This document shows positions 1-63,173 of a DNA stretch of 63,173 nt, in pieces. Each line of letters starts with the position of its first letter. Position 1 is the first letter of the stretch. The position numbers and the translations under genes are program-made. This stretch comes from an uncultured Prevotellaceae bacterium. GTDB lineage: Bacteria > Bacteroidota > Bacteroidia > Bacteroidales > Bacteroidaceae. The notes beneath the pieces were generated by a model, which was not told where the DNA came from, ran no database searches, and was given only the letters and a program-made list of their open reading frames with translations. The stretch covers positions 1-63,173 of the forward strand of contig OMZE01000020.1 in NCBI GenBank assembly GCA_900315455.1, read 5' to 3'.

Positions 1-1
1 G

Positions 2-274
2 TTCCACTATTTGATTGACTTCCCCTGGGATGGGTCTACGCTACGATACAAGCGGGTGATGAACTTCACTCGTGACGGACAGCTAATTTACCAGTGGGAC
101 AGGGATGCCTTCCTGGAAGAAAAACTTAGTATTGAGACGGCAGAAAATGAGGCTTCCATAGAAGATGGGATGGTCTATACCTGCGACGGAAGACGTGTGG
201 CTCAAGGAGCAGACATTCATCTATTACCCAAAGGCATCTATGTGAAAAGAGGCAAGCTGTTTGTCGTGAAATGA
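2..274 (+). CDS. C-terminal end of a secreted protein with T9SS-like sorting tail (partial)
   Basis: The reading frame is open from the window edge, so this is the 3' end of a gene that starts upstream; the TTG at position 11 is not a credible start. The last ~35 residues read DGMVYTCDGRRVAQG…LPKGIYVKRGKLFVVK. This matches the C-terminal pattern (short D/M-x-GRRV, then LPKG(I/V)YI, then a lysine-rich end) seen again in the C10 protease at 16.8-19.9 kb. In Bacteroidota such tails are usually type IX secretion sorting signals or diverged forms of them. The preceding part (FPWDGSTLRYKRVMNF) has no fold I recognise. Exported enzyme or adhesin is an inference; the catalytic domain lies outside the window. 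Confidence 0.6.
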   Translation, partial: FHYLIDFPWDGSTLRYKRVMNFTRDGQLIYQWDRDAFLEEKLSIETAENEASIEDGMVYTCDGRRVAQGADIHLLPKGIYVKRGKLFVVK

Positions 275-664
275 CAAGAGCGTCCTACTTTGATTCCTCG
301 AATTATATTCTAAAAGTATCAATAAACCATGTGGATGACGAGTGCAAGAACATCGGCAGTATGGAAGACCTCTGTGTTCGGCATGCCCAGAGGGCATATT
401 CGAAGACCGGCAGACACTAACTGGTTCTACCAGAAGGGCGGAATCTTCAAATGGCCAGACAACAGCAAGATAGATACCGTGGCATCTGATGATAATCCTC
501 CCCAAGGACTTTGCTATTATATGCAAGGCATGCGAGTCATGCTAGGGCAGAAGGGTGTATGCCAATGATTCTTGCGCTCAAATAATAGATATCAATCTAT
601 TAACAGAGAGAATTATTGAGAAAAAGAGCATTTTTTCATTATCATCAACAAAAGCTATATTATT
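275..664. other. 390-bp gap with degraded coding fragments
   Basis: No intact gene is convincing here. A 79-codon frame at 329-568 (+) ends in a stretch that reads like genuine protein (NWFYQKGGIFKWPDNSKID and DNPPQGLCYYMQGMRV), while its first part looks non-coding. In another frame the segment just before it reads HVDDECKNIGSMEDLCVRHA and then stops. The two halves may be one small gene broken by a frameshift, but no family was recognised. The last ~80 bp before 665 are AT-rich, and I found no TAnnTTTG element there for the downstream pair. Confidence 0.3.
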
Positions 665-1654
665 ATGACAGTTAAAAGTCAGCTTGAAGTGTATAGAATT
701 ATCCTTCCTTCAAAAACTACATATGGAGAGTTAATACAAGGGAAATTCTATGATGAGAATTCGCCCAAACAGACAGATATTATTAAATTTAAGAAATTAT
801 ACAAATCATTTCTCGAAAAACTTGTCAAGAATAATGTTTGGGTATATAAGGAGAAAAAGAAAGGGTTGACAGTTTTCCTCGAAAAAGGGGAACAAATAAA
901 TCAAATAATAACGTCACATCCGAATCAGTACATTATTGAGGGTTATTTGGACGGGGGTAGGTATGATATGATAAGAAAGATGGCAGCAATGTCAGACACA
1001 ACCCAGCGAAAGACAATCTCTTCGACGGATATTGTAGCTGCAAGGTATTATTTCCATCTTTACATTCCATTCAATAAAAGTATAGGTTTGTTATTTTTGG
1101 AGAAAAAAAATGACGACCAAATCAGAGATGCTGTAAAAGCCTATTTTAGTGAGTTGTTTAGATGGAAAAACAAATGTCAGATCCAAGCATACTTCCCCAA
1201 AAAGATGATAGAGAAATTTAGGAAAAGCGCTGTTGTCGACACATTATATAGTATTGATTACATAAGCCCAGAAGTTGGACTTACTGAATCTGAAGAGTTG
1301 GAAGCTCAAACTTACGAAGTTCTCGTTCAGATTAAAAAGATTGGAAATGCTGTACCATACGATAATGTAGATCAATTGGTAGAGGCTACTAAAGACTTAA
1401 ATGTTTCCTTTTTAGGCCAAACTCTCAATTTTTTTAAATTCAAAACTCGAAAGGGTATAATGAAGAATACTGAGACAAAAAAACAATCTACATTTGATTT
1501 TGAGAAGGGAGTTTTTATTCATCCTTACATAGAACTCGATGAAGAATTGTTAGAAAAGGGTATATTGAACAAAGAGAAAATGTTCAAATTCTGCACATCT
1601 TTGATGAAAGAAATCTATAACGATGTCTATAATTTAAATATAAATGAAAAGTAA
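665..1654 (+). CDS. Unrecognised soluble 329-aa protein, first gene of a two-gene module
   Basis: I do not recognise this protein. It has no signal peptide and no membrane segment. The N-terminal ~100 residues are mixed alpha/beta and lysine-rich (KEKKKGLTVFLEKGEQ). A hydrophobic core follows at about residues 135-155 (AARYYFHLYIPFNKSIGLLF), and the C-terminal third is charged, with an acidic helix (IELDEELLEKGILNKEKM). No Walker, HNH, PD-(D/E)XK, Toll/interleukin-1 receptor or protease motif is evident. Its stop overlaps the start of the next gene, a membrane protein, by 11 bp, so the two are probably translationally coupled. Base composition is visibly more AT-rich than the housekeeping genes downstream, which fits horizontal transfer. 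A cytoplasmic sensor or effector partner of the membrane protein, as in many phage-defence pairs, is inference only. Confidence 0.55.
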   Translation: MTVKSQLEVYRIILPSKTTYGELIQGKFYDENSPKQTDIIKFKKLYKSFLEKLVKNNVWVYKEKKKGLTVFLEKGEQINQIITSHPNQYIIEGYLDGGRYDMIRKMAAMSDTTQRKTISSTDIVAARYYFHLYIPFNKSIGLLFLEKKNDDQIRDAVKAYFSELFRWKNKCQIQAYFPKKMIEKFRKSAVVDTLYSIDYISPEVGLTESEELEAQTYEVLVQIKKIGNAVPYDNVDQLVEATKDLNVSFLGQTLNFFKFKTRKGIMKNTETKKQSTFDFEKGVFIHPYIELDEELLEKGILNKEKMFKFCTSLMKEIYNDVYNLNINEK

Positions 1655-2408
1655 CTATCTTCTTTATTATATCATCCATCTTATAAATAATGGACACAAG
1701 TGGCAATATCAAAATTTGAATGGATCAGGCAAACCTCCTGTTCTTTGGCTTTCGTCACTCCAAATAATTGCTTTAATAATTGCCATAACTTTTTTGTTCG
1801 TCCAACCAGATGGTTTGCTTCATGAAAATATTATAGATTATGTTTTGAGTTCGTTATCTATCTTAACTGGTATATATTTAAGCTTAATAGTATTCATTTA
1901 TGATAGATACAAAGTAATAAACTTTAATGAAATGAGTGATACTAAAAAGATAAGAACATGGAACTTTTACAGTCAACTGTTCTCTCTTACATCATACTCA
2001 ATAATATTGGCAATTCTTGTAATTGTAATATTGATAAGTGCTTTATTATTTGGTGTAAGGACAAACATTTTCAATTATGAGTTTACAAGTCATATTACTT
2101 TTGTTAGTTTTGTTCTGTTCTTAAAAATCTCACTAATTGTTTTAATCAGGGTGGCGTTTATTTATTTCCTTTTTGATTTTTTTATATTGTGTCTTTACAT
2201 AGTCTCTGGCATTTTCCAATTCGTTAGTAGCGACATGAAAGATAATAGACCTAATAAAATGATACCAAATACTAAATCAGCATTTATAATACTATGGAGT
2301 GAAAATAAAGTGGCTTTTATTACTTCATGGTTCTTTATAATAATCATTGGTTGTTTAGTTGCGGGATATCTGTTTCTTTCATTATTCGACTATTGTAAAC
2401 TTGAGTAA
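1644..2408 (+). CDS. Unrecognised multi-span membrane protein, second gene of the module
   Basis: The 254-residue protein has five or six hydrophobic spans: roughly residues 35-53 (LQIIALIIAITFLFV), 66-86, 116-138 (SIILAILVIVILISALLFG), 148-192 (one or two spans) and 226-248. An amphipathic N-terminal stretch of about 34 residues precedes the first span. There is no signal peptidase site and no transporter or enzyme signature. The start overlaps the end of the 329-aa gene by 11 bp, so the two should be co-expressed. The pairing of an unknown cytosolic protein with a small membrane protein resembles the architecture of abortive-infection and other defence modules, but no homology could be established by eye. 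Strongly AT-rich, like its partner. Confidence 0.55.
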   Translation: MKSNYLLYYIIHLINNGHKWQYQNLNGSGKPPVLWLSSLQIIALIIAITFLFVQPDGLLHENIIDYVLSSLSILTGIYLSLIVFIYDRYKVINFNEMSDTKKIRTWNFYSQLFSLTSYSIILAILVIVILISALLFGVRTNIFNYEFTSHITFVSFVLFLKISLIVLIRVAFIYFLFDFFILCLYIVSGIFQFVSSDMKDNRPNKMIPNTKSAFIILWSENKVAFITSWFFIIIIGCLVAGYLFLSLFDYCKLE

Positions 2409-2631
2409 TTAGTGCTTGTTGAATAAATTGGCGTTAGTGTATCAAGGGGACGGGGAAATTGATACGTTATCAAGGACGAGAAATCTCTCAAGAAATACTA
2501 TGTCATGATTGAATCTCTTGAACAGCTTGACAAGGCTGCTTGAATGCAATGTGACATGTATGTTATTAAAAGACAACTAATTTAATTATCAAAAACCGAC
2601 CGTCAAAGGGTGGGAAACGTCAATAAATTAA
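2409..2631 (+). other. Intergenic remnant region upstream of the immunity genes
   Basis: No intact gene. Between 2463 and 2543 a 26-codon frame (VIKDEKSLKKYYVMIESL then EQLDKAA and stop) reads like the C-terminus of a once-larger protein. It is preceded in frame by a TGA at 2460-2462. It could be the tail of a lost toxin or other accessory gene. The ~90 bp after it are AT-rich with no clear promoter. Confidence 0.3.
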
Positions 2632-3008
2632 ATGGAAATTAAAGAAAGACTTAGGTTTTTTTTCCAAAAAAGAGGATATGATTTAAAAAGAATCAAAGGG
2701 TTTAATGATGATGTAGAAGTCATTATTAAAGCACTTAATAAACAAGATGCTCTTTGTGCCCTTGACTTATATTCTGATTTAAATATTCCTATATTGGGGG
2801 GGATGTACTGTTCCTGAATGATAACGGATTGATTGAATATACTTATGACAGTTGGTATAGTATTCCTATAGAAAGTGAGTCCTACAGTACATTTCTTTTT
2901 AGAAGTATTGAAGTATCTCGCAATTATATAATTAATTACAATAATCCTTTTATAAAGGCATCTTCTATCTTATTCGACATTATACCTGATTATAAAGATA
3001 TACATTAA
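2632..3008 (+). pseudogene. Imm40-like immunity protein, frameshifted at a G7 tract
   Basis: The first frame gives MEIKERLRFFFQKRGYDLKR and continues to LYSDLNIPILGG, then runs out of frame after a run of seven G around 2795-2802 and stops at 2815-2817. Shifting by one base restores a continuous protein: DVLFLNDNGLIEYTYDSWYS, then a C-terminal part with SRNYIINYNNPF, ending at the TAA at 3006-3008. The joined product is about 125 residues. The pattern (helical N-terminus, PILGGDV, TYDxWY, then a YI-x-x-Y helix) matches my recollection of the Imm40 family of polymorphic-toxin immunity proteins. Eight G would make it intact, so this could be a pseudogene, a phase-variable tract, a -1 slippage site or a sequencing error. 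It lies directly before a second small immunity-like gene. Confidence 0.6.
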
Positions 3009-3010
3009 AA

Positions 3011-3391
3011 TTGAAGTCAAATAAATCTATTAGAAATCCTTCAAATGAAGAAATGCGTATTATCCATTTCTTAGCAAACAAAGCTCATTATAAGAGGCCA
3101 AACTGGGAAATTGGCCTAAAAGTATGTGAGTTGCAGGATGGAATGGGAAGTTTATTATTACTCCCCAAAGAATCTGCAGGTAAAAATCGCATATTCAAGG
3201 AACAAATCAGCGACATCATGTTCAAGGATGCCGATGGTATACCTGTCATTGTTTCGCTTAATATTGATAAGGATGATTGTCTATTTGAGTTGGATGTTTG
3301 GAAAATTAACTTTGATAGAGTTGTTAACTATGAGAATTTATTTCAAGTCATCGAAGAATCCAGTTCGATCATCGGGGACGGTTTTCAATAA
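3011..3391 (+). CDS. DUF6984-like small protein, probable immunity gene
   Basis: 126 residues from a TTG start two bases after the stop of the Imm40-like gene; no ATG is available before residue 16. The core reads NPSNEEMRIIHFLA, LQDGMGSLLLLP, then FKDADGIPVIVSLNIDKD and LFELDVWKINFDRV. This matches the DUF6984 family as I remember it (GxMGSL, DxDGxxVxxSLNxDxxxxLFELDxWK). These small acidic cytosolic proteins often sit in clusters of polymorphic-toxin immunity genes, which fits the neighbouring Imm40-like gene. The direct role, binding a cognate toxin, is inferred, and no toxin gene is visible. AT-rich like the rest of the island. Confidence 0.6.
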   Translation: MKSNKSIRNPSNEEMRIIHFLANKAHYKRPNWEIGLKVCELQDGMGSLLLLPKESAGKNRIFKEQISDIMFKDADGIPVIVSLNIDKDDCLFELDVWKINFDRVVNYENLFQVIEESSSIIGDGFQ

Positions 3392-3447
3392 TCAGTTCTC
3401 AATGAGAAAATCATACCATATCGAGCGTTATATGATATTTGCAAACA

Positions 3448-3479
3448 TTGATTTTTGGGGGATATTTCTCAAAAATCAA
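3448..3479 (+). terminator. Weak AT-rich hairpin after the immunity genes
   Basis: TTGATTTTTG (3448-3457) is the inverted complement of CAAAAATCAA (3470-3479), giving a 10-bp stem with a 12-base loop. It lies about 60 bp after the DUF6984-like stop. There is no clean U tract, so termination is only plausible. Confidence 0.3.
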
Positions 3480-3536
3480 AAATACTACTGGATTAAGTGT
3501 GAATTATCTAAATTAGTCTAAACTTAAACGAAGAAG

Positions 3537-4169
3537 ATGAGAAAAGTTGTGTTACTCTGTTTGCTTGTTTTCTCCATTGCCCTTCATGCGCAAGAGCATA
3601 GCGAGAACAACACCATGGAAAACCCCTTCAAAAAAGGGACTGAAATAAGGTCACTGTCCGTCGAGATAGGGCCATCGTGGATAAACTCGAAAGTATATAC
3701 CTCTGAAGGAGACTTCACGAAGCAGGTTGGAGTGGAATTGGGTGTGGAATACGCCGGCATCAAAGTGGGTGGGATTGACTATGGGATATCCTTCTATCAT
3801 AACGAAACCAATATTCATGGTTGCAAAGTCAGTCTCAACTATATCGGTCCCTCTCTGATCTATGCCCATCTCTTCCATCAGAAATGGCTTGGTAAAGTAT
3901 CTCTTGGGCTGGGCTTGGGAACTGCTCAAGGAAAGGACAACAGTTATAACTTTCATGCCATAAGCATTGATAAAATACAATTTGGATTAGGCACACGGTT
4001 GGCCGCGGGCATGGTATTCCTTGCTTCTGACCATGTTGGCTTAGGCCTCAACTTGCATAGCATGGCCATCATCCTTGGCAAGAAAGACGGTTCACACTTC
4101 GGCGATTCAGACGAAATCAACGGCATCTCACGCATTGGTGGCACCTTTGTCTTCCACTATTTCTTCTAA
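3537..4169 (+). CDS. Outer-membrane beta-barrel protein, OmpX/PorT-like size class
   Basis: 210 residues with a cleavable signal peptide (MRKVVLLCLLVFSIALHAQ, cleavage near AQE). The rest alternates polar and hydrophobic residues in short strands rich in Gly, Tyr and Phe (VEIGPSWINSKV, GVELGVEYAGIKVGGIDYG, KVSLGLGLGTAQG, VGLGLNLHSM). It ends in an aromatic residue (GGTFVFHYFF), the classic final-strand signal for outer-membrane insertion. This is typical of the small 8- to 10-stranded barrels common in Bacteroidota, often annotated as outer membrane beta-barrel protein. No specific substrate can be assigned. It stands alone between the island and the convergent feo operon. Codon use is closer to the housekeeping genes than to the island. 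Confidence 0.7.
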   Translation: MRKVVLLCLLVFSIALHAQEHSENNTMENPFKKGTEIRSLSVEIGPSWINSKVYTSEGDFTKQVGVELGVEYAGIKVGGIDYGISFYHNETNIHGCKVSLNYIGPSLIYAHLFHQKWLGKVSLGLGLGTAQGKDNSYNFHAISIDKIQFGLGTRLAAGMVFLASDHVGLGLNLHSMAIILGKKDGSHFGDSDEINGISRIGGTFVFHYFF

Positions 4170-4362
4170 CTGCCCTCACCGCTGGTGATATGGACCTTGA
4201 CTCAAAGATAATTACATAAAACCATCCACAAGGGGGAATCCACAAAGGGGACTGGTACTTGATTCTACAACCTTAGCGATAAAAGCCGATGAATTTGAAC
4301 AAAATATATAAAGACATGACGAAAAAGAATCATATCTAAATAGGCAGGACTCCTACCATGTT

Positions 4363-4656
4363 TCATGTCCAGAATTCCCGCTCTCCTGAATCTTCCATCA
4401 CCCCTCCACATCTTGGGCAGGTTTTCTTGTCCCAAATCCGGATGTTGTCGCTTCCGCATCTCAGACAGAGTCTGCCTACCTCGCTCCTGAATGAGGGGGC
4501 CACGTCGGCTATGATGCCACCCACGACAAGGTGTTGGATGGTCTTACAGTCAGGGCAGGTGACGGCGGTGATTTCCTGTCGGAACAGCCCACGGCCTTCA
4601 TAGACTTCCGCCTCATAGCCACACGTCTTGCAACGCATCTTTATCTTCCATGCCAT
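4363..4656 (-). CDS. Small zinc-ribbon protein
   Basis: 97 residues from the ATG of MAWKIKMRCKTCG; the longer upstream frame overlaps the preceding gene and is not protein-like. Four cysteine pairs are visible: CKTCG near residue 10, CPDC near 33, CLRCG near 65 and CPRCGG near 82. This indicates two rubredoxin-like zinc ribbons. Such proteins may bind zinc or act as small regulatory or redox partners; the function here is unknown. It lies 23 bp after the Sel1-repeat gene and is the last gene of the feoAB-sel1 operon, so a link to iron or metal homeostasis is possible but inferred. Confidence 0.65.
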   Translation of the reverse strand: MAWKIKMRCKTCGYEAEVYEGRGLFRQEITAVTCPDCKTIQHLVVGGIIADVAPSFRSEVGRLCLRCGSDNIRIWDKKTCPRCGGVMEDSGEREFWT

Positions 4657-4679
4657 AACACCTCGTCTTTTCTGCTTTT

Positions 4680-5324
4680 TCAATACACCCGGAATCCATT
4701 TTCCTTGCAATAATCGATGGCTGGTTGATATCCTTGTGCTGTGGATTTGTGAATCCATTTCATACCGAGTCGTTCGTCTTTCTCCACACCGATGCCTGTC
4801 ATGTGAAACCATCCTATGGCAAATTGGGCTTGAGGGTCACCTCCATTGGCTGCCAGTTCATACCAGAATACTGCTTCCGCCACATCTTTCTTGGCTCCGT
4901 CGCCATTCCAATGAGCGGCACCTACATTCTTCTGAGATAAGATGTGGCCCTGAAAGGCTGCCTCTCTATACCATAAATAGGCTTTTTCATGGTCTTCTCC
5001 CACGCCTTGTCCTAAATAATACGCATTGGCCACATTCACCTGAGACTGAAGGTCGCCACGAGAAGCCGCTTTCAGATACCACTCAAATGCCAGTTCAAGG
5101 CTTCGCTCTACGCCATCGCCTTTGTAATAGCACTCAGCCACGTTGAAGATACCATAAATGTCATCATGCTCTGCCGCTTTCATATACCATTCGAAAGCCG
5201 TTGCATGGTTTTCCACCACACCGCAGCCACGCATGTAACACACCCCAAGATTGTTCATTGCTTTGGGGTCGCCCTCATAAGCCATCTTGCGATAGGCGTC
5301 AGCGGTGTCGCGGTCTTTTTGCAT
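4680..5324 (-). CDS. Sel1-repeat (SLR/TPR-like) protein
   Basis: 214 residues built from about five Sel1-like repeats of ~36 residues, each with the G-(V)-x-x-(D)-x-x-x-A-x-x-W-Y-x-x-A-A pattern (for example ATAFEWYMKAAEHDD, LAFEWYLKAASRGD, KAYLWYREAAFQGH, EAVFWYELAANGGD). These alpha-solenoids scaffold protein-protein contacts. No signal peptide is present, so it is cytosolic. It starts 12 bp after the feoAB stop on the same strand, so it is co-transcribed with the ferrous iron transporter and followed by a zinc-ribbon gene. Whether it assists the transporter is unknown. Confidence 0.8.
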   Translation of the reverse strand: MQKDRDTADAYRKMAYEGDPKAMNNLGVCYMRGCGVVENHATAFEWYMKAAEHDDIYGIFNVAECYYKGDGVERSLELAFEWYLKAASRGDLQSQVNVANAYYLGQGVGEDHEKAYLWYREAAFQGHILSQKNVGAAHWNGDGAKKDVAEAVFWYELAANGGDPQAQFAIGWFHMTGIGVEKDERLGMKWIHKSTAQGYQPAIDYCKENGFRVY

Positions 5325-5336
5325 ATTAGGAGTATT

Positions 5337-7874
5337 CTAACTGAAAATCTGGTAGACAGCAGCCGACACCACCCATGCCACAACTGTGGTGTAGCCTGCG
5401 GCAAACAAAGCCCAACGCCAACTGCCTGTCTCGTTCTTGATGGCGGCGATAGTGGCGATACAGGGGAAGTAGAGCAATACGAACAACAGGAAGCAGAAGG
5501 CTACCAGCGGGGTAATACCCTCGCGCTCCATCTTCTCCCTGAGCACAGGATATTGTCCGGCGCTTGCAAGGTCGCTGTCATCAGCCACTTCCTCGTCGCC
5601 CGTATACAGCACACCCATGGTAGAGGCCACAATCTCCTTGGCACCAACACCGGCTACCAACCCCACGTCGAGTTTCCAGGTAAACCCTTGCGGCTTGAAG
5701 AGTGGTTCGATGCCCTTGCCGATATGTCCGATATAACTGTGCTCTTGCTGTTCTTGCTTGGTCATGCCCTCGTGGTGGGGGAAATAGCCCAGTGCCCATA
5801 CGATGATGCTGGCCACAAGGATGATGCCTCCCATCTTTTTCAGATACTGCTTTCCTTTTTCCCAGGTATGGCGCAACATTGCCTTCATGGTAGGCACACG
5901 GTAGGGGGGAAGTTCCATCACAAAGGGCGTATCGTCGCCCTTGACGAGGAAACGGCTCAACAGCCTGCTCATCACCACGGCCATCAAGATGCCGATGACA
6001 TAGAGGGAAATCATAACCATGGCCTGATACTTGACGGCAAAGAAGGCACCGATAATCATGATGTAGATGGGCAGTCGGGCCGAGCAACTCATAAACGGGA
6101 GGATGAGCATGGTGATGAGCCGTGACTTACGGCTTTCTATGGTGCGTGTGGCCATCACGGCAGGCACATTGCACCCGAATCCCATAATGAGCGGGATGAA
6201 CGACTTGCCGTGAAGTCCCATCCTGTGCATGATCTTGTCCATGATGAAGGCAGCGCGTGCCATATACCCTGTATCTTCCATAAATGAGATGAAGGCATAT
6301 AGGATAAGGATTTGCGGCAAGAAGACGATAACCGCCCCCACGCCTCCCACGACGCCATCAACCAACATGTCTTTCAGCGGTCCGTCGGGCAGTACGTTGC
6401 CCAGCCATTCGCCGAGGGCTGAGAAACCGGCATCTATCCAGTCCATGGGATACTGTCCCAGCGAGAACGTGGTCTGGAACATGGCATAGAGGATGAGAAT
6501 GAAGATGGGAATACCCAGATACTTGTTGGTGATGATGTGGTCGATGAAGTGGGTGGCACGGTAGGTGTCCTCCTTGGTGCCTTCGTAGTAGTTGGCTTCC
6601 TGCAACGCCCCATGGATAAAGCCGTATTTGGCATCCATGATGGCTGTCTCGCTGTCTTCCTTCGTTTCCTGAAGGATGCGGGCGGCGGCTTGGTCACGTA
6701 CGCGCAGTATGTCTTTTCCTATGTCAAGTGTCTGGACGTATTTCTCTGCTTGTTTGTCCTTCTCAAGGAGTTTGATGGCAAGATAGCGTGTGGAATAGCG
6801 CGAACGGGTCTTGCTGTCTTTCTGCACCTCTTCTTTCACCATGTCGATGGCAGGTTCAACGTATTTTCCATGGTTGATATGGATATGTCTCGACACCGTC
6901 TTGTTGGGGCGTGGGCCATGGGCATAGTCGTCGGTATGGTTGCCGCCATGCGCGTTCTCATAATCCTTGTGCCATTCCTGGATTTCCGCGGCTACCTTGG
7001 GGTTGATGTTGCCGTCTTTGTCGACGAAGTCCATCCCCTCATAGATGTTGATGATGATATGGAACAGGAGGTCGACACCACGCCCACTCTTGAATACCGT
7101 CGGTATCATCGGCACACCGAAAAGTTGGCCCAATTTGTTGAAATCGATGTTGTCGCCCCTGCGCTCGGTTTCATCATACATATTGAGTGCGCATACCATA
7201 CGCACGTTCATGTCTATCAACTGTGTGGTGAGATAGAGGTTGCGCTCCAGGTTGCTCGCATCGATGACATTGATCACCACGTCGGGTGGCGATTCTATGA
7301 GTTGTCTGCGCACGTAGAGTTCTTCCGGGCTATAGGCCGACAAAGAATATGTTCCTGGCAAGTCGACAAGGCTGAACTCATACCCCTCGTACTTCGCGCT
7401 ACCTTCCTTCGCGTCCACAGTCACGCCCGAGTAGTTGCCCACTCGCTCATGAGCGCCGGAGGCGAAATTGAACAAGGATGTCTTGCCACAATTGGGATTT
7501 CCTACCAATGCCACATTGATGTGCCGTCTTCTCTTTCGTGCAGCATCATGCAACTGGCTTTCGGTGATGACGATATCTTCTGTCTCGGGCTTGGAGAAAT
7601 CGATGTCCTGCCCGTCGAGTTTGCCGCTGCGCTCCAAGTCTTTCGCCTCTCTTTCAGAGATAACCTCTATCATCTTGGCCTCGTCGTGCCTCAGTGACAC
7701 CTCGTATCCGAGAATCCGGTATTTCACAGGGTCTTGTAAAGGCGCGTTGAGCAGCACCTCTACGGTAGTGCCTTTGATGAACCCCATTTCCACGATGCGC
7801 TTCCTGAAGCCACCGTGACCTATTACTTTCACGATAACCGCTTTTTCGCCTGTATGCAAGTCAGATAATCTCAT
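5337..7874 (-). CDS. feoB: FeoA-FeoB fusion, ferrous iron transporter
   Basis: 845 residues. Residues 1-75 form a FeoA SH3-like domain (MRLSDLHTGEKAVIVKVIGH), fused to a full FeoB. The cytosolic G-protein domain shows G1 GNPNCGKT (125-132), G3 DLPG (171-174) and G4 NMYD (231-234). A helical spacer follows (about 300-445) and then the polytopic membrane part from about residue 450, with the typical Gate segments (PLIMGFGCNVPAVMATRTIE and PFMSCSARLPIY). It imports Fe2+ across the inner membrane under anaerobic conditions. FeoA-FeoB fusion is usual in Bacteroidota. It is first gene of an operon with a Sel1-repeat protein and a zinc-ribbon protein. A TAnnTTTG element lies about 54 bp upstream. 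Confidence 0.95.
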   Translation of the reverse strand: MRLSDLHTGEKAVIVKVIGHGGFRKRIVEMGFIKGTTVEVLLNAPLQDPVKYRILGYEVSLRHDEAKMIEVISEREAKDLERSGKLDGQDIDFSKPETEDIVITESQLHDAARKRRRHINVALVGNPNCGKTSLFNFASGAHERVGNYSGVTVDAKEGSAKYEGYEFSLVDLPGTYSLSAYSPEELYVRRQLIESPPDVVINVIDASNLERNLYLTTQLIDMNVRMVCALNMYDETERRGDNIDFNKLGQLFGVPMIPTVFKSGRGVDLLFHIIINIYEGMDFVDKDGNINPKVAAEIQEWHKDYENAHGGNHTDDYAHGPRPNKTVSRHIHINHGKYVEPAIDMVKEEVQKDSKTRSRYSTRYLAIKLLEKDKQAEKYVQTLDIGKDILRVRDQAAARILQETKEDSETAIMDAKYGFIHGALQEANYYEGTKEDTYRATHFIDHIITNKYLGIPIFILILYAMFQTTFSLGQYPMDWIDAGFSALGEWLGNVLPDGPLKDMLVDGVVGGVGAVIVFLPQILILYAFISFMEDTGYMARAAFIMDKIMHRMGLHGKSFIPLIMGFGCNVPAVMATRTIESRKSRLITMLILPFMSCSARLPIYIMIIGAFFAVKYQAMVMISLYVIGILMAVVMSRLLSRFLVKGDDTPFVMELPPYRVPTMKAMLRHTWEKGKQYLKKMGGIILVASIIVWALGYFPHHEGMTKQEQQEHSYIGHIGKGIEPLFKPQGFTWKLDVGLVAGVGAKEIVASTMGVLYTGDEEVADDSDLASAGQYPVLREKMEREGITPLVAFCFLLFVLLYFPCIATIAAIKNETGSWRWALFAAGYTTVVAWVVSAAVYQIFS

Positions 7875-7927
7875 TTCGATGTAGATAAGTTTGACAAACC
7901 AATCTTAAAATGGTAACCTTGGAAGTG

Positions 7928-7935
7928 CAAATTTA
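7928..7935 (-). promoter_or_regulatory. Promoter -7 element for feoAB
   Basis: On the minus strand this reads TAAATTTG, an exact match to the Bacteroidota -7 consensus TAnnTTTG. The -33 region (around 7955-7959) is poor. It lies 54 bp before the feoAB start. Confidence 0.5.
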
Positions 7936-8030
7936 CGAATACCTATTTATAAAAGCACCATCCTGCCATGCTTTTCACGGAAAATTACCATGAAATGAGG
8001 ATGACAGGATGGCGGTATAAACGACAATAC

Positions 8031-8870
8031 CTATTCTTTTTCGGTAGTAGTCTCAGTCAGGGTATCGTCTTTTAAAAGTGACTCCTCGCCGCTTGTTGCC
8101 TTCTCGTCATTGGTTTCACTGAAGGACTGTGGCTTGTTGAAATAGTCTTCCAACTCCTTGGCTGCATCATGGTTGTTGTTCTCAAGGTCTTTGACAATAA
8201 CGCCATGTTCCAGCAAAGTGATGCGAGGACAGATGTCGATGGTATGGGCGAGGTTGTGGCTGCTGATGATAATCGTACTGCCGGTAGATTTGTTGTACTC
8301 GGTCAGGATTTTCTTCAGCACGTTCTGACTGGTGGGGTCAAGGAAGTTGAACGGTTCGTCGAGAATCACCAGTTGGGGGTGGTTGAGCAAGGCGGCAATG
8401 ATGCCCACCTTCTGCTTGTTGCCGGCAGAGAGGTCACGGATCAACTTCTTGTGGCCGAGAATTTCACCCGCCATGAGCGGCTCGTATGTTTTCACTCTTT
8501 CCTCGACCTCTTCCTTGCTGATGCCGCATACCTTTCCGATGAAGGCAAAGTATTCTTCCGGTGTGAGGAAGTCGATGAGGAATCCTTCGTCGATATACGA
8601 CCCCGTGTAGTTCTTCCAATCTTCGCTCTTGGATGGGTCGATGAGCATTTCAGGAGTGCCTTCGCTTTCCCCCTCGCCTTGGAATCCAAGGGTCACCCGG
8701 CCATCATCTGCCTTGATGAGATCGAGCAGCAGGCGGAACAGCGTGGTTTTCCCCGCACCATTGTTGCCTACAAGTCCTACAAGTTCGCCATCGCCGATAT
8801 GATATTCGCCAATGTTCACTGCGGTGTTTTCACCAAAACATTTTTTCAGGTTCGATACATCGATTCTCAT
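8031..8870 (-). CDS. ABC transporter ATP-binding protein without adjacent permease
   Basis: 279 residues. Walker A GNNGAGKTT spans 35-43, the signature LSAGN 147-151, and Walker B LVILDEP 167-173, followed by FNFLDP; the switch histidine is in SSHNLAH. The layout resembles ABC-2 type (drug or lipid export) ATPases. An extra region between Walker A and the Q-loop (about 60-95, with LGFQGEGESEGTPE) and an acidic Ser/Thr/Glu-rich tail (230-279) are unusual for the class. No membrane partner is next to it: secA is upstream and feoAB downstream. The permease must be elsewhere, or the ATPase acts alone. Confidence 0.85.
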   Translation of the reverse strand: MRIDVSNLKKCFGENTAVNIGEYHIGDGELVGLVGNNGAGKTTLFRLLLDLIKADDGRVTLGFQGEGESEGTPEMLIDPSKSEDWKNYTGSYIDEGFLIDFLTPEEYFAFIGKVCGISKEEVEERVKTYEPLMAGEILGHKKLIRDLSAGNKQKVGIIAALLNHPQLVILDEPFNFLDPTSQNVLKKILTEYNKSTGSTIIISSHNLAHTIDICPRITLLEHGVIVKDLENNNHDAAKELEDYFNKPQSFSETNDEKATSGEESLLKDDTLTETTTEKE

Positions 8871-8893
8871 TTCTCTTCTCGTTGTGTTTGATG

Positions 8894-8924
8894 CAACGTG
8901 GATTCCGACTAGGAATCCACGTTG
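8894..8924 (-). terminator. 13-bp perfect hairpin between secA and the ABC ATPase
   Basis: CAACGTGGATTCC (8894-8906) and GGAATCCACGTTG (8912-8924) are perfect inverted complements with a 5-base loop. The hairpin follows the secA stop on the minus strand and precedes the ABC gene. No U tract follows, so it may be a terminator, an attenuator or an mRNA-stabilising element. Confidence 0.5.
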
Positions 8925-8959
8925 AGATTACTGATTTGTGGGAATAAATATCCCCCACC

Positions 8960-12286
<3,327 letters not shown>

Positions 12287-12327
12287 TGTTTATGATAAGA
12301 ATTAATATTGTGTTCCAAAAAATCGTG

Positions 12328-12359
12328 CAAATTTACGAAAAAAAAAGCGTTTAGCCAAT
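12328..12359 (-). promoter_or_regulatory. Promoter for secA
   Basis: The minus strand reads ATTG (12356-12359), 20 bases, then TAAATTTG (12328-12335). The -7 matches TAnnTTTG exactly and the -33 is one base off TTTG. Confidence 0.55.
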
Positions 12360-12389
12360 AATATGGGTGGTTTTTATAAAATCTTGACA

Positions 12390-13589
12390 CTACGGCCTCT
12401 GCTTTTTCTTTTTCTGTAAGTATTCACGCGACACACACCTCACAAGCAAAGTTAGTGCCAAAATCATCATTCCCTCTGCATAATGCTGAAAGAATCTTCC
12501 TGCAAGGAACAATATGATGAGTATTGTCCATATCCTCCACCATCTGTGCGACTGCCTCCGCCTCATGCTTTTCACTACAGGATACACAAAGAAAAGGGGT
12601 AGGGGATTGAAAAGCAGTAGTTGTAGGTTGATGCGCACGGTGGGGTGAACAGAGAACAACATGAGAAAGAGCAAGATGCCAGCCAATCCCGTGGACACCA
12701 TCAAGAGCATATCGAAGAGCCAGACGTTTTTTCCCAAGAGCATTTCGATGATGGTCAAGACGATGGTGAGCGCCAACAGTATCAGCGCGCACGCCGTTGG
12801 GGTGAGTGGAAATCCGTTTTCTGTGATTTGCAGACCGGCAGGGATGACTATAGTCTCTTCAGCGACCAAGCGACGCGAACTGCCATCGCTCATGATGATT
12901 TCGGCATCGCTGAAATCTTGCTTCAGGTTTCTGGGCAAAAACTGCTGCTCTTGTCTGGTAGTGGGCAGGTCGGCTTGTACACCCAACAAAATGTCGTTGC
13001 CAAATCGTGCCCATCGGTGGTCGGTGTTGCAACTATGCACCAACTGGCGGAAAGTGGCGTTTTCATCTATGGGGGAATTGTATTTCACTTTGCCCGACAG
13101 GTGGTTGACCAGGATGTCACGGGCACGGGTGGTGCAGTTGTCGTAGAAATAGTTGTATCTGTATACCAGGTTCTCGGGAAGGGCATTCACGCGTATGGCC
13201 TCCATGATGCTGGCTTTCTCGTCTTGGGTAAGATTGAGCCGTTGCTGGGTTACCTCACTTCCGTAGTATGCGTACTCTTGCTTGAACAACTCGAATGAAG
13301 AAATCCCCATGCAATAGTCAGTCAGCCCAAAAACAAACCGGAGGACGAAATGGGGAGCAGAAGAGTCAAACAACCCATAGTTGACCACCATGTCGTATCC
13401 TTGCGAAGGGTCTTTCAGGCGTATGGCGGTGTGTCCGTAAAGACTGTAAATCTGGTCGTGGGGAGCGCAAGTGAGTAGGCTTATTTGCAACGAGTCGTAA
13501 GAATCGTCGGCAGATATGGTGAGGCATGGACATAAGAATACCAAAAATATGGCCACCTTGCGTGAGAGGGTAAGCATTTCTTGTTTCAT
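12390..13589 (-). CDS. DUF4105 domain membrane protein
   Basis: 399 residues. A signal peptide or anchor at the N-terminus (KVAIFLVFLCPCLTISA) is followed by a DUF4105 domain at about 30-200, recognised by SLYGHTAIRL, VNYGLFD and YNYFYDNCTTRARD; the last motif contains Asp-Asn-Cys residues resembling a papain-like catalytic Cys region. Three or four membrane spans fill residues 275-390. The family is common in the Bacteroidota envelope and its function is unknown. The first ATG is at 13589, but a TAATTTTG promoter element ends only 5 bp before it, so translation may begin at the second ATG (13577, MLTLSRK) or from a near-leaderless mRNA. Confidence 0.8.
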   Translation of the reverse strand: MKQEMLTLSRKVAIFLVFLCPCLTISADDSYDSLQISLLTCAPHDQIYSLYGHTAIRLKDPSQGYDMVVNYGLFDSSAPHFVLRFVFGLTDYCMGISSFELFKQEYAYYGSEVTQQRLNLTQDEKASIMEAIRVNALPENLVYRYNYFYDNCTTRARDILVNHLSGKVKYNSPIDENATFRQLVHSCNTDHRWARFGNDILLGVQADLPTTRQEQQFLPRNLKQDFSDAEIIMSDGSSRRLVAEETIVIPAGLQITENGFPLTPTACALILLALTIVLTIIEMLLGKNVWLFDMLLMVSTGLAGILLFLMLFSVHPTVRINLQLLLFNPLPLFFVYPVVKSMRRRQSHRWWRIWTILIILFLAGRFFQHYAEGMMILALTLLVRCVSREYLQKKKKQRP

Positions 13590-13593
13590 GCTG

Positions 13594-13601
13594 CAAAATT
13601 A
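13594..13601 (-). promoter_or_regulatory. Promoter -7 element close to the DUF4105 start
   Basis: The minus strand reads TAATTTTG, matching TAnnTTTG. It leaves almost no untranslated leader before the first ATG. No good -33 box at 19-21 bp spacing. Confidence 0.4.
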
Positions 13602-13763
13602 GTGAAAACCAAGCGCAACGAGAAACAAAAGCCGAAGTTTTTTGCTCTTGTACGACAGGTGCCGCATGATGGTTGAGTTGGGTTAAATCATCATTTTAAA
13701 CACATGCACAACTCTTTTGGGGGTGTAATTCAACAAATAATCCAACAAATTATTTGAAAAACA

Positions 13764-13794
13764 TGTGTAAAGACAAAACTTTTTGTTATATTTG
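13764..13794 (+). promoter_or_regulatory. Promoter for the lutABC operon
   Basis: TGTG (13764-13767), 19 bases, then TATATTTG (13787-13794), an exact TAnnTTTG -7 element. It sits 46 bp before the lutA ATG. Confidence 0.55.
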
Positions 13795-13840
13795 CACCTG
13801 AAGAAATCTAGTACACACTTTTATTTAACATATTTAATAC

Positions 13841-14578
13841 ATGAAAATCGGTTTGTTTATTCCCTGTTATGTCGATGCCGTATACCCCAATGTAGGCGTT
13901 GCGACATACAAGTTGCTAAAGCATCTCGGATTGGACGTGACTTATCCATTAAACCAGACTTGTTGCGGACAACCGATGGCTAATGCCGGCTTTGAGAAAA
14001 TGGCTGTGCCCCTAGCCGAGAAGTTCGAAGACAAGTTCAAGGAATTCGACTTTGTCGTCGCCCCCTCGGTCAGTTGTGCGGCTTTTATCAAAATCAACTA
14101 TCCGCGCCTCTTGGAAGGCAAGTCAGAATGTACCACTGCTTCCAAGTGCATGGACGTGGTGGAGTTCCTGCATGACGTAGTGAAGGTGAAGAGTTTGCCA
14201 GGTGAGTTTGCACATAAGGTGAGTTTGCACAACTCTTGTCATGGCGTACGTGAACTGGGACTTAGTTCTCCAAGCGAGATGCATGTAGCCAAGTTCAACA
14301 AAATTCGGGATTTGCTGGAACTCAAGAAAGGTATTGAGGTCGTTGAGCCAGAGCGCAACGACGAGTGCTGTGGATTTGGTGGCATGTTCTCCATCGAGGA
14401 GACGGCCGTCTCTGCACAGATGGGGCACGACAAGTTGAAGCGTCATATCGAGACAGGTGCCGAATATGTCACCGGTCCCGACTGTGCATGCCTGATGCAC
14501 ATGGCTGGTGTCGCCCAGAAGCGCGACATGCAGATTAAGTTTATTCACGCAGTAGAAATTTTAGCCGCTGGATTATGA
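13841..14578 (+). CDS. lutA: Lactate utilisation protein A (CCG-domain iron-sulfur subunit)
   Basis: 245 residues with two cysteine-rich CCG domains: CCG at 41-43 (QTCCGQPMANAG) and CCG at 176-178 (DECCGFGGMF). Extra cysteines sit in APSVSCAAF and LHNSCHG. This is the LutA/YkgE family, homologous to the heterodisulfide reductase D C-terminal domain, which passes electrons through an unusual iron-sulfur centre. With LutB and LutC it oxidises L-lactate to pyruvate. Cytosolic. The stop overlaps lutB by 4 bp (ATGA), so it is translationally coupled. No LutR-type regulator is next to it. Confidence 0.92.
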   Translation: MKIGLFIPCYVDAVYPNVGVATYKLLKHLGLDVTYPLNQTCCGQPMANAGFEKMAVPLAEKFEDKFKEFDFVVAPSVSCAAFIKINYPRLLEGKSECTTASKCMDVVEFLHDVVKVKSLPGEFAHKVSLHNSCHGVRELGLSSPSEMHVAKFNKIRDLLELKKGIEVVEPERNDECCGFGGMFSIEETAVSAQMGHDKLKRHIETGAEYVTGPDCACLMHMAGVAQKRDMQIKFIHAVEILAAGL

Positions 14579-15942
14579 GTACACTACATGCAAAAAAAGC
14601 AAAGGAGTTTCTGAAGAATCAGAAATATGCCAATTGGCACGACGCCACATTCTGGTCTGTCCGTTCGAAGAGAGACAATATGGCGCTGGGGTTAGATGAA
14701 TGGGAGCAATTGCGTGACAAAGCCTCTGCCATCAAGAGGCACACCATTACCCACCTCGACGAATACCTGGAGAAATTCTCTGCCAATGCCGAGAAAAACG
14801 GATGTATCGTGCACTGGGCAAAGGATGCCGAAGAGTTCAATGAAATCGTTTTGGGCATCCTCAAGGACCATGGCGTCAAGAAGATTGTGAAGAGCAAGAG
14901 CATGCTCACTGAGGAGTGTGAGATGAACCCATACTTAGAGAAGCATGGCGTGGAGGTGGTGGAAACCGACCTTGGCGAGCGCATCATCCAGTTGAAAGGC
15001 CAGAAGCCCAGTCATATCGTCATGCCTGCCATTCACCTGAACCACGATGATGTGGGCGAGTTGTTCGAAGAGAAACTGAATACCGAGCCGGGCAACCACG
15101 ACCCCACCTACCTGACCTATATGGCCCGCTTGAGTTTGCGCAATGAATTCCTCACTGCCGATGCAGGAATGACTGGCGGCAACTTCGGCATCGCTGAGAC
15201 TGGCGACATCGTGGTGTGTACCAATGAGGGCAATGCCGACATGAGTACCTCGTGCCCTAAACTGCACATCGCTGCCATCGGCTTGGAGAAAATCATCCCC
15301 GACTATGACTGTCTTGCTGTATTCCAGAGAATGCTTTGCCGTGCAGGAACAGGCCAGCCTACAACTACCTTCACCAGCCACTTCAGGAAGGCACGCCCCA
15401 CAGCCGAGAAGATGCATATCGTATTGGTGGACAATGGGCGCAGCGATTGGGTGGCCAATCCCGAACATTGGGAGACCCTGAAGTGTATCCGTTGCGGCTC
15501 GTGCATGAACACATGTCCGGTTTATCGCCGTAGTGGCGGTTATTCGTATTCATACTTCATCCCCGGTCCAGTGGGCATCAACCTTGGCATGTTGCGCAAT
15601 GTGAAAGAGCATAGTGGCAATGTGTCGGCATGTACGCTCTGTCTGAGTTGCCAGACGGTATGTCCCGTGAAGATCGACCTTGGCGACCAAATCTATAAAT
15701 GGCGCCAGCAACTGGATGATTTCGGCACCGCCAGTGCAGAGAAGAAACGGATGTGCCAGGGCATGAAGATGCTCTTTGGAAGCAGTGGCTTGTATAACAC
15801 GGCTATGAAGTTTGCCCCGATGGCCAACTGGGTTCCCTCGTTCCTCATCGAATGCGGACTCAATCCTTGGGCCGATGGTCATAAGATGATGAAATTCCCA
15901 CGTTATTCCTTCCAGGAATTATGGAGAAAAGGAAAGGTATAA
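14575..15942 (+). CDS. lutB: Lactate utilisation protein B (two 4Fe-4S ferredoxin domain)
   Basis: 455 residues. The N-terminal LUD domain (about 60-290) includes GNFGIAETGDIVV. Two 4Fe-4S motifs follow: C304-C307-C310-C314 in CIRCGSCMNTCP and C353-C356-C359-C363 in CTLCLSCQTVCP. It is the electron-transferring iron-sulfur subunit of the LutABC L-lactate oxidation complex. It overlaps lutA by 4 bp and is followed 18 bp later by lutC. Length is normal for the family. Confidence 0.93.
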   Translation: MSTLHAKKAKEFLKNQKYANWHDATFWSVRSKRDNMALGLDEWEQLRDKASAIKRHTITHLDEYLEKFSANAEKNGCIVHWAKDAEEFNEIVLGILKDHGVKKIVKSKSMLTEECEMNPYLEKHGVEVVETDLGERIIQLKGQKPSHIVMPAIHLNHDDVGELFEEKLNTEPGNHDPTYLTYMARLSLRNEFLTADAGMTGGNFGIAETGDIVVCTNEGNADMSTSCPKLHIAAIGLEKIIPDYDCLAVFQRMLCRAGTGQPTTTFTSHFRKARPTAEKMHIVLVDNGRSDWVANPEHWETLKCIRCGSCMNTCPVYRRSGGYSYSYFIPGPVGINLGMLRNVKEHSGNVSACTLCLSCQTVCPVKIDLGDQIYKWRQQLDDFGTASAEKKRMCQGMKMLFGSSGLYNTAMKFAPMANWVPSFLIECGLNPWADGHKMMKFPRYSFQELWRKGKV

Positions 15943-15960
15943 CCAATAAATCAAGCATTT

Positions 15961-16542
15961 ATGAGCAATAAAGAAGATATCCTGTCGAAATTCAGGAAAA
16001 ACATCATAAAGAAATATGACATGCCCCGTCTCGACGACATCAAGGGCATCACATACCCCGACCCATTGGTTCAATTCATTTCCATGACGGAAAACGTGGG
16101 AGGAAAGGTGGTAGAACTCAAGAAAGACCAAGACATCAATCAGTTGATCAAGGAATTGTATCCTGATGCCAAGGAGATTGCCAGCAACCTGCCTGAGGTG
16201 ACCATCGCCACCCGCAATCCTGATACCATTGGTTCGCCACAAGCACTCAATGGAACCGATGTGGGAGTGATAAAAGGAATGTTTGGCGTGGCTGAAAATG
16301 CCTGTGTGTGGATTCCCCAGACTATGGTGGAGAAAGCCGTTTGCTTTATCTCCGAGAACTTGGTCATCCTGCTCGACCGCAAGGAGATAGTGAACAATAT
16401 GCATGAGGCCTATAAGAGGATTCAATTCAATGACTATGGCTACGGCACATTTATCAGTGGCCCGTCGAAGACCGCCGACATCGCCCAAGTGTTGGTGATG
16501 GGGGCGCAGGCTGCCCGTAGTGCCACGGTAGTATTGGTTTGA
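15961..16542 (+). CDS. lutC: Lactate utilisation protein C (LUD domain)
   Basis: 193 residues of the LUD/DUF162 family (YkgG/LutC). Recognisable segments are TRNPDTIG, GVIKGMFGVAENACVW and FISGPSKTADIAQVLVMGAQ; the last is the family hallmark, normally SGPSxTADIExxLVxGxHGP. In this copy the final HGP is replaced by AQA, a small divergence. It is the third subunit of the lactate oxidation complex and the last gene of the operon. Confidence 0.88.
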   Translation: MSNKEDILSKFRKNIIKKYDMPRLDDIKGITYPDPLVQFISMTENVGGKVVELKKDQDINQLIKELYPDAKEIASNLPEVTIATRNPDTIGSPQALNGTDVGVIKGMFGVAENACVWIPQTMVEKAVCFISENLVILLDRKEIVNNMHEAYKRIQFNDYGYGTFISGPSKTADIAQVLVMGAQAARSATVVLV

Positions 16543-16782
16543 TTCTCTGTCTTTCACACAGCGTATATTGTCATGCGCAAGAAGAGAGTGGCGAGGCTTT
16601 CAGGCCCCTGCCACTTTTTTCTTTGTCTTGGTGGCCAATGGCTTTTCTTTCCGCACTGATGAAACAACTGTCTCATCGTGGAAATTTGCGATACACTGCC
16701 TTTTTCTCTGTGGGGTGACAGGTTTTCGCTGTTTTCTGACCATAGGTAGAAGGCCCTTCTGTTCGGAAAAATCCAAAAATAT

Positions 16783-16814
16783 TTTGGCTTTTTACATACT
16801 TAATCGTACCTTTG
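16783..16814 (+). promoter_or_regulatory. Promoter for the C10 protease gene
   Basis: TTTG (16783-16786), 20 bases, then TACCTTTG (16807-16814): both boxes match the Bacteroidota sigma-70 consensus exactly. About 25 bp before the ATG. Confidence 0.7.
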
Positions 16815-16839
16815 TGCTCAAATATTGAATAAATCATTT

Positions 16840-19800
16840 ATGAAAAGGATACGTTTACTGATTCTTGCAACTTCCCTTGTTCTTATTGCCGCTGCTGCTC
16901 CAGTCAAAATGCCTTCGGCAGAACGGAAAGCCAGGTCGTTTGTGGCAGAAAACCATGGCATTTTCAAGAATGCCGATGTGGCTTTGGCCTATACTGCTAC
17001 CAACGGGCAAAGCAAGGATTACGCATTGTTCTATGTATACAATGTAGGCAATGACAATGGTTTTGTCATCATTACTGGCGACGATAGGGCTGTGCCGGTC
17101 TTGGGCTACAGCGACAAAGGGCAGTTCTCCATGGACAACATCCCCGACAATCTGCGCATGTGGCTTGACTACTACAGAGAGGCCATGCAGCACGTCGTTT
17201 CACAGGAAATTCAAGGCGTGGCACCAAAAACGCGACCAACAGATGTTATTAAGCCACTGTTGACGACGACATGGGACCAAGGTTGGCCCTATAACTTGCT
17301 TTGTCCTTCGTCTGGCAACAAACAGTGCCCAACTGGTTGTGTGGCAACTGCCATGGCCCAGGTAATGAACTACCACCAATTCCCTATTGAGGAGACAACA
17401 GAGATTCCTGCATATTATTGTAGGTCGCTCAGTCAAAACCTGCCGGCGCTGCCTCCTGTCACTTTCGAGTGGGATATGATGGAGGATACTTATAACTGGC
17501 AATCTACTGAAGAGAGTCAGATGGCCGTTGCAAAATTGATGCAGTATTGCGGACAAGCGGTGCAAATGGAATACAGTGCCTCCAGTTCGGGCGCCCAGAC
17601 TTTTGACTTGGGGTGGCGCATGTCCAATTATTTCAAATTTCCATCAACAATGCATTATGTCTACCATGAAGGCTATAGCATCGCTGAGTGGGACAGTCTG
17701 CTCATCCATGAACTGAAGACCAATGGCCCTATTCTGTATACTGGTTATACCACGGCATGGGAGGGACACGCTTTCGTTTGTGACGGCTATGACGGTAATG
17801 GTTTATACCACATCAACTGGGGATGGGGTGGCTCAGCCGATGGCTATTACCGTATCTCAGTTCTCGATGCTTCTGAATCTGGTACTGGTGGCAGTTCCAC
17901 ATCATTACGTTTCACCATCAACCAAGCCGCATTGCTGGGGTTGAAGACATCAGGCGAAGACGATTATGTTTCCCCCGAACAATCCATCGTCTTTTCTTCT
18001 AGACCAAGTCTGGGATTTGGTAGGGAGTATTCGCGCAAGGAGATGGGTGTGTCATTTCCAGCAGTGAAGATTGCGGGGTCCTTTAATGCTGTTGCTGAAG
18101 CAGGTTATTACGGCACGGGCTTTGCCCTTTACGATGAAGAAGGCGAGATGGTCAAGGTGCTGTCCAAACGAAATGATTATTTTTGGCCTGGCTATGGTGT
18201 CGATGCCTCTTATCATATCAATGGCATGGGCGCCGATATTGTCTCTGGGCATTTCACCATCCGTCCTGTTTATCAAGACAAAAATGGTGAATGGGTGCTG
18301 GCAAAAGGTGCTGAGCGTCATTATGTGGATATGGTGGTGGATAGTCTGGAAATGACGTTGACCCCTGTTCCCAAAGCCGATTTCGTCGTAAACAGTATCC
18401 GGCACTCCGGCAAGACATTGACGGTGAATATCACAAACAACGACGAGGAGTTTAATGGCCCGATATATGTCAGAAAATTGATGGATAATGGCAGCGAGGA
18501 GGATATCGCTTACGAGATGGTGGCGATTGAGCCCAATAGTACCCGTAACATTTCCATCTATATTGGTGATGATGTCAGTCTGAATCTGGAGAGAGATGTC
18601 ATTTACTTGTCGGTAGATGAGTACAAAGGACTGTATTTCTATTGCAACGTCTATAACACGGATGCCGATTTGTCATGTAATGTTGATGTCTTCAATGTGA
18701 CCAACGACAGTTCTACGATAGTGGGCGACAAGGTGATGTGTGAAATGAAAGTGACCAATAATGGTACAGGTGCTTACCGCCATTTCGTCACGTTGTCGCT
18801 TCAAGGTGCCGATGGATTGCGTTCAAATGGTTTCCGCAAATTGTTCGAACTGGGTGCTGGAGAAAGTGATACGGTGGAAATAGAATTGCCATTGGATGAC
18901 TACGAAGGAATCAAGACCCTTGTGGGCACCAATTATGTGGGAAATGAAGAAAAAACCATGTGGGAGAGCAAGAATTATGAAGTTTCTCCTGGGGCGATTT
19001 ATTGGAATGACAAGGGAATGGTGAGGGTCTGTATTGCCGCTGATATTCTCACTGTGCCCGAAGACGCCCTTACCGTCTATGTCGGGAATTCCTATTCCAG
19101 CGACGTGATACCCAATAGCAACCCCAATACCATCTATCTGCTCGACAAGACCATTCCGCCAAGTCTCTATGGACATAATGTGGTGAATTCGGAGATGAAG
19201 ACCGGAAAAATCAGTCTGACAGATGGTTATGGCTATTTCTTTCCCAAGGAGTTGAATGCCACGTCTTCAGTAAGTTATAGCCGCAAGTTTGCAGAAGATG
19301 GAGTGGGGAAATGGTCGACTGTGTCTCTTCCGTTTGCGACGAACAAGATTCTTGTTGACGGGAAAACCGTGAATTGGTCACATGATGATGACGACCAGGA
19401 TAAGTCGTTGTGGATAATGTCGGTGAGTGCGGTGGAAGGCGATATGGTGACTTTGCAGTATACGGATAAGATGCAGGCTAATCAGCCTTATCTTATCGCT
19501 GTGAGTGAGGATTTGGCGGGGAAAACGCTCGATTTCATCGGTGGCAAGACGAAGTTCACACCAACACAGGATTCTCCGTCACATCTTTTGGTCGATGGTT
19601 ATACCTTTACGGGCGTTAATGTCGCTTCTGATATGCCAAAAGTGTTTGTTATCGAGGATGATGAATTCGTTTACGGTGAAGAAACCAGGCAGGTTGCTCC
19701 ATTCAGGGCTTATTTGTCAGTGGAAGGCACGCCTGCTTATTCGCGCCTGTATATCTCTGGACCAGATATCACCAATGGTGTTGTTTCCATTCTTGCAGCC

Positions 19801-19923
19801 GAAGGCGGTGACATGCCTGCAGTTTACGACATGCAAGGCAGGAGAGTGCATGTTCACGACACCTTGAATGGCTTGCCGAAAGGAGTATATATAGTAGGTG
19901 GAAAGAAAAAGATAGTCAAATAG
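16840..19923 (+). CDS. C10 family (streptopain/SpeB-like) secreted cysteine protease
   Basis: 1027 residues from the ATG of MKRIRLLILATSLVLIAAAA; a TTG five codons upstream is less likely because the signal peptide starts cleanly here. A SpeB-type prodomain follows the signal peptide (about 20-130, with GFVIITGDDRAVPVLGYSD). The mature catalytic domain has the Cys in CPTGCVATAMAQVMNYH (near 167) and the His in GHAFVCDGYDGNGLYHINWG (near 310) with the downstream Trp. The remaining ~650 residues are beta-rich domains, ending in YDMQGRRV…LPKGVYIVGGKKKIVK, a T9SS-like sorting tail. It is secreted or surface-bound and cleaves host or environmental proteins; related proteases in Prevotella and Bacteroides are virulence-associated. 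It has its own promoter and a strong terminator. Confidence 0.9.
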   Translation: MKRIRLLILATSLVLIAAAAPVKMPSAERKARSFVAENHGIFKNADVALAYTATNGQSKDYALFYVYNVGNDNGFVIITGDDRAVPVLGYSDKGQFSMDNIPDNLRMWLDYYREAMQHVVSQEIQGVAPKTRPTDVIKPLLTTTWDQGWPYNLLCPSSGNKQCPTGCVATAMAQVMNYHQFPIEETTEIPAYYCRSLSQNLPALPPVTFEWDMMEDTYNWQSTEESQMAVAKLMQYCGQAVQMEYSASSSGAQTFDLGWRMSNYFKFPSTMHYVYHEGYSIAEWDSLLIHELKTNGPILYTGYTTAWEGHAFVCDGYDGNGLYHINWGWGGSADGYYRISVLDASESGTGGSSTSLRFTINQAALLGLKTSGEDDYVSPEQSIVFSSRPSLGFGREYSRKEMGVSFPAVKIAGSFNAVAEAGYYGTGFALYDEEGEMVKVLSKRNDYFWPGYGVDASYHINGMGADIVSGHFTIRPVYQDKNGEWVLAKGAERHYVDMVVDSLEMTLTPVPKADFVVNSIRHSGKTLTVNITNNDEEFNGPIYVRKLMDNGSEEDIAYEMVAIEPNSTRNISIYIGDDVSLNLERDVIYLSVDEYKGLYFYCNVYNTDADLSCNVDVFNVTNDSSTIVGDKVMCEMKVTNNGTGAYRHFVTLSLQGADGLRSNGFRKLFELGAGESDTVEIELPLDDYEGIKTLVGTNYVGNEEKTMWESKNYEVSPGAIYWNDKGMVRVCIAADILTVPEDALTVYVGNSYSSDVIPNSNPNTIYLLDKTIPPSLYGHNVVNSEMKTGKISLTDGYGYFFPKELNATSSVSYSRKFAEDGVGKWSTVSLPFATNKILVDGKTVNWSHDDDDQDKSLWIMSVSAVEGDMVTLQYTDKMQANQPYLIAVSEDLAGKTLDFIGGKTKFTPTQDSPSHLLVDGYTFTGVNVASDMPKVFVIEDDEFVYGEETRQVAPFRAYLSVEGTPAYSRLYISGPDITNGVVSILAAEGGDMPAVYDMQGRRVHVHDTLNGLPKGVYIVGGKKKIVK

Positions 19924-19930
19924 CAACCGC

Positions 19931-19974
19931 TATCAAGACAAAAGGCTCGGAACTCCGAGCCTTTTGTCTTGATA
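19931..19974. terminator. Bidirectional terminator, 21-bp perfect hairpin
   Basis: Bases 19931-19951 (TATCAAGACAAAAGGCTCGG plus A) and 19954-19974 are perfect inverted complements with only two bases between, so about 19-20 bp pair with a small loop. A-rich on one arm and T-rich on the other. It lies between the convergent C10 protease and GH36 genes and can serve both. Confidence 0.85.
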
Positions 19975-20002
19975 ATGTGTTTGTTATTGATGATTATAAA
20001 GT

Positions 20003-22192
20003 TTATTCCAGCAAAAGAACGCGACTGCTCCAGTCGGTTTTCTTCCCCCAATCCACATCATTGCGATAAGGCAAATCCAAGCCGTGGCTCATCAGGTAAG
20101 CGCCACTGTAACTATTTCCCTCGCAGTCGAGTGGCCTGAGGTCAATCCGATTCAGTTCATGTACTTTGTAGAGGCGGTTGGGATCGAGCCCAGCCATCTT
20201 CACTCGTGGCAGGTGCTCGTTTTGGAACGACTCTGTCTTCCACCAGTAGAATACAGCCTTGTCCTTGGCTCCCGTCACATACATCATCGATGCCACTCCC
20301 TTATGGTCGTAGGGTGAAACCAAGCGGTAGATGTCACCGAACTGTACAATCGGACGGATGGATTTGTATTCGGCAATGGCATTGCGGCAAAGGGCTTTCT
20401 CTTCGTCGGTCATGTTCTTGGGCTGTATCTCCATGCCGAGTCTGCCACTCATCGCCACATCGATGCGGTATTTCAAGGCTGTCGTTCTGAAAACCGTATG
20501 GTTGGGAACGGCACTGATGTGGCTCGCCATGGCAATGGCGGGGAAGAAGTAACTCGTGCCCCATTGCATATAGATGCGCTGGAGGGCATCGGTGTTGTCG
20601 CTTACCCAAAATTCATCAAAATAGGGAAGCACTCCCCAGTTGGCACGCCCGCCTCCACTGGCACACGCCTGTATGGTGACATCGGGGAATTTCTCACGCA
20701 CTCTCTTGCAAACATTCTCAAAGCCCCTGTGGTATTCTATATAGAGGTGGCTCTGGTCTTCGGCTTTCAGATACTGGCTGCCATGATTGAGGATGGGCAT
20801 GTTGGCATCCCATTTGATATAGTCGATTTCTGGATATTTTGTCATGATGTCGTCAACGACCTTGAAGACAAAATCCTGTACTTTCGGATTGCTGAGGTCG
20901 AGGATAACCTGTGTGCCACCGCGCCCCAGCACGGCATCTCTTTGGGGTGACTTGATAATCCAGTCGGGATGCTTCTCATAGAGTTCACTTACGGTGTTGC
21001 TCATCTCCGGCTCAATCCATATACCGAACTTCACCCCGTTTTTCTTGGCGTCGCGAAGTAATCCTTCTATTCCGTCGGGCAGTTTCCTTCTGTCCACCAC
21101 CCAGTCACCGAGCGAAGAGTTGTCTGTCTTGCGAGGATACTTGTCGCCAAACCATCCGTCGTCCATCACAAACAATTCTCCACCCATACTGGCAATATCG
21201 GCCATCATCTGGTCCATGCCGGCTTGGTTGATGTCGAAATATACGCCTTCCCAACTGTTGAGCAGTATCTTTCGTTCCTTGTCACCATGTGCCAACTTGT
21301 ATTGGCGACCCCAACGGTGGAAATTGCGCGATGCACCGCTTAGACCCTGTGTGCTGTAGGTGAGGGCAAGTACAGGGGTAGTGAATGTCTCGCCTTTTTT
21401 CAGATGGTATTCGGAATTGTCTTCGTTGATTCCCGCGGAGAAATAGTGGTACTCGGTGTCGTCGGTGTCGAATTTCAAACGGTAGTTGCCCGAATAGCAC
21501 AACGCTGCGCCAATCACGTCACCGTCATTTTCACGGGCCTTGCCATTGAGTGATATCATCACCTCAGCATGGTCGGTATGAGAATTCCGTGAACCATCCT
21601 TGTTCTTAATCATCATGACACCGGGATTAAGGGGTTCTTCCACCAAACGGGCTTCATTGGCCCAAGAGCCATAAAGATGGCTTACCCACACGTCTCCTCT
21701 CCGGATGGGCAGCATGCCGGATGCAAAGGTGGTGAGGGTTACGGTGGATTTCTCCTGGTTGGTCACCGTTGTCCAAGTCTCTATCATATCCACATCATGA
21801 TATGCGCGATAGTTCAAGTCCACCGTAATGGGATAGACGGGGTCTTTCATGGTGATGGTTGTCACGGTGGCGTTGCCTTCGTCTTTATGGTTGATGGCGT
21901 AGGTTTGCAAAACCGTCGACATATTGCCATCTGCATGCCGCATGGCGATGGCGGCCTCTGCGGGCGTATTCAGTCCATAAGCAGGATAAGCATCCATCCT
22001 GCCGCCAGTAGGATATTGCAGGCGGTCTATGTCGGCTTTGTTCAGTTTGGGTCCAAAATAAACGTATTGTGGCATTGAGGCGATGTCCACATTCAAGACC
22101 AGCGACATGTTGGGTGTCTCTATCGTCACAGGATTGGCCCTTGTCACGACTGCGAGCAAAAGAGAGGCAATGAGGAAAATGTTTCTTTTCAT
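20003..22192 (-). CDS. GH36 alpha-galactosidase
   Basis: 729 residues with a signal peptide (MKRNIFLIASLLLAVVTRA), so exported to the periplasm or surface. The N-terminal beta-sandwich spans about 20-290, with the (beta/alpha)8 barrel after it. The nucleophile is D462 in YIKWDANM, the acid/base D532 in VSDNTDALQ. Substrate-contact motifs VMDDGWFGD (342-350) and CASGGGRANWG (510-520) are intact. It hydrolyses alpha-1,6-linked galactose from raffinose-type sugars or galactomannan. It is divergent from the sigma factor gene and convergent with the C10 protease. No transporter is adjacent. Confidence 0.93.
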   Translation of the reverse strand: MKRNIFLIASLLLAVVTRANPVTIETPNMSLVLNVDIASMPQYVYFGPKLNKADIDRLQYPTGGRMDAYPAYGLNTPAEAAIAMRHADGNMSTVLQTYAINHKDEGNATVTTITMKDPVYPITVDLNYRAYHDVDMIETWTTVTNQEKSTVTLTTFASGMLPIRRGDVWVSHLYGSWANEARLVEEPLNPGVMMIKNKDGSRNSHTDHAEVMISLNGKARENDGDVIGAALCYSGNYRLKFDTDDTEYHYFSAGINEDNSEYHLKKGETFTTPVLALTYSTQGLSGASRNFHRWGRQYKLAHGDKERKILLNSWEGVYFDINQAGMDQMMADIASMGGELFVMDDGWFGDKYPRKTDNSSLGDWVVDRRKLPDGIEGLLRDAKKNGVKFGIWIEPEMSNTVSELYEKHPDWIIKSPQRDAVLGRGGTQVILDLSNPKVQDFVFKVVDDIMTKYPEIDYIKWDANMPILNHGSQYLKAEDQSHLYIEYHRGFENVCKRVREKFPDVTIQACASGGGRANWGVLPYFDEFWVSDNTDALQRIYMQWGTSYFFPAIAMASHISAVPNHTVFRTTALKYRIDVAMSGRLGMEIQPKNMTDEEKALCRNAIAEYKSIRPIVQFGDIYRLVSPYDHKGVASMMYVTGAKDKAVFYWWKTESFQNEHLPRVKMAGLDPNRLYKVHELNRIDLRPLDCEGNSYSGAYLMSHGLDLPYRNDVDWGKKTDWSSRVLLLE

Positions 22193-22257
22193 ATGGTATA
22201 AATAAAGATAATAGGTATAGATGTGAAATCTTATTGATGGTTAGGTATTTTGTGCTA

Positions 22258-22265
22258 CAAAAATA
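22258..22265 (-). promoter_or_regulatory. Promoter -7 element for the GH36 gene
   Basis: The minus strand reads TATTTTTG, an exact TAnnTTTG. It lies 65 bp before the start codon; the -33 box is weak. Confidence 0.45.
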
Positions 22266-22403
22266 AAGAAAAAAATAGTTTTGTCTACACGAAACGCCAA
22301 TTCATTTCACCAAATGTCATGAAAACATGCTATTTGGGTAACAAGTGCAAATACGTGATATAGTCATCATTGTCAAAGCAGTCGCTTTTTTCATTTGAAA
22401 AGA

Positions 22404-22434
22404 CTTGTCCGTTGATATTTTTTTGTTATTTTTG
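22404..22434 (+). promoter_or_regulatory. Promoter for the atypical sigma factor
   Basis: CTTG (22404-22407), 19 bases, then TATTTTTG (22427-22434). It is only ~14 bp before the ATG, so the leader is very short. Confidence 0.55.
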
Positions 22435-22448
22435 CAAAAACAAAGGCT

Positions 22449-23174
22449 ATGATTATGAATAACGACAACAAGAACGCCATTTCGAAATATATCCATGAAA
22501 TCAGCGATACCGAACTGCTTACCGATGAGCAGGAACGCCAACTTGCCCAGCGCATACAAGATGGCGACCCTACGGCTATATCCGAGTTGGTAGAGCCCAA
22601 CTTGAGATTCGTATTGTCTGTAGCCAGTCAATATCGGGGGCAGAACGTCTCTTTCGACGACCTGGTGAGTGAGGGAAATATCGGTCTGATGAAAGCGGCA
22701 GCGCGCTATAGCCCATATCCGGGCAAGCGGTTCGTCAACTTTGCGGCGCCTATTGTCCGTGACTGTATAGAGCGGTTTATCGACAATCACTCTGGGCTAT
22801 ATAAAGTACCGCGTGGTGAGTCGTCACCATCGGAATCACGTCGTAGCCACCCTGTCTCGGTAGATGCGCCTATCCCTGCTGGAAGCACCAATAATTTCAA
22901 CCTGCTCAACCTTCTTGAGAACATCGATTCTCCTTACGCCGACAAGCATCTTACCCAAGAAGATGTGAATGCCAGGATAATGTCTTTATTCAGTTTGCTT
23001 GACGACCGTGAGCGTCGGGTCATGACGCTTATCTATGGCATTGATACAGACCGCCACACCATGGCAGAGGTTGGAATGTTGATGGACATCAAGCGGGAGC
23101 GTGTACGTCAGATACGCGACAAGGCCTTGCGCAAATTACGCAAAGCCCGTCAGCATTTCAATGATATCTCTTGA
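22449..23174 (+). CDS. Atypical sigma-70 family factor lacking the melting tryptophans and region 3.0-3.1
   Basis: 241 residues, shorter than the ~286-residue primary sigma factor of Bacteroidota. Region 1.2 (SKYIHEISDTELLTDEQERQ), region 2.1-2.2 (LRFVLSVASQY, SFDDLVSEGNIGLMKAA) and region 4 (LDDRERRVMTLIYGID, then an HTH ending KRERVRQIRDKALRKL) are clear. In region 2.3, where primary sigmas read YAxWWIRQ, this reads FAAPIVRD: the two tryptophans are Pro101 and Ile102, and the Gln that reads the -10 is Asp105. About 45 residues of region 3.0-3.1 are missing, while the sigma finger (SVDAPIPAGSTNNFNLLNLL) remains. It probably directs a distinct promoter set or has altered melting. It lies between divergent GH36 and convergent GH2 genes. 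Confidence 0.85.
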   Translation: MIMNNDNKNAISKYIHEISDTELLTDEQERQLAQRIQDGDPTAISELVEPNLRFVLSVASQYRGQNVSFDDLVSEGNIGLMKAAARYSPYPGKRFVNFAAPIVRDCIERFIDNHSGLYKVPRGESSPSESRRSHPVSVDAPIPAGSTNNFNLLNLLENIDSPYADKHLTQEDVNARIMSLFSLLDDRERRVMTLIYGIDTDRHTMAEVGMLMDIKRERVRQIRDKALRKLRKARQHFNDIS

Positions 23175-23198
23175 ATGTTTTTGGAGGCCCTGGTGACT

Positions 23199-25640
23199 TT
23201 AGGACTTTAATGGGCTTGTCCTCAACTTGATTTTCTGTGTCTTCAGCCTGCTGTTTTTCGGTTTCACCGTCAGCACTACTTCACCTGCTGTCCTGCCGGC
23301 ACGGAGAATCACCATTGCCGACCCGTTATACAGGCTTCGTGTATTGACCGTGTTGAGTTCATCCGACAGCATGTCGCCGTTGGTGACGGCCACAATCCTG
23401 GCATCTCCTTCAACAGAAAATTCCAACTTGTCTTGTATGCGATAGTCGCGCCTGCCTTTTGAATCTACGGCATGCACACGCACATGCATGAGGTCTATCC
23501 CGTCGGCCACCCATTCGATGTCATCATGGGTCACATTGAGTTTCACGGCTTTACCACTGGTTTCCACACGATGCCTGGCCACTATTCTCCCGTGATCAAA
23601 GGCAATGGCTTCGATGTATCCGTCGGCATATTCCACATTGTCCCACCGCATCTTGTTTCGCTCCTTGGGATTGTCGGTGTTGCTTCTCTTTCCTTGACTC
23701 TTGCCATTTACCAGCAGTTCCACTTCCTCGGCATTGCTGTAGGCATATACAGTGAGGTGGGTGCCAGGCTGGCGGTTCCAATGGTCGCTGTATTTCTCGC
23801 CACCGAATTTCACGCCATTCCACTCTGTGTCCTCTGTGGTGTTGTCGACAATGCTCACATGCACGGTCGGCTCATCCTCTTTGAAGAAACTCTTGAGGAA
23901 ATATGCCATGGGCTTGGGCTCGAGCGCGATGTCGAACACACCGTCGGTCCATCCCTTGGCGGGCCATCCACGTGATTCGCCCAAATAGTCAATCATACCC
24001 CAATAAGCCAAACCCACCACTTTGTCGAGATCCATCTCATAATAGTTTTGTCCCATCATGGTAAGATTGGCCTCGCTTTGGTAAAAAATCATCCAAGGAA
24101 AACGGCGGCCATCGCCGGGGAAATACATATAACGATAATTGTAGGCAGCCACATCGGTCTCTAATGCCAAGGGTGCGGGAAGAGAGTCGGTTTCCAGACT
24201 CCTTCCTCTTGGGTGCATGGCGACGGTTACCATGCGTGTGGTGTCGTATCGGTGGAGCAACTCACGCTGCAAACGGTAGGGAGTCACCCCCCAGTCATTG
24301 AAGGGCAGGTTGGCGTAGGTCTGCAATTCATTGCCCAGACTCCACATGATGACAGAGGGATGGTTACGGTCGCGCTTGATAAACTCAGGTATGTCTTTTT
24401 GCCACAACTCGGTCCATTCCTTCCTTCCTCCAGTGAATTGTGTCAGCCATTTGTCATAGAGTTCATCTACCACCAATATGCCGTTTTCATCGCATAAACG
24501 GATGAAGTCCTCACTGTAGGGATTATGTGATGTACGCACATGGTTGAATCCCCATTGCTTGAGCATTTTGAGTCGTTTCTCTATGGCTCGCGGGTAGGCT
24601 GCAGCCCCCAGGGCTCCCAGTGTATGGTGGTTGGCGATGCCTTTCAGTATGACTTTTTTTCCATTGAGCCTAAATCCGAAATCAGGCGAAAATTCAATCT
24701 TCCGTACCCCGAATGTGGTCTCTGCATGGTCGGCCACTTTTCCTTCAGCATCACATAATTCGAGCCTCAATTGATATAAATAAGGTGACTCGCAACTCCA
24801 TAGGTGCGGATGGTTGAGATGTATGTCGTTCAAGCGATACTCATATTGTTTCATCTTCCTGTTCCACGCGATGTATGTGGTGTCGTCTGCCACGATATTC
24901 TTGTCGGCATCGAGAACAGTGGCATGCACTTTCAGACTATTGGTGTTGAGATAACAGGCAATTTCGGCTTGTATCGACAGGGTGGACATGGATTCGCTCA
25001 CCTTGGGAGTGGTGACATATATGGGATGTCGTGGAAAATACAAGGCAGATGACGTGACGAGAAGTCCGACGTCGCGAATCAGACCGCCTCCGGTATACCA
25101 TCTCGAGTTGGTGGGCTCCTGGGTGTTTGCCTTTACGGCGATGACATTCTCTGTGCCATATATCAAGTGGTTGGACAGGTCGACATCAAATCCCACGTAG
25201 CCATAATCGGTTCCGCCTATACGCTGTCCGTTGAGATATACGTCACCCACATACATGATACCTTGGAAATCGAGTGTCACGCGTTTCCCTTTCCAACTGT
25301 CATCAGGCAAGATGGTCTTCACATACCATCCTATTCCCATCTCCTTGAAAGCACGCGCACTCAGGCGACTCTTGAAGTTGCTCGCCTGGTCGCTGTTGTC
25401 GCTTTGTTCGTCGGCAGTCGGCGCCACCCATGGCTGCTCAATTTGGAAGTCATGCGGCAAGTCGATGGTTCGCCATGAGGCGGTGATGGCATTCACGTTG
25501 TCGGGAGAGGGGATGTCGGGGATATCGCCCAAATGAAATTTCCACCCGAAATTCATGCTGAAGACTTGTCTGTCGGCTGTAGTGCATACGGCTGTTACTG
25601 AAAACAGGATGGCACAGATGATAAGAAGTGTCTTTTTCAT
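23199..25640 (-). CDS. GH2 beta-galactosidase-type glycoside hydrolase
   Basis: 813 residues from the ATG of MKKTLLIICAILFSV, a signal peptide; the longer frame overlaps the preceding gene. The domain order is typical of GH2: jelly-roll sugar-binding domain (about 30-200, with PHDFQIEQPW and DVYLNGQRIG), Ig-like domain, then the barrel with TSHNPYSEDF and the acid/base Glu in SLGNEL (about 438). The nucleophile is probably the Glu of YQSEAN (about 523), and more Ig-like domains follow. It removes beta-linked galactose (or a related sugar) from plant glycans. It begins 7 bp after the GH106 gene and forms a two-gene operon with it, suggesting joint action on a branched pectin side chain. Confidence 0.88.
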   Translation of the reverse strand: MKKTLLIICAILFSVTAVCTTADRQVFSMNFGWKFHLGDIPDIPSPDNVNAITASWRTIDLPHDFQIEQPWVAPTADEQSDNSDQASNFKSRLSARAFKEMGIGWYVKTILPDDSWKGKRVTLDFQGIMYVGDVYLNGQRIGGTDYGYVGFDVDLSNHLIYGTENVIAVKANTQEPTNSRWYTGGGLIRDVGLLVTSSALYFPRHPIYVTTPKVSESMSTLSIQAEIACYLNTNSLKVHATVLDADKNIVADDTTYIAWNRKMKQYEYRLNDIHLNHPHLWSCESPYLYQLRLELCDAEGKVADHAETTFGVRKIEFSPDFGFRLNGKKVILKGIANHHTLGALGAAAYPRAIEKRLKMLKQWGFNHVRTSHNPYSEDFIRLCDENGILVVDELYDKWLTQFTGGRKEWTELWQKDIPEFIKRDRNHPSVIMWSLGNELQTYANLPFNDWGVTPYRLQRELLHRYDTTRMVTVAMHPRGRSLETDSLPAPLALETDVAAYNYRYMYFPGDGRRFPWMIFYQSEANLTMMGQNYYEMDLDKVVGLAYWGMIDYLGESRGWPAKGWTDGVFDIALEPKPMAYFLKSFFKEDEPTVHVSIVDNTTEDTEWNGVKFGGEKYSDHWNRQPGTHLTVYAYSNAEEVELLVNGKSQGKRSNTDNPKERNKMRWDNVEYADGYIEAIAFDHGRIVARHRVETSGKAVKLNVTHDDIEWVADGIDLMHVRVHAVDSKGRRDYRIQDKLEFSVEGDARIVAVTNGDMLSDELNTVNTRSLYNGSAMVILRAGRTAGEVVLTVKPKNSRLKTQKIKLRTSPLKS

Positions 25641-25647
25641 GACGTGT

Positions 25648-28308
25648 TCACTCAGAAAGTAGTTTGACATATGAGTTGAGGCCACTGGGCATAGGAGCCC
25701 ATCCCTCATAAGTGGTATTCTTGTAATTCAGGTCCACTACATTGATTTCCTCCATCTTGCGCCATTTCACGCCTTTACGGTCAAGGTCGGCAATGCGGTT
25801 GGCGGGTAAGTTGGTCACTTCAATGCGAATTTCGTTCTTGCCTTTCTGCAAGCATTGTCCCAGGTCGAGCGTGAATGGTACACACCATGCACAACCCTTG
25901 AAATCGCCATTGACGTATACTCGTGCGCTTTCCCTTACGTCGCCCAAATCAATGCGCCATGATTTCTTGGCTTGATGCTTGTCGACTTTCAATATGGTGG
26001 TGTAGACACCTGTACCCATGGTGATGCCTGCGGCTTCACTGAGATGTTCCCATGAGCGTAGTGTGTCTAAAGCAAATGTTTCTTCCACTTTGGGCATTTC
26101 CTCTTCAAACGACAAAGTCCATGCTGCATTGGTAAGGTCGATTTCTTCCGGGGCTGTGTCATCCTTGGCTGCCACCTGCTCTCCGTATGCCGTCGACGGC
26201 AAGATGTTGTCGTAGGTTTGCAAGATCATCGACTCTCCCGATTTCAAGTCGACGTATATGCTCTTGTCTCTTGTCTCTGCATGTGAGATGATCCCGTTGA
26301 GCGGATTGAACCACATGGCATCCTTGAAGTCAACGGCTAAATTCACCCAACCTTTCTTGTCGTCAGGAGAGAGATTGGCAATGAAATAATGATGGCCATG
26401 GTCATTGCTGCGGCGAATGACTCTCAGCCCCATCTTCGTGCGCATGGGTTCGGGGGTGGCTGATGCTGTCATTCCTGCGTTGTCAATGCCGTGGATGATT
26501 CGTGCGCCTTGCGCTTCCAACTGTGACAGATGTCGTTTGAGGGATTCTGGCATGCGTCCACTTCCCGGGATGATGAGTCCACGATAGCGTGAGCCGCCAG
26601 GGGTGACAATCATCCCTTCGTCGAAAACGGAAGATTCCAGTATCTTCTCACTGATGTAATCGCAGTCGAATCCAAGGCTGTCGATTTCCAGTATACTCTG
26701 AATGAACTCGGGGGCTTTCTCTGCCATCTTATGGATGTCGAATGCCATCAACAAGCCGTCAACACCGGGTGAGAGACGTTTCGACCACATGTCGCGCAGA
26801 GGTACCAGCACCAGGAAATCGTTGTCGGGATGTCCCATTTGAAGAAAACTCTGGCAACGCTCAATGTATTTCATCAGATAGGGTGCATCGCGCCATATCG
26901 AATTGTTGGGACTCATGTCGATACTGGCATAGAACCGCCATCCTGGCCAAGGGTCGTTCTTGGGAGAATAGCATGTGCCATGGAAAAACATGTGGTTGAC
27001 TCCGCAGGTGAACATCAGGTCGAGGTCGGGTTTCATTTGGGAGAGCGACGTGCGGAAATGCTCTGTGAGCCAGGTGAATGTCTCGCTGCTCGTGAAGGGC
27101 TTTCCCATGATATGGGCTGCCGAAGATGCATACTTGAGCATGGACACGTCGCTGAAATTCGGTCGGGTGAAGCCGAGGTCTTTGCGCAGTCCGTGGATAT
27201 TGAATTCCGACAGTCCAAAGCCTTCGATTTCAGGTACGTCAACAGAGGCATAAACGTCAATGAGACTGGCTGGTGAACCATGGGCTTGGTTGCGTGTCTG
27301 TGAGCCATGCGAATGTGCCCACGATGTCCATTGCTGCGAGAAATTCTCCAGCAACATGTCACTCAATGTCTCACGATAGTCGGAGAGCACGTCCTTGGTG
27401 TTGTCGTTCGACGGGATATCTATTCCCAAAAGTTCGGGAAAGTGTTTTGCCAAATCGTATCCCCTACGTGCCTTGAATTCAGTGAGAAGGGTAGGGGTCC
27501 AGTTGGCATTGTATACTTCGTAGGAGTCGTTGAAGAAATTGTGGGGCCATGCCACTTGGCTCGCTTCAAAAACTTGGTCGAATCGGTCGAGATAGTGTCG
27601 AACGGCAGTCTTGTCGAAGTGGTCGATGACGTATCCGGCACCGCCTGGAGCAGCCCGCTTCACCTGCTGGCGGGTGCGCGAGACGTAAAGCGCCACTACA
27701 AGCCACTTTCCGGTGAGGCGCAACATTTGCAGTTTCCCTTCTTCTACGCTGCCTGTCATATCAATGCATTTTCCCTTGTAGCCTTTCACGTCTATGGGGT
27801 AGGCCATGGCACAGGAAAACTTGGCGAAACGGCGTTCTTTGTCGTCTTTGATGCTAATGTCGACCAACATGGGCTGGTCGGTTACCTTGTCTACCAACAC
27901 GGTGTCGATAACGAAGACTGCCTTGCAGGCGGCCTCCTCAATGGGCGTGGAAGGACCGCCAAACGGCCATCCCGTACCTGTATTCATGTCTACGAGGATG
28001 CCGTTTGTCTCTCCTATGCGTTCTACATTGGCCAATTGGTTCATCCATTCGGGTGAAAGAAACGAAATGGCATGCTGTTCGTTGCCTTGGACTCCATATA
28101 TGGGCGTAATCTCAACAGAACCTACTCCAACCTTGGCATATTCTTCCAAATTCCATTTGAGATTCACTTCGTCGACAGCCGATCCGGGCCACCACCACCT
28201 GAGTCCTGGTTTGCTTTCCGGCATAGGCGTAGGCCACTCCACTTGTCCGATGGCCGACAGTGATACCATCAATAAGAAAGCAGTGAGCAAATGTCTGATA
28301 TTTTCCAT
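25648..28308 (-). CDS. GH106-like alpha-L-rhamnosidase
   Basis: 886 residues with a signal peptide (MENIRHLLTAFLLMVSLSAIG). The start of the mature protein, KPGLRWWWPGSAVDE and YAKVGVGSVEITPIYG, plus DMNTGTGWPFGGP, is characteristic of the GH106 barrel. The C-terminal part is beta-sandwich (VYTTILKVDK, ARVYVNGDFKGCAW, KNEIRIEVTNLPANRI), as in this family. These enzymes release alpha-L-rhamnose from rhamnogalacturonan and flavonoid glycosides by inversion. It is first in an operon with the GH2 enzyme, with a promoter at 28398-28429. Substrate is inferred; no family search was possible. Confidence 0.82.
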   Translation of the reverse strand: MENIRHLLTAFLLMVSLSAIGQVEWPTPMPESKPGLRWWWPGSAVDEVNLKWNLEEYAKVGVGSVEITPIYGVQGNEQHAISFLSPEWMNQLANVERIGETNGILVDMNTGTGWPFGGPSTPIEEAACKAVFVIDTVLVDKVTDQPMLVDISIKDDKERRFAKFSCAMAYPIDVKGYKGKCIDMTGSVEEGKLQMLRLTGKWLVVALYVSRTRQQVKRAAPGGAGYVIDHFDKTAVRHYLDRFDQVFEASQVAWPHNFFNDSYEVYNANWTPTLLTEFKARRGYDLAKHFPELLGIDIPSNDNTKDVLSDYRETLSDMLLENFSQQWTSWAHSHGSQTRNQAHGSPASLIDVYASVDVPEIEGFGLSEFNIHGLRKDLGFTRPNFSDVSMLKYASSAAHIMGKPFTSSETFTWLTEHFRTSLSQMKPDLDLMFTCGVNHMFFHGTCYSPKNDPWPGWRFYASIDMSPNNSIWRDAPYLMKYIERCQSFLQMGHPDNDFLVLVPLRDMWSKRLSPGVDGLLMAFDIHKMAEKAPEFIQSILEIDSLGFDCDYISEKILESSVFDEGMIVTPGGSRYRGLIIPGSGRMPESLKRHLSQLEAQGARIIHGIDNAGMTASATPEPMRTKMGLRVIRRSNDHGHHYFIANLSPDDKKGWVNLAVDFKDAMWFNPLNGIISHAETRDKSIYVDLKSGESMILQTYDNILPSTAYGEQVAAKDDTAPEEIDLTNAAWTLSFEEEMPKVEETFALDTLRSWEHLSEAAGITMGTGVYTTILKVDKHQAKKSWRIDLGDVRESARVYVNGDFKGCAWCVPFTLDLGQCLQKGKNEIRIEVTNLPANRIADLDRKGVKWRKMEEINVVDLNYKNTTYEGWAPMPSGLNSYVKLLSE

Positions 28309-28397
28309 GTTTTGTGTCGTTGAAGATAATGAAATGAGTAGTTTGTTGCTTTACTCATCAAAAAACAGCACTCTTGTACTTTTTTGAAGAATTGCAA

Positions 28398-28429
28398 CAA
28401 AGGTACACAATAAATCCGAGTAAGGCAAG
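28398..28429 (-). promoter_or_regulatory. Promoter for the GH106-GH2 operon
   Basis: The minus strand reads CTTG (28426-28429), 20 bases, then TACCTTTG (28398-28405). The -7 is an exact consensus. It lies 89 bp before the start codon. Confidence 0.55.
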
Positions 28430-28534
28430 AGGAAAGCAGGTTTTAGTATTCTGAAAGCCGTCTTGGGTGTGTGTTGTCTTTTGTATTTAAGCAAAATTAA
28501 CAGTTGTAAGGCTAATGGAATGTAAAAAAAGAAG

Positions 28535-28542
28535 TATTTTTG
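28535..28542 (+). promoter_or_regulatory. Promoter -7 element for the GtrB-like glycosyltransferase
   Basis: TATTTTTG, an exact TAnnTTTG, 46 bp before the ATG. The -33 box is weak. Confidence 0.45.
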
Positions 28543-28588
28543 ACATCAGAAAACAATCTTATGGCTTTTAGGAGTTTATATACAGGCT

Positions 28589-29539
28589 ATGGAAAATAAA
28601 ATACTTTACATCGTTGTGCCTTGCTATAACGAGGAAAAAGTGCTCTTGGAAACTACCAAGCGTCTTTCTGCACTCATCGACCGTATGGCAGCAGATAAAT
28701 TGGTGTCATGGGAAAGCCGTGTGTTGTTTGTAGATGATGGCTCGAAAGACACCACCTGGCAACTCATAGAGCAACTGCATGAAACATCAAGATATGTCGT
28801 TGGGGTGAAGTTGGCGGGAAATGTTGGACATCAGAATGCGTTGATGGCAGGGCTGACTACAGCCAAGGATTATGCCGACATCATCGTGAGTATTGACGCT
28901 GACTTGCAAGACGACGTGGAGGTTATACCACAGATGGTGAAAGAGTACAACAATGGTTGCGACATTGTGTATGGGGTTCGGAAGAAACGAGATACAGATA
29001 CTTTTTTCAAACGCAACACGGCTCAGGCTTTCTACAAACTCATGGGATTTCTGGGGGTGAAGACTATTTACAACCATGCGGATTACAGGCTCATGAGCCA
29101 GCGTGCGGTAGAAAAACTGACTGAATTTCGTGAGCGGAACCTTTTCTTAAGGGGAATGGTGCCCCTGATTGGTTACAGGACTGCGTGCGTGTATTACGAC
29201 CGCGCCGAACGATTTGCTGGAGAGAGCAAGTATCCCCTTGGCAAGATGGTTAACTTCGCGCTCGAAGGGGTCACTTCATTCAGTATCCGCCCGCTTAGGC
29301 TTCTGCTCTATATGGGAATTCTCTTCATTCTCATCTCTTTTTTCATTCTCTTATGGGTATTAATAAGGTATATGGGAGGAGCAGTAGTCCCGGGATGGTC
29401 GTCACTCATGCTGTCAGTATGGTTCGTGGGTGGCTGTATCCTCGTAGGACTCGGAATTGTGGGAGAATATATTGGGAAAATATACATAGAAGTGAAAGAC
29501 CGTCCTCGATACAATATAGAGACGGTGTTGTCGAAATAA
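28589..29539 (+). CDS. GT2 glycosyltransferase, GtrB/DPM1-like, membrane anchored
   Basis: 316 residues. The GT-A domain has VPCYNEEKVL near the N-terminus, VDDGSKDTTW, and the metal-binding DADLQDD at about 112-118. Two membrane helices close the protein (about 240-262, LLLYMGILFILISFFILLWV, and 272-295). This layout fits polyprenyl-phosphate sugar transferases (GtrB, ArnC, DPM1), which load glucose or another sugar on undecaprenyl phosphate at the inner leaflet. It may feed O-antigen or protein glycosylation. It precedes a membrane acyltransferase on the same strand; both face the exopolysaccharide operon from the opposite strand. Confidence 0.88.
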   Translation: MENKILYIVVPCYNEEKVLLETTKRLSALIDRMAADKLVSWESRVLFVDDGSKDTTWQLIEQLHETSRYVVGVKLAGNVGHQNALMAGLTTAKDYADIIVSIDADLQDDVEVIPQMVKEYNNGCDIVYGVRKKRDTDTFFKRNTAQAFYKLMGFLGVKTIYNHADYRLMSQRAVEKLTEFRERNLFLRGMVPLIGYRTACVYYDRAERFAGESKYPLGKMVNFALEGVTSFSIRPLRLLLYMGILFILISFFILLWVLIRYMGGAVVPGWSSLMLSVWFVGGCILVGLGIVGEYIGKIYIEVKDRPRYNIETVLSK

Positions 29540-29601
29540 TTAAACAACCTAATATTTTGTAAGTTCTATTATTACTACACATAAAATATCATAAACTGTT
29601 T

Positions 29602-30588
29602 GTGAAAAAAAGAGAAAATTGGATAGACTGGGCGAAAACTATTGGTATGTTTACCATTATTTGGGGACATTGCTTCCCAGATAAAGTGTCAGGTTTTATA
29701 TATGCGTTTAACGTCCCTTTATTTTTCATTATTTCAGGCTACCTTTGTCATAAAGAGTCCTCTTTTAATCTTTTTTGCAACAAGATAATCCATAACCTTA
29801 TTATCCCATATTTTGTTTTAGGTTTTATAAAGATTGCTCCCATTGTTGTGGAGCATTTATCTGACGGACTATGGATGTGGCCTGTGCTCGCTCTATTCGG
29901 AGGTTTTCATCAATTAAATGATATACCTGGATGTGGCAATCTTTGGTTCGTATATTCACTTATCATTATCAAACTGCTCTACCAATGTTTTCCTCGAAGA
30001 AAACTTTTTCTGTCTGTAATTTCTTTTACAGGTGCTATGATTTATAATATTATAGGATTGGAATGGTCATGGGCTGTAACAGACATTTTGTTGGCAATAC
30101 CATTTTTTATGATAGGTAATTATATGGCAACCATTAGTTTTTTTTCTGAAATAGCATCGAAAGTACAAGTTCATGCAGTTAGATGTTTGTTTATTGTTGG
30201 CATACTGATAGTTTTAACCGGTCTAATAGGTTATTATAATGGTGATGCTTATATGTATCAATGCCATTATGGTAAGACTATAATTCTATTTGTTTTGGGA
30301 GCGGTTTTTGGATGTTCAATGATTTTTATTGTTTCATGGATGTTGAATGGGGTTAGTTCTCGCATTATATCTATTTCATCAATAGGTACTATAGTTACAT
30401 TGGCTTTTCATGTAAGAATCCTTCATTTACCCATCAATTGGATTAGTAAACAAGGATTTGATGTCGTGACACAAAACATCTCTCTATTTGTTTGTTCGAT
30501 ACTTGTTTTAGTTGCTTTTGTCCCTGTTATACTATTTGTCAAACGCTTTTTCCCGATTGTGCTTGGTAAAAGGGCAAAGTCACTATGA
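29602..30588 (+). CDS. Acyltransferase family 3 membrane protein
   Basis: 328 residues from a GTG start. The N-terminus KKRENWIDWAKTIGMFTIIWGHCF carries the family-3 signature (D-x-x-K-x-x-x-x-x-x-V-x-x-H); the Asp and His are intact. About ten membrane spans follow. Such enzymes O-acetylate or otherwise acylate exported polysaccharides using cytosolic acyl-CoA. It is 62 bp after the GtrB-like gene, probably in the same transcript. It is noticeably more AT-rich than its neighbours, as often seen for surface-sugar genes that spread by transfer. Confidence 0.85.
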   Translation: MKKRENWIDWAKTIGMFTIIWGHCFPDKVSGFIYAFNVPLFFIISGYLCHKESSFNLFCNKIIHNLIIPYFVLGFIKIAPIVVEHLSDGLWMWPVLALFGGFHQLNDIPGCGNLWFVYSLIIIKLLYQCFPRRKLFLSVISFTGAMIYNIIGLEWSWAVTDILLAIPFFMIGNYMATISFFSEIASKVQVHAVRCLFIVGILIVLTGLIGYYNGDAYMYQCHYGKTIILFVLGAVFGCSMIFIVSWMLNGVSSRIISISSIGTIVTLAFHVRILHLPINWISKQGFDVVTQNISLFVCSILVLVAFVPVILFVKRFFPIVLGKRAKSL

Positions 30589-30665
30589 CTTTGTTGTTCA
30601 GAATGTATTTGTATAATCGCAAGTATTCAATTCTACTTCTAATTAAAAAAACTACAGGATATAAT

Positions 30666-30702
30666 GGAAAAGAGGATGTTCAATTTGAACATCCTCTTTT
30701 CC
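30666..30702. terminator. Bidirectional terminator overlapping the wecG-like stop codon
   Basis: GGAAAAGAGGATGTTCAA (30666-30683) pairs with TTGAACATCCTCTTTTCC (30685-30702). The stop codon of the minus-strand WecG-like gene lies inside the stem at 30680-30682, so the last codons also encode the hairpin. It separates convergent transcription from the acyltransferase. Confidence 0.75.
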
Positions 30703-31450
30703 ATGGGTTATGGTATCTTCCGAACCGTTGTTTTGCAAAGAGATAGAAGAAAGCCAGATCGTGTACGAAATACCGCCTGAACAACCGTCGCGGTTCGTGA
30801 ATGAACCTGTAAAACCATTCCATTCCCATGCGCTGCATCCAGAGGGGAGCCCTGCGTTTTATACCGGCCTCAAAATCTATGGTGGCTCCCAATGCCATGA
30901 ATATCTTGATGCCAGGCATTCGGTCCTTCCATTTCACGATATATTTTTCTTGTTTTGGTGCCCCTACACCTACAACCAGCACATTGGCACCACTTTGGTT
31001 GATGATGTCAACAATATGCCCACACTCCTCTGGCTTTTGGTCGAAACCCATGCTTGGCGACATTGCCCCAACTACTATTGGCCTTCCTACTGTGTTGTTG
31101 ATGCGTTCAAGTGCCAGCGTGGCCACGTTGTCGAGCGAGCCAAGCAGGAATATCCTGCAGTCGGGGTCATCTTTATGATAGTGGTAGAACGACCTGAAGA
31201 ATGTGCTGCCAGATATGGCTTCCTTGAAGGGTGTGGAGGTGAAACGTGAGCAGAACAACAGCACTTTACTGTCGCACACTACCCAGTCGGCTTCCTGATA
31301 GGCGTCATAAAACCCCTTGTCTTTCTGGAGTTTCATGACATGGTCTACGTTAGGAGTAAAAAGCACACCTTCCTTGAGGTTGGCCAACAGTTCTGCCTCG
31401 GTGATGTTTTGTATCCTGACGTTGAGTATGTCGATGGTTGGGTGTTCCAC
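30680..31450 (-). CDS. WecG/TagA/CpsF family glycosyltransferase
   Basis: 256 residues from a GTG start (an in-frame TGA lies four codons upstream, so no longer start exists). Family motifs are TPNVDHVMKLQKD, ADWVVCDSKVLL, GSLDNVA, ANVLVVGVGAPKQEKYI and the C-terminal WFYRFIHEPRRLFRRYF. The family transfers ManNAc-type or uronic sugars from UDP donors to lipid-linked acceptors at the membrane. It is the last gene of the exopolysaccharide operon, 25 bp after the GT4 gene, and its 3' end forms half of a terminator. With an AlgD-like dehydrogenase in the operon a uronate donor is possible, but this is inferred. Confidence 0.88.
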   Translation of the reverse strand: MEHPTIDILNVRIQNITEAELLANLKEGVLFTPNVDHVMKLQKDKGFYDAYQEADWVVCDSKVLLFCSRFTSTPFKEAISGSTFFRSFYHYHKDDPDCRIFLLGSLDNVATLALERINNTVGRPIVVGAMSPSMGFDQKPEECGHIVDIINQSGANVLVVGVGAPKQEKYIVKWKDRMPGIKIFMALGATIDFEAGIKRRAPLWMQRMGMEWFYRFIHEPRRLFRRYFVHDLAFFYLFAKQRFGRYHNPWKRGCSN

Positions 31451-31475
31451 GTCGTCAAATCAATGTGAGGGCGTC

Positions 31476-32672
31476 TCACATCCCCCGTTGCTTGAAATAC
31501 TTGTCGTAGCCTTCGAGCAATGCGCGGCTCGTATGCTCCCAACTCAACTCGTTGACAATGCGTTGTCTTCCATATTCCGACATCTCCTTTCTCTTTGCCG
31601 GGTTGTCGAGCAACTGGATAATCTTGTCGGCCATGTCGATGGCGTTGTTGGGCTCTGCATATAGAGATGCCTCCTGTGCCGAAAAACGTCCTTCAGTAAG
31701 GTCGAATTGCACGATGGGTTTTCCCAATGCCATGTATTCCAGTATTTTGTTCATCGTACTCTTGTCGTTCATGGCATTGTATTCATCGGAATTGACGCAT
31801 ACATCAGCAGTGTTGAGATAGTCGAGCAGCACTTCATCGGAAACCCTTCCTGTGAATTCCAATATGTCGTCGAGGCCCATCTCGTGACTTTGTTTCCGCA
31901 GCGCTTCAAGATGAGGTCCACCACCAACGACACCCCAGAAGATATCGTCGCGATGAAGTTCCTCCTTGATATATTTCGCTGCTTTGAGCAGATACTCGAT
32001 GCCTTCTTGTTGACCTATCACGCCAACATATCCTACCATGAACCTGCGTCCTCGTTTGATTTCTGATTTGGCAGGAGTAATTTTGAGTCGTTCCAGTTTT
32101 GGACCGCTTCGCAGCACAAACACCTTGTCCTCTTTCATCCCCCCACGGCTGATGGCGATTTGCTTGTAACTTTCGTTGGTCACGAACGCGAAGGCACAAT
32201 GCTTGTATGTCTGCCTTTCGAGCCACAACTGACTCTTATAGAGTAGGCCTGAAGCCTTGCCGAATTTTGCCTCAAACAATTCGGGGCAGATGTCGTGGTG
32301 GTCGAAGACATAGTCCACGCCTTTATTCTTGAATCGTCGTGCCACCATATAGATGTCGTCGGGAGGGTTGCAGCCATGAATGACATGAAACCCACGCTCT
32401 TTGTAGATTCTCTTGGCCAGCCGCAATTCCTCGCGGAGCGCACAGAAATATTCTCTGGCGTAGCCTAGTGCCCCATTCCCCTCTGCGGGAAGGTCATGGC
32501 GGTACACATGCACGCCGTTCAGGTATTCATAATCGGCATCATACCCTTTTCCCTTGGGGCATATCACGCTGACCAGGTAGCCATTCTCTGCCAAAGTGGT
32601 GGCTTCCTGCCAAACACGGGTGTCGAATGGAACGGGCAGGTTTTCGACGATAATGAGGACTTTTCGTTGCAT
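31476..32672 (-). CDS. GT4 family glycosyltransferase
   Basis: 398 residues with two Rossmann-like domains (GT-B fold). The N-terminal domain starts KVLIIVENLPVPFDTRVWQE, typical of WbuB/WcaI-type enzymes, with HGCNPPDDIYM and DHHDICPELF. The C-terminal donor-binding domain shows VGYVGVIGQQEGIEYLL, FTGRVSDEVLLDYL and MNKILEYMALGKPIVQFDL, the family EX7E-like segment. It adds a sugar to the exopolysaccharide repeat unit. It lies 2 bp after the heparinase-fold gene in the operon. Confidence 0.9.
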   Translation of the reverse strand: MQRKVLIIVENLPVPFDTRVWQEATTLAENGYLVSVICPKGKGYDADYEYLNGVHVYRHDLPAEGNGALGYAREYFCALREELRLAKRIYKERGFHVIHGCNPPDDIYMVARRFKNKGVDYVFDHHDICPELFEAKFGKASGLLYKSQLWLERQTYKHCAFAFVTNESYKQIAISRGGMKEDKVFVLRSGPKLERLKITPAKSEIKRGRRFMVGYVGVIGQQEGIEYLLKAAKYIKEELHRDDIFWGVVGGGPHLEALRKQSHEMGLDDILEFTGRVSDEVLLDYLNTADVCVNSDEYNAMNDKSTMNKILEYMALGKPIVQFDLTEGRFSAQEASLYAEPNNAIDMADKIIQLLDNPAKRKEMSEYGRQRIVNELSWEHTSRALLEGYDKYFKQRGM

Positions 32673-32674
32673 CT

Positions 32675-34537
32675 TTATATGATTGTAATGGTGGTGCTGA
32701 AGGAAGTGGCATTGCCATGTGCCCTAAGTACGTAGGTTGAGGATTTCACTCCGTAGCACTCAGAAAAATCTATTGTAGTTATTTCAGGTTCGGAATCCTT
32801 GGGCAGGCAAATCATGCACCTTGATTTATTTCCCCTTACCAAATAGTTGCCTTCGCTTTTCTCTATCTGGCAATTCGAACCGACGACAAAAGAAAGTGTC
32901 CAGTTGCGAGGAGAACTTATTGTGTCATCGATTCTCAGTGTCTTGGCAATCTTGTTCCATGTGAACCGGCGTCTGTGGAGGGTAGGGAGATACCCGTCGT
33001 GTTCTGCTTCCACGATATCTTCCTGCTCACTGAATTGGAAGTGCAACAGTTTGCAATTGGCTTTCTTTCCCCAAAGGAAAGCACCGAGCATCTCAGACTG
33101 GTCGTGCCCATCGATACACAACGTATTGTGATTAATGGTCTTCCTGAAATGATTCCTCGCGTTGAGGTCGGAATGATAGATATATGTGCCAGGGTCGGCA
33201 AGCAGCATCTCACCATCTTCCATCAGTTGGAAACTCAGCGTGTCGGCATGGCCATGGGCAGCAATACTACCAAATCCCAACGGGGCATGGTCTATTCCAA
33301 TCAGCGTTTTGTTGTCATCGCTTCTCAAGAATGAGTATCCACCCTCTTTGAAACAACGGCTTTGATGGTGGTCATAGGATGGCATGCGAGCCAATGTCTT
33401 CTCATATCCTTCTCCCAGCAAGCATCTGGTGGTTTCCGACACCCGGGAGAAAAGAGGGTAGGAGATACCTGTTACAAAGGAGCATAGTTGCATCACGGCA
33501 TCGGCATGCTCGCTTCCAACTCCCTCTAAGTCAAGAATCTTACCCTCATCGTCATCCCCAAATTCCATGATCGCGCCATGGCTATCGGTGCTGTTGCATA
33601 CAAATTCACACATGGCAGTCAAATAGGTCTTCCATACATGGGGCACATTATCGCCATTCGCAACCATGATATGGGCAACTAGTGCGTAGGCTTCCATGAC
33701 AAACAACTGATAATGGAGCGACATCTCTTTGTTCACGCCATCTGGATAGTTCTGCTTGGGCATCTCGCTGTCAAGGATTTTCATGCCCTTGTCTTTCCAT
33801 GGCGTATGGTCGAATGCATATCCTGCGATGGCCATCGAAGCGGCTTCCACAATCAAGTGGTTGTTGGCTGAGGAAAAACGGGAATGGTGCCGGTCTATGG
33901 CATCTGTCATGTTCAGGATACCAGTAGCGAGATGCTGCTGCAAATCCTGGTGCTTGCCGGAAAGTTGGAGGTATGCTAGGCTGAAACACCATGATATGGA
34001 ACGGATGGCCAACTCCATTACACTTGTCCAAGAGATACCAATGAGATAGGGGTTGTTGTCGTTCCAGTCTTCATAGAGCATCTGCAGTTCGTCAGCCCAC
34101 TTCTCGTCACCTGAATAGTAATAGTTTTTGGCGAGAATGGCAAACTGAAAATGACGGTTGAGTTCCCAGTTGGTTCGGGCATCACCAATGTCGTCTCGAC
34201 CCTTGTAATCCAACTGGTATGAGAAAATGCGTTCCCACTCGTTGGGAGTCTGGAAGCCGGCGTGCCATTGCCTCTTGTATTTCTTATATTCATAACCTCC
34301 CAACAAAGGTATGGAGTTGCCGAAGACGTGGCCGTCCTTTTTGGTATTGACTCCCAACTTACTGGAATCGAAGCGCAGGTGCTCTAGCCGTGGGTTGAAA
34401 ACGACATGGTCAACCCTTTGAGGTTTCCGGCAGTATTTCCTCTCGGAATACTGCATCCTTTTTTGCCCCAGCCGCCATAACACCTCTCTGGGGCTCATGG
34501 CTCGCAAACGGTTCACATACCAGGAGATGGCACTCAT
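32675..34537 (-). CDS. Heparinase II/III / alginate-lyase fold protein of the exopolysaccharide operon
   Basis: 620 residues. The N-terminal part (YVNRLRAMSPREVLWRLGQK) is typical of heparinase II/III family proteins in capsule loci. An (alpha/alpha) toroid spans about 100-370 (SANNHLIVEAASMAIAGYAF holds the conserved Asn-His). A beta-sheet domain follows, with DHAPLGFGSIAAHGHADTLS and YIYHSDLNARNHFRKTINHN. No signal peptide is visible, so it is probably cytosolic or membrane-associated, unlike secreted lyases. The family eliminates uronic-acid linkages; here it probably edits or recycles the polymer or an intermediate. It sits 1 bp after the AlgD-like dehydrogenase, which would supply uronate. 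Confidence 0.8.
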   Translation of the reverse strand: MSAISWYVNRLRAMSPREVLWRLGQKRMQYSERKYCRKPQRVDHVVFNPRLEHLRFDSSKLGVNTKKDGHVFGNSIPLLGGYEYKKYKRQWHAGFQTPNEWERIFSYQLDYKGRDDIGDARTNWELNRHFQFAILAKNYYYSGDEKWADELQMLYEDWNDNNPYLIGISWTSVMELAIRSISWCFSLAYLQLSGKHQDLQQHLATGILNMTDAIDRHHSRFSSANNHLIVEAASMAIAGYAFDHTPWKDKGMKILDSEMPKQNYPDGVNKEMSLHYQLFVMEAYALVAHIMVANGDNVPHVWKTYLTAMCEFVCNSTDSHGAIMEFGDDDEGKILDLEGVGSEHADAVMQLCSFVTGISYPLFSRVSETTRCLLGEGYEKTLARMPSYDHHQSRCFKEGGYSFLRSDDNKTLIGIDHAPLGFGSIAAHGHADTLSFQLMEDGEMLLADPGTYIYHSDLNARNHFRKTINHNTLCIDGHDQSEMLGAFLWGKKANCKLLHFQFSEQEDIVEAEHDGYLPTLHRRRFTWNKIAKTLRIDDTISSPRNWTLSFVVGSNCQIEKSEGNYLVRGNKSRCMICLPKDSEPEITTIDFSECYGVKSSTYVLRAHGNATSFSTTITII

Positions 34538-34538
34538 C

Positions 34539-35915
34539 TTAAAAATCCGTCTGTCGGAAATCCTTTTCTATCTCGCGCGACTGGGATTCTTTGTTCTCGT
34601 TGATGTCGCCCCACGACAATCCCTCATAATAGCCATCATAGTCGACAGTTCTCCACTGCCTTACCATATCGATGATTACCTTCCCAGGATATCGGGTAAG
34701 CAGGTCCTCGAATTCTTTCTCCTTGTTGGTTACCACGAGTAAGTCAGAGTCTGCGCAAACCGCATCCAAGTCAGAACTGATGAAATGCTGAAGATGGGGT
34801 ATCTTTGCCATGATGAAATCCTTGTTGGTGCCAGTCAACTCGCTGACCACAACATTCTTGTCGTATATCTTGATGGCGCAACCTTTTCCCAACAACCGTT
34901 CTACCACATCCACGATAGGCGAACAGCGCAAGTCGTCGGTACCCGATTTAAAACTCAGACCAAGAATACCAATTTTGCGTTTGCCTTTGGAGAGAATCGT
35001 CTGAACAGCCAGTTCTTTCTGGTTCTCGTTGCTTGGATGGATGCTGTCGATGACAGGCACATTTACATACAGGTCGTGTGCAAGGGTCTTAAGGGCTTTC
35101 ATGTCTTTGGGGAGACAAGAGCCACCGTAAGCAAAACCCGGTTTGAAGTAATAAGGTGAAATGTTGAGTTGACGGTCTTTGCAGAAGATTTCCATCACCT
35201 TGTGGCTGTCGATGTTGAGGTGCTTGCAGATATTTCCCACTTCATTGCCAAAAACAATCTTCAGGGCATGATAGGTGTTGTTGACGTATTTCATCATCTC
35301 TGCTACCTTGATGTCGGTAGAGATGAACTCGGCATTGATATCCTTGTACAAATCGCGGAAGATGCTCTCCGCCTTGGGACTGTCGGTGCCAACGAGAGTA
35401 AGGGGCGGGTTGAAATAGTCGTGTACGCTGGTACCCTCACGAAGGAATTCAGGGTTGCTCACTACGGTAAAGCCTTCGTTGCGGCGTTTGCCACTCTCGC
35501 GTTCGAGAATCTCGCCCACCTTTTCATTGGTGCCGGGAAGCACGGTGGAGCGGAGGGCAACGACATGGAAACCGTCTTTGTCTTTCAAAGCCTTACCGAT
35601 GCGTTCGGCCACAGTGAAAACGTAATTGAGGTTGAGGTGCCCTTCCTTGCTCGAGGGGGTGCCGACGACGATGAAAGAGACTTCCGTGGAGGCAACGGCC
35701 TCGGCGGCATCTGTGGTGGCGCGCAGGCGTCCGGCACTATAGGCTTCGGCACACAACTCCGAGATACCTTCTTCAATGATGGTGGGCTTCCCTTCGTTGA
35801 TGAGCCGCACTTTGTTGGCATTCACGTCTACTCCGATGACATTGTGCCCCATTTTCGCCAAGCAGGCAGCACCTACACAGCCTACATATCCCAAACCGAA
35901 AATGCTGATGTTCAT
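34539..35915 (-). CDS. Nucleotide-sugar dehydrogenase, AlgD/Ugd type
   Basis: 458 residues from the ATG of MNISIFGLGYVG; the longer frame overlaps the preceding gene's end. The NAD-binding GxGYVG is at 7-12, VVGTPSSKEGHLNLNYV follows, and the catalytic Cys267 sits in GFAYGGSCLPKD. By memory the sequence is closer to GDP-mannose 6-dehydrogenase (AlgD) than to many UDP-glucose dehydrogenases (FLREGTSVHDYFNPP, GLSFKSGTDDLR, TGTNKDFIMAKIPHL). It oxidises an NDP-hexose to its uronate with two NAD+. Within this operon it implies a GlcA or ManA residue in the polymer. 13 bp after the CapK-like gene. Confidence 0.88.
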   Translation of the reverse strand: MNISIFGLGYVGCVGAACLAKMGHNVIGVDVNANKVRLINEGKPTIIEEGISELCAEAYSAGRLRATTDAAEAVASTEVSFIVVGTPSSKEGHLNLNYVFTVAERIGKALKDKDGFHVVALRSTVLPGTNEKVGEILERESGKRRNEGFTVVSNPEFLREGTSVHDYFNPPLTLVGTDSPKAESIFRDLYKDINAEFISTDIKVAEMMKYVNNTYHALKIVFGNEVGNICKHLNIDSHKVMEIFCKDRQLNISPYYFKPGFAYGGSCLPKDMKALKTLAHDLYVNVPVIDSIHPSNENQKELAVQTILSKGKRKIGILGLSFKSGTDDLRCSPIVDVVERLLGKGCAIKIYDKNVVVSELTGTNKDFIMAKIPHLQHFISSDLDAVCADSDLLVVTNKEKEFEDLLTRYPGKVIIDMVRQWRTVDYDGYYEGLSWGDINENKESQSREIEKDFRQTDF

Positions 35916-35928
35916 ATTTGAATTGGTT

Positions 35929-37242
35929 TTATTGCTTGTACTCTGTAATGACGTATGAGAACTTCCCCCTGTCGGTGACAATAAGATTTGATTCGTCCGT
36001 CTGAATGATTTCGAGGTCTATGTTGTCGCGGCCAATCTTCTCATATATCATTTTGAGAAGTTTTTTTTTCTCTTCTATGGTGAGTATCCGTCCGTCGGTA
36101 ACAACACGAAGGTCCACTTTTCCGTCCTTGTGTTGTACGAATTGTGCATAACGAATTTCGAGGGTGGTGTTCTTTGAGATGACAAAGGTCAGGGCAGCAT
36201 TGGTGTAGATGCTCCCATCTTTCCCTACCAATACACTGGAAGGCCTTCCATGGATGCGCCTGACCACCGGAAAAATGCCATGACGGCCATCCGACAGACT
36301 TGGAGGTACAACCAATTCGGTTGTCTCAAACAGGTCGAAAGTTTGATAACGAATCATGGGAAAGTCGGAATTGATAAGAGATGTGGTGATCTCGCCATCC
36401 ACGGTATATTCGTTAATTGAGTATCCCGGATCCTCGTAATACCCTTTATGGTCAAGTGTTTCTTCCAAACGGATAGTACGTTCTGTGGTTCCATAATGGT
36501 CGTATACCTCTGCTTGCAAGACGGCCGCTATTTTGTCGCGTTGGTAGTCGAGCAGGTTTTCACTTGAAGTGAAACAAAGAGGGATATGGCAACTGAGCCC
36601 TTCTGATTCTATCAAGCAACATAGGTTGTAGAGGCTGCTCGGATAGCCTTCTATGGCTTTTGGACAGACTTTAGCAATGGCTTCTACATACTTGTCAATT
36701 GTCTCTTTCCGCAGGTTATAACTGCTAAGGAAGAGTGTATGGGCCAATCCCACCCATAAAGTGGTGTCTTCTCGGCCAAGGTTTCCCCGCAGAGATGCCA
36801 GACGGTCTTTTCCATAATGAAAACCACATCTTTTTCTGTAGACATAAAAGTAGGCTTGTTCGCGTAAGATGCTCTCCGCGCTTTCCCATACATCCAAAGG
36901 GGTGCCGCTGGTGCCACTGGTATGATTGGGAAGGAGCATGCGACTGACTCGCATCTGGTTACCGTGTTGGCGGATGAGGTCTTTGGTAATGACAGGCAAG
37001 CGGCTGATGTCTTCGATGCAGCGGATGTCGTCTTCATTGATGCCAGCCGTGCTGTATAGATGGTGATAGAAGGGGGAATGCCGATATGCTTTCTTGAAGA
37101 TGTAGAGAAACCTTTCCTCGTTGCGTTTCTGCAACAGCAAAGGTTCCATATCGTACATCTCTTCTATCTCTCTCACATATTTCTTAATGAGAGGATAAGA
37201 CCGCAACTGGTATTTTAAGACCTCTTTGAAGTATTTTTTCAT
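35929..37242 (-). CDS. CapK/PaaK-like adenylate-forming enzyme
   Basis: 437 residues of the phenylacetate-CoA ligase superfamily. The nucleotide loop HTSGTSGTPLDV is at about 105-117, with later motifs EGYPSSLYNLCCL, FTSSENLL and VYDHYGTTERT (A5-like). Such genes (capK and relatives) recur in capsule clusters, where they are thought to activate a carboxylic acid for transfer to the polysaccharide, though the true reaction is mostly unproven. Placement between GT4 and the dehydrogenase supports a role in decorating the polymer, perhaps an amide on a uronic acid. Confidence 0.82.
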   Translation of the reverse strand: MKKYFKEVLKYQLRSYPLIKKYVREIEEMYDMEPLLLQKRNEERFLYIFKKAYRHSPFYHHLYSTAGINEDDIRCIEDISRLPVITKDLIRQHGNQMRVSRMLLPNHTSGTSGTPLDVWESAESILREQAYFYVYRKRCGFHYGKDRLASLRGNLGREDTTLWVGLAHTLFLSSYNLRKETIDKYVEAIAKVCPKAIEGYPSSLYNLCCLIESEGLSCHIPLCFTSSENLLDYQRDKIAAVLQAEVYDHYGTTERTIRLEETLDHKGYYEDPGYSINEYTVDGEITTSLINSDFPMIRYQTFDLFETTELVVPPSLSDGRHGIFPVVRRIHGRPSSVLVGKDGSIYTNAALTFVISKNTTLEIRYAQFVQHKDGKVDLRVVTDGRILTIEEKKKLLKMIYEKIGRDNIDLEIIQTDESNLIVTDRGKFSYVITEYKQ

Positions 37243-37267
37243 GATAGAATAATGCCAGTCTTATGAG

Positions 37268-38326
37268 TCACGGCCTGAGAAGTGGGCGATAAACGTTCGT
37301 AAGGCATTTCTCTATATTGCATGGGAGATGCGAAAGACTTCTCTCGTATGCAAATTCACCCATTTTGACGCGTAACGAAGGAGATTGAGCAAACAAGGTG
37401 ATGGCTTCATGTAGTTTTTCAGTGTCACCAGGAGGGATCATGATACCCTCAATACCCTCGGACAGTATCTCGGGGATACCGCCGACATTGGAAGCAATGG
37501 CGGGTAAATGGTATGAAAATGCTTCGAGAATAGAGATGGGGACACCTTCATAGTAGGACGGAAGGATGAAAATGTCGCTCTCGTTCAGCAACCTTTCCTT
37601 TTTTAGTCCATCGACCCAACCGAAATAGGTAACTAAACCTTCCAAATGATGGCTTGATATGAGACCATTGAGCCTATCCGACTCACCGATACCGGCAATG
37701 TAAAAACGAAGCCGCCCCTTGTATTCATCCTGATGAGCAATGATGACATCCATAAGGTCAAAAATACCTTTCTCCCCGCATATCTTGCCAAGGAACAAAA
37801 TCGTGCAGTAGTTTTTATCGCGCAGGGAGTGGTCTTCGTGGGGGACATCCATGATGTTGGGAACGACTTTTACGTCACTGCAACCTATATCATGGCTGAA
37901 GAATGTGCTCCAGGAATCAGAGAGAGAAACAATGGTGTCGCATTTCTTCAGAATGTACGGCACGGTGCGTGGATGCTTTCGAGTAAAATCCTTGAATGCA
38001 CCGCCATGAATGTGATAAACCACTCTCTTTCCTGCAAGTTTCGACAAGATAATGACGATGCTTTTACGATAGAAACTGCCTTTCGACGCACCATGAACAT
38101 GCACTATCTGGATTTTCCTTCCTACAAGATATGAGAACAACTTCAGCAACGCACCTCCGAAGACAAGAATCTTACGTAAGGCACTGCCTTCTCTCTGTGT
38201 GGTGAGATAGTTGAAAACAGGAAACAGTTGCTTGTATGAATGAGTCACCATGCCAATCCCACCTTTCGGCGTATTGCAGTCGGGACCTACAAGCAGCACT
38301 TTCTCAGTTATGGCTTTTTCTATCAT
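37268..38326 (-). CDS. GT4 family glycosyltransferase
   Basis: 352 residues. The N-terminal acceptor domain starts VLLVGPDCNTPKGGIGMV, with HVHGASKGSFYRK. The C-terminal donor domain has ILFLGKICGEKGIFDLMDVI, FYIAGIGESDRL and LPSYYEGVPISILEAFSYHL, the EGVPxxxxEA motif of GT4. No membrane helix, so a peripheral cytosolic enzyme. It adds one sugar of the repeat unit. Its start overlaps the GT32 gene by 4 bp (translational coupling). Confidence 0.9.
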   Translation of the reverse strand: MIEKAITEKVLLVGPDCNTPKGGIGMVTHSYKQLFPVFNYLTTQREGSALRKILVFGGALLKLFSYLVGRKIQIVHVHGASKGSFYRKSIVIILSKLAGKRVVYHIHGGAFKDFTRKHPRTVPYILKKCDTIVSLSDSWSTFFSHDIGCSDVKVVPNIMDVPHEDHSLRDKNYCTILFLGKICGEKGIFDLMDVIIAHQDEYKGRLRFYIAGIGESDRLNGLISSHHLEGLVTYFGWVDGLKKERLLNESDIFILPSYYEGVPISILEAFSYHLPAIASNVGGIPEILSEGIEGIMIPPGDTEKLHEAITLFAQSPSLRVKMGEFAYERSLSHLPCNIEKCLTNVYRPLLRP

Positions 38327-39060
38327 CTATGCTTTAGTTTGTTGAAGGCAAAGAGTATGCTTTCGGGTAGCAATTTCCTCAGGAAAGCCTTTAACCGTAG
38401 ACGAAAACCCTTATGTTGCCATGAGGCGGCACCATAATGAATGCTTCTCGTGTTTGCTGTAACATGCAAACGCTTCGTTATGATGTTGACGGGGTTGAAA
38501 TAGTCGCTTGGATATATTGTCAGTGTGCCAACGGTCTGTATCCCTGTTTGCTGCTTCATGCCAAACGAAGTCAATACCTCGGTGGTATAGTCGACAATGG
38601 TGCATAGATTGGGCGTTCCGTCAGCATGATAGAACGACTGAGATGCATAACGCTTCAACAATTCTCCATATATCATATCTCCTGCCTCACATCCCAAGCC
38701 AAGTCCGGGGTTCACCATGACCGAAGAGGACTTTGATATGCAATCAGACTCACATCCCATGAAACCACCATTGCTGACAATATCGTTGATTGGCTTTATG
38801 ATTTTTACGTCGGTGTCGAAATAGAGCCCTCCATGATGGTAAAGAATCCAGAATCGTGCATAGTCACTGACAAAGGCATATTTCCCAATCTTGTATGCTT
38901 CAGAAGTGTATTGTATGATATTGACGTCAAAGTTATCCTCATTCCACTCCTTGATTTCGTAGTCGGGAAGGTATTTCTTCCACGATGCGATACATTCTAC
39001 GGCAAGAGGTGGGAGGGGGTTGTGACCAAACCAACAGTAATGAATAACCTTAGGTATCAT
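38323..39060 (-). CDS. GT32-like glycosyltransferase (DXD sugar-binding family)
   Basis: 245 residues. Diagnostic segments: IPKVIHYCWFGHNPLP at the N-terminus, YAFVSDYARFWILYHHGGLY, then the DTDVKI metal-binding motif near 90. This is the Gly_transf_sug / Och1-like GT-A family common in capsule clusters, retaining galactosyl or mannosyl transferases. It is followed without a gap by the GT4 gene and preceded by the fucosyltransferase gene (10 bp). Confidence 0.88.
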   Translation of the reverse strand: MIPKVIHYCWFGHNPLPPLAVECIASWKKYLPDYEIKEWNEDNFDVNIIQYTSEAYKIGKYAFVSDYARFWILYHHGGLYFDTDVKIIKPINDIVSNGGFMGCESDCISKSSSVMVNPGLGLGCEAGDMIYGELLKRYASQSFYHADGTPNLCTIVDYTTEVLTSFGMKQQTGIQTVGTLTIYPSDYFNPVNIITKRLHVTANTRSIHYGAASWQHKGFRLRLKAFLRKLLPESILFAFNKLKHR

Positions 39061-39070
39061 GGCTCAATTG

Positions 39071-40108
39071 TCAGAAATGGTGCGTAGTGTTGGTAAAGGA
39101 GTCTGGAGAGCAAGTGATTTTGCGAGGATTGCGATTCAGGTAGGCTCCCCACCAACCAAATGAACTCCGTGTAATGACTTGGTGTTTGCACATGGAAATC
39201 AGTTGCATGTCGCGCCAACTCAAGTCGCCTGTATTCCAGTTTACGAACTTTACGATATCGTTCCGCATGTCCAACCCAAGAATCGAACTGTGGTGTTTTG
39301 CCCAGTCGACACTGGTTGGGTCGCAGAAGACATAAAATCGAGGTTGGGGAATCTCTCTCTTAATATATCCGACTGCCCTTTTGAAATAGCCTCCAAAATA
39401 GCAGTCGAAATTGAAACTCATCATGTCGCCATAACGGGCATGGATGGCCACCGACTCGGTGGATTGTATCTCATCCCTAAAAGCAAGGTCACGGGGATGG
39501 GTCAGTGCCGGAAAACGGAATGTCTCCCTGATGGCACTGTCTATGCGCTCTATCTCATTGCCGGCATTCTTGAACGTAAGCCTTTGCCCCGTAAAGACAT
39601 TTTCTGGGGTAGAGACAAACAACTCCGACGGGTTGGCTTGGACGGTTTGCCTTCTACCAGACAATTTCTTCCTGATGAGATTGAGGTATAGGAAAGCAAA
39701 TGTCTTCTTGTAGGCAGGGGTGCTGAGTTGGGTCTTGTGAGGAGCACCTGGCGCTTCAAAGTCTCCCCGCATATTGTTTAATTCTAGGCCATGGGCCTTG
39801 AAGGCATTAGTGAAATGTACCGGGTAGTTCCAGTTGCGCAGCCAGAACTGGGAATCCCTGATGTCACGGATAATGGCTCGCCATTCGGCGTCGTCGAAAT
39901 ATTCCTTGATGTTGGGGGCTGAAACATGGAAGATGCGTTCGAGTTCATAGCCATTCCACTGGCAAATCACATCGTTGCATTCGGGAATGTCGTAAACGAT
40001 GGTTTCTATGTAGCACTTGTCATCAGGGTTGGCTTCCTTCATCGCCAAGTATTCGCAGTAACTCAGCATTTGGTTGCCCAAACCAGATTCAATGTGAATA
40101 ACCTTCAT
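39071..40108 (-). CDS. GT11 alpha-1,2-fucosyltransferase
   Basis: 345 residues from the ATG of MKVIHIESGLGNQMLSY; the longer frame runs into the previous gene. Family motifs: GLGNQM at the N-terminus (donor loop), HARYGDMM (peptide motif I, usually HxRRGDY), FYVFCDPTSVDWAK (motif II) and SMCKHQVITRSSFGWWGAYLN (motif III). This indicates transfer of fucose from GDP-fucose in alpha-1,2 linkage, or a related sugar. No fucose-nucleotide synthesis genes are in the window, so GDP-fucose must come from elsewhere. Seven bases after the acetyltransferase gene. Confidence 0.87.
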   Translation of the reverse strand: MKVIHIESGLGNQMLSYCEYLAMKEANPDDKCYIETIVYDIPECNDVICQWNGYELERIFHVSAPNIKEYFDDAEWRAIIRDIRDSQFWLRNWNYPVHFTNAFKAHGLELNNMRGDFEAPGAPHKTQLSTPAYKKTFAFLYLNLIRKKLSGRRQTVQANPSELFVSTPENVFTGQRLTFKNAGNEIERIDSAIRETFRFPALTHPRDLAFRDEIQSTESVAIHARYGDMMSFNFDCYFGGYFKRAVGYIKREIPQPRFYVFCDPTSVDWAKHHSSILGLDMRNDIVKFVNWNTGDLSWRDMQLISMCKHQVITRSSFGWWGAYLNRNPRKITCSPDSFTNTTHHF

Positions 40109-40115
40109 CTCCTTG

Positions 40116-40745
40116 TTATTCCTCGATTTTCTTGATGAACTTTGCGGGATTGCCTCCCCATACCTCACCCTCGGGAATGTTCTTGGTAACCACACTCCCC
40201 GCTGCCACAATGGATTTCTCGCCAATCGTGACTCCCTTAAGGATGATGCACCTGGCACCGATAAACACATGGTCGGCAATGACAATAGGCCGGCTGTGGC
40301 TGTTGAGTGGGTCGGCCTGGCGGTCGCTTCTCGTCTTCCAATCCATGCTATGAAGGTCGGTGTCCATCACGATAGTGCCATTGCCAATGTTCACATGGTT
40401 GCCAATGGAAATGTGTTCCCCGCATACAATGATGGCATTGGTCATCCCGCTGAAATCACCAATGGTGAGTGTGGAGCCATCCAGCACAACCATGGTAGAA
40501 TAGGCGCCATTGTCCAGTTTTGTATCCCTGCCCGACCTGCAGATAAACAGTTTGCCGATTTTCACCATAGCCCTTTGTCCTATATGGATTTTGGGCTTGC
40601 CGAAGAACGCGATGTCGTGGTGGAAATCTGCCTTTTTGTACGACAAATAGGCCTTGGCATAGCGAGAATGAAACCAACCCGTCAGTCGTCCCAATTTCTC
40701 TATGCCCTTACCTATTATCAGGAATGCTGTCTCCGTTATCTTCAT
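40116..40745 (-). CDS. Hexapeptide-repeat acyltransferase (left-handed beta-helix)
   Basis: 209 residues from MKITETAFLIIGKG (an ATG four codons earlier, 40757, is equally possible). Hexapeptide repeats of the LbetaH fold run from about residue 75 to 195 (IGDFSGM, IGNHVNIGNGTIVMDTDLH, IADHVFIGARCIILKGVTIG). The catalytic-type His sits in DLHSMDW, and the family tail PEGEVWGGNPAKFI is present. It O-acetylates a sugar from acetyl-CoA, probably modifying the exopolysaccharide repeat. It overlaps the end of the polymerase gene by 38 bp, so it is translationally coupled. Confidence 0.9.
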   Translation of the reverse strand: MKITETAFLIIGKGIEKLGRLTGWFHSRYAKAYLSYKKADFHHDIAFFGKPKIHIGQRAMVKIGKLFICRSGRDTKLDNGAYSTMVVLDGSTLTIGDFSGMTNAIIVCGEHISIGNHVNIGNGTIVMDTDLHSMDWKTRSDRQADPLNSHSRPIVIADHVFIGARCIILKGVTIGEKSIVAAGSVVTKNIPEGEVWGGNPAKFIKKIEE

Positions 40746-42102
40746 TGTTAGCGACAATGTATTGGTTGTGGCGTTTTTTTTCTGTCACTGCCTTGTTGAC
40801 CATCAAATAAATGATAAATGGGAAGATGAAGTTACCTTGGTCGGAAATCGTGGTGCCTGAAAACGACAGCAAAAACATGTTTAGTGTCAGGGCTGCACCA
40901 AGGAAAGCATAATCACTCTTTCTGTGATACTTGAACAGGTAAAACATCAAATAAAACCAGATGCATAGGTACAATACACCACCAAAGTATCCGTATTTCG
41001 TCAATAAGTTGCCATACGAGATGTCGGGCGTAGACAGTTGTTGGGTTTCACCTTCTTCATCCAACAGTCCGAGGTTGAAGTTGTAGAGTTTATTGATGGT
41101 AAGCGACTGGCTGTCGCTGATCAGCCCCAAGCCGAACACGTTCTCGCTGAGAGGGCGAGTGGTAAGATACTCTGCTCTCTCATACACCCATGCCATTCGG
41201 TAAGTGAATGTACCTACGTCGTGGGCATTTCCAAGATACACCGTCTCCTGGATACCACCATTGAATACGGATTTGATCTCGTTTTCCGTGGAGTCGTTAA
41301 ATTTTCCTGCAAATCGGTTGCCGATGATGCCTGCAAATGGCGCCACCAATATCATGGCGACAAACACGGCTGTCAAGATTGACTTCGCTTTTCCTTGGAT
41401 AATCAATGCCAACAACAAGACAATTGAAGTCATGGCTATCTGCGTTCTGCCCAGTGTGGCAAACAAGGCGATGATGAATACGAAGATTGCTGGGAACGTG
41501 ATTTTAGATTTCAGTATATGCGGCGAAAGGATAGACACAAACAGGTACCAGTAGAGCAGGGGAGGAAAGTTGTAATAACGCATGATTCCCGTATATTCGT
41601 CTATCTTCGCGGTGTCTTGCTTGTAGGGAAGTACGGGTAAATTCAGAAATACTTCTAGTATATACAGAATAGAGGTGACCAGGGTAATGTAGAAAAACGC
41701 CCTGTTGAGCCATAGCAGGTCTTCTACCTTCTGCTTGCGTAGGAAGAAGTAGGAGAGGAAGAGAAAAGACGCACGGCTGCCCTGAAGAATCTGATAACCC
41801 GTAAAATGGTAATGGGTGTAGGAGAAAGAGATATCGAGAACCAAGAAAACCAGAAAGGCCCAAAGCCAATAGCGCAGGTGCCGGTCGTTAAGGTCGCGTG
41901 TCTTCTTTTCCGTGAAAATGGTAAATGCAAGGACTACGAAGATGAAAATGAATGCCAAGTCAAAGTTCTTGACATCCAGCACTTCATCTGTGAGCACACG
42001 CCATCCTTTCAACATGAAAGTAGCGAAGATGAACAGACTCAACTTGCGCAACTCCAAGAGATAGAGGATGAGACCTAATGCCAAGAGTATATATCCTATC
42101 AT
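40708..42102 (-). CDS. Wzy-like O-antigen/exopolysaccharide polymerase
   Basis: 464 residues with about eleven membrane spans (for example IGYILLALGLILYLLELRK at the start and YGYFGGVLYLCIWFYLMFYL near the end). A large soluble loop lies at about 260-345 (GNRFAGKFNDSTENEIKSVF and YRMAWVYERAEYLTTRPLSE), as in Wzy proteins. There is no strong sequence signature, so the call rests on topology and position between the flippase and transferases. It joins lipid-linked repeat units in the periplasm. The C-terminus is charged and overlaps the next gene. Confidence 0.8.
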   Translation of the reverse strand: MIGYILLALGLILYLLELRKLSLFIFATFMLKGWRVLTDEVLDVKNFDLAFIFIFVVLAFTIFTEKKTRDLNDRHLRYWLWAFLVFLVLDISFSYTHYHFTGYQILQGSRASFLFLSYFFLRKQKVEDLLWLNRAFFYITLVTSILYILEVFLNLPVLPYKQDTAKIDEYTGIMRYYNFPPLLYWYLFVSILSPHILKSKITFPAIFVFIIALFATLGRTQIAMTSIVLLLALIIQGKAKSILTAVFVAMILVAPFAGIIGNRFAGKFNDSTENEIKSVFNGGIQETVYLGNAHDVGTFTYRMAWVYERAEYLTTRPLSENVFGLGLISDSQSLTINKLYNFNLGLLDEEGETQQLSTPDISYGNLLTKYGYFGGVLYLCIWFYLMFYLFKYHRKSDYAFLGAALTLNMFLLSFSGTTISDQGNFIFPFIIYLMVNKAVTEKKRHNQYIVANNEDNGDSIPDNR

Positions 42103-42111
42103 GATTATCGG

Positions 42112-43491
42112 CTATTTAATCCAGATGCCTGTGGCTGTGTTGTTCATGAGTTTATGCAATTGTATCTTTCCAAGCAATGCCTGCACGAGATACACTACAG
42201 ATGGAACGACAACAATGCCCACAATGCCAAACATACGGCATGAAAGCACCATAAGAGGGATTGATATCAGGGCAAAGACAACATAGGCTGTCATTTGTAT
42301 TCTTACTGTGCCAATGCCATTAATCATCTGCATGTAGATGGCTCCAAGAATCTGGGCCAGTGAATAAAGGAGGACAGCACACGACAGTGAGAATTTCACC
42401 TTCACGCTGTCGCCTATCCATATGTCATAGAACAACGACGAAATGAGCAGCATGAGGAGTCCGCTCCCAAGGCATGCCAGCCAGCAATACTCCAGTTTAC
42501 GGATGATGGATTTCATCCAAGAATAGTCTTTCTTCGTGAAGGCGTCGGTGAAAGCCGACCAGAATGGGGAGATGACAATCATCATCACCATGTGGAGAAT
42601 CCCGAAGTATTTGTAGGCAATGTTGTATTCGGTGGCTGCCTCTGGTCCCAGTTCACGGGTGATGATGACATTCATCACTTGGAAAATCACCAGCAGGCAC
42701 ATGTAAATGACGAAAAACTGAAGTCCAAGATTGAGGATGTTTTTCACCAGACGGGTATCGACATACTTGAGTCCGGGCCTCATGTCGCGATATTGTGGCA
42801 ATGAGTAGCCAATGAGTGAGGCACCCAACATTACCAGACATGGCACTCCGGCATAATATGTCGCCAGGTTGGTGAGTGTACCCTTTGTGGTTCGGGTGAG
42901 GATGAATACCGCCACAAGCGAAAGCAACTGCCCTATGCCAAGGATGAGCGAGGAATAGCCAATCTTTTGGTCGGCAGTGAGCATGGTGGAAAAGATGCTT
43001 ACTACCATGTTGAAGCAGAAAAAGGCGCTGAGAATGGCAAAAACTAGCCTCAACTCCTCAAGATACGAAGGGTCGACATGTAGGATAGATGGCCAGTCCA
43101 GGAACCGGTTTGCCACAAAGAGTATGACATACAGGAACGCGACGATGGCTCCAATGGAGAAATAAGTGGTACTGAGATACTTCCTTGCCAACAGCATGTT
43201 GCCTTGTGCTTTTGCCTCGGCAAACTTGTTTCTGAAACCATTTCCAAGTCCCAAGTCGAAAAAAGCAATCCAACCGATGACCGAAGACAATGTAATCCAT
43301 ATCCCATAGCGGGTGGGATTGACATAGTTGATGGTCAGCGGCACTACAAGCAAGTTGCTCAGAATGCTTATCCCTTTCGCTGTGAGCGAGATGATGATAT
43401 TCCGTACAGCCTCTTTGCTTCTTGAAGAGGATTTGGAAAAAATAGAATATATTTTTCGGATAGGAAGCGAGAAGTAAGTTCTCTTGCTCAT
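42112..43491 (-). CDS. Wzx-like flippase (MOP superfamily)
   Basis: 459 residues from the ATG of MSKRTYFSLPIRK. The 63 upstream in-frame codons are rejected because membrane topology starts after this Met. About twelve spans are visible; the first reads IISLTAKGISILSNLLVVPL, and YGIWITLSSVIGWIAFFDLG is a typical MOP second segment. It flips undecaprenyl-linked repeat units to the periplasm. It is the first gene of the 12.8-kb operon that ends with the WecG-like gene. Confidence 0.85.
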   Translation of the reverse strand: MSKRTYFSLPIRKIYSIFSKSSSRSKEAVRNIIISLTAKGISILSNLLVVPLTINYVNPTRYGIWITLSSVIGWIAFFDLGLGNGFRNKFAEAKAQGNMLLARKYLSTTYFSIGAIVAFLYVILFVANRFLDWPSILHVDPSYLEELRLVFAILSAFFCFNMVVSIFSTMLTADQKIGYSSLILGIGQLLSLVAVFILTRTTKGTLTNLATYYAGVPCLVMLGASLIGYSLPQYRDMRPGLKYVDTRLVKNILNLGLQFFVIYMCLLVIFQVMNVIITRELGPEAATEYNIAYKYFGILHMVMMIVISPFWSAFTDAFTKKDYSWMKSIIRKLEYCWLACLGSGLLMLLISSLFYDIWIGDSVKVKFSLSCAVLLYSLAQILGAIYMQMINGIGTVRIQMTAYVVFALISIPLMVLSCRMFGIVGIVVVPSVVYLVQALLGKIQLHKLMNNTATGIWIK

Positions 43492-43706
43492 TCCAATCAA
43501 TTTCCAGAAAAAGAACCGATTTGGCTCAACTTTGCAGGTTCCCCATGATTCATAAAAATACCTACTCGTATAACATATAGAGACACGAGTTATTGGCGGA
43601 TTTGTAATTGTCTGATATTCATGGGGAAACCGCATATAGGCCCGCTCCTTGATGGAGTCGTGGCCCGCAGAAACGTCCAAGATTCTCTAAAACGCTTGCA
43701 AAATTA
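43492..43706 (-). promoter_or_regulatory. Promoter region and long leader of the exopolysaccharide operon
   Basis: The minus strand carries TAATTTTG (43699-43706), an exact TAnnTTTG -7 element; the -33 is weak. If used, it leaves a leader of about 200 bases before the wzx ATG. The leader is open in the wzx frame for 63 codons. Bacteroidota capsule operons often have long leaders used for NusG-like (UpxY) antitermination, but no such gene is in view. Confidence 0.4.
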
Positions 43707-43772
43707 CAAAATTTAAGCCAAAAGCAGATGTTTTTTCATTCAAAAAATAAGGTATTGCCACGACTTGAATGT

Positions 43773-43804
43773 AAAAAAAGAGGTTGCCGACATTCGGCAA
43801 CCTC
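43773..43804 (-). terminator. Rho-independent terminator of the pectate lyase gene
   Basis: GAGGTTGCCGA (43780-43790) and TCGGCAACCTC (43794-43804) form an 11-bp stem with a 3-base loop. On the minus strand it is followed by a run of seven T (43773-43779). It begins 12 bp after the PL1 stop. Confidence 0.9.
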
Positions 43805-43815
43805 TCTGTCATCGT

Positions 43816-45567
43816 TTACATGATGATTTTCTCTGTTCTGACACGGCCATTCTTCAATGTCTGCCTGCGAATAACCACACCAGAAGAGGGGCGGTTGACT
43901 TTCTTGCCCTCTATGGAATAATACTCTACCTTGGCGACCTCGTTTTCCTGTAAGTATGCTATGCCATTGACATGCGTATAGGCAGGATAATACTCTTCGA
44001 CGGCTTCCAGGGCATCTTCGTTGCCTTGTTTCATAATGTCCTCAACAAGTGAGTTGAGATACACCTCAAGGTTGGTATACCATCCTTTCTCTGTATCAAT
44101 AGTGAAAAGCACGGCATCAGAGGCATCGTTGGGATTCAGTCCGTTGGCGGTCTCCCAGTCGTTGGGGATGCCGTCGTTGTCGGTATCGAAATCTGCGGGA
44201 CGTGAGCCAGTGCCGAAATTGGCTTCTGTATATCCCTCAACGTCGGCTACGATGTCGATGATGCCGGGTTGCTTAGTGATAGAGCCGGTATAGGTGGCTG
44301 TTCCTGTCTCTGCCTCATTGGCGTAGCGCTCGTCCACGTTGTCGCGGTGGAGCGAGGCGCCTGCATAAGCCAGTACTTTAGTGAAGGCACTCTCGGCAGA
44401 ATGGGTGGTTACCTCGCCGGCGGGAGAGGGCTCGTCGACCTTGATGCTCACGCAGTCTGTTCCCGAAGTGTTTTGCTTGTATTCCACGGAGTTGCCGTAA
44501 TAATGATGGGTGTCGGAAGAGTATTTCTCACCGTCGATGGTGAAGACACCGTTATCGTAAATCACGCCTTTCCAGTCATAATTCTGCTTTTGTCCTTCAG
44601 GTGCAGCATAGGCATAATTGCCATTGATGTAATAACGGCTGGTCATACCTATCAACTCCTGAGGGGTGGAATTGCCTGATGCTCCAACAGTCACTTGGGT
44701 GATTCTTGTCTTGTGGGTGGTGGCAGGACCGGATTTGTAGTAATTGTTCACCATGTTGATATAACCTCCTCCTGGTCCACCATAGCATCCTCCTGTTCCC
44801 CAGTTGTAGAGCACGCAGTTGCGGAAGTCTACAATTTCGGCCTGTACGTAGTTTTCCCATTGGTAGACATCATACAGGGCATTGTTCTTATACCCGTTCC
44901 ACTGGTATCTCGCACCGTTGAATCTGGGCACGCGGTTTTGCATGTGCAACAGAAGATTGTGATGGAAAGAAGCCAACTTGCCTCCCCAGATGCCACCATA
45001 GCCATGGGCACCTTTGTTGTGCCCGGCATTTGTAAGACTTTCGGCAATGGTGCACCATTGCATGGTGAAGTTGTTGTTGTCGTAGAAGGAGGCCACTTCG
45101 TCAATACACCAACTGAAAGAACAATGGTCTAACATGATGCTGTTTTTCTGTCGTTGCCAGATGGCGTCGGCACCGTCGTTGACATCTCGTTCCTGACCTC
45201 TTCGGATGCGTATGAAGCGGATGATGTTGTTGGATCCCGGACGCACAGTGCGGTAGCGGATGGTAATGCCGGGGTAGGGGGCTGTCTGTCCGGCAATGGT
45301 GGTGTTGTCGCCAATCACCAGGTCGCTGTTCAAGGCGATGACACCGGCCACATCGAATACCACAGTTTTCTTTGTGCTTCCCTGCACGGCAGCCCTCAGC
45401 GACCCAGCGCCGTTGTCATTCAGGTTGGTCACATGTACCACTTTGCCACCACGCCCGCCGGTGACATAGCGTCCATGTCCTTCGGCACCGGGAAATGCTG
45501 GCGCTTGTGCATGCAAGCACATCGTGACAACCATCATCCATACAATAAGTAATGGTTTTCTCATCAT
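43816..45567 (-). CDS. PL1 pectate lyase-like secreted protein
   Basis: 583 residues (or 582 from the second Met) with a signal peptide (MRKPLLIVWMMVVTMCLHAQ). A right-handed beta-helix covers about 25-300: FPGAEGHGRYVTGGRGG, TVVFDVAGVI, NTTIAGQTAPYPGITI, RFIRIRRGQERD, IMLDHCSFSWCIDE. This is the PL1 pectate-lyase pattern common in Bacteroides and Prevotella. It cleaves de-esterified pectin with Ca2+. A DxDxDGxxD-like calcium site follows (DFDTDNDGIPNDWE), and the C-terminus (VEYYSIEGKKVNRPS…RTEKIIM) resembles a T9SS-type tail. It has its own promoter and terminator and is not part of the exopolysaccharide operon. Confidence 0.88.
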   Translation of the reverse strand: MMRKPLLIVWMMVVTMCLHAQAPAFPGAEGHGRYVTGGRGGKVVHVTNLNDNGAGSLRAAVQGSTKKTVVFDVAGVIALNSDLVIGDNTTIAGQTAPYPGITIRYRTVRPGSNNIIRFIRIRRGQERDVNDGADAIWQRQKNSIMLDHCSFSWCIDEVASFYDNNNFTMQWCTIAESLTNAGHNKGAHGYGGIWGGKLASFHHNLLLHMQNRVPRFNGARYQWNGYKNNALYDVYQWENYVQAEIVDFRNCVLYNWGTGGCYGGPGGGYINMVNNYYKSGPATTHKTRITQVTVGASGNSTPQELIGMTSRYYINGNYAYAAPEGQKQNYDWKGVIYDNGVFTIDGEKYSSDTHHYYGNSVEYKQNTSGTDCVSIKVDEPSPAGEVTTHSAESAFTKVLAYAGASLHRDNVDERYANEAETGTATYTGSITKQPGIIDIVADVEGYTEANFGTGSRPADFDTDNDGIPNDWETANGLNPNDASDAVLFTIDTEKGWYTNLEVYLNSLVEDIMKQGNEDALEAVEEYYPAYTHVNGIAYLQENEVAKVEYYSIEGKKVNRPSSGVVIRRQTLKNGRVRTEKIIM

Positions 45568-45631
45568 TTTCTGATAGTAAGATTTTTGTTTTGCTTTTAG
45601 GTGATTTGTTGTTTGGAGCAGTTTGCTGCCG

Positions 45632-45639
45632 CAAAAGTA
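45632..45639 (-). promoter_or_regulatory. Promoter -7 element for the pectate lyase gene
   Basis: The minus strand reads TACTTTTG, an exact TAnnTTTG match, 64 bp before the start; no good -33 box. Confidence 0.45.
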
Positions 45640-45721
45640 ATCATAAAATAATAAAATGGTGCACTGCGTTTGTTAAAAGTATGTAAATCGCCTTCGCAAT
45701 TGCCGTTTCTTCAACAAATTA

Positions 45722-45748
45722 GGCGTGTGGAGGTCTTGTCCACACGCC
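45722..45748 (-). terminator. Hairpin after fbp
   Basis: GGCGTGTGGA (45722-45731) and TCCACACGCC (45739-45748) form a 10-bp GC-rich stem with a 7-base loop, 17 bp after the fbp stop. The following minus-strand bases (TAATTTGTTG) are only moderately T-rich. It probably ends the purU-to-fbp gene train. Confidence 0.65.
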
Positions 45749-45764
45749 CAAACACAGATTCTTG

Positions 45765-47750
45765 TTATTTTTTGCGTTCACGTTCTTTGAAAATACCGTG
45801 ACGGTAGGCATAGAGTAATTTCTCCAGGTCATTGATCTGTTGTTGTATCTCAACGCCCTTGTCCGTGTCGGAGACACGCATGCGCTTGGCCGACATCTCA
45901 ACAATCTGGGTAGTGCCGATAATGTCGGTACCCTTTTGTATGGCATCCACAGCAGAGGTGAACGGCTCGTGTTGCACCAGTTCAAAACCGCGGCTGTGAT
46001 AGACCAATGTATATCCGGCGATACCGGTCTCTTTGTGATAGGCTTGTGAGAAGCCGCCATCGATGACCATGAGTTTGCCGTTGGCTTTGATGGGGTTCTC
46101 GCCTGTCTTCACATGCACGGGAACGTGTCCGTTGATGATGTGCCGGTTGGGCCCTTTCACCCCAAATGACTCCATGATGCGGTCGCATACTTCTTCACTG
46201 TCACGAAGTTTGAAGTAATAGCCTTTTTCTTCTTTGTGCGTCTCTTTCTCTGTGATGAAATAGCGTTCGAAAGTCGCCATCTTTGACTTGTCGAACAAAG
46301 GTGAGTCTTTACCGCACCAGAGATACAAGAAATAGTCGACGGCATATTCCCGTTCCCTTTCGTCGGTATCTTTTTGAAAGGCAGCCCTGATAATCATGCC
46401 GATACGATGGAGAAGTTCATGCCCTTTGTAGCATTTGCCGTCGTAGAGGGGTACTTCTTTCAAAGAACCGTCGGCATTGAGTGGCACGGAGGCATGGAAC
46501 AGCAGGTTGTTGTTGACAACGGCATACATGCATCCATGCTGCAATAGCAGGCGGATATGTCTGCGAAGTTTCTCGCTCACTTTGAAGGAATGGTGCAGCC
46601 GGCGAATGAGTTGGGCCTCACCTTTGGTCAGGCGGTTGGGACACGCAGGGTCGATGGTCGGGAAATGGTTGCTCGTGAGTTGGTACTCCTTCCCTTTGAT
46701 GGTGACAGTGCCTTTCTGGAAATCGATGCTGTTGAGGAGGGCGCGGTCGGCCATGTCCCATTCTGGATGCTTCTCCGCCATTTGGGCTTCTATCTTGAAC
46801 TGCAGGATGGAAATGGCTTTGTGCATCCGTGCTGTCAGAATACGGGTCTTTTCATCCATTGATTCGTCATCGATGAGCCCTCTCGGCATGAATTCCGTGC
46901 AAGGGTCGTCGCCATAGGTGTCGAGTGCGAAGGTGGCCAGGGGAATGAGGTTGATGCCATAACCTTCCTCTAACGTGGCGAGATTGGCGTAACGCAAGGA
47001 CAGACGGATGACATTGCACATACATGCTTCGTTGCCTGCACATGCTCCCATCCACAATATGTCATGGTTTCCCCATTGAATGTCCCAGGTGTGATAGTTC
47101 TCCATGGTATCCATGATGATGTGGGCGCCGGGACCACGGTCATAGATGTCGCCGAGGATATGTAGTTGGTCGATGGCCAGCCGGTGTATCACATTGCATG
47201 TCGCTACGATGAAGTCGTCGGCACTGCCTGTGGAGATGATGGTGTCGATAATGGCACTCACGTATGCAGTCTTGTCCACGTCTTCTGTGTGTTCATGCAA
47301 GAGTTCCTGAATGATGTAACTGAATTCAGGCGGTAACGACTTCCTCACTTTCGAACGCGTATACTTGCTCGAAACCTCACGGCATACTTCCACCAAGTGA
47401 TGTATGGTGATGCGATACCAGTCATCGATGTCGTCTTCATTCTCTTTGACCAACTCCAGTTTCTGGCGAGGATAGTAGATGAGGGTGCAGAGTTCTTTCT
47501 TTTCAGCATCGCGTATCTGATTGCCGAAAATTTCATTCACTTTTCGCTTGATGTTGCCTGATGCGTTCTTGAGAACATGCTGAAATGCTTCTTGTTCGCC
47601 ATGGATGTCGGCAAGGAAGTGCTCGGTGCCCTTCGGCAGGTTCAGGATGGCCTGAAGGTTGATAATCTCGGTACTTGCTTCGGCTATTGTCGGAAATGAG
47701 TTTGACAATAATTGCAGATAGCGCATGTCGTCTTGATTGAGGTCTTTCAT
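45765..47750 (-). CDS. fbp: Fructose-1,6-bisphosphatase class III
   Basis: 661 residues, the usual length of class III Fbp found in Bacteroidota and Firmicutes. Metallophosphoesterase motifs are clear: DIHGE at 48-52, GDIYDRGPGAHI, and WGNHD. Also diagnostic are EASTEIINLQAILNLPKGTE at the N-terminus and INGHVPV. It removes the C1 phosphate from fructose-1,6-bisphosphate in gluconeogenesis, Mn2+-dependent, cytosolic. It lies 48 bp after the GT4-like gene at the end of a gene train that also makes lysine and histidine. Confidence 0.95.
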   Translation of the reverse strand: MKDLNQDDMRYLQLLSNSFPTIAEASTEIINLQAILNLPKGTEHFLADIHGEQEAFQHVLKNASGNIKRKVNEIFGNQIRDAEKKELCTLIYYPRQKLELVKENEDDIDDWYRITIHHLVEVCREVSSKYTRSKVRKSLPPEFSYIIQELLHEHTEDVDKTAYVSAIIDTIISTGSADDFIVATCNVIHRLAIDQLHILGDIYDRGPGAHIIMDTMENYHTWDIQWGNHDILWMGACAGNEACMCNVIRLSLRYANLATLEEGYGINLIPLATFALDTYGDDPCTEFMPRGLIDDESMDEKTRILTARMHKAISILQFKIEAQMAEKHPEWDMADRALLNSIDFQKGTVTIKGKEYQLTSNHFPTIDPACPNRLTKGEAQLIRRLHHSFKVSEKLRRHIRLLLQHGCMYAVVNNNLLFHASVPLNADGSLKEVPLYDGKCYKGHELLHRIGMIIRAAFQKDTDEREREYAVDYFLYLWCGKDSPLFDKSKMATFERYFITEKETHKEEKGYYFKLRDSEEVCDRIMESFGVKGPNRHIINGHVPVHVKTGENPIKANGKLMVIDGGFSQAYHKETGIAGYTLVYHSRGFELVQHEPFTSAVDAIQKGTDIIGTTQIVEMSAKRMRVSDTDKGVEIQQQINDLEKLLYAYRHGIFKERERKK

Positions 47751-47798
47751 AGTTCGTATGATAAAGTGTCGGTTAAATAGTCTTCATTATCAATGAAT

Positions 47799-49049
47799 TC
47801 AGTATCTGACAAGAGATTTCCTGATTCTTTCTGTACCATGGTCGTCAAGGGCTGTCACAGGCATGAAGCCCTCGGCCAGATATACGGTTTCCTTCAGAAT
47901 CTGACTGATCCTTCGGGCGAAAGTGTGCAGGTGAAGGTCATGGAGTTTGGTGTCAAGCACGTTGTCGTTCACGGGTTCATGCCGATAAACGGTATAGAGG
48001 TCACAGAGGTGTCTCAAAGTGATGGAATGGTGTGCTGCATGATATTTGAGATTCTGCATCATAAAGCATACTGTTTTCTCAATGTCGCTGCAGTCTTGTA
48101 TCTTCTTGGAAAAACGGTTGCTCTTCTTCTTGCTGCCAAGTAGACTTTGGGAAGGCAGCGGAGAAGTGTCTTTTGCATGTCGGGGAGGAAAATGCGAGAT
48201 GGTGGAGAGGTCTGGCACGGGGACCTTGACCTGTGCACGTTCCATTCCATCAAGCACGATGTTCGTTACCCCTTGTTCCTCTGCATAGAGCAACAGGTCG
48301 TGCCATTTCTTGGGCGAGAGACTCCTTAGGTTGAGAATGTCTTCTGCGCATAAAGGCTGTCGCTCTTCTGGCCCTGCCAAACTCAGATGTAATAGTGCGC
48401 TGATGGCCTCACGGGAGTTTTGGTCGAGTTTGGTTCCCATGTCGCTGTCAAGCACTTGTTGATAAAGGGCAAGGGTTTCCTGCGCCATCTCTTCATAGTC
48501 GGTATATTCATCCGTCTTGGGGTCGGAAATGACCACTATACGGTCATTCAACTTCTCTCCCTTGAGGTAATCGGCTTCTTTGGGGTCGGTCAACAGCATG
48601 GCTGCGGCATTTGCCACCATCTTTTTCTGATAGCAAATCATTTTCCAGGTGCGGATGCCATACTGGGCGTCGATAAAGTCGGGATTCATCCCTCCGTATG
48701 AGGAGAAGACCACGGGAAATCCTCGTTTCCTTGACCACAGCCCGATGCGTGAGGCAATGAAGTTGTAGGAACCGTGAATGTGTACGATATCCGGCATGAA
48801 ACCATATAAAATGTGGAGGTATTTCTTCTGAAGCCCCAAAAGGTTCACCACGCCATGACGCCCGTAATCGCTCTTCCCCGTACCGATGGTGAAGTGATTG
48901 TAGTTTGACATGGAAGTTGCCACATTGTCCAGTGTGACTACATTCACCACCGCATGTTCCCCCATTCGTGTCATCAATGCGTCGAGATGTTGCCATAACG
49001 GCGTCTCGGCGTCACTGAAAGCGGTGAAATGGAGTATTTTCATTTTCAT
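47799..49049 (-). CDS. GT4-like protein with a non-standard C-terminal half
   Basis: 416 residues. The N-terminal ~180 residues resemble the acceptor half of a GT-B glycosyltransferase (MKILHFTAFSDAETPLWQHL, DIVHIHGSYNFIASRIGLW, FSSYGGMNPDFI, KEADYLKG). The C-terminal half does not show the expected donor-binding domain with its E-x7-E motif. Instead it is helical and charged, with TLALYQQVLDSDMG, REAISALLHLSLAG, SPKKWHDLLLYAEEQGV and a basic linker (GSKKKSNRFSKKIQ). It may be a degenerate transferase with a new role. It is 22 bp after a GT2 gene and 48 bp before fbp. Confidence 0.6.
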   Translation of the reverse strand: MKMKILHFTAFSDAETPLWQHLDALMTRMGEHAVVNVVTLDNVATSMSNYNHFTIGTGKSDYGRHGVVNLLGLQKKYLHILYGFMPDIVHIHGSYNFIASRIGLWSRKRGFPVVFSSYGGMNPDFIDAQYGIRTWKMICYQKKMVANAAAMLLTDPKEADYLKGEKLNDRIVVISDPKTDEYTDYEEMAQETLALYQQVLDSDMGTKLDQNSREAISALLHLSLAGPEERQPLCAEDILNLRSLSPKKWHDLLLYAEEQGVTNIVLDGMERAQVKVPVPDLSTISHFPPRHAKDTSPLPSQSLLGSKKKSNRFSKKIQDCSDIEKTVCFMMQNLKYHAAHHSITLRHLCDLYTVYRHEPVNDNVLDTKLHDLHLHTFARRISQILKETVYLAEGFMPVTALDDHGTERIRKSLVRY

Positions 49050-49071
49050 AGGAATTCATGTGTTTTGGGTG

Positions 49072-50211
49072 TCACACCTTATGGCTGATGAAATCATTCT
49101 TGTCGGCATACTCATAGCGAAACCTTGTCATGATATTCCGGAAGAGCATGCTCCATTCATAGGGAATGACTTTCCACGAGGGGACGGAGACACCCATCGC
49201 TTGCAAGGCACGTTTCCCGTTGACAATCCTGAGCATGAGAGAAAGGACCAATGCTGCCACACTCACTCCTAAGAGTATCCACCGAGAGGTAAGTGCCGCA
49301 AAGACCATGACAGCCAGAACGACAATGTAGTTGAGATGGAGCATCGTTTGGTCGGTTAAAAACTGTGTTCTTAACCCGAGACCTCCTTCAAGATGCTTTT
49401 TCGTCTCCTCATGATATACCTGGCGGTTCTGCCACGTCTTCTCGGAAATGGCGTTTTCTGTGAGCCATGCTTCAGGTGAGACAGTGATTCCGTGTTCGCC
49501 CAACTTGGCAAACTTGTTGACCAAGAAGTCATATTCGCCGATGGAGTAGCGCAGGTGTTCCTGGAAACCGTTGCTTTCCATAAAATCGCTCTTCTTGAAT
49601 GCCAGCAATGGGCAATTGGTGCGGTAGGCATTGCCATTTTGGGCGGCCCTTAGAAGATAGAGTGCGGTATGCATCTGCTCGAAACGGTGATATGGCTTAC
49701 TGTCTTTTTCATAATTCACATATCCCATCACCAAACTTTTGCGGTGCGAAAGTGATGAGGCAAATGCAGCCAGCCACCCGCTTCCTTCTGGTTTGCAGCG
49801 GGGGTCGGTCAGGATAATCCAGTCGTTTTTCGAAGCCCTCACTCCAAGGGTAATGGCCAGTTTGTTCTTGCTCATATACCTGGAACTTTCCGGAACGAAG
49901 GTGGAATACAGACGCTGGTTATTGGCATAGCGCTTCAGCACATTGTCGGTTTCAGCGTCTGCCTTTTCCGAAACCACGATGATGTCATACCCTGGCTCGT
50001 AGTCTTGGGTAAGGAAGATGGGGAGATGCTCGTCGAGTGCAACATGGTCGCCGTTGGAAACGAGCAGCACTGTGACTTTCGGCAACTCTTCCACGGCCTC
50101 CGCGTCTTCTTGCCTTAAACGGCGAAAAAGCGGACTCATCATCGGTGCGACAAGGGCCAGAAAAAGTGTCGCTGCTCCGAGTATAAGGGTAATGGTATCG
50201 ATGTAGGTCAT
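49072..50211 (-). CDS. Membrane GT2-like glycosyltransferase with an altered DXD
   Basis: 379 residues. One membrane helix at the N-terminus (DTITLILGAATLFLALVAPM), a GT-A-like domain (VTVLLVSNGDHVALDEHLPI, IIVVSEKADAETDN), and two helices near 293-330. In the usual DXD position it reads ILTDPRCKPEGSGWL, and the later acceptor motif is QNRQVYHEE instead of QxxRW. It is probably a GT2 enzyme, but activity is uncertain. It overlaps lysA by 4 bp and is followed by the GT4-like gene. Location inside an amino-acid operon is unusual. Confidence 0.65.
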   Translation of the reverse strand: MTYIDTITLILGAATLFLALVAPMMSPLFRRLRQEDAEAVEELPKVTVLLVSNGDHVALDEHLPIFLTQDYEPGYDIIVVSEKADAETDNVLKRYANNQRLYSTFVPESSRYMSKNKLAITLGVRASKNDWIILTDPRCKPEGSGWLAAFASSLSHRKSLVMGYVNYEKDSKPYHRFEQMHTALYLLRAAQNGNAYRTNCPLLAFKKSDFMESNGFQEHLRYSIGEYDFLVNKFAKLGEHGITVSPEAWLTENAISEKTWQNRQVYHEETKKHLEGGLGLRTQFLTDQTMLHLNYIVVLAVMVFAALTSRWILLGVSVAALVLSLMLRIVNGKRALQAMGVSVPSWKVIPYEWSMLFRNIMTRFRYEYADKNDFISHKV

Positions 50212-51365
50212 AGGTCTTCAGAGATATATCCTACGGGCAATTTCCTGCAATTATACTGTGACGCCATGATTTCTCCATAAGCACCAGCCGAACGTATGGC
50301 GATGAGGTCTCCTCGACGGGTGACATTCAGGTCGACGGCTTTCCCGAAAACGTCGCTTGATTCACAGATGGGACCAACCACGTCATAGGTTTCCTTCTGC
50401 CCATCGCTGCTGATGTTCTCTATTTTGTGGTATGCTTGATAGAGGGCAGGCCTGATAAGGTCGGTCATGCCGGCATCTACAATGGCAAATTGCTTTACGG
50501 CGCCTTTCTTCACATAGAGGGTGCGGGTGATGAGTGTGCCACATTGAGCCACCACGGCCCTTCCCAATTCGAAATGCAATGTTTGTCCCTCACGAAGCCG
50601 AAGATGACGGGCATAGGTGTCGAAATAGGACTTGAAGTCAGGGATGGGCACCCGGTTGGGGTGGGTGTAATCGATGCCTAAACCTCCACCCACATTGATG
50701 TTTTCCACTACAATCTTCTTTCGCTCCAGTTGTTTCTGGAGGTCATTAATCCGGTTGCACAACGCCGCAAAGTCATCCATGTTGAGAATCTGGGAGCCGA
50801 TGTGGAAATGCAGGCCAACAAATGAGACGTGCGACATGTGGGAGGCCACCTCAATCACGTCTTCCATGTCGCGCATGGCAATGCCAAACTTGTTTTCTGC
50901 AAGTCCTGTGGTGATTTTGGAATGGGTGTGTGCTCCCACATCTGGATTGATGCGGAATGCCACGCGTGCTGTTTTCCCCATTTCTCCGGCAATATCATTG
51001 ATTACCTCAAGTTCGGCGATGCTTTCTACATTGAAGCAGAAAATTCCCGCTTTTAGTCCGAGACGGATTTCCCAGTCGCTCTTCCCAACTCCTGCGTACA
51101 CGATTTTTCTTGGTGAAAAGCCGCTGGAGAGAGAGGCTTGTATCTCGCCGCCGCTGACACAGTCGGCACCTAACCCTGACATGGCTATGATATTCAGCAC
51201 CTTGGGGTTGGCGTTGGCTTTCACAGCATAGTGAACGACAAAGCCCTTGTGCTTTTCCACCTCATGGTTGATGGCACGGAGCGTTTCTCGCAACAGTTCT
51301 GTGTCGTAGTAATAGAACGGCGTTTCGATTTCCTGGAATTTTTCAGTAGGGAACTTTCCTTTCAT
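50208..51365 (-). CDS. lysA: Diaminopimelate decarboxylase
   Basis: 385 residues. The PLP lysine is K49 in HYAVKANANPKVL. Other family motifs: GLGADCVSGGEIQASLSSGF, VGLHFHIGSQI, NVGGGLGIDYTHPNR and GPICESSDVFGKAVDL (the substrate-binding Cys-Glu). It decarboxylates meso-diaminopimelate to L-lysine, the last step of the pathway. It starts 5 bp after the lysC stop; the two form a lysine unit. Confidence 0.96.
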   Translation of the reverse strand: MKGKFPTEKFQEIETPFYYYDTELLRETLRAINHEVEKHKGFVVHYAVKANANPKVLNIIAMSGLGADCVSGGEIQASLSSGFSPRKIVYAGVGKSDWEIRLGLKAGIFCFNVESIAELEVINDIAGEMGKTARVAFRINPDVGAHTHSKITTGLAENKFGIAMRDMEDVIEVASHMSHVSFVGLHFHIGSQILNMDDFAALCNRINDLQKQLERKKIVVENINVGGGLGIDYTHPNRVPIPDFKSYFDTYARHLRLREGQTLHFELGRAVVAQCGTLITRTLYVKKGAVKQFAIVDAGMTDLIRPALYQAYHKIENISSDGQKETYDVVGPICESSDVFGKAVDLNVTRRGDLIAIRSAGAYGEIMASQYNCRKLPVGYISEDL

Positions 51366-51370
51366 CTTCT

Positions 51371-52687
51371 TTACTTGAATAATTTGGCGCTGAGGTTCTG
51401 GAGGGCACGCTTCTTGTCTTGTTCCTTTACAAGGAAAGAAATATTGTAATTTGACCCTCCATAAGAAATCATTCTCACAGGGATGTCTTTCATCGCGTCA
51501 GTAGCAATGGTCTCGAATCCCAGATTGCTCCAGTCGAGGTCACCCACCACACAGATAATGCACATGTTGGTGTCAACGGTCACCGTACCGTATTTCTTCA
51601 GTTCGTTGACGATGGCAGAGAGGTGGGCGGCATTGTCGATGGTCACCGAGACGCCAACCTCGGAAGTGCAGATCATGTCGATGGGTGTCTGGTAACTTTC
51701 GAAAATCTCGAAGACCTTGCGCAGGAAACCTGTCGCAAGGAGCATCCGTGAACTCTTGATCTTGATGGCTACGATATTGTCTTTTGCCGCCACGGCCTTG
51801 ATTTTCCCGCGCATGATGACATTGTCTACAATGGTTCCTTCAGCGTCGGGCTCCATGGTGTTGAGCAATCTTACAGGGATGCCGGCATATTTTGCAGGTT
51901 GGATGCATGTGGGGTGAAGGATTTTTGCCCCGAAATATGCCAACTCTGCTGCTTCCTCGAAATTGAGTTGTCTCACGGCCTCGGTGTCGTCGACGATGCG
52001 CGGGTCGTTGTTGTGCATGCCGTCGATATCCGTCCAAATCTGGATCTCTTCTGCTTCGATAGCGGCACCAATCAGTGAGGCGGTGTAGTCGCTTCCGCCT
52101 CGCTGCAGGTTGTCAACCTCACCATAGGCATTGCGGCAGATGAAACCCTGAGTGACATAGATTTGGTGGTTGTCGTTCTCTTTCATCAACGCCGTGAGTT
52201 TCTCTTTGATGTATTGTGTGTCGGGCTCTGCGTTCTTGTCGGTCCTCATGAAGTCGAGAGCCGACAGCAAGATGGCGTCAATGCCTATCTCATGCAGATA
52301 GTTGGTCATCATGTTGGTGCTGATGACCTCACCCTGTGCTACGATGCTCTTCTCTTCAAAACTGGTGAACAAGTCTTTGGTAAACGAGCGGAGGTAGTTG
52401 AACTCCTCAACGAGGAATTGGCGTGTCTTCTCACGCCATTCTTCAGTACTGTAGAGTTGCTCGATGTGCTGCATATACTTTGCCTCAAGCATGTTGATGA
52501 CTTCGTTTGCACCATCGGGGTTCTTCTTATATAGGTAATCCGAGATTTCCAAAAGCGTGTTGGTGGTGCCCGACATGGCAGAGAGCACCACGAAAGTGGG
52601 TTGTCCGCTTCGAGTGACCAACGAGGCCACGTGTTTCATTCTCTCAGGTGTGCCGACGGATGTGCCGCCGAATTTCATGACTATCAT
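51371..52687 (-). CDS. lysC: Aspartate kinase, monofunctional
   Basis: 438 residues. KFGGTSVGTPERM (4-16) is the kinase signature; LQRGGSDYTASLIGAAIEA and IWTDIDGMHNNDPRIV follow. Two ACT domains form the C-terminal third (about 300-438, with VAIKIKSSRML and MICTSEVGVSVTID), so lysine feedback is likely. There is no homoserine dehydrogenase fusion. It phosphorylates aspartate for lysine, methionine and threonine synthesis. Confidence 0.95.
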   Translation of the reverse strand: MIVMKFGGTSVGTPERMKHVASLVTRSGQPTFVVLSAMSGTTNTLLEISDYLYKKNPDGANEVINMLEAKYMQHIEQLYSTEEWREKTRQFLVEEFNYLRSFTKDLFTSFEEKSIVAQGEVISTNMMTNYLHEIGIDAILLSALDFMRTDKNAEPDTQYIKEKLTALMKENDNHQIYVTQGFICRNAYGEVDNLQRGGSDYTASLIGAAIEAEEIQIWTDIDGMHNNDPRIVDDTEAVRQLNFEEAAELAYFGAKILHPTCIQPAKYAGIPVRLLNTMEPDAEGTIVDNVIMRGKIKAVAAKDNIVAIKIKSSRMLLATGFLRKVFEIFESYQTPIDMICTSEVGVSVTIDNAAHLSAIVNELKKYGTVTVDTNMCIICVVGDLDWSNLGFETIATDAMKDIPVRMISYGGSNYNISFLVKEQDKKRALQNLSAKLFK

Positions 52688-52717
52688 ATGATTGGGATGT
52701 GTTTGGTTGTATTCTAA

Positions 52718-53425
52718 TCAGTCTTTACTGTCTTCTGTAAGGTCCATTTGGTGATACTCTTTCGTGACATTGGTCACCGTGCCGTCTTTGCAACGGTATA
52801 CCGTGCCGGGGAATTCATCGAGCAGTTGGATGTTGTGTGTCGACATAACCACAGCCGTACCGTCCTTACTGATTGTCTTCAAGAGGCCTACGATGTGGCG
52901 TGCCGTCTCAATGTCAAGATTTCCCGTGGGCTCGTCGGCAATGATGATCTTGGGCTTGTTGAGGAGGGCGCGCGCTATTGCGATGTGCTGTTGTTCTCCT
53001 CCGGAAAGTTCATGGGGCATCTTGTCTTTCTTCTCGAGCATGCCAACGGCATCCAATACGGTGTCGATACGCTCGTCGCGCTCCTTGCGCTTTCTCCATC
53101 CAGTGGCTTTCAGCACAAACTCCAGGTTTTTCTTCACCGAGCGGTCGTGTAGCAGTTGGAAATCTTGGAAGATAATACCCATTTGTTTGCGGAGAGCAGG
53201 GACAGACTTCCGCTTGATGTCGTTGATGTCGAATCCCAGCACCATGGCTTTCTCCGGCTCATCATGGTCGAGTTCGCAATACAGGGTCTTGAGGAGAGAA
53301 CTTTTCCCAGACCCCACCTTTCCTATGATGTAAACGAAGTCTCCTTCATTCACTTGCAGACAGACGTCTTTGAGCACGACATTTCCGTCTTGCACGATAT
53401 TTACTTTCTGGTAATCGATAAGCAT
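52718..53425 (-). CDS. ftsE: FtsE-like ABC ATPase
   Basis: 235 residues. Walker A GKVGSGKSS spans 35-43, the Q-loop FQDFQLL follows, the signature LSGGE is at 140-144 and Walker B IIIADEPTGNLD at 160-171. MPHELSGGEQQ and the short length match FtsE/LolD-type ATPases; the FtsE call is by family resemblance in Bacteroidota. With FtsX it controls cell-wall hydrolases at division. No ftsX lies next to it. It sits 18 bp after hisIE and 30 bp before lysC. Confidence 0.85.
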   Translation of the reverse strand: MLIDYQKVNIVQDGNVVLKDVCLQVNEGDFVYIIGKVGSGKSSLLKTLYCELDHDEPEKAMVLGFDINDIKRKSVPALRKQMGIIFQDFQLLHDRSVKKNLEFVLKATGWRKRKERDERIDTVLDAVGMLEKKDKMPHELSGGEQQHIAIARALLNKPKIIIADEPTGNLDIETARHIVGLLKTISKDGTAVVMSTHNIQLLDEFPGTVYRCKDGTVTNVTKEYHQMDLTEDSKD

Positions 53426-53443
53426 ATGATAATTGTTTGATTG

Positions 53444-54058
53444 TCAATGTTTCTTCCAATTCGGGTCATGGCGTACCTGCAACTCCCTGGCCAGGTCTTC
53501 AATCCTCAAACCTTTGCTGGTGAGCAGTACGATAAGATGATAGAGCATGTCGGCTCCCTCGTATATCATGCGCTCTTCGGTTCCGTTGGTGGCCTCTATC
53601 ACGAGTTCAAGGGCCTCTTCGCCCACTTTTTGTGCCATTCGGTTGAGTCCGTCACGGAAAAGGCTTGTTGTGTAACTCCCTTCCGGCATTTCTTCATGCC
53701 GTTTTTCAATGAAATCCTGCAACTGGGTGAGGAACATGAGCGGAGAGGCTTCATTGGTGTCTCCCCAACAAGTGTCGCTGCCTGTATGGCATACGGGACC
53801 CTCCGGCTTTGCCTGAATGAGCAGGGTGTCATTGTCGCAGTCTACCTTTATATCAACGAGTTTAAGGTAGTTTCCCGAGGTTTCCCCCTTCGTCCACAGT
53901 TTTTGGCGTGAACGACTGTAAAAGGTTACCAACCCGGTGTCGGTGGTTTTCTTCAGCGACTCTTGGTTCATATACCCCAGCATCAACACTTTCCTTGTTG
54001 TGGCATCTTGGATGATGGCAGGTACCAGTCCTCCACACTTTTCAAAATCTATATCCAT
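53444..54058 (-). CDS. hisI: Bifunctional phosphoribosyl-AMP cyclohydrolase / phosphoribosyl-ATP pyrophosphatase
   Basis: 204 residues, fused HisI-HisE. The cyclohydrolase part (1-110) has MLGYMNQESL, SRSRQKLWTKGETSGNYL, DCDNDTLL and CHTGSDTCWG with the zinc cysteines. The pyrophosphatase part (110-200) has GSYTTSLFRDGLNRMAQKVG and EEALELVIEA. It catalyses steps 2 and 3 of histidine synthesis. It follows hisF by 26 bp. Confidence 0.96.
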   Translation of the reverse strand: MDIDFEKCGGLVPAIIQDATTRKVLMLGYMNQESLKKTTDTGLVTFYSRSRQKLWTKGETSGNYLKLVDIKVDCDNDTLLIQAKPEGPVCHTGSDTCWGDTNEASPLMFLTQLQDFIEKRHEEMPEGSYTTSLFRDGLNRMAQKVGEEALELVIEATNGTEERMIYEGADMLYHLIVLLTSKGLRIEDLARELQVRHDPNWKKH

Positions 54059-54084
54059 TGTTTTCTTTTGTCTTTTTTTGACGG

Positions 54085-54840
54085 TTATCTCACTTTTATC
54101 CCTTCTTTTCTCAGGTAGTCCTTCAGTTCAGGGATACTTATCTCTCCGAAATGGAATACGCTGGCAGCAAGTGCCGCATCGGCTTTGCCCTTTATAAATG
54201 CGTCTTTGAAATGGTGCATGTTGCCTGCGCCTCCGCTGGCTATAACGGGAATGGGGAGGATGTCATGGAGCCTTGCCAATGCTTCGACGGCAAATCCCTG
54301 CTTTACCCCGTCGTGGTTCATGCTGGTGAAGAGAATCTCACCGGCTCCACGGTCGGCCACTTCTTTTGCCCATTCGAAAAGTGTCTTATCGGTAGGCACC
54401 CTTCCGCCGTTCAGGTAACAGTGCCAGTCGCCGTTTTCGAACCGGGCATCTATGGCGCACACGCAGACCTGTGAACCAAAACTTGTGGCAATCTCGTCAA
54501 TCAGTTCTGGCCTGCGTATTGCCGCGCTGTTCACACTTACCTTGTCGGCTCCTGCATACAGTAGGCGCTCTACATCGGCAAGTTCATTGATGCCACCACC
54601 AACGGTGAAGGGGATATTCACTTCGTCTGCCACTCGTGTGACCATTTCGGTGAATGTCTTTCTTCCCTCATGGCTGGCGGTGATGTCGAGGAATACCAAC
54701 TCGTCGGCCCCTGCCTCGCTATATGCCTTCCCAAGGGCTACTGGGTCGCCTGCTTCGCGCAGGTTGACGAAGTTGACTCCTTTCACAGTAGTGCCGTCTT
54801 TCACGTCGAGGCACGGTATGATACGTTTTGCAAGCCCCAT
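54085..54840 (-). CDS. hisF: Imidazole glycerol phosphate synthase, cyclase subunit
   Basis: 251 residues, TIM barrel. [19 protein letters not shown] contains catalytic D11; the second catalytic Asp is in [25 protein letters not shown] is a phosphate site. It makes imidazole glycerol phosphate and AICAR using ammonia from HisH. It begins 1 bp after hisA. Confidence 0.97.
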
Positions 54841-54841
54841 G

Positions 54842-55555
54842 TCAAATCAGTTTGTCGATGTCGATTTTTCCTTCGTAATATGCCTTCCCGAACACTACGG
54901 CCGGTATCCCCAGGCGGTCGAGTTGGATGATGTCTTCATTGGAAGATACGCCACCGCTGGCGATGAGGTGTAAGTGCGGAAAGGCTTTCATCACCTCAGC
55001 ATAGAGTGCTGATGATGGGCCATTGAGCATGCCATCGCGAGAGATGTCGGTGCAAAGCACGTTTTTCACGCCTCTCTCCACATAATCCCTGAGGAATGGC
55101 AATAGGCGAAGGTCGCTGTCCTTCTTCCATCCATTCACGGCTATCTTGCCGTCTCTCACGTCTGCCCCGAGGATAATCTTGTCAGGGCCATACTTCTCCA
55201 GCCAGGAATTAAACAATTGGGGATGAGTGACTGCCACGGACCCCACGGTGACCATGCTGGCTCCGGCGTCGAATGCCTCCTCTATGTCTGCATCCGTCTT
55301 AATCCCTCCTCCAAAGTCCACTGTCAGTTGAGTGGCAGATGTGATGTTGCGGAGAATGTGAGAGTTTACGATATGTCTTGACTTGGCACCATCGAGGTCC
55401 ACGACATGAAGCCGACGGAACCCCCGACGCTCAAACTCACAGGCCATTTTTGTCGGGTCTTCGCCATATACGGTTTTCGCCGCATAGTCGCCCCGGCACA
55501 GCCTTACGCATTGACCGTTGATGATGTCGATTGCAGGAATGAGTTCTATCGTCAT
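54842..55555 (-). CDS. hisA: HisA isomerase (ProFAR isomerase)
   Basis: 237 residues, TIM barrel homologous to His[20 protein letters not shown] holds the catalytic Asp; [13 protein letters not shown] and [13 protein letters not shown] are the phosphate loops. Step 4 of histidine synthesis, opening the ProFAR ribose. Its start overlaps hisH by 4 bp. Confidence 0.96.
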
Positions 55556-56169
55556 AATGTCGTTTTGTTTGCAGTTTGGGCAATTCGCAGGAAATTGTCG
55601 AGTATCCGTTCTCCTACCTTCCCGCTTTTCTCAGGGTGGAATTGCGTGGTGTAGAAATTATCCTTATGCAATGCCGCGCTGTATGGATGAATGAAGGTGG
55701 ATGTGGCAATAGTCCATTCGCTGCACGGCACATAATAACTGTGCACGAAATAGACGAAATCCTTCTCTTCCACTCCTTCGAGTAATGGCGATTTCAGGTG
55801 GGTGAGTTCGTTCCATCCCATGGCGGGTATCTTGTCTTCGTGGCACAGAGGAACGAAACGCTTCACGGGCAAGTCGAAAATGCCGAGGCAATCGGTGTCG
55901 CCTTCTTCGGAATGACGGCATAGCAACTGTTGCCCAATACATATGCCAAGGACAGGCTGACGCAAGCCCTTTATCAGTGTGTCGAGGCCTTTGGCGCGAA
56001 GGTAGGTCATGGCTCCTTGTGCCTCTCCTTGTCCGGGAAACAGCACGCCGTCGGCCTGTCGGATTTCTTCTGCATTGTCGGTAAGTGCTGGGGTAACACC
56101 GAGCCGGCGTAAAGCACTTTCTACAGAATAGATGTTGCCTGCATTGTATTTTACTATGGCCACTTTCAT
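55552..56169 (-). CDS. hisH: Imidazole glycerol phosphate synthase, glutamine amidotransferase subunit
   Basis: 205 residues, class I amidotransferase. The triad is Cys77 in VLGICIGQQLL, His178 and Glu180 in TQFHPEKSG. The oxyanion loop PGQGEAQGAM differs slightly from the usual PGVG. It makes ammonia from glutamine for HisF. It is 20 bp after purU and overlaps hisA. Genes hisG, D, C and B are not in the window. Confidence 0.96.
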   Translation of the reverse strand: MKVAIVKYNAGNIYSVESALRRLGVTPALTDNAEEIRQADGVLFPGQGEAQGAMTYLRAKGLDTLIKGLRQPVLGICIGQQLLCRHSEEGDTDCLGIFDLPVKRFVPLCHEDKIPAMGWNELTHLKSPLLEGVEEKDFVYFVHSYYVPCSEWTIATSTFIHPYSAALHKDNFYTTQFHPEKSGKVGERILDNFLRIAQTANKTTL

Positions 56170-56189
56170 GCGTTAGTCGTGGAATGTTC

Positions 56190-57053
56190 TCAACTGAAAA
56201 TGATGGTCTTGTTGTTGTAAGTGAGTATCTTGCGCTCGATGTGCTTGCTGACAGCCCTCGACAGGACAATCTTTTCGAGGTCGCGACCTTTGAGCACCAG
56301 ACTCTCGGGGGTGTCTTTATGGGAAATCCTGACCACATCTTGTTCGATGATAGGGCCTGCGTCGAGGTCACTGGTCACGTAATGGCTGGTGGCCCCGATA
56401 ATCTTCACACCCCGTTCCCATGCTTGGTGGTAGGGCTTTGCACCGATGAATGCGGGCAAGAAGGAGTGGTGGATGTTGATGATGTGGTGGGGGTACCTGC
56501 TAATCATCTGGTCGCTGATGATTTGCATGTATCGGGCCAGGACGATGAATGTCACACCTTTCTCCTCAAGCAGGCGCATCTCGGCTTCCTCTACCTCCTT
56601 CTTGTTGGAATGGTCCTTGTTGATGGACCACACATAGTAGGGGATGCCGAACTGTTCGGACACTTCCCTCATGTCTTCGTGATTGCTGATGATGCACGGT
56701 ATGTCGACATCCCATTCTCCCGACTTGTATCTTGCAAGCAGGTCGAAGAGGCAATGGCTCATCTTGCTGACGAAGATGGCCATTCTCGGACGGGTGTCGC
56801 TGAAATAAAGACTGAACGTCATGTCATACCGCTGGGCATAGAGCGTATTGATGTATTCACTAATTTTGTCGCGTGGAATGAGAAAACTCTCCAGTTCCCA
56901 TTCAATGCGCATGAAGAATCTTCCGTCCTGATGGTCAACATATTGGTCCAGGTACACGATGTTGCCTTTGTTGTCGGTGATGAATTTGGTCACCTCAGAG
57001 ATAATGCCTTGTTGGTCAGGGCAGTGAAGAAGCAATATGGCGGTTGATTTCAT
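56190..57053 (-). CDS. purU: Formyltetrahydrofolate deformylase
   Basis: 287 residues. An N-terminal ACT domain (1-85, LLLHCPDQQGIISEVTKFI) senses one-carbon status. The formyl-binding domain has the catalytic His in INIHHSFLPAFIGAKPYHQA and the Asp in YVTSDLDAGPIIEQD. It releases formate from 10-formyl-THF, supplying formate and free THF. It is the first gene of the train, and its promoter lies 23 bp upstream. Confidence 0.95.
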   Translation of the reverse strand: MKSTAILLLHCPDQQGIISEVTKFITDNKGNIVYLDQYVDHQDGRFFMRIEWELESFLIPRDKISEYINTLYAQRYDMTFSLYFSDTRPRMAIFVSKMSHCLFDLLARYKSGEWDVDIPCIISNHEDMREVSEQFGIPYYVWSINKDHSNKKEVEEAEMRLLEEKGVTFIVLARYMQIISDQMISRYPHHIINIHHSFLPAFIGAKPYHQAWERGVKIIGATSHYVTSDLDAGPIIEQDVVRISHKDTPESLVLKGRDLEKIVLSRAVSKHIERKILTYNNKTIIFS

Positions 57054-57075
57054 TTCTTTCTAAAAAAATATTTTG

Positions 57076-57083
57076 CAAAGGTA
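57076..57083 (-). promoter_or_regulatory. Promoter -7 element for the purU-his-lys gene train
   Basis: The minus strand reads TACCTTTG, exact consensus TAnnTTTG, 23 bp before purU. -33 weak. Confidence 0.5.
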
Positions 57084-57203
57084 GTGATTTCTCGCCATTT
57101 CCCACCATATAAATTTGAAAAAATAGCCAATGACATACATTTTAATGTCTTTATGCTGTTTTTATGCACACAACGCCGCATTGGCAGCATCAATCATCAG
57201 TGG

Positions 57204-59030
57204 CTATTGGGTGAATTTGGCTATGACGGCAAGGAATAGTTCGGCATACCGGTCGCGCTTGTAGGTGCCGATGCCTGGGATGGCACCAAACTCTTCGACG
57301 GTCATTGGCTTGCGGGCAGAGATGAGGCTGAGCACCTTGTCGTTCATCACGACAAAAGCAGGGACACTCATCTCGTTGGCAATCTGACGGCGGAGTTTAC
57401 GCAACTCTTCATAGAGTTCATCGTCTTTTTTGTCATTTGTGCCGAACACAGGAATCCGTAGTTGCATTTGCCTGCTCTTCGGCTTGTCCACAGTTTTCTG
57501 ACGTGTGTTCTCCACCAATTCCACTTTTCGCTTTCCACGGAGTACCTCCCAGCCAAAGGGTGTTATCTTTACGGCGTTGTAGTTGTCGTATTCGATTTCT
57601 ATAAAGCCCATTTGGAGGAGTTGAAGGAAGAAGTCACGCCATTGGCGGTCGTCGAATTCGGCTCCCTTGCCGAAAGTGGGGAGATGGTCGTAACCGTTGC
57701 GCCGAATGGTTTCTGTCACTTTCCCCCTTAAGATGTCGATGAGTGTGGTCGACGAGCGGCTTTCCCCTGTCCGGGCTGCCGCACTTAGGGCTTTTTGTGC
57801 CACTATCGTACCATCAAATGACTTAGGGGGATTGTCGCATACGTCACAGTTGTGACAGTTCTTGTCATACGGCTCATTGAAATAGTTGAGCAGGATGCGT
57901 CGCCGGCATATCCTTGATTCAGCATATTGGCGCATGAGCCGGAGTTTCTCTGTGTTGGTTCGGCGTGTGTCTTCATCCGTGCTTTTTTGTATGAATTGCG
58001 ACAGTTGAACGATGTCTTGCAGCGAATAGAAGAGCACGGTGTCGGCGTGCAGGCCATCGCGCCCGGCTCGGCCGATCTCTTGATAGAAACCTTCGATACT
58101 CTTTGGGGTGTTGTAGTGTATAACCCATCTGATGTTGCTCTTGTCGATGCCCATCCCAAATGCTATGGTGGCACACACCACCTCCAGGTTGTCGCACCTG
58201 AAAGCCTCCTGCACTTTGTCGCGTTCTTCCGTCGACATGCCTGCATGATAGGGTGCCGCGTTGATGTTGAGTTTACGGAGTTTCTTCGACACTTCTTCCG
58301 TGGTTTTCCTGCTTAGACAATAGATGATGCCCGACTCATGTTGGTGCTGGCGGATGAAGTTGGCGATATAGGCATCTTTGTCGCGGGTGGCATAACCATG
58401 CATCACTTTCAAGGTGAGGTTGGGACGGTCGAACGAACTGACAAATACGCCATCGTTATCGGTGACACGCAGGTGAAGTTGCTTGATGATGTCATGTCGG
58501 GTCACCTTGTCGGCGGTGGCAGTGAGTGCCATGATGGGGATATCAGGAAAATACTCATGTATCACACCCAACTGGGCATATTCGGGTCTGAAATCATGTC
58601 CCCAGTGGCTGATGCAGTGGGCTTCGTCGATGGCGAAAAGCGATACTTTCATCTGGCTATGGAGAAATGGAATCTCCTGCATGAGGCGCTCGGGTGATAT
58701 GTAAAGTATTTTCATTTCGCCGTTCGTGCATTTCCTCCTTACCAATAGTTGCCTCTCATAGGATGTACTGCTGTTAAGTGTCGCCGAAGGGATGTCATTT
58801 GCCTGCAATGACTCCACTTGATCTTTCATCAGACTGATGAGTGGCGATATCACAACGGCTGTCCCCGACATGGCCAAAGCAGGAATTTGGAAGCAAATGC
58901 TCTTGCCTCCACCGGTAGGCATCAATACCAAACTGTCGTGTCCTTGTATGGTTCTTTCGATGATCTCACGTTGCAGTGGTCGGAAAGAATCATATCCAAA
59001 ATATTGTCTTAGTATTTGACTAATATCCAT
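57204..59030 (-). CDS. recQ: ATP-dependent DNA helicase RecQ
   Basis: 608 residues from the ATG of MDISQILRQYFGYDSF; an earlier Met would precede the promoter's start site (-7 element at 59073-59080). Walker A MPTGGGKS is at 37-44, DEAH motif AIDEAHCISHWGHDFR, and motif VI QEIGRAGRDG. The zinc site (CRRRILLNYFNE, CHNCDVC), winged-helix region and a C-terminal HRDC domain (ELYEELRKLRRQIANEMSVP) are all present. It unwinds recombination intermediates with 3'-5' polarity. Divergent from the AraC-type regulator gene. Confidence 0.95.
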   Translation of the reverse strand: MDISQILRQYFGYDSFRPLQREIIERTIQGHDSLVLMPTGGGKSICFQIPALAMSGTAVVISPLISLMKDQVESLQANDIPSATLNSSTSYERQLLVRRKCTNGEMKILYISPERLMQEIPFLHSQMKVSLFAIDEAHCISHWGHDFRPEYAQLGVIHEYFPDIPIMALTATADKVTRHDIIKQLHLRVTDNDGVFVSSFDRPNLTLKVMHGYATRDKDAYIANFIRQHQHESGIIYCLSRKTTEEVSKKLRKLNINAAPYHAGMSTEERDKVQEAFRCDNLEVVCATIAFGMGIDKSNIRWVIHYNTPKSIEGFYQEIGRAGRDGLHADTVLFYSLQDIVQLSQFIQKSTDEDTRRTNTEKLRLMRQYAESRICRRRILLNYFNEPYDKNCHNCDVCDNPPKSFDGTIVAQKALSAAARTGESRSSTTLIDILRGKVTETIRRNGYDHLPTFGKGAEFDDRQWRDFFLQLLQMGFIEIEYDNYNAVKITPFGWEVLRGKRKVELVENTRQKTVDKPKSRQMQLRIPVFGTNDKKDDELYEELRKLRRQIANEMSVPAFVVMNDKVLSLISARKPMTVEEFGAIPGIGTYKRDRYAELFLAVIAKFTQ

Positions 59031-59072
59031 TATTTGTAGAGTTGTATGCTCGTTTGTGGTGAGATATTGTTG

Positions 59073-59104
59073 CAAAGATATATTTTTTTCGTTAAAAAAT
59101 CATG
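59073..59104 (-). promoter_or_regulatory. Promoter for recQ
   Basis: The minus strand reads CATG (59101-59104), 20 bases, then TATCTTTG (59073-59080). The -7 is exact; the -33 is poor. It supports the start of recQ at 59030. Confidence 0.5.
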
Positions 59105-59109
59105 AAAAA

Positions 59110-59141
59110 TTTGGAATTATGACAATAAAAAAGTAAATTTG
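59110..59141 (+). promoter_or_regulatory. Promoter for the AraC-type/M49/AlkD-like operon
   Basis: TTTG (59110-59113), 20 bases, TAAATTTG (59134-59141): both boxes exact. Back-to-back with the recQ promoter. Confidence 0.65.
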
Positions 59142-59192
59142 CGAAAAATGAATGTAAAACTATAGTTGTTGAATATTAAACAAGTGGTAGAA

Positions 59193-59675
59193 ATGGCAAA
59201 ATACAACATTACAGAAAAAAAGGAAAAGGAGGCGGCATACCGAAGTCTGGTAAGCCCGAGGCTCATGGATGAGTTGAAGGAGAAAATTCTGGATATTATT
59301 CTCATTCAAAAAAAATACAAGGACAAGGATTATTCTGCAAAAAAACTTGCGGAAGATTTGGGCACAAACACGAGATATATCTCTGCTGTGGTCAATGTGA
59401 GATTTCATGTTAATTACACATCCTTTGTAAACAAATTTCGAATTGACGAAGCCATGACTCTATTGGTTGACAAACGCTATCAAGACCTTAATATGGAGGA
59501 AATCAGCAGTATGGTCGGCTTCTCAAATCGACAGTCTTTCTATGCGTCTTTCTACAAAATCAACGGTCTGACACCACGCGAGTACAAGATCAGACACCTG
59601 GCTCAACACCCTTCGTTGAAGGAAGTAAAGCGTGTGAGCAAGAGAGGTAGGAAGCCTTCTGGGAAAAATGTATAA
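59193..59675 (+). CDS. AraC-type HTH regulator, small
   Basis: 160 residues from ATG (MAKYNITEKKEKE); a TTG nine codons earlier is less likely. The AraC HTH covers about 50-140: DKDYSAKKLAEDLGTNTRYI is the first helix-turn-helix, FVNKFRIDEAMTLL the linker and NMEEISSMVGFSNRQSFYASF the second. No sensor domain is present, only an ~40-residue N-terminal helix and a basic tail. It probably regulates its own operon, in which the M49 peptidase gene overlaps by 8 bp. Confidence 0.87.
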   Translation: MAKYNITEKKEKEAAYRSLVSPRLMDELKEKILDIILIQKKYKDKDYSAKKLAEDLGTNTRYISAVVNVRFHVNYTSFVNKFRIDEAMTLLVDKRYQDLNMEEISSMVGFSNRQSFYASFYKINGLTPREYKIRHLAQHPSLKEVKRVSKRGRKPSGKNV

Positions 59676-61626
59676 AAAAATGGTTGAGGATTTTTGTTAT
59701 TCTGGAGAACGGTTTGCCGATCTTCAGATTCTTAGATACCGAATCGATGGTTTTGAAAAACTGACGCTACGACAGAAATTATACGTTTATTATCTTTCAG
59801 AAGCCACACTATGGGGCCGAGACATTACGTTCGACCAAATGGGAGCATACAACCTCCGTATCAGAAAACTGATGGAGGTTGTATATTCTTTGGTGAGAGA
59901 TGATGACACCAAGGAGTCGAAAGCGGTGGAAAACTATCTGAAACGTCTTTGGTTTTCTAATGGCATCTACCATCATTATAGTGGAGATAAATTCGTACCC
60001 GGTTTTTCAAGTGACTATCTGAAGGATGTCATTACCCGATTGAATCCTTCGGTTCTTCCCTTGCAAGAGAACCAGACAAAGGAGGATTTGATAAAGGAAT
60101 TGTTTCCCATCATCTTCGACAAAAACGTGTGGCCTAAGAGGGTGAACAAGGCCGATGGTGAGGATCTTGTCGTCAGTTCGGCTTGTCATTTCTATCAAGG
60201 TGTCACACAGGAAGAGGCAGAGCATTTCTACAATTCCATGAAGAATCCCGACGACAAGCAACCGCCTTCTTATGGGCTTAATAGTCTTTTGTCAAAAGAA
60301 AAGGGACAAATCAAGGAAATAGTATGGAAAAGCGATGGCATGTATGGCGCCGCGATCCGAAAGATTGTGGAATGGCTGGAGAAAGCAGCAGAGGTGGCTG
60401 AGAACGAGGCACAGCGCCAATCTATCCAGTTGTTGGTGAGATACTACAAGACGGGCAACTTACGTGACTTCGACCGTTATTCCATCCATTGGGTGGGAAG
60501 CCATGAGGGCGACATCGATTTCATCAATGGCTTTATCGAGGTCTACGGCGACCCTCTTGGCCTGAAGGCCACGTGGGAGGGCATTGTGGAGTTCAAAGAC
60601 CATGTCGCCACGCGACGTACTCGGATGATCAGCGACAATGCACAATGGTTTGAGGACCATTCTCCTGTTGACGACCGTTTCAAGAAGAAGGAGGTGAAGG
60701 GTGTCGTTGCCAATGTGGTCTGTGCGGCCATGCTCGGAGGTGAGGAATATCCCTCATCGGCCATTGGCATCAATCTCCCCAATGCCGACTGGATAAGGGA
60801 AGAGTATGGCAGCAAGAGTGTCACTATAGGCAACCTCACCGATGCCTACAACAAAGCGGCTCACGGCAATGGGTTTAAGGAGGAGTTTGTTGTCGACCAA
60901 CCAACTCTCGCGCTCATCGAACAATATGGTGACCTTTGCGACGACCTCCATACCGACTTGCATGAATGTCTGGGCCATGGTAGCGGGCAACTGCTGCCCG
61001 GTACCAGTCCCGATGCGCTGAAAGCCTATGGCAGTACGATAGAAGAGGCTCGTGCCGACTTGTTCGGGCTTTATTACATTGCCGACGAAAAGTTGGTGGA
61101 GATGGGACTGCTGCCTGATGCTGAAGCATATAAGTCGCAATACTATACTTACTTGATGAACGGCCTGCTGACTCAACTCACGAGAATCAAGCCCGGTCGA
61201 CAGATTGAGGAAGCGCACATGAGAAACAGGGCGCTCATCGCCAGATGGGTGTACGACCATGCTGAAGGTGCCATTTCTCTTGTGCTGAAAGAGGGGAAGA
61301 CTTACCTTGTCGTCAACGATTACGACAGCCTCCGCAAACTGTTTGCCACCTTGCTCGCCGAAGTGCAGAGAATCAAGAGCGAGGGTGACTATGAAGCAGC
61401 ACGCCGATTAGTGGAGAAATATGGCGTGAAGGTAAATCCTGTGTTGCATGAGGAAATCCTTCGGCGCTACGAAGCGCTCGACTTGGCTCCCTATAAGGGA
61501 TTCCTCAACCCACGCCTCTCCTTGGTCTACTCTTCAGAGGGTGAAGTCGTTGACGTGGATGTGGATTATTCTGAAAGTTATACCGAGCAGATGCAGAGAT
61601 ACTCGCGCGATTATGGGGCACTCTGA
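59668..61626 (+). CDS. M49 family dipeptidyl peptidase (DPP III-like)
   Basis: 652 residues, cytosolic. The zinc motif H432-E433-C-L-G-H437 in LHECLGHGSGQLLPG and the third ligand region EEARADLFGLYY (E460 area) match the M49 hallmark (HEXXGH and EExRAE/D). As remembered, the Bacteroides DPP III also uses HECLGH. It cleaves dipeptides from the N-terminus of short peptides. No signal peptide. It overlaps the AraC-type gene by 8 bp and is 24 bp before the AlkD-like gene. Confidence 0.87.
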   Translation: MYKKMVEDFCYSGERFADLQILRYRIDGFEKLTLRQKLYVYYLSEATLWGRDITFDQMGAYNLRIRKLMEVVYSLVRDDDTKESKAVENYLKRLWFSNGIYHHYSGDKFVPGFSSDYLKDVITRLNPSVLPLQENQTKEDLIKELFPIIFDKNVWPKRVNKADGEDLVVSSACHFYQGVTQEEAEHFYNSMKNPDDKQPPSYGLNSLLSKEKGQIKEIVWKSDGMYGAAIRKIVEWLEKAAEVAENEAQRQSIQLLVRYYKTGNLRDFDRYSIHWVGSHEGDIDFINGFIEVYGDPLGLKATWEGIVEFKDHVATRRTRMISDNAQWFEDHSPVDDRFKKKEVKGVVANVVCAAMLGGEEYPSSAIGINLPNADWIREEYGSKSVTIGNLTDAYNKAAHGNGFKEEFVVDQPTLALIEQYGDLCDDLHTDLHECLGHGSGQLLPGTSPDALKAYGSTIEEARADLFGLYYIADEKLVEMGLLPDAEAYKSQYYTYLMNGLLTQLTRIKPGRQIEEAHMRNRALIARWVYDHAEGAISLVLKEGKTYLVVNDYDSLRKLFATLLAEVQRIKSEGDYEAARRLVEKYGVKVNPVLHEEILRRYEALDLAPYKGFLNPRLSLVYSSEGEVVDVDVDYSESYTEQMQRYSRDYGAL

Positions 61627-61650
61627 ATGATGTGGTAAAAATCTTTTATT

Positions 61651-62271
61651 ATGGTTGATTCCAAAACGCAAGAGAGACTGAAGGAAATCAAGCGCTCGTT
61701 CAGGTTGTTGATGAACGGAGAGACGTCGAAATCGATGCGCGAGAAGGGGATGGACTATCACCTCAATTGGGGTGTGTCCTTCATCGATTTGAAAACAATG
61801 GCTGCCGACTATGGCAAGGATTACTCCTTGGCGGTGGAATTGTGGAAGGAAAACATCAGGGAATGCAAAATCCTTGCCACCCTGATCATGCCACCTGAAG
61901 AGATGGCTCCAGACTTGGCGGAGTTGTGGATGGAACAAACGCCGACACAGGAGATCGCCGAGATGCTGGCATTCAACTTGTTCCAATATCTTGACTATGC
62001 TCCCGCCATGGCATTTGAGTGGGTGTCGAATGCCAGTCCGCTGTATCAGATATGTGGATACCAGATTATCTCGCGTTGGATTTCACAATATGGCGCGCCC
62101 GACGAGCGGGGGGTATGTGAACTCATCGACCAGGCCCACGCTGCTCTTGGCGATGAGTCGGTAGCCGTACGCCATGCCGCTTACAATTGTCTGCAACGCC
62201 TGGCTTCAGTCGGTGAAGAATATGCAAAGATTGTCAATGCAGCCCTTCGGGATATCGGGGTTGAAGTGTGA
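61651..62271 (+). CDS. AlkD-like HEAT-repeat protein
   Basis: 206 residues, all-alpha. YHLNWGVSFIDLKTMAADYG followed by LAVELWKENIRECKILATLI is the pattern of DNA alkylation repair (AlkD) HEAT proteins. Later segments are MAFNLFQY-like pairs of helices. It is slightly shorter than AlkD (about 225-235). AlkD removes N3- and N7-alkylpurines without base flipping; conservation of its catalytic Asp and Trp residues could not be checked by eye. Third gene of the operon with the regulator and M49 peptidase. Confidence 0.75.
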   Translation: MVDSKTQERLKEIKRSFRLLMNGETSKSMREKGMDYHLNWGVSFIDLKTMAADYGKDYSLAVELWKENIRECKILATLIMPPEEMAPDLAELWMEQTPTQEIAEMLAFNLFQYLDYAPAMAFEWVSNASPLYQICGYQIISRWISQYGAPDERGVCELIDQAHAALGDESVAVRHAAYNCLQRLASVGEEYAKIVNAALRDIGVEV

Positions 62272-62335
62272 GACTCTTAAACGTGTAAAAAAACTATTGG
62301 TGTCCGCTAAAAATGAATAACAGACAAAACACATG

Positions 62336-62365
62336 TCCGCAGTGCCGATAAACAGGCATTGCGGA
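62336..62365 (+). terminator. Hairpin between the AlkD-like gene and the IS4 transposase
   Basis: TCCGCAGTGCC (62336-62346) pairs with GGCATTGCGGA (62355-62365), one G-T pair, 8-base loop, followed by TTCGATTTTC. It may terminate the operon or be part of the insertion sequence end. Confidence 0.5.
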
Positions 62366-62389
62366 TTCGATTTTCAAAAAGTAAGCCCC

Positions 62390-63173
62390 TTAGTCAAAAA
62401 ACGAGCGTTCCGGTGGTATGGATTTTTCTTTCTCAAGTATGGTCAGCCAGTCCTTTTCCGGCTCCTCGAAGAACGTGTAGAAGTTGACATAGTACATGAG
62501 CATGATTCTGAACATTGTGGCCATCCCCGAGAAGCTCCAAGTCCTTTTTATTCTCTTTTGCATGACCATCAGCAGCAGGTTGGCGATGAGTGTCACCCAA
62601 ATCTGTAACTTGATGGCATTGGCACTCTCTCCATAGAAGTAGCGCAGAGGGAAGTTTTGCTTTAACTGTTTGAAGATCAGCTCAATTTCCCAACGCTTTC
62701 TAAAAATCTCCACGATTTCCTCCGCCTCCATCTCCATGTCGTTGGTCAGCAGTGACACAAGCTTTGCCCTTGTCTTCTTGATGTCGACGTATGTGATGAC
62801 CCTTGCATGGTGCACAATGTCCTCGCCGTCCTTGGTGCGCTTTGTGAATGTCACATGCTGCACCCTGTACTCCATCAGCCCTTTTGGAGACATGTACATC
62901 GTGTCACTCTCTACCGTGTAGACGAGGTTCTTCTTCATCTTGGTGACATATGTAACCTCGCGTCTGGTCAGCTCCTCGAATTTTGCGTAGTCGATGTATG
63001 CCCTGTCCATGGCCAGCAGGTCTCCCGCGGCATAGTTGGAAGGCTTGAGCATGAAGCTGTCGTTGGTGGCGGCGGAGGTGAACCTGATGTCGGACGGCAC
63101 GCCCTCGTTGGCGTGTATGTTCGCATGGACCTTTATGCCGCCCTTCTTCTTTCCTGTCTTCGGATGGCGGCCC
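62390..63173 (-). CDS. IS4-family DDE transposase (partial, 5' end missing)
   Basis: The frame is open to the window end. It begins in view with KTGKKKGGIKVHANI, then EGVPSDIRFTSAATNDSFML and LAMDRAYIDYAKF (a DDE Asp region). The C-terminal part has IVEIFRKRWEIELIFKQLKQ, the YREK-like IS4 motif in which the catalytic Glu sits. The end is IPPERSFFD. About 260 residues are visible; a full IS4 protein is ~380-440. It appears intact as far as seen. Confidence 0.88.
   Translation of the reverse strand, partial: GRHPKTGKKKGGIKVHANIHANEGVPSDIRFTSAATNDSFMLKPSNYAAGDLLAMDRAYIDYAKFEELTRREVTYVTKMKKNLVYTVESDTMYMSPKGLMEYRVQHVTFTKRTKDGEDIVHHARVITYVDIKKTRAKLVSLLTNDMEMEAEEIVEIFRKRWEIELIFKQLKQNFPLRYFYGESANAIKLQIWVTLIANLLLMVMQKRIKRTWSFSGMATMFRIMLMYYVNFYTFFEEPEKDWLTILEKEKSIPPERSFFD

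What the first reader, a model, noticed from the sequence alone, without database searches (positions are those of the whole stretch)
665..2408. Unrecognised two-gene module: soluble 329-aa protein overlapping a multi-span membrane protein
Two AT-rich genes overlap by 11 bp, resemble no family I know, and stand in an island next to immunity-like genes and broken fragments. Cytosolic protein plus small membrane partner is a recurrent plan for phage-defence or abortive-infection systems. No TAnnTTTG promoter is visible upstream, unlike most genes in the window. Novel defence or toxin system is inference.
Basis: partly seen in the sequence, partly recalled or inferred. Interest (0 to 1): 0.8.

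Follow-up and report, generated by a model that had tools for sequence, protein, structure and literature searches.

The report
RexAB-like phage-exclusion gene pair in Bacteroidota
Two overlapping bacterial genes, one for a soluble protein whose predicted shape recalls DNA-holding proteins and one for a small membrane protein, belong to a family that travels as a pair and most resembles the old lambda-phage RexAB exclusion system, so they are probably an undescribed branch of that kind of anti-phage growth-arrest switch.

Summary
The two genes are real. P1 (665-1654, 329 aa, soluble) and P2 (1644-2408, 254 aa, membrane) overlap by 11 bp in 30-31% GC DNA. Neither has a credible hit in Pfam, NCBIfam, PADLOC or PHROGs. 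Relatives are sparse but keep the pair: 17 of 17 loci carry a P2 coding sequence directly after P1, and in a 393-genome sample of the order each profile hit the same 7 genomes. In 8 of 16 loci a third gene of NA37/YejK nucleoid-protein type follows. Seven of 17 loci have restriction-modification genes beside them. The predicted P1 fold is closest to CENP-N and Iml3, a fold group to which lambda RexA belongs (PMC11077077). P1 and P2 also give weak, colinear profile matches to actinophage RexA-like and RexB-like proteins. My reading: a RexAB-type exclusion module, P1 being a DNA-binding sensor that activates the membrane protein P2. It does not match the curated RexA/RexB families and is not Kiwa by profile. 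Defence function and mechanism are inference. New variant of a known kind; no description was found in the papers searched.

The parts
665..1654 (+). P1: soluble 329-aa protein, RexA-like in plan and perhaps in fold; proposed DNA-binding sensor/activator
665..1189 (+). P1 residues 1-175: N-terminal, strand-rich part; G93, G98, P135 and G141, among the best-conserved residues of the family, lie here
   Evidence: secondary structure of the model, conserved columns; domain limits are my reading
1199..1564 (+). P1 residues 179-300: inserted alpha/beta region, proposed counterpart of the RexA dimerization domain
   Evidence: secondary structure of the model; RexA topology from PMC11077077 section 18; inference
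1571..1630 (+). P1 residues 303-322: C-terminal helix that would complete a split globular domain
   Evidence: model; the best structural alignments run from residue 2-4 to 320-325; inference
1644..2408 (+). P2: membrane protein, 254 aa, RexB-like in plan; proposed channel/effector
   Evidence: ORF; P2-family coding sequence directly after P1 in 17 of 17 loci; profile search
1644..1654 (+). 11-bp overlap of P1 and P2
   Evidence: also 11 bp in L002, L023 and L024; 4-29 bp overlap in 12 of 16 loci
1740..1796 (+). P2 hydrophobic segment 1 (residues 33-51)
   Evidence: Kyte-Doolittle scan
1842..1898 (+). P2 hydrophobic segment 2 (residues 67-85), within the stretch that aligns with actinophage RexB-like proteins
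2001..2057 (+). P2 hydrophobic segment 3 (residues 120-138)
2133..2189 (+). P2 hydrophobic segment 4 (residues 164-182)
2331..2387 (+). P2 extra C-terminal hydrophobic segment (residues 230-248), seen in 3 of the 13 P2 proteins scanned (window, L002, L035)

Best explanation
P1-P2 is a RexAB-type phage-exclusion (abortive-infection) module. P1 would be a dimeric, DNA-binding protein of the RdgC/Iml3/RexA fold that senses an infection-related DNA or nucleoprotein state. When triggered it would activate the membrane protein P2, which then depolarises or permeabilises the inner membrane and stops growth before phage are made. In about half of the relatives a third gene, an NA37/YejK nucleoid-associated protein, probably helps with sensing. 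Shown here: the two genes, the pairing, correlated sequence divergence, four or five hydrophobic segments in P2, restriction-modification neighbours in 7 of 17 loci, and a predicted P1 fold closest to CENP-N/Iml3. Inferred: DNA binding, dimerization, P1-P2 contact, the membrane effect, and protection from phage.
Confidence: 0.55

Rival explanations
1. Butters-type roles: the cytosolic P1 is itself the anti-phage effector, and the membrane protein P2 holds it inactive until infection.
For: Mycobacteriophage Butters gp30/gp31 has the same plan with these reversed roles (discussion of PMC12894663); its genes have the same order and a similar overlap, 8 bp.
Against: In lambda, CarolAnn, Sbash and P. 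putida the membrane protein is taken as the effector. In L016 the P2 gene is interrupted while P1 is open, which is odd if P2 restrains a harmful P1, though such a locus may simply be decaying.
Confidence: 0.15
2. Kiwa-like action: P2 is a membrane anchor or sensor at the injection site, and P1 (with NA37 where present) binds incoming phage DNA and blocks its use without cutting it.
For: Kiwa also pairs an inner-membrane protein with a DNA binder that does not cleave (PMC12904381, passages). The parts here look non-catalytic, and NA37 is a nucleoid-protein family.
Against: No convincing profile similarity of P1 or NA37 to KwaB, or of P2 to KwaA (in one search 2 and 5 of 60 shuffles were as high as P1-KwaB and P2-KwaA). 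In the 10 Kiwa loci read, the membrane gene precedes the soluble one, the reverse of P1-P2.
Confidence: 0.15
3. Not phage defence: a module against plasmids or other mobile DNA, or a stress or maintenance function of mobile islands.
For: L035 lies in an element with mobilisation-type genes by eye and L038 next to an integrase-like gene by eye; in the window the nearest named gene is DUF6984.
Against: Restriction-modification genes directly before P1 on the same strand in five loci; resemblance to phage-exclusion systems.
Confidence: 0.15

Closest known systems
Lambda RexAB (Pfam RexA PF15969, RexB PF15968)
   Same: Soluble protein first, four-span membrane protein second, same strand; RexA belongs to the RdgC/IML3/CHL4 fold group (PMC11077077), and the P1 model matches CENP-N/Iml3 chains best
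   Different: No detectable sequence or profile similarity; P1 is 329 aa against 279 and P2 254 against 144; no CI repressor or phage genes recognised beside the window pair; NA37 third gene in half of the relatives; found in Bacteroidota genomes
Actinophage Rex-like pairs: CarolAnn gp44/gp43, Butters gp30/gp31, Toast gp42/gp41 (and Sbash gp30/gp31, known here from papers only)
   Same: Order, similar sizes, and overlap or close spacing; weak colinear profile matches of both proteins above shuffled and reversed controls
   Different: tblastn of P1 found no phage protein; encoded by temperate phages; no neighbour annotated as nucleoid-associated in the stretches read (not searched further)
Pseudomonas putida RexABpp (PP_5643-5644; PMC12894663)
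   Same: Two genes, DNA-binding RexA-like protein plus four-span effector; recognised by HHpred and fold, not by BLAST
   Different: HHpred linked it to RexA at 98% probability; I could not run HHpred and saw no such strong link; it lies in a prophage; its sequence was not compared here
Kiwa (KwaA/KwaB)
   Same: Inner-membrane protein with a non-cleaving DNA-binding partner
   Different: No convincing profile similarity; reversed gene order
YejK-domain defence system of DefensePredictor (PMC13092281)
   Same: A YejK nucleoid-associated domain was newly validated in defence in E. coli
   Different: The text read (section 5, figure legends, passages) does not say which genes accompany it; supplements could not be opened, so a link to the NA37 of this family is open

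Membership tests
RexAB exclusion system | Match to the curated RexA/RexB models (PF15969/PF15968, PDLC02339/PDLC02340) | tested here: not met
   Window pair scanned at E up to 10 against Pfam and PADLOC, no Rex hit; lambda RexA/RexB match these models as positive control
RexAB exclusion system | Soluble partner with the RexA/RdgC/IML3 fold | tested here: inconclusive
RexAB exclusion system | Membrane partner with four predicted spans, encoded directly downstream | tested here: met
   Directly downstream in 17 of 17 loci. Of 13 P2 proteins scanned 10 gave four segments and 3 gave five; in L021 and L002 the first segment fell below threshold and the fourth region was called twice. P2 itself has a fifth
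RexAB exclusion system | Profile similarity to known RexA-like and RexB-like proteins | tested here: inconclusive
   Actinophage type: above shuffles and reversed controls, colinear, but probability under 3% and one sub-alignment fails; lambda type: none
RexAB exclusion system | Non-specific DNA binding, dimer formation, RexA-RexB contact | not testable with these tools
   needs purified proteins
RexAB exclusion system | Phage exclusion with a membrane effect | not testable with these tools
   needs phage assays
RexAB exclusion system | Location in a phage genome next to a CI-like repressor (usual) | tested here: inconclusive
   No repressor or phage genes recognised near the window pair by eye, but the contig ends 665 bp upstream; among relatives only L038 has integrase-like and LexA-like genes nearby, by eye
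Kiwa | KwaB (PF16162) and KwaA relatives | tested here: not met
   No PF16162 hit at E up to 10 nor in the window genome; hhalign probability 0.2-0.3%
NA37/YejK (third gene of relatives) | PF04245 match above its cut-off | tested here: met
   6 of 8 third genes (L020, L022, L023, L024, L034, L036; 2.1e-22 to 2.6e-38); L019 and L021 gave no Pfam hit but align with L022 at 27% and 45% identity; none in the window genome

The most novel reading that the evidence does not exclude
A diverse, undescribed chromosomal branch of the RexAB plan exists in Bacteroidota, in which the RexA-like protein and the membrane effector work with a nucleoid-associated protein (NA37/YejK) as a third component and are wired into restriction-modification operons. 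The trigger would be a change in nucleoid or DNA state (for example DNA cut or left unmodified by the neighbouring restriction system), read on DNA and passed to a membrane channel. The two-gene form in the window would be a reduced version.
Probability: 0.25. Interest if true: 0.78.

Novelty: new variant of a known kind. Interest (0 to 1): 0.62.

Why it matters
How RexAB senses phage has stayed open for 70 years, and PMC12894663 (January 2026) counts only five RexAB-like systems, all from temperate phages or prophages. A diverse branch in Bacteroidota, with a recurring nucleoid-protein partner and restriction-modification neighbours, would show that the plan is a general bacterial defence and would give a concrete clue (NA37, restriction-modification) to what is sensed. 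It would also extend the RdgC/RexA/CENP-N fold group to a new bacterial immune family.

Tried and rejected
Relatives of P1 in viral contigs, phages and plasmids: none in the searches run. Three family-level hits (L006-L008) were dropped: they match about 120 residues inside 750-774-aa frames that read as AAA+/Clp-like by eye. The phylum hit G334 was dropped: about 50 residues with three stops. Kiwa was tested and rejected by profile. DUF4747, named in PMC6426606 and PMC6426596 (passages) for RexA-like proteins, gave one hit below its cut-off, with stops, in 148 genomes, so no profile was built. Weak Pfam hits such as Ig_Dlec1_1 (E 0.0026, below its cut-off) were taken as chance. PDB sequence searches gave nothing credible for P1, P2 or NA37. 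The P2 model (mean pLDDT 66.7) gave only helical-bundle matches of middling Z. NA37 on plasmids: 4 records; the two read stand among metabolic genes without the pair. One paper search had terms too broad to help. Not listed among the 50 structural rows shown for P1: lambda RexA 8twq, although its sequence is in the PDB copy. PADLOC on the nearest genes at L019, L022, L037 and L038 (one gene each): no hit.

Full report
1. The observation. P1 (665-1654) and P2 (1644-2408) are intact, same-strand ORFs of 329 and 254 codons with an 11-bp overlap, in DNA of 30-31% GC while most of the window lies between 43 and 55%. The window is a whole 63,173-bp contig of a 4.76-Mb, 93-contig assembly with 8% estimated contamination, and P1 begins 665 bp from its end, so the upstream side is mostly unseen. 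No library matched either protein credibly: Pfam and NCBIfam, PADLOC, PHROGs, PDB sequences.

2. Relatives. With P1 alone, 8 of 301 family genomes (own genome included) gave a match, of which I dropped 3 as chance matches inside long AAA+/Clp-like frames. A scan of genome contigs with a five-row alignment found 9 loci, among them Xylanibacter muris, Pedobacter foliorum, Dyadobacter diqingensis and several Bacteroidales or Bacteroidia MAGs. With an eleven-row alignment, 3 of 395 phylum genomes matched, own included (one dropped: about 50 residues with stops), and 7 of 393 order genomes, own included. Removing duplicates (L003=L016, L004=L018, L005=L019, judged by equal contig length; L002 lies in L009) leaves 17 loci with the window. 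L023 and L024 are near-identical in P1 (333 of 344 residues). The distribution is sparse and patchy, as for many defence genes.

3. The pair is the unit. All 17 loci carry a P2-family coding sequence directly after P1: intact in 14, cut by the contig end in L017, interrupted in L016 (P1 open there), and broken together with P1 in L018. P1 and P2 overlap by 4-29 bp in 12 of 16 measured loci and are 2-11 bp apart in the other 4. A P2 profile searched in a 393-genome sample of the order hit the same 7 genomes as the P1 profile and no other. Two limits: the P2 profile contained rows from these genomes or their relatives, so its hits there are by construction, and only the best 5 (P1) or 7 (P2) first-look candidates of each genome were scored. 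Identity distances of P1 and P2 correlate at r = 0.84 over 13 loci (0 of 9999 permutations as high).

4. A third gene. In 8 of 16 loci whose downstream side is readable (L019, L020, L021, L022, L023, L024, L034, L036), a protein of about 340 aa follows P2. Six of the 8 match NA37/YejK (PF04245): L022 1.9e-24 and L023 2.2e-22, L020 3.5e-24, L024 2.1e-22, L034 1.1e-24 and L036 2.6e-38. L019 and L021 gave no Pfam hit but align with L022 at 27% and 45% identity. The window genome has no NA37 match.

5. Neighbourhood. I chose 20 neighbouring proteins at 12 loci, ten by eye and ten mostly as nearest ORFs, for PADLOC at 1e-5. Sixteen of 20 matched: restriction-modification models at L016 (2), L020 (2), L021 (2, one only over part of its length), L023 (2), L024 (1), L034 (2) and L035 (1); candidate PDC-S05 models, for RhuM-like proteins by my reading, at L024 and L035; bSEFIR at L033; and a weak PDC-S59 at L009 (1.1e-8). 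No hit: the one gene tested at each of L019, L022, L037 and L038. Loci L017, L018 and L036 were not tested. In the window, two neighbouring ORFs gave nothing, and ten long window proteins farther off, chosen by hand, gave 0 of 10. This is not an unbiased enrichment test. At L016, L023, L024, L034 and L035 the methylase, specificity or restriction gene ends 2-8 bp before P1 on the same strand.

7. Sequence test of the Rex reading. Lambda RexA and RexB match their curated models; P1 and P2 do not. I then built small profiles of actinophage RexA-like and RexB-like proteins (Toast, Butters, CarolAnn and viral-contig relatives). P1 against RexA-like: score 18.4, positions 129-226 with 131-240; shuffled maximum 16.3 (0 of 40 as high), reversed 12.4. 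P2 against RexB-like: score 22.3, positions 46-105 with 43-100; shuffled maximum 13.6 (0 of 40), reversed 14.8. A first run with other alignments gave 21.2 and 20.9, 0 of 60 for both; a smaller P1 alignment (A3) scored 21.8 against a maximum of 21.3 over only 24 columns, a smaller P2 alignment (A4) 14.2 against 14.0, and the seven-row P1 sub-alignment (A9) failed (5 of 60 as high). hhalign probabilities remain below 3%. Against lambda RexA and RexB, 31 and 16 of 60 shuffles were as high; the actinophage proteins against the lambda ones also fail (47 and 13 of 60), so the method is insensitive here. P1 against KwaB and P2 against KwaA gave 2 and 5 of 60.

8. Mechanism. The discussion of PMC12894663 counts five RexAB-like systems by January 2026, takes the membrane protein as the effector in lambda, CarolAnn, Sbash and P. 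putida, and reports reversed roles in Butters. In the 16-row P1 alignment the invariant or nearly invariant columns are I91, G93, G98, P135, G141, I153, F259 and P287, with no polar residue, so P1 is more likely a binding protein than an enzyme. I therefore favour P1 as DNA-binding sensor and activator and P2 as membrane effector. Protein pI was not informative: P1 relatives 6.1-9.2, actinophage RexA-like 5.4-6.7. NA37 as an added DNA-state component is a guess. A YejK domain has been validated in E. coli defence (PMC13092281: section 5, figure legends and passages), but which genes surround it could not be read.

9. Novelty. Paper searches for RexAB with Bacteroid, Kiwa/DUF4868/nucleoid-associated terms, KwaA/KwaB, NdpA with phage, YejK/DUF4747/defense island, Iml3 with RdgC and Sbash/CarolAnn/Butters/RexA listed no paper that I recognised as describing this pair; apart from the passages named above I saw listings only. 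I rate it a new variant of a known kind: RexAB in plan and perhaps in fold, but failing the curated family models, with new hosts, new context and a new third partner.

Noticed in passing
   Followed up: partly
window 2632-3008: Two short ORFs in a row (2632-2817, 2829-3008) that look like pieces of one decayed gene; no family match.
   Followed up: no
window 11-274 and 329-568: Short ORFs at the contig end without family match.
   Followed up: no
window 62390-63172: Incomplete transposase-like ORF, by eye, at the right contig end.
   Followed up: no
window 59001-60000: Another AT-rich stretch (37% GC), not examined.
   Followed up: no
L016 8897-9679: In Xylanibacter muris the P2 gene is interrupted while P1 and the neighbouring restriction-modification genes are open; the matching genome G033 also shows a stop inside P2.
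   Followed up: partly
L033 10172-11392: A bSEFIR defence-type protein (3.1e-70) begins about 600 bp after P2.
   Followed up: partly
L035 4857-12527: Element with mobilisation-like proteins, an adenine methylase, a type II restriction enzyme (6.9e-123), the P1-P2 pair and a PDC-S05 gene in one direction (partly by eye).
   Followed up: partly
L024 10529-11515 and L035 11547-12527: The next gene after the P1 module is in both a protein matching the PADLOC candidate family PDC-S05, suggesting a recurrent neighbour.
   Followed up: partly
L037 5367-5648: A short ORF of repeated RAQxSL units upstream of the pair in G744, probably a repeat array rather than a gene.
   Followed up: no
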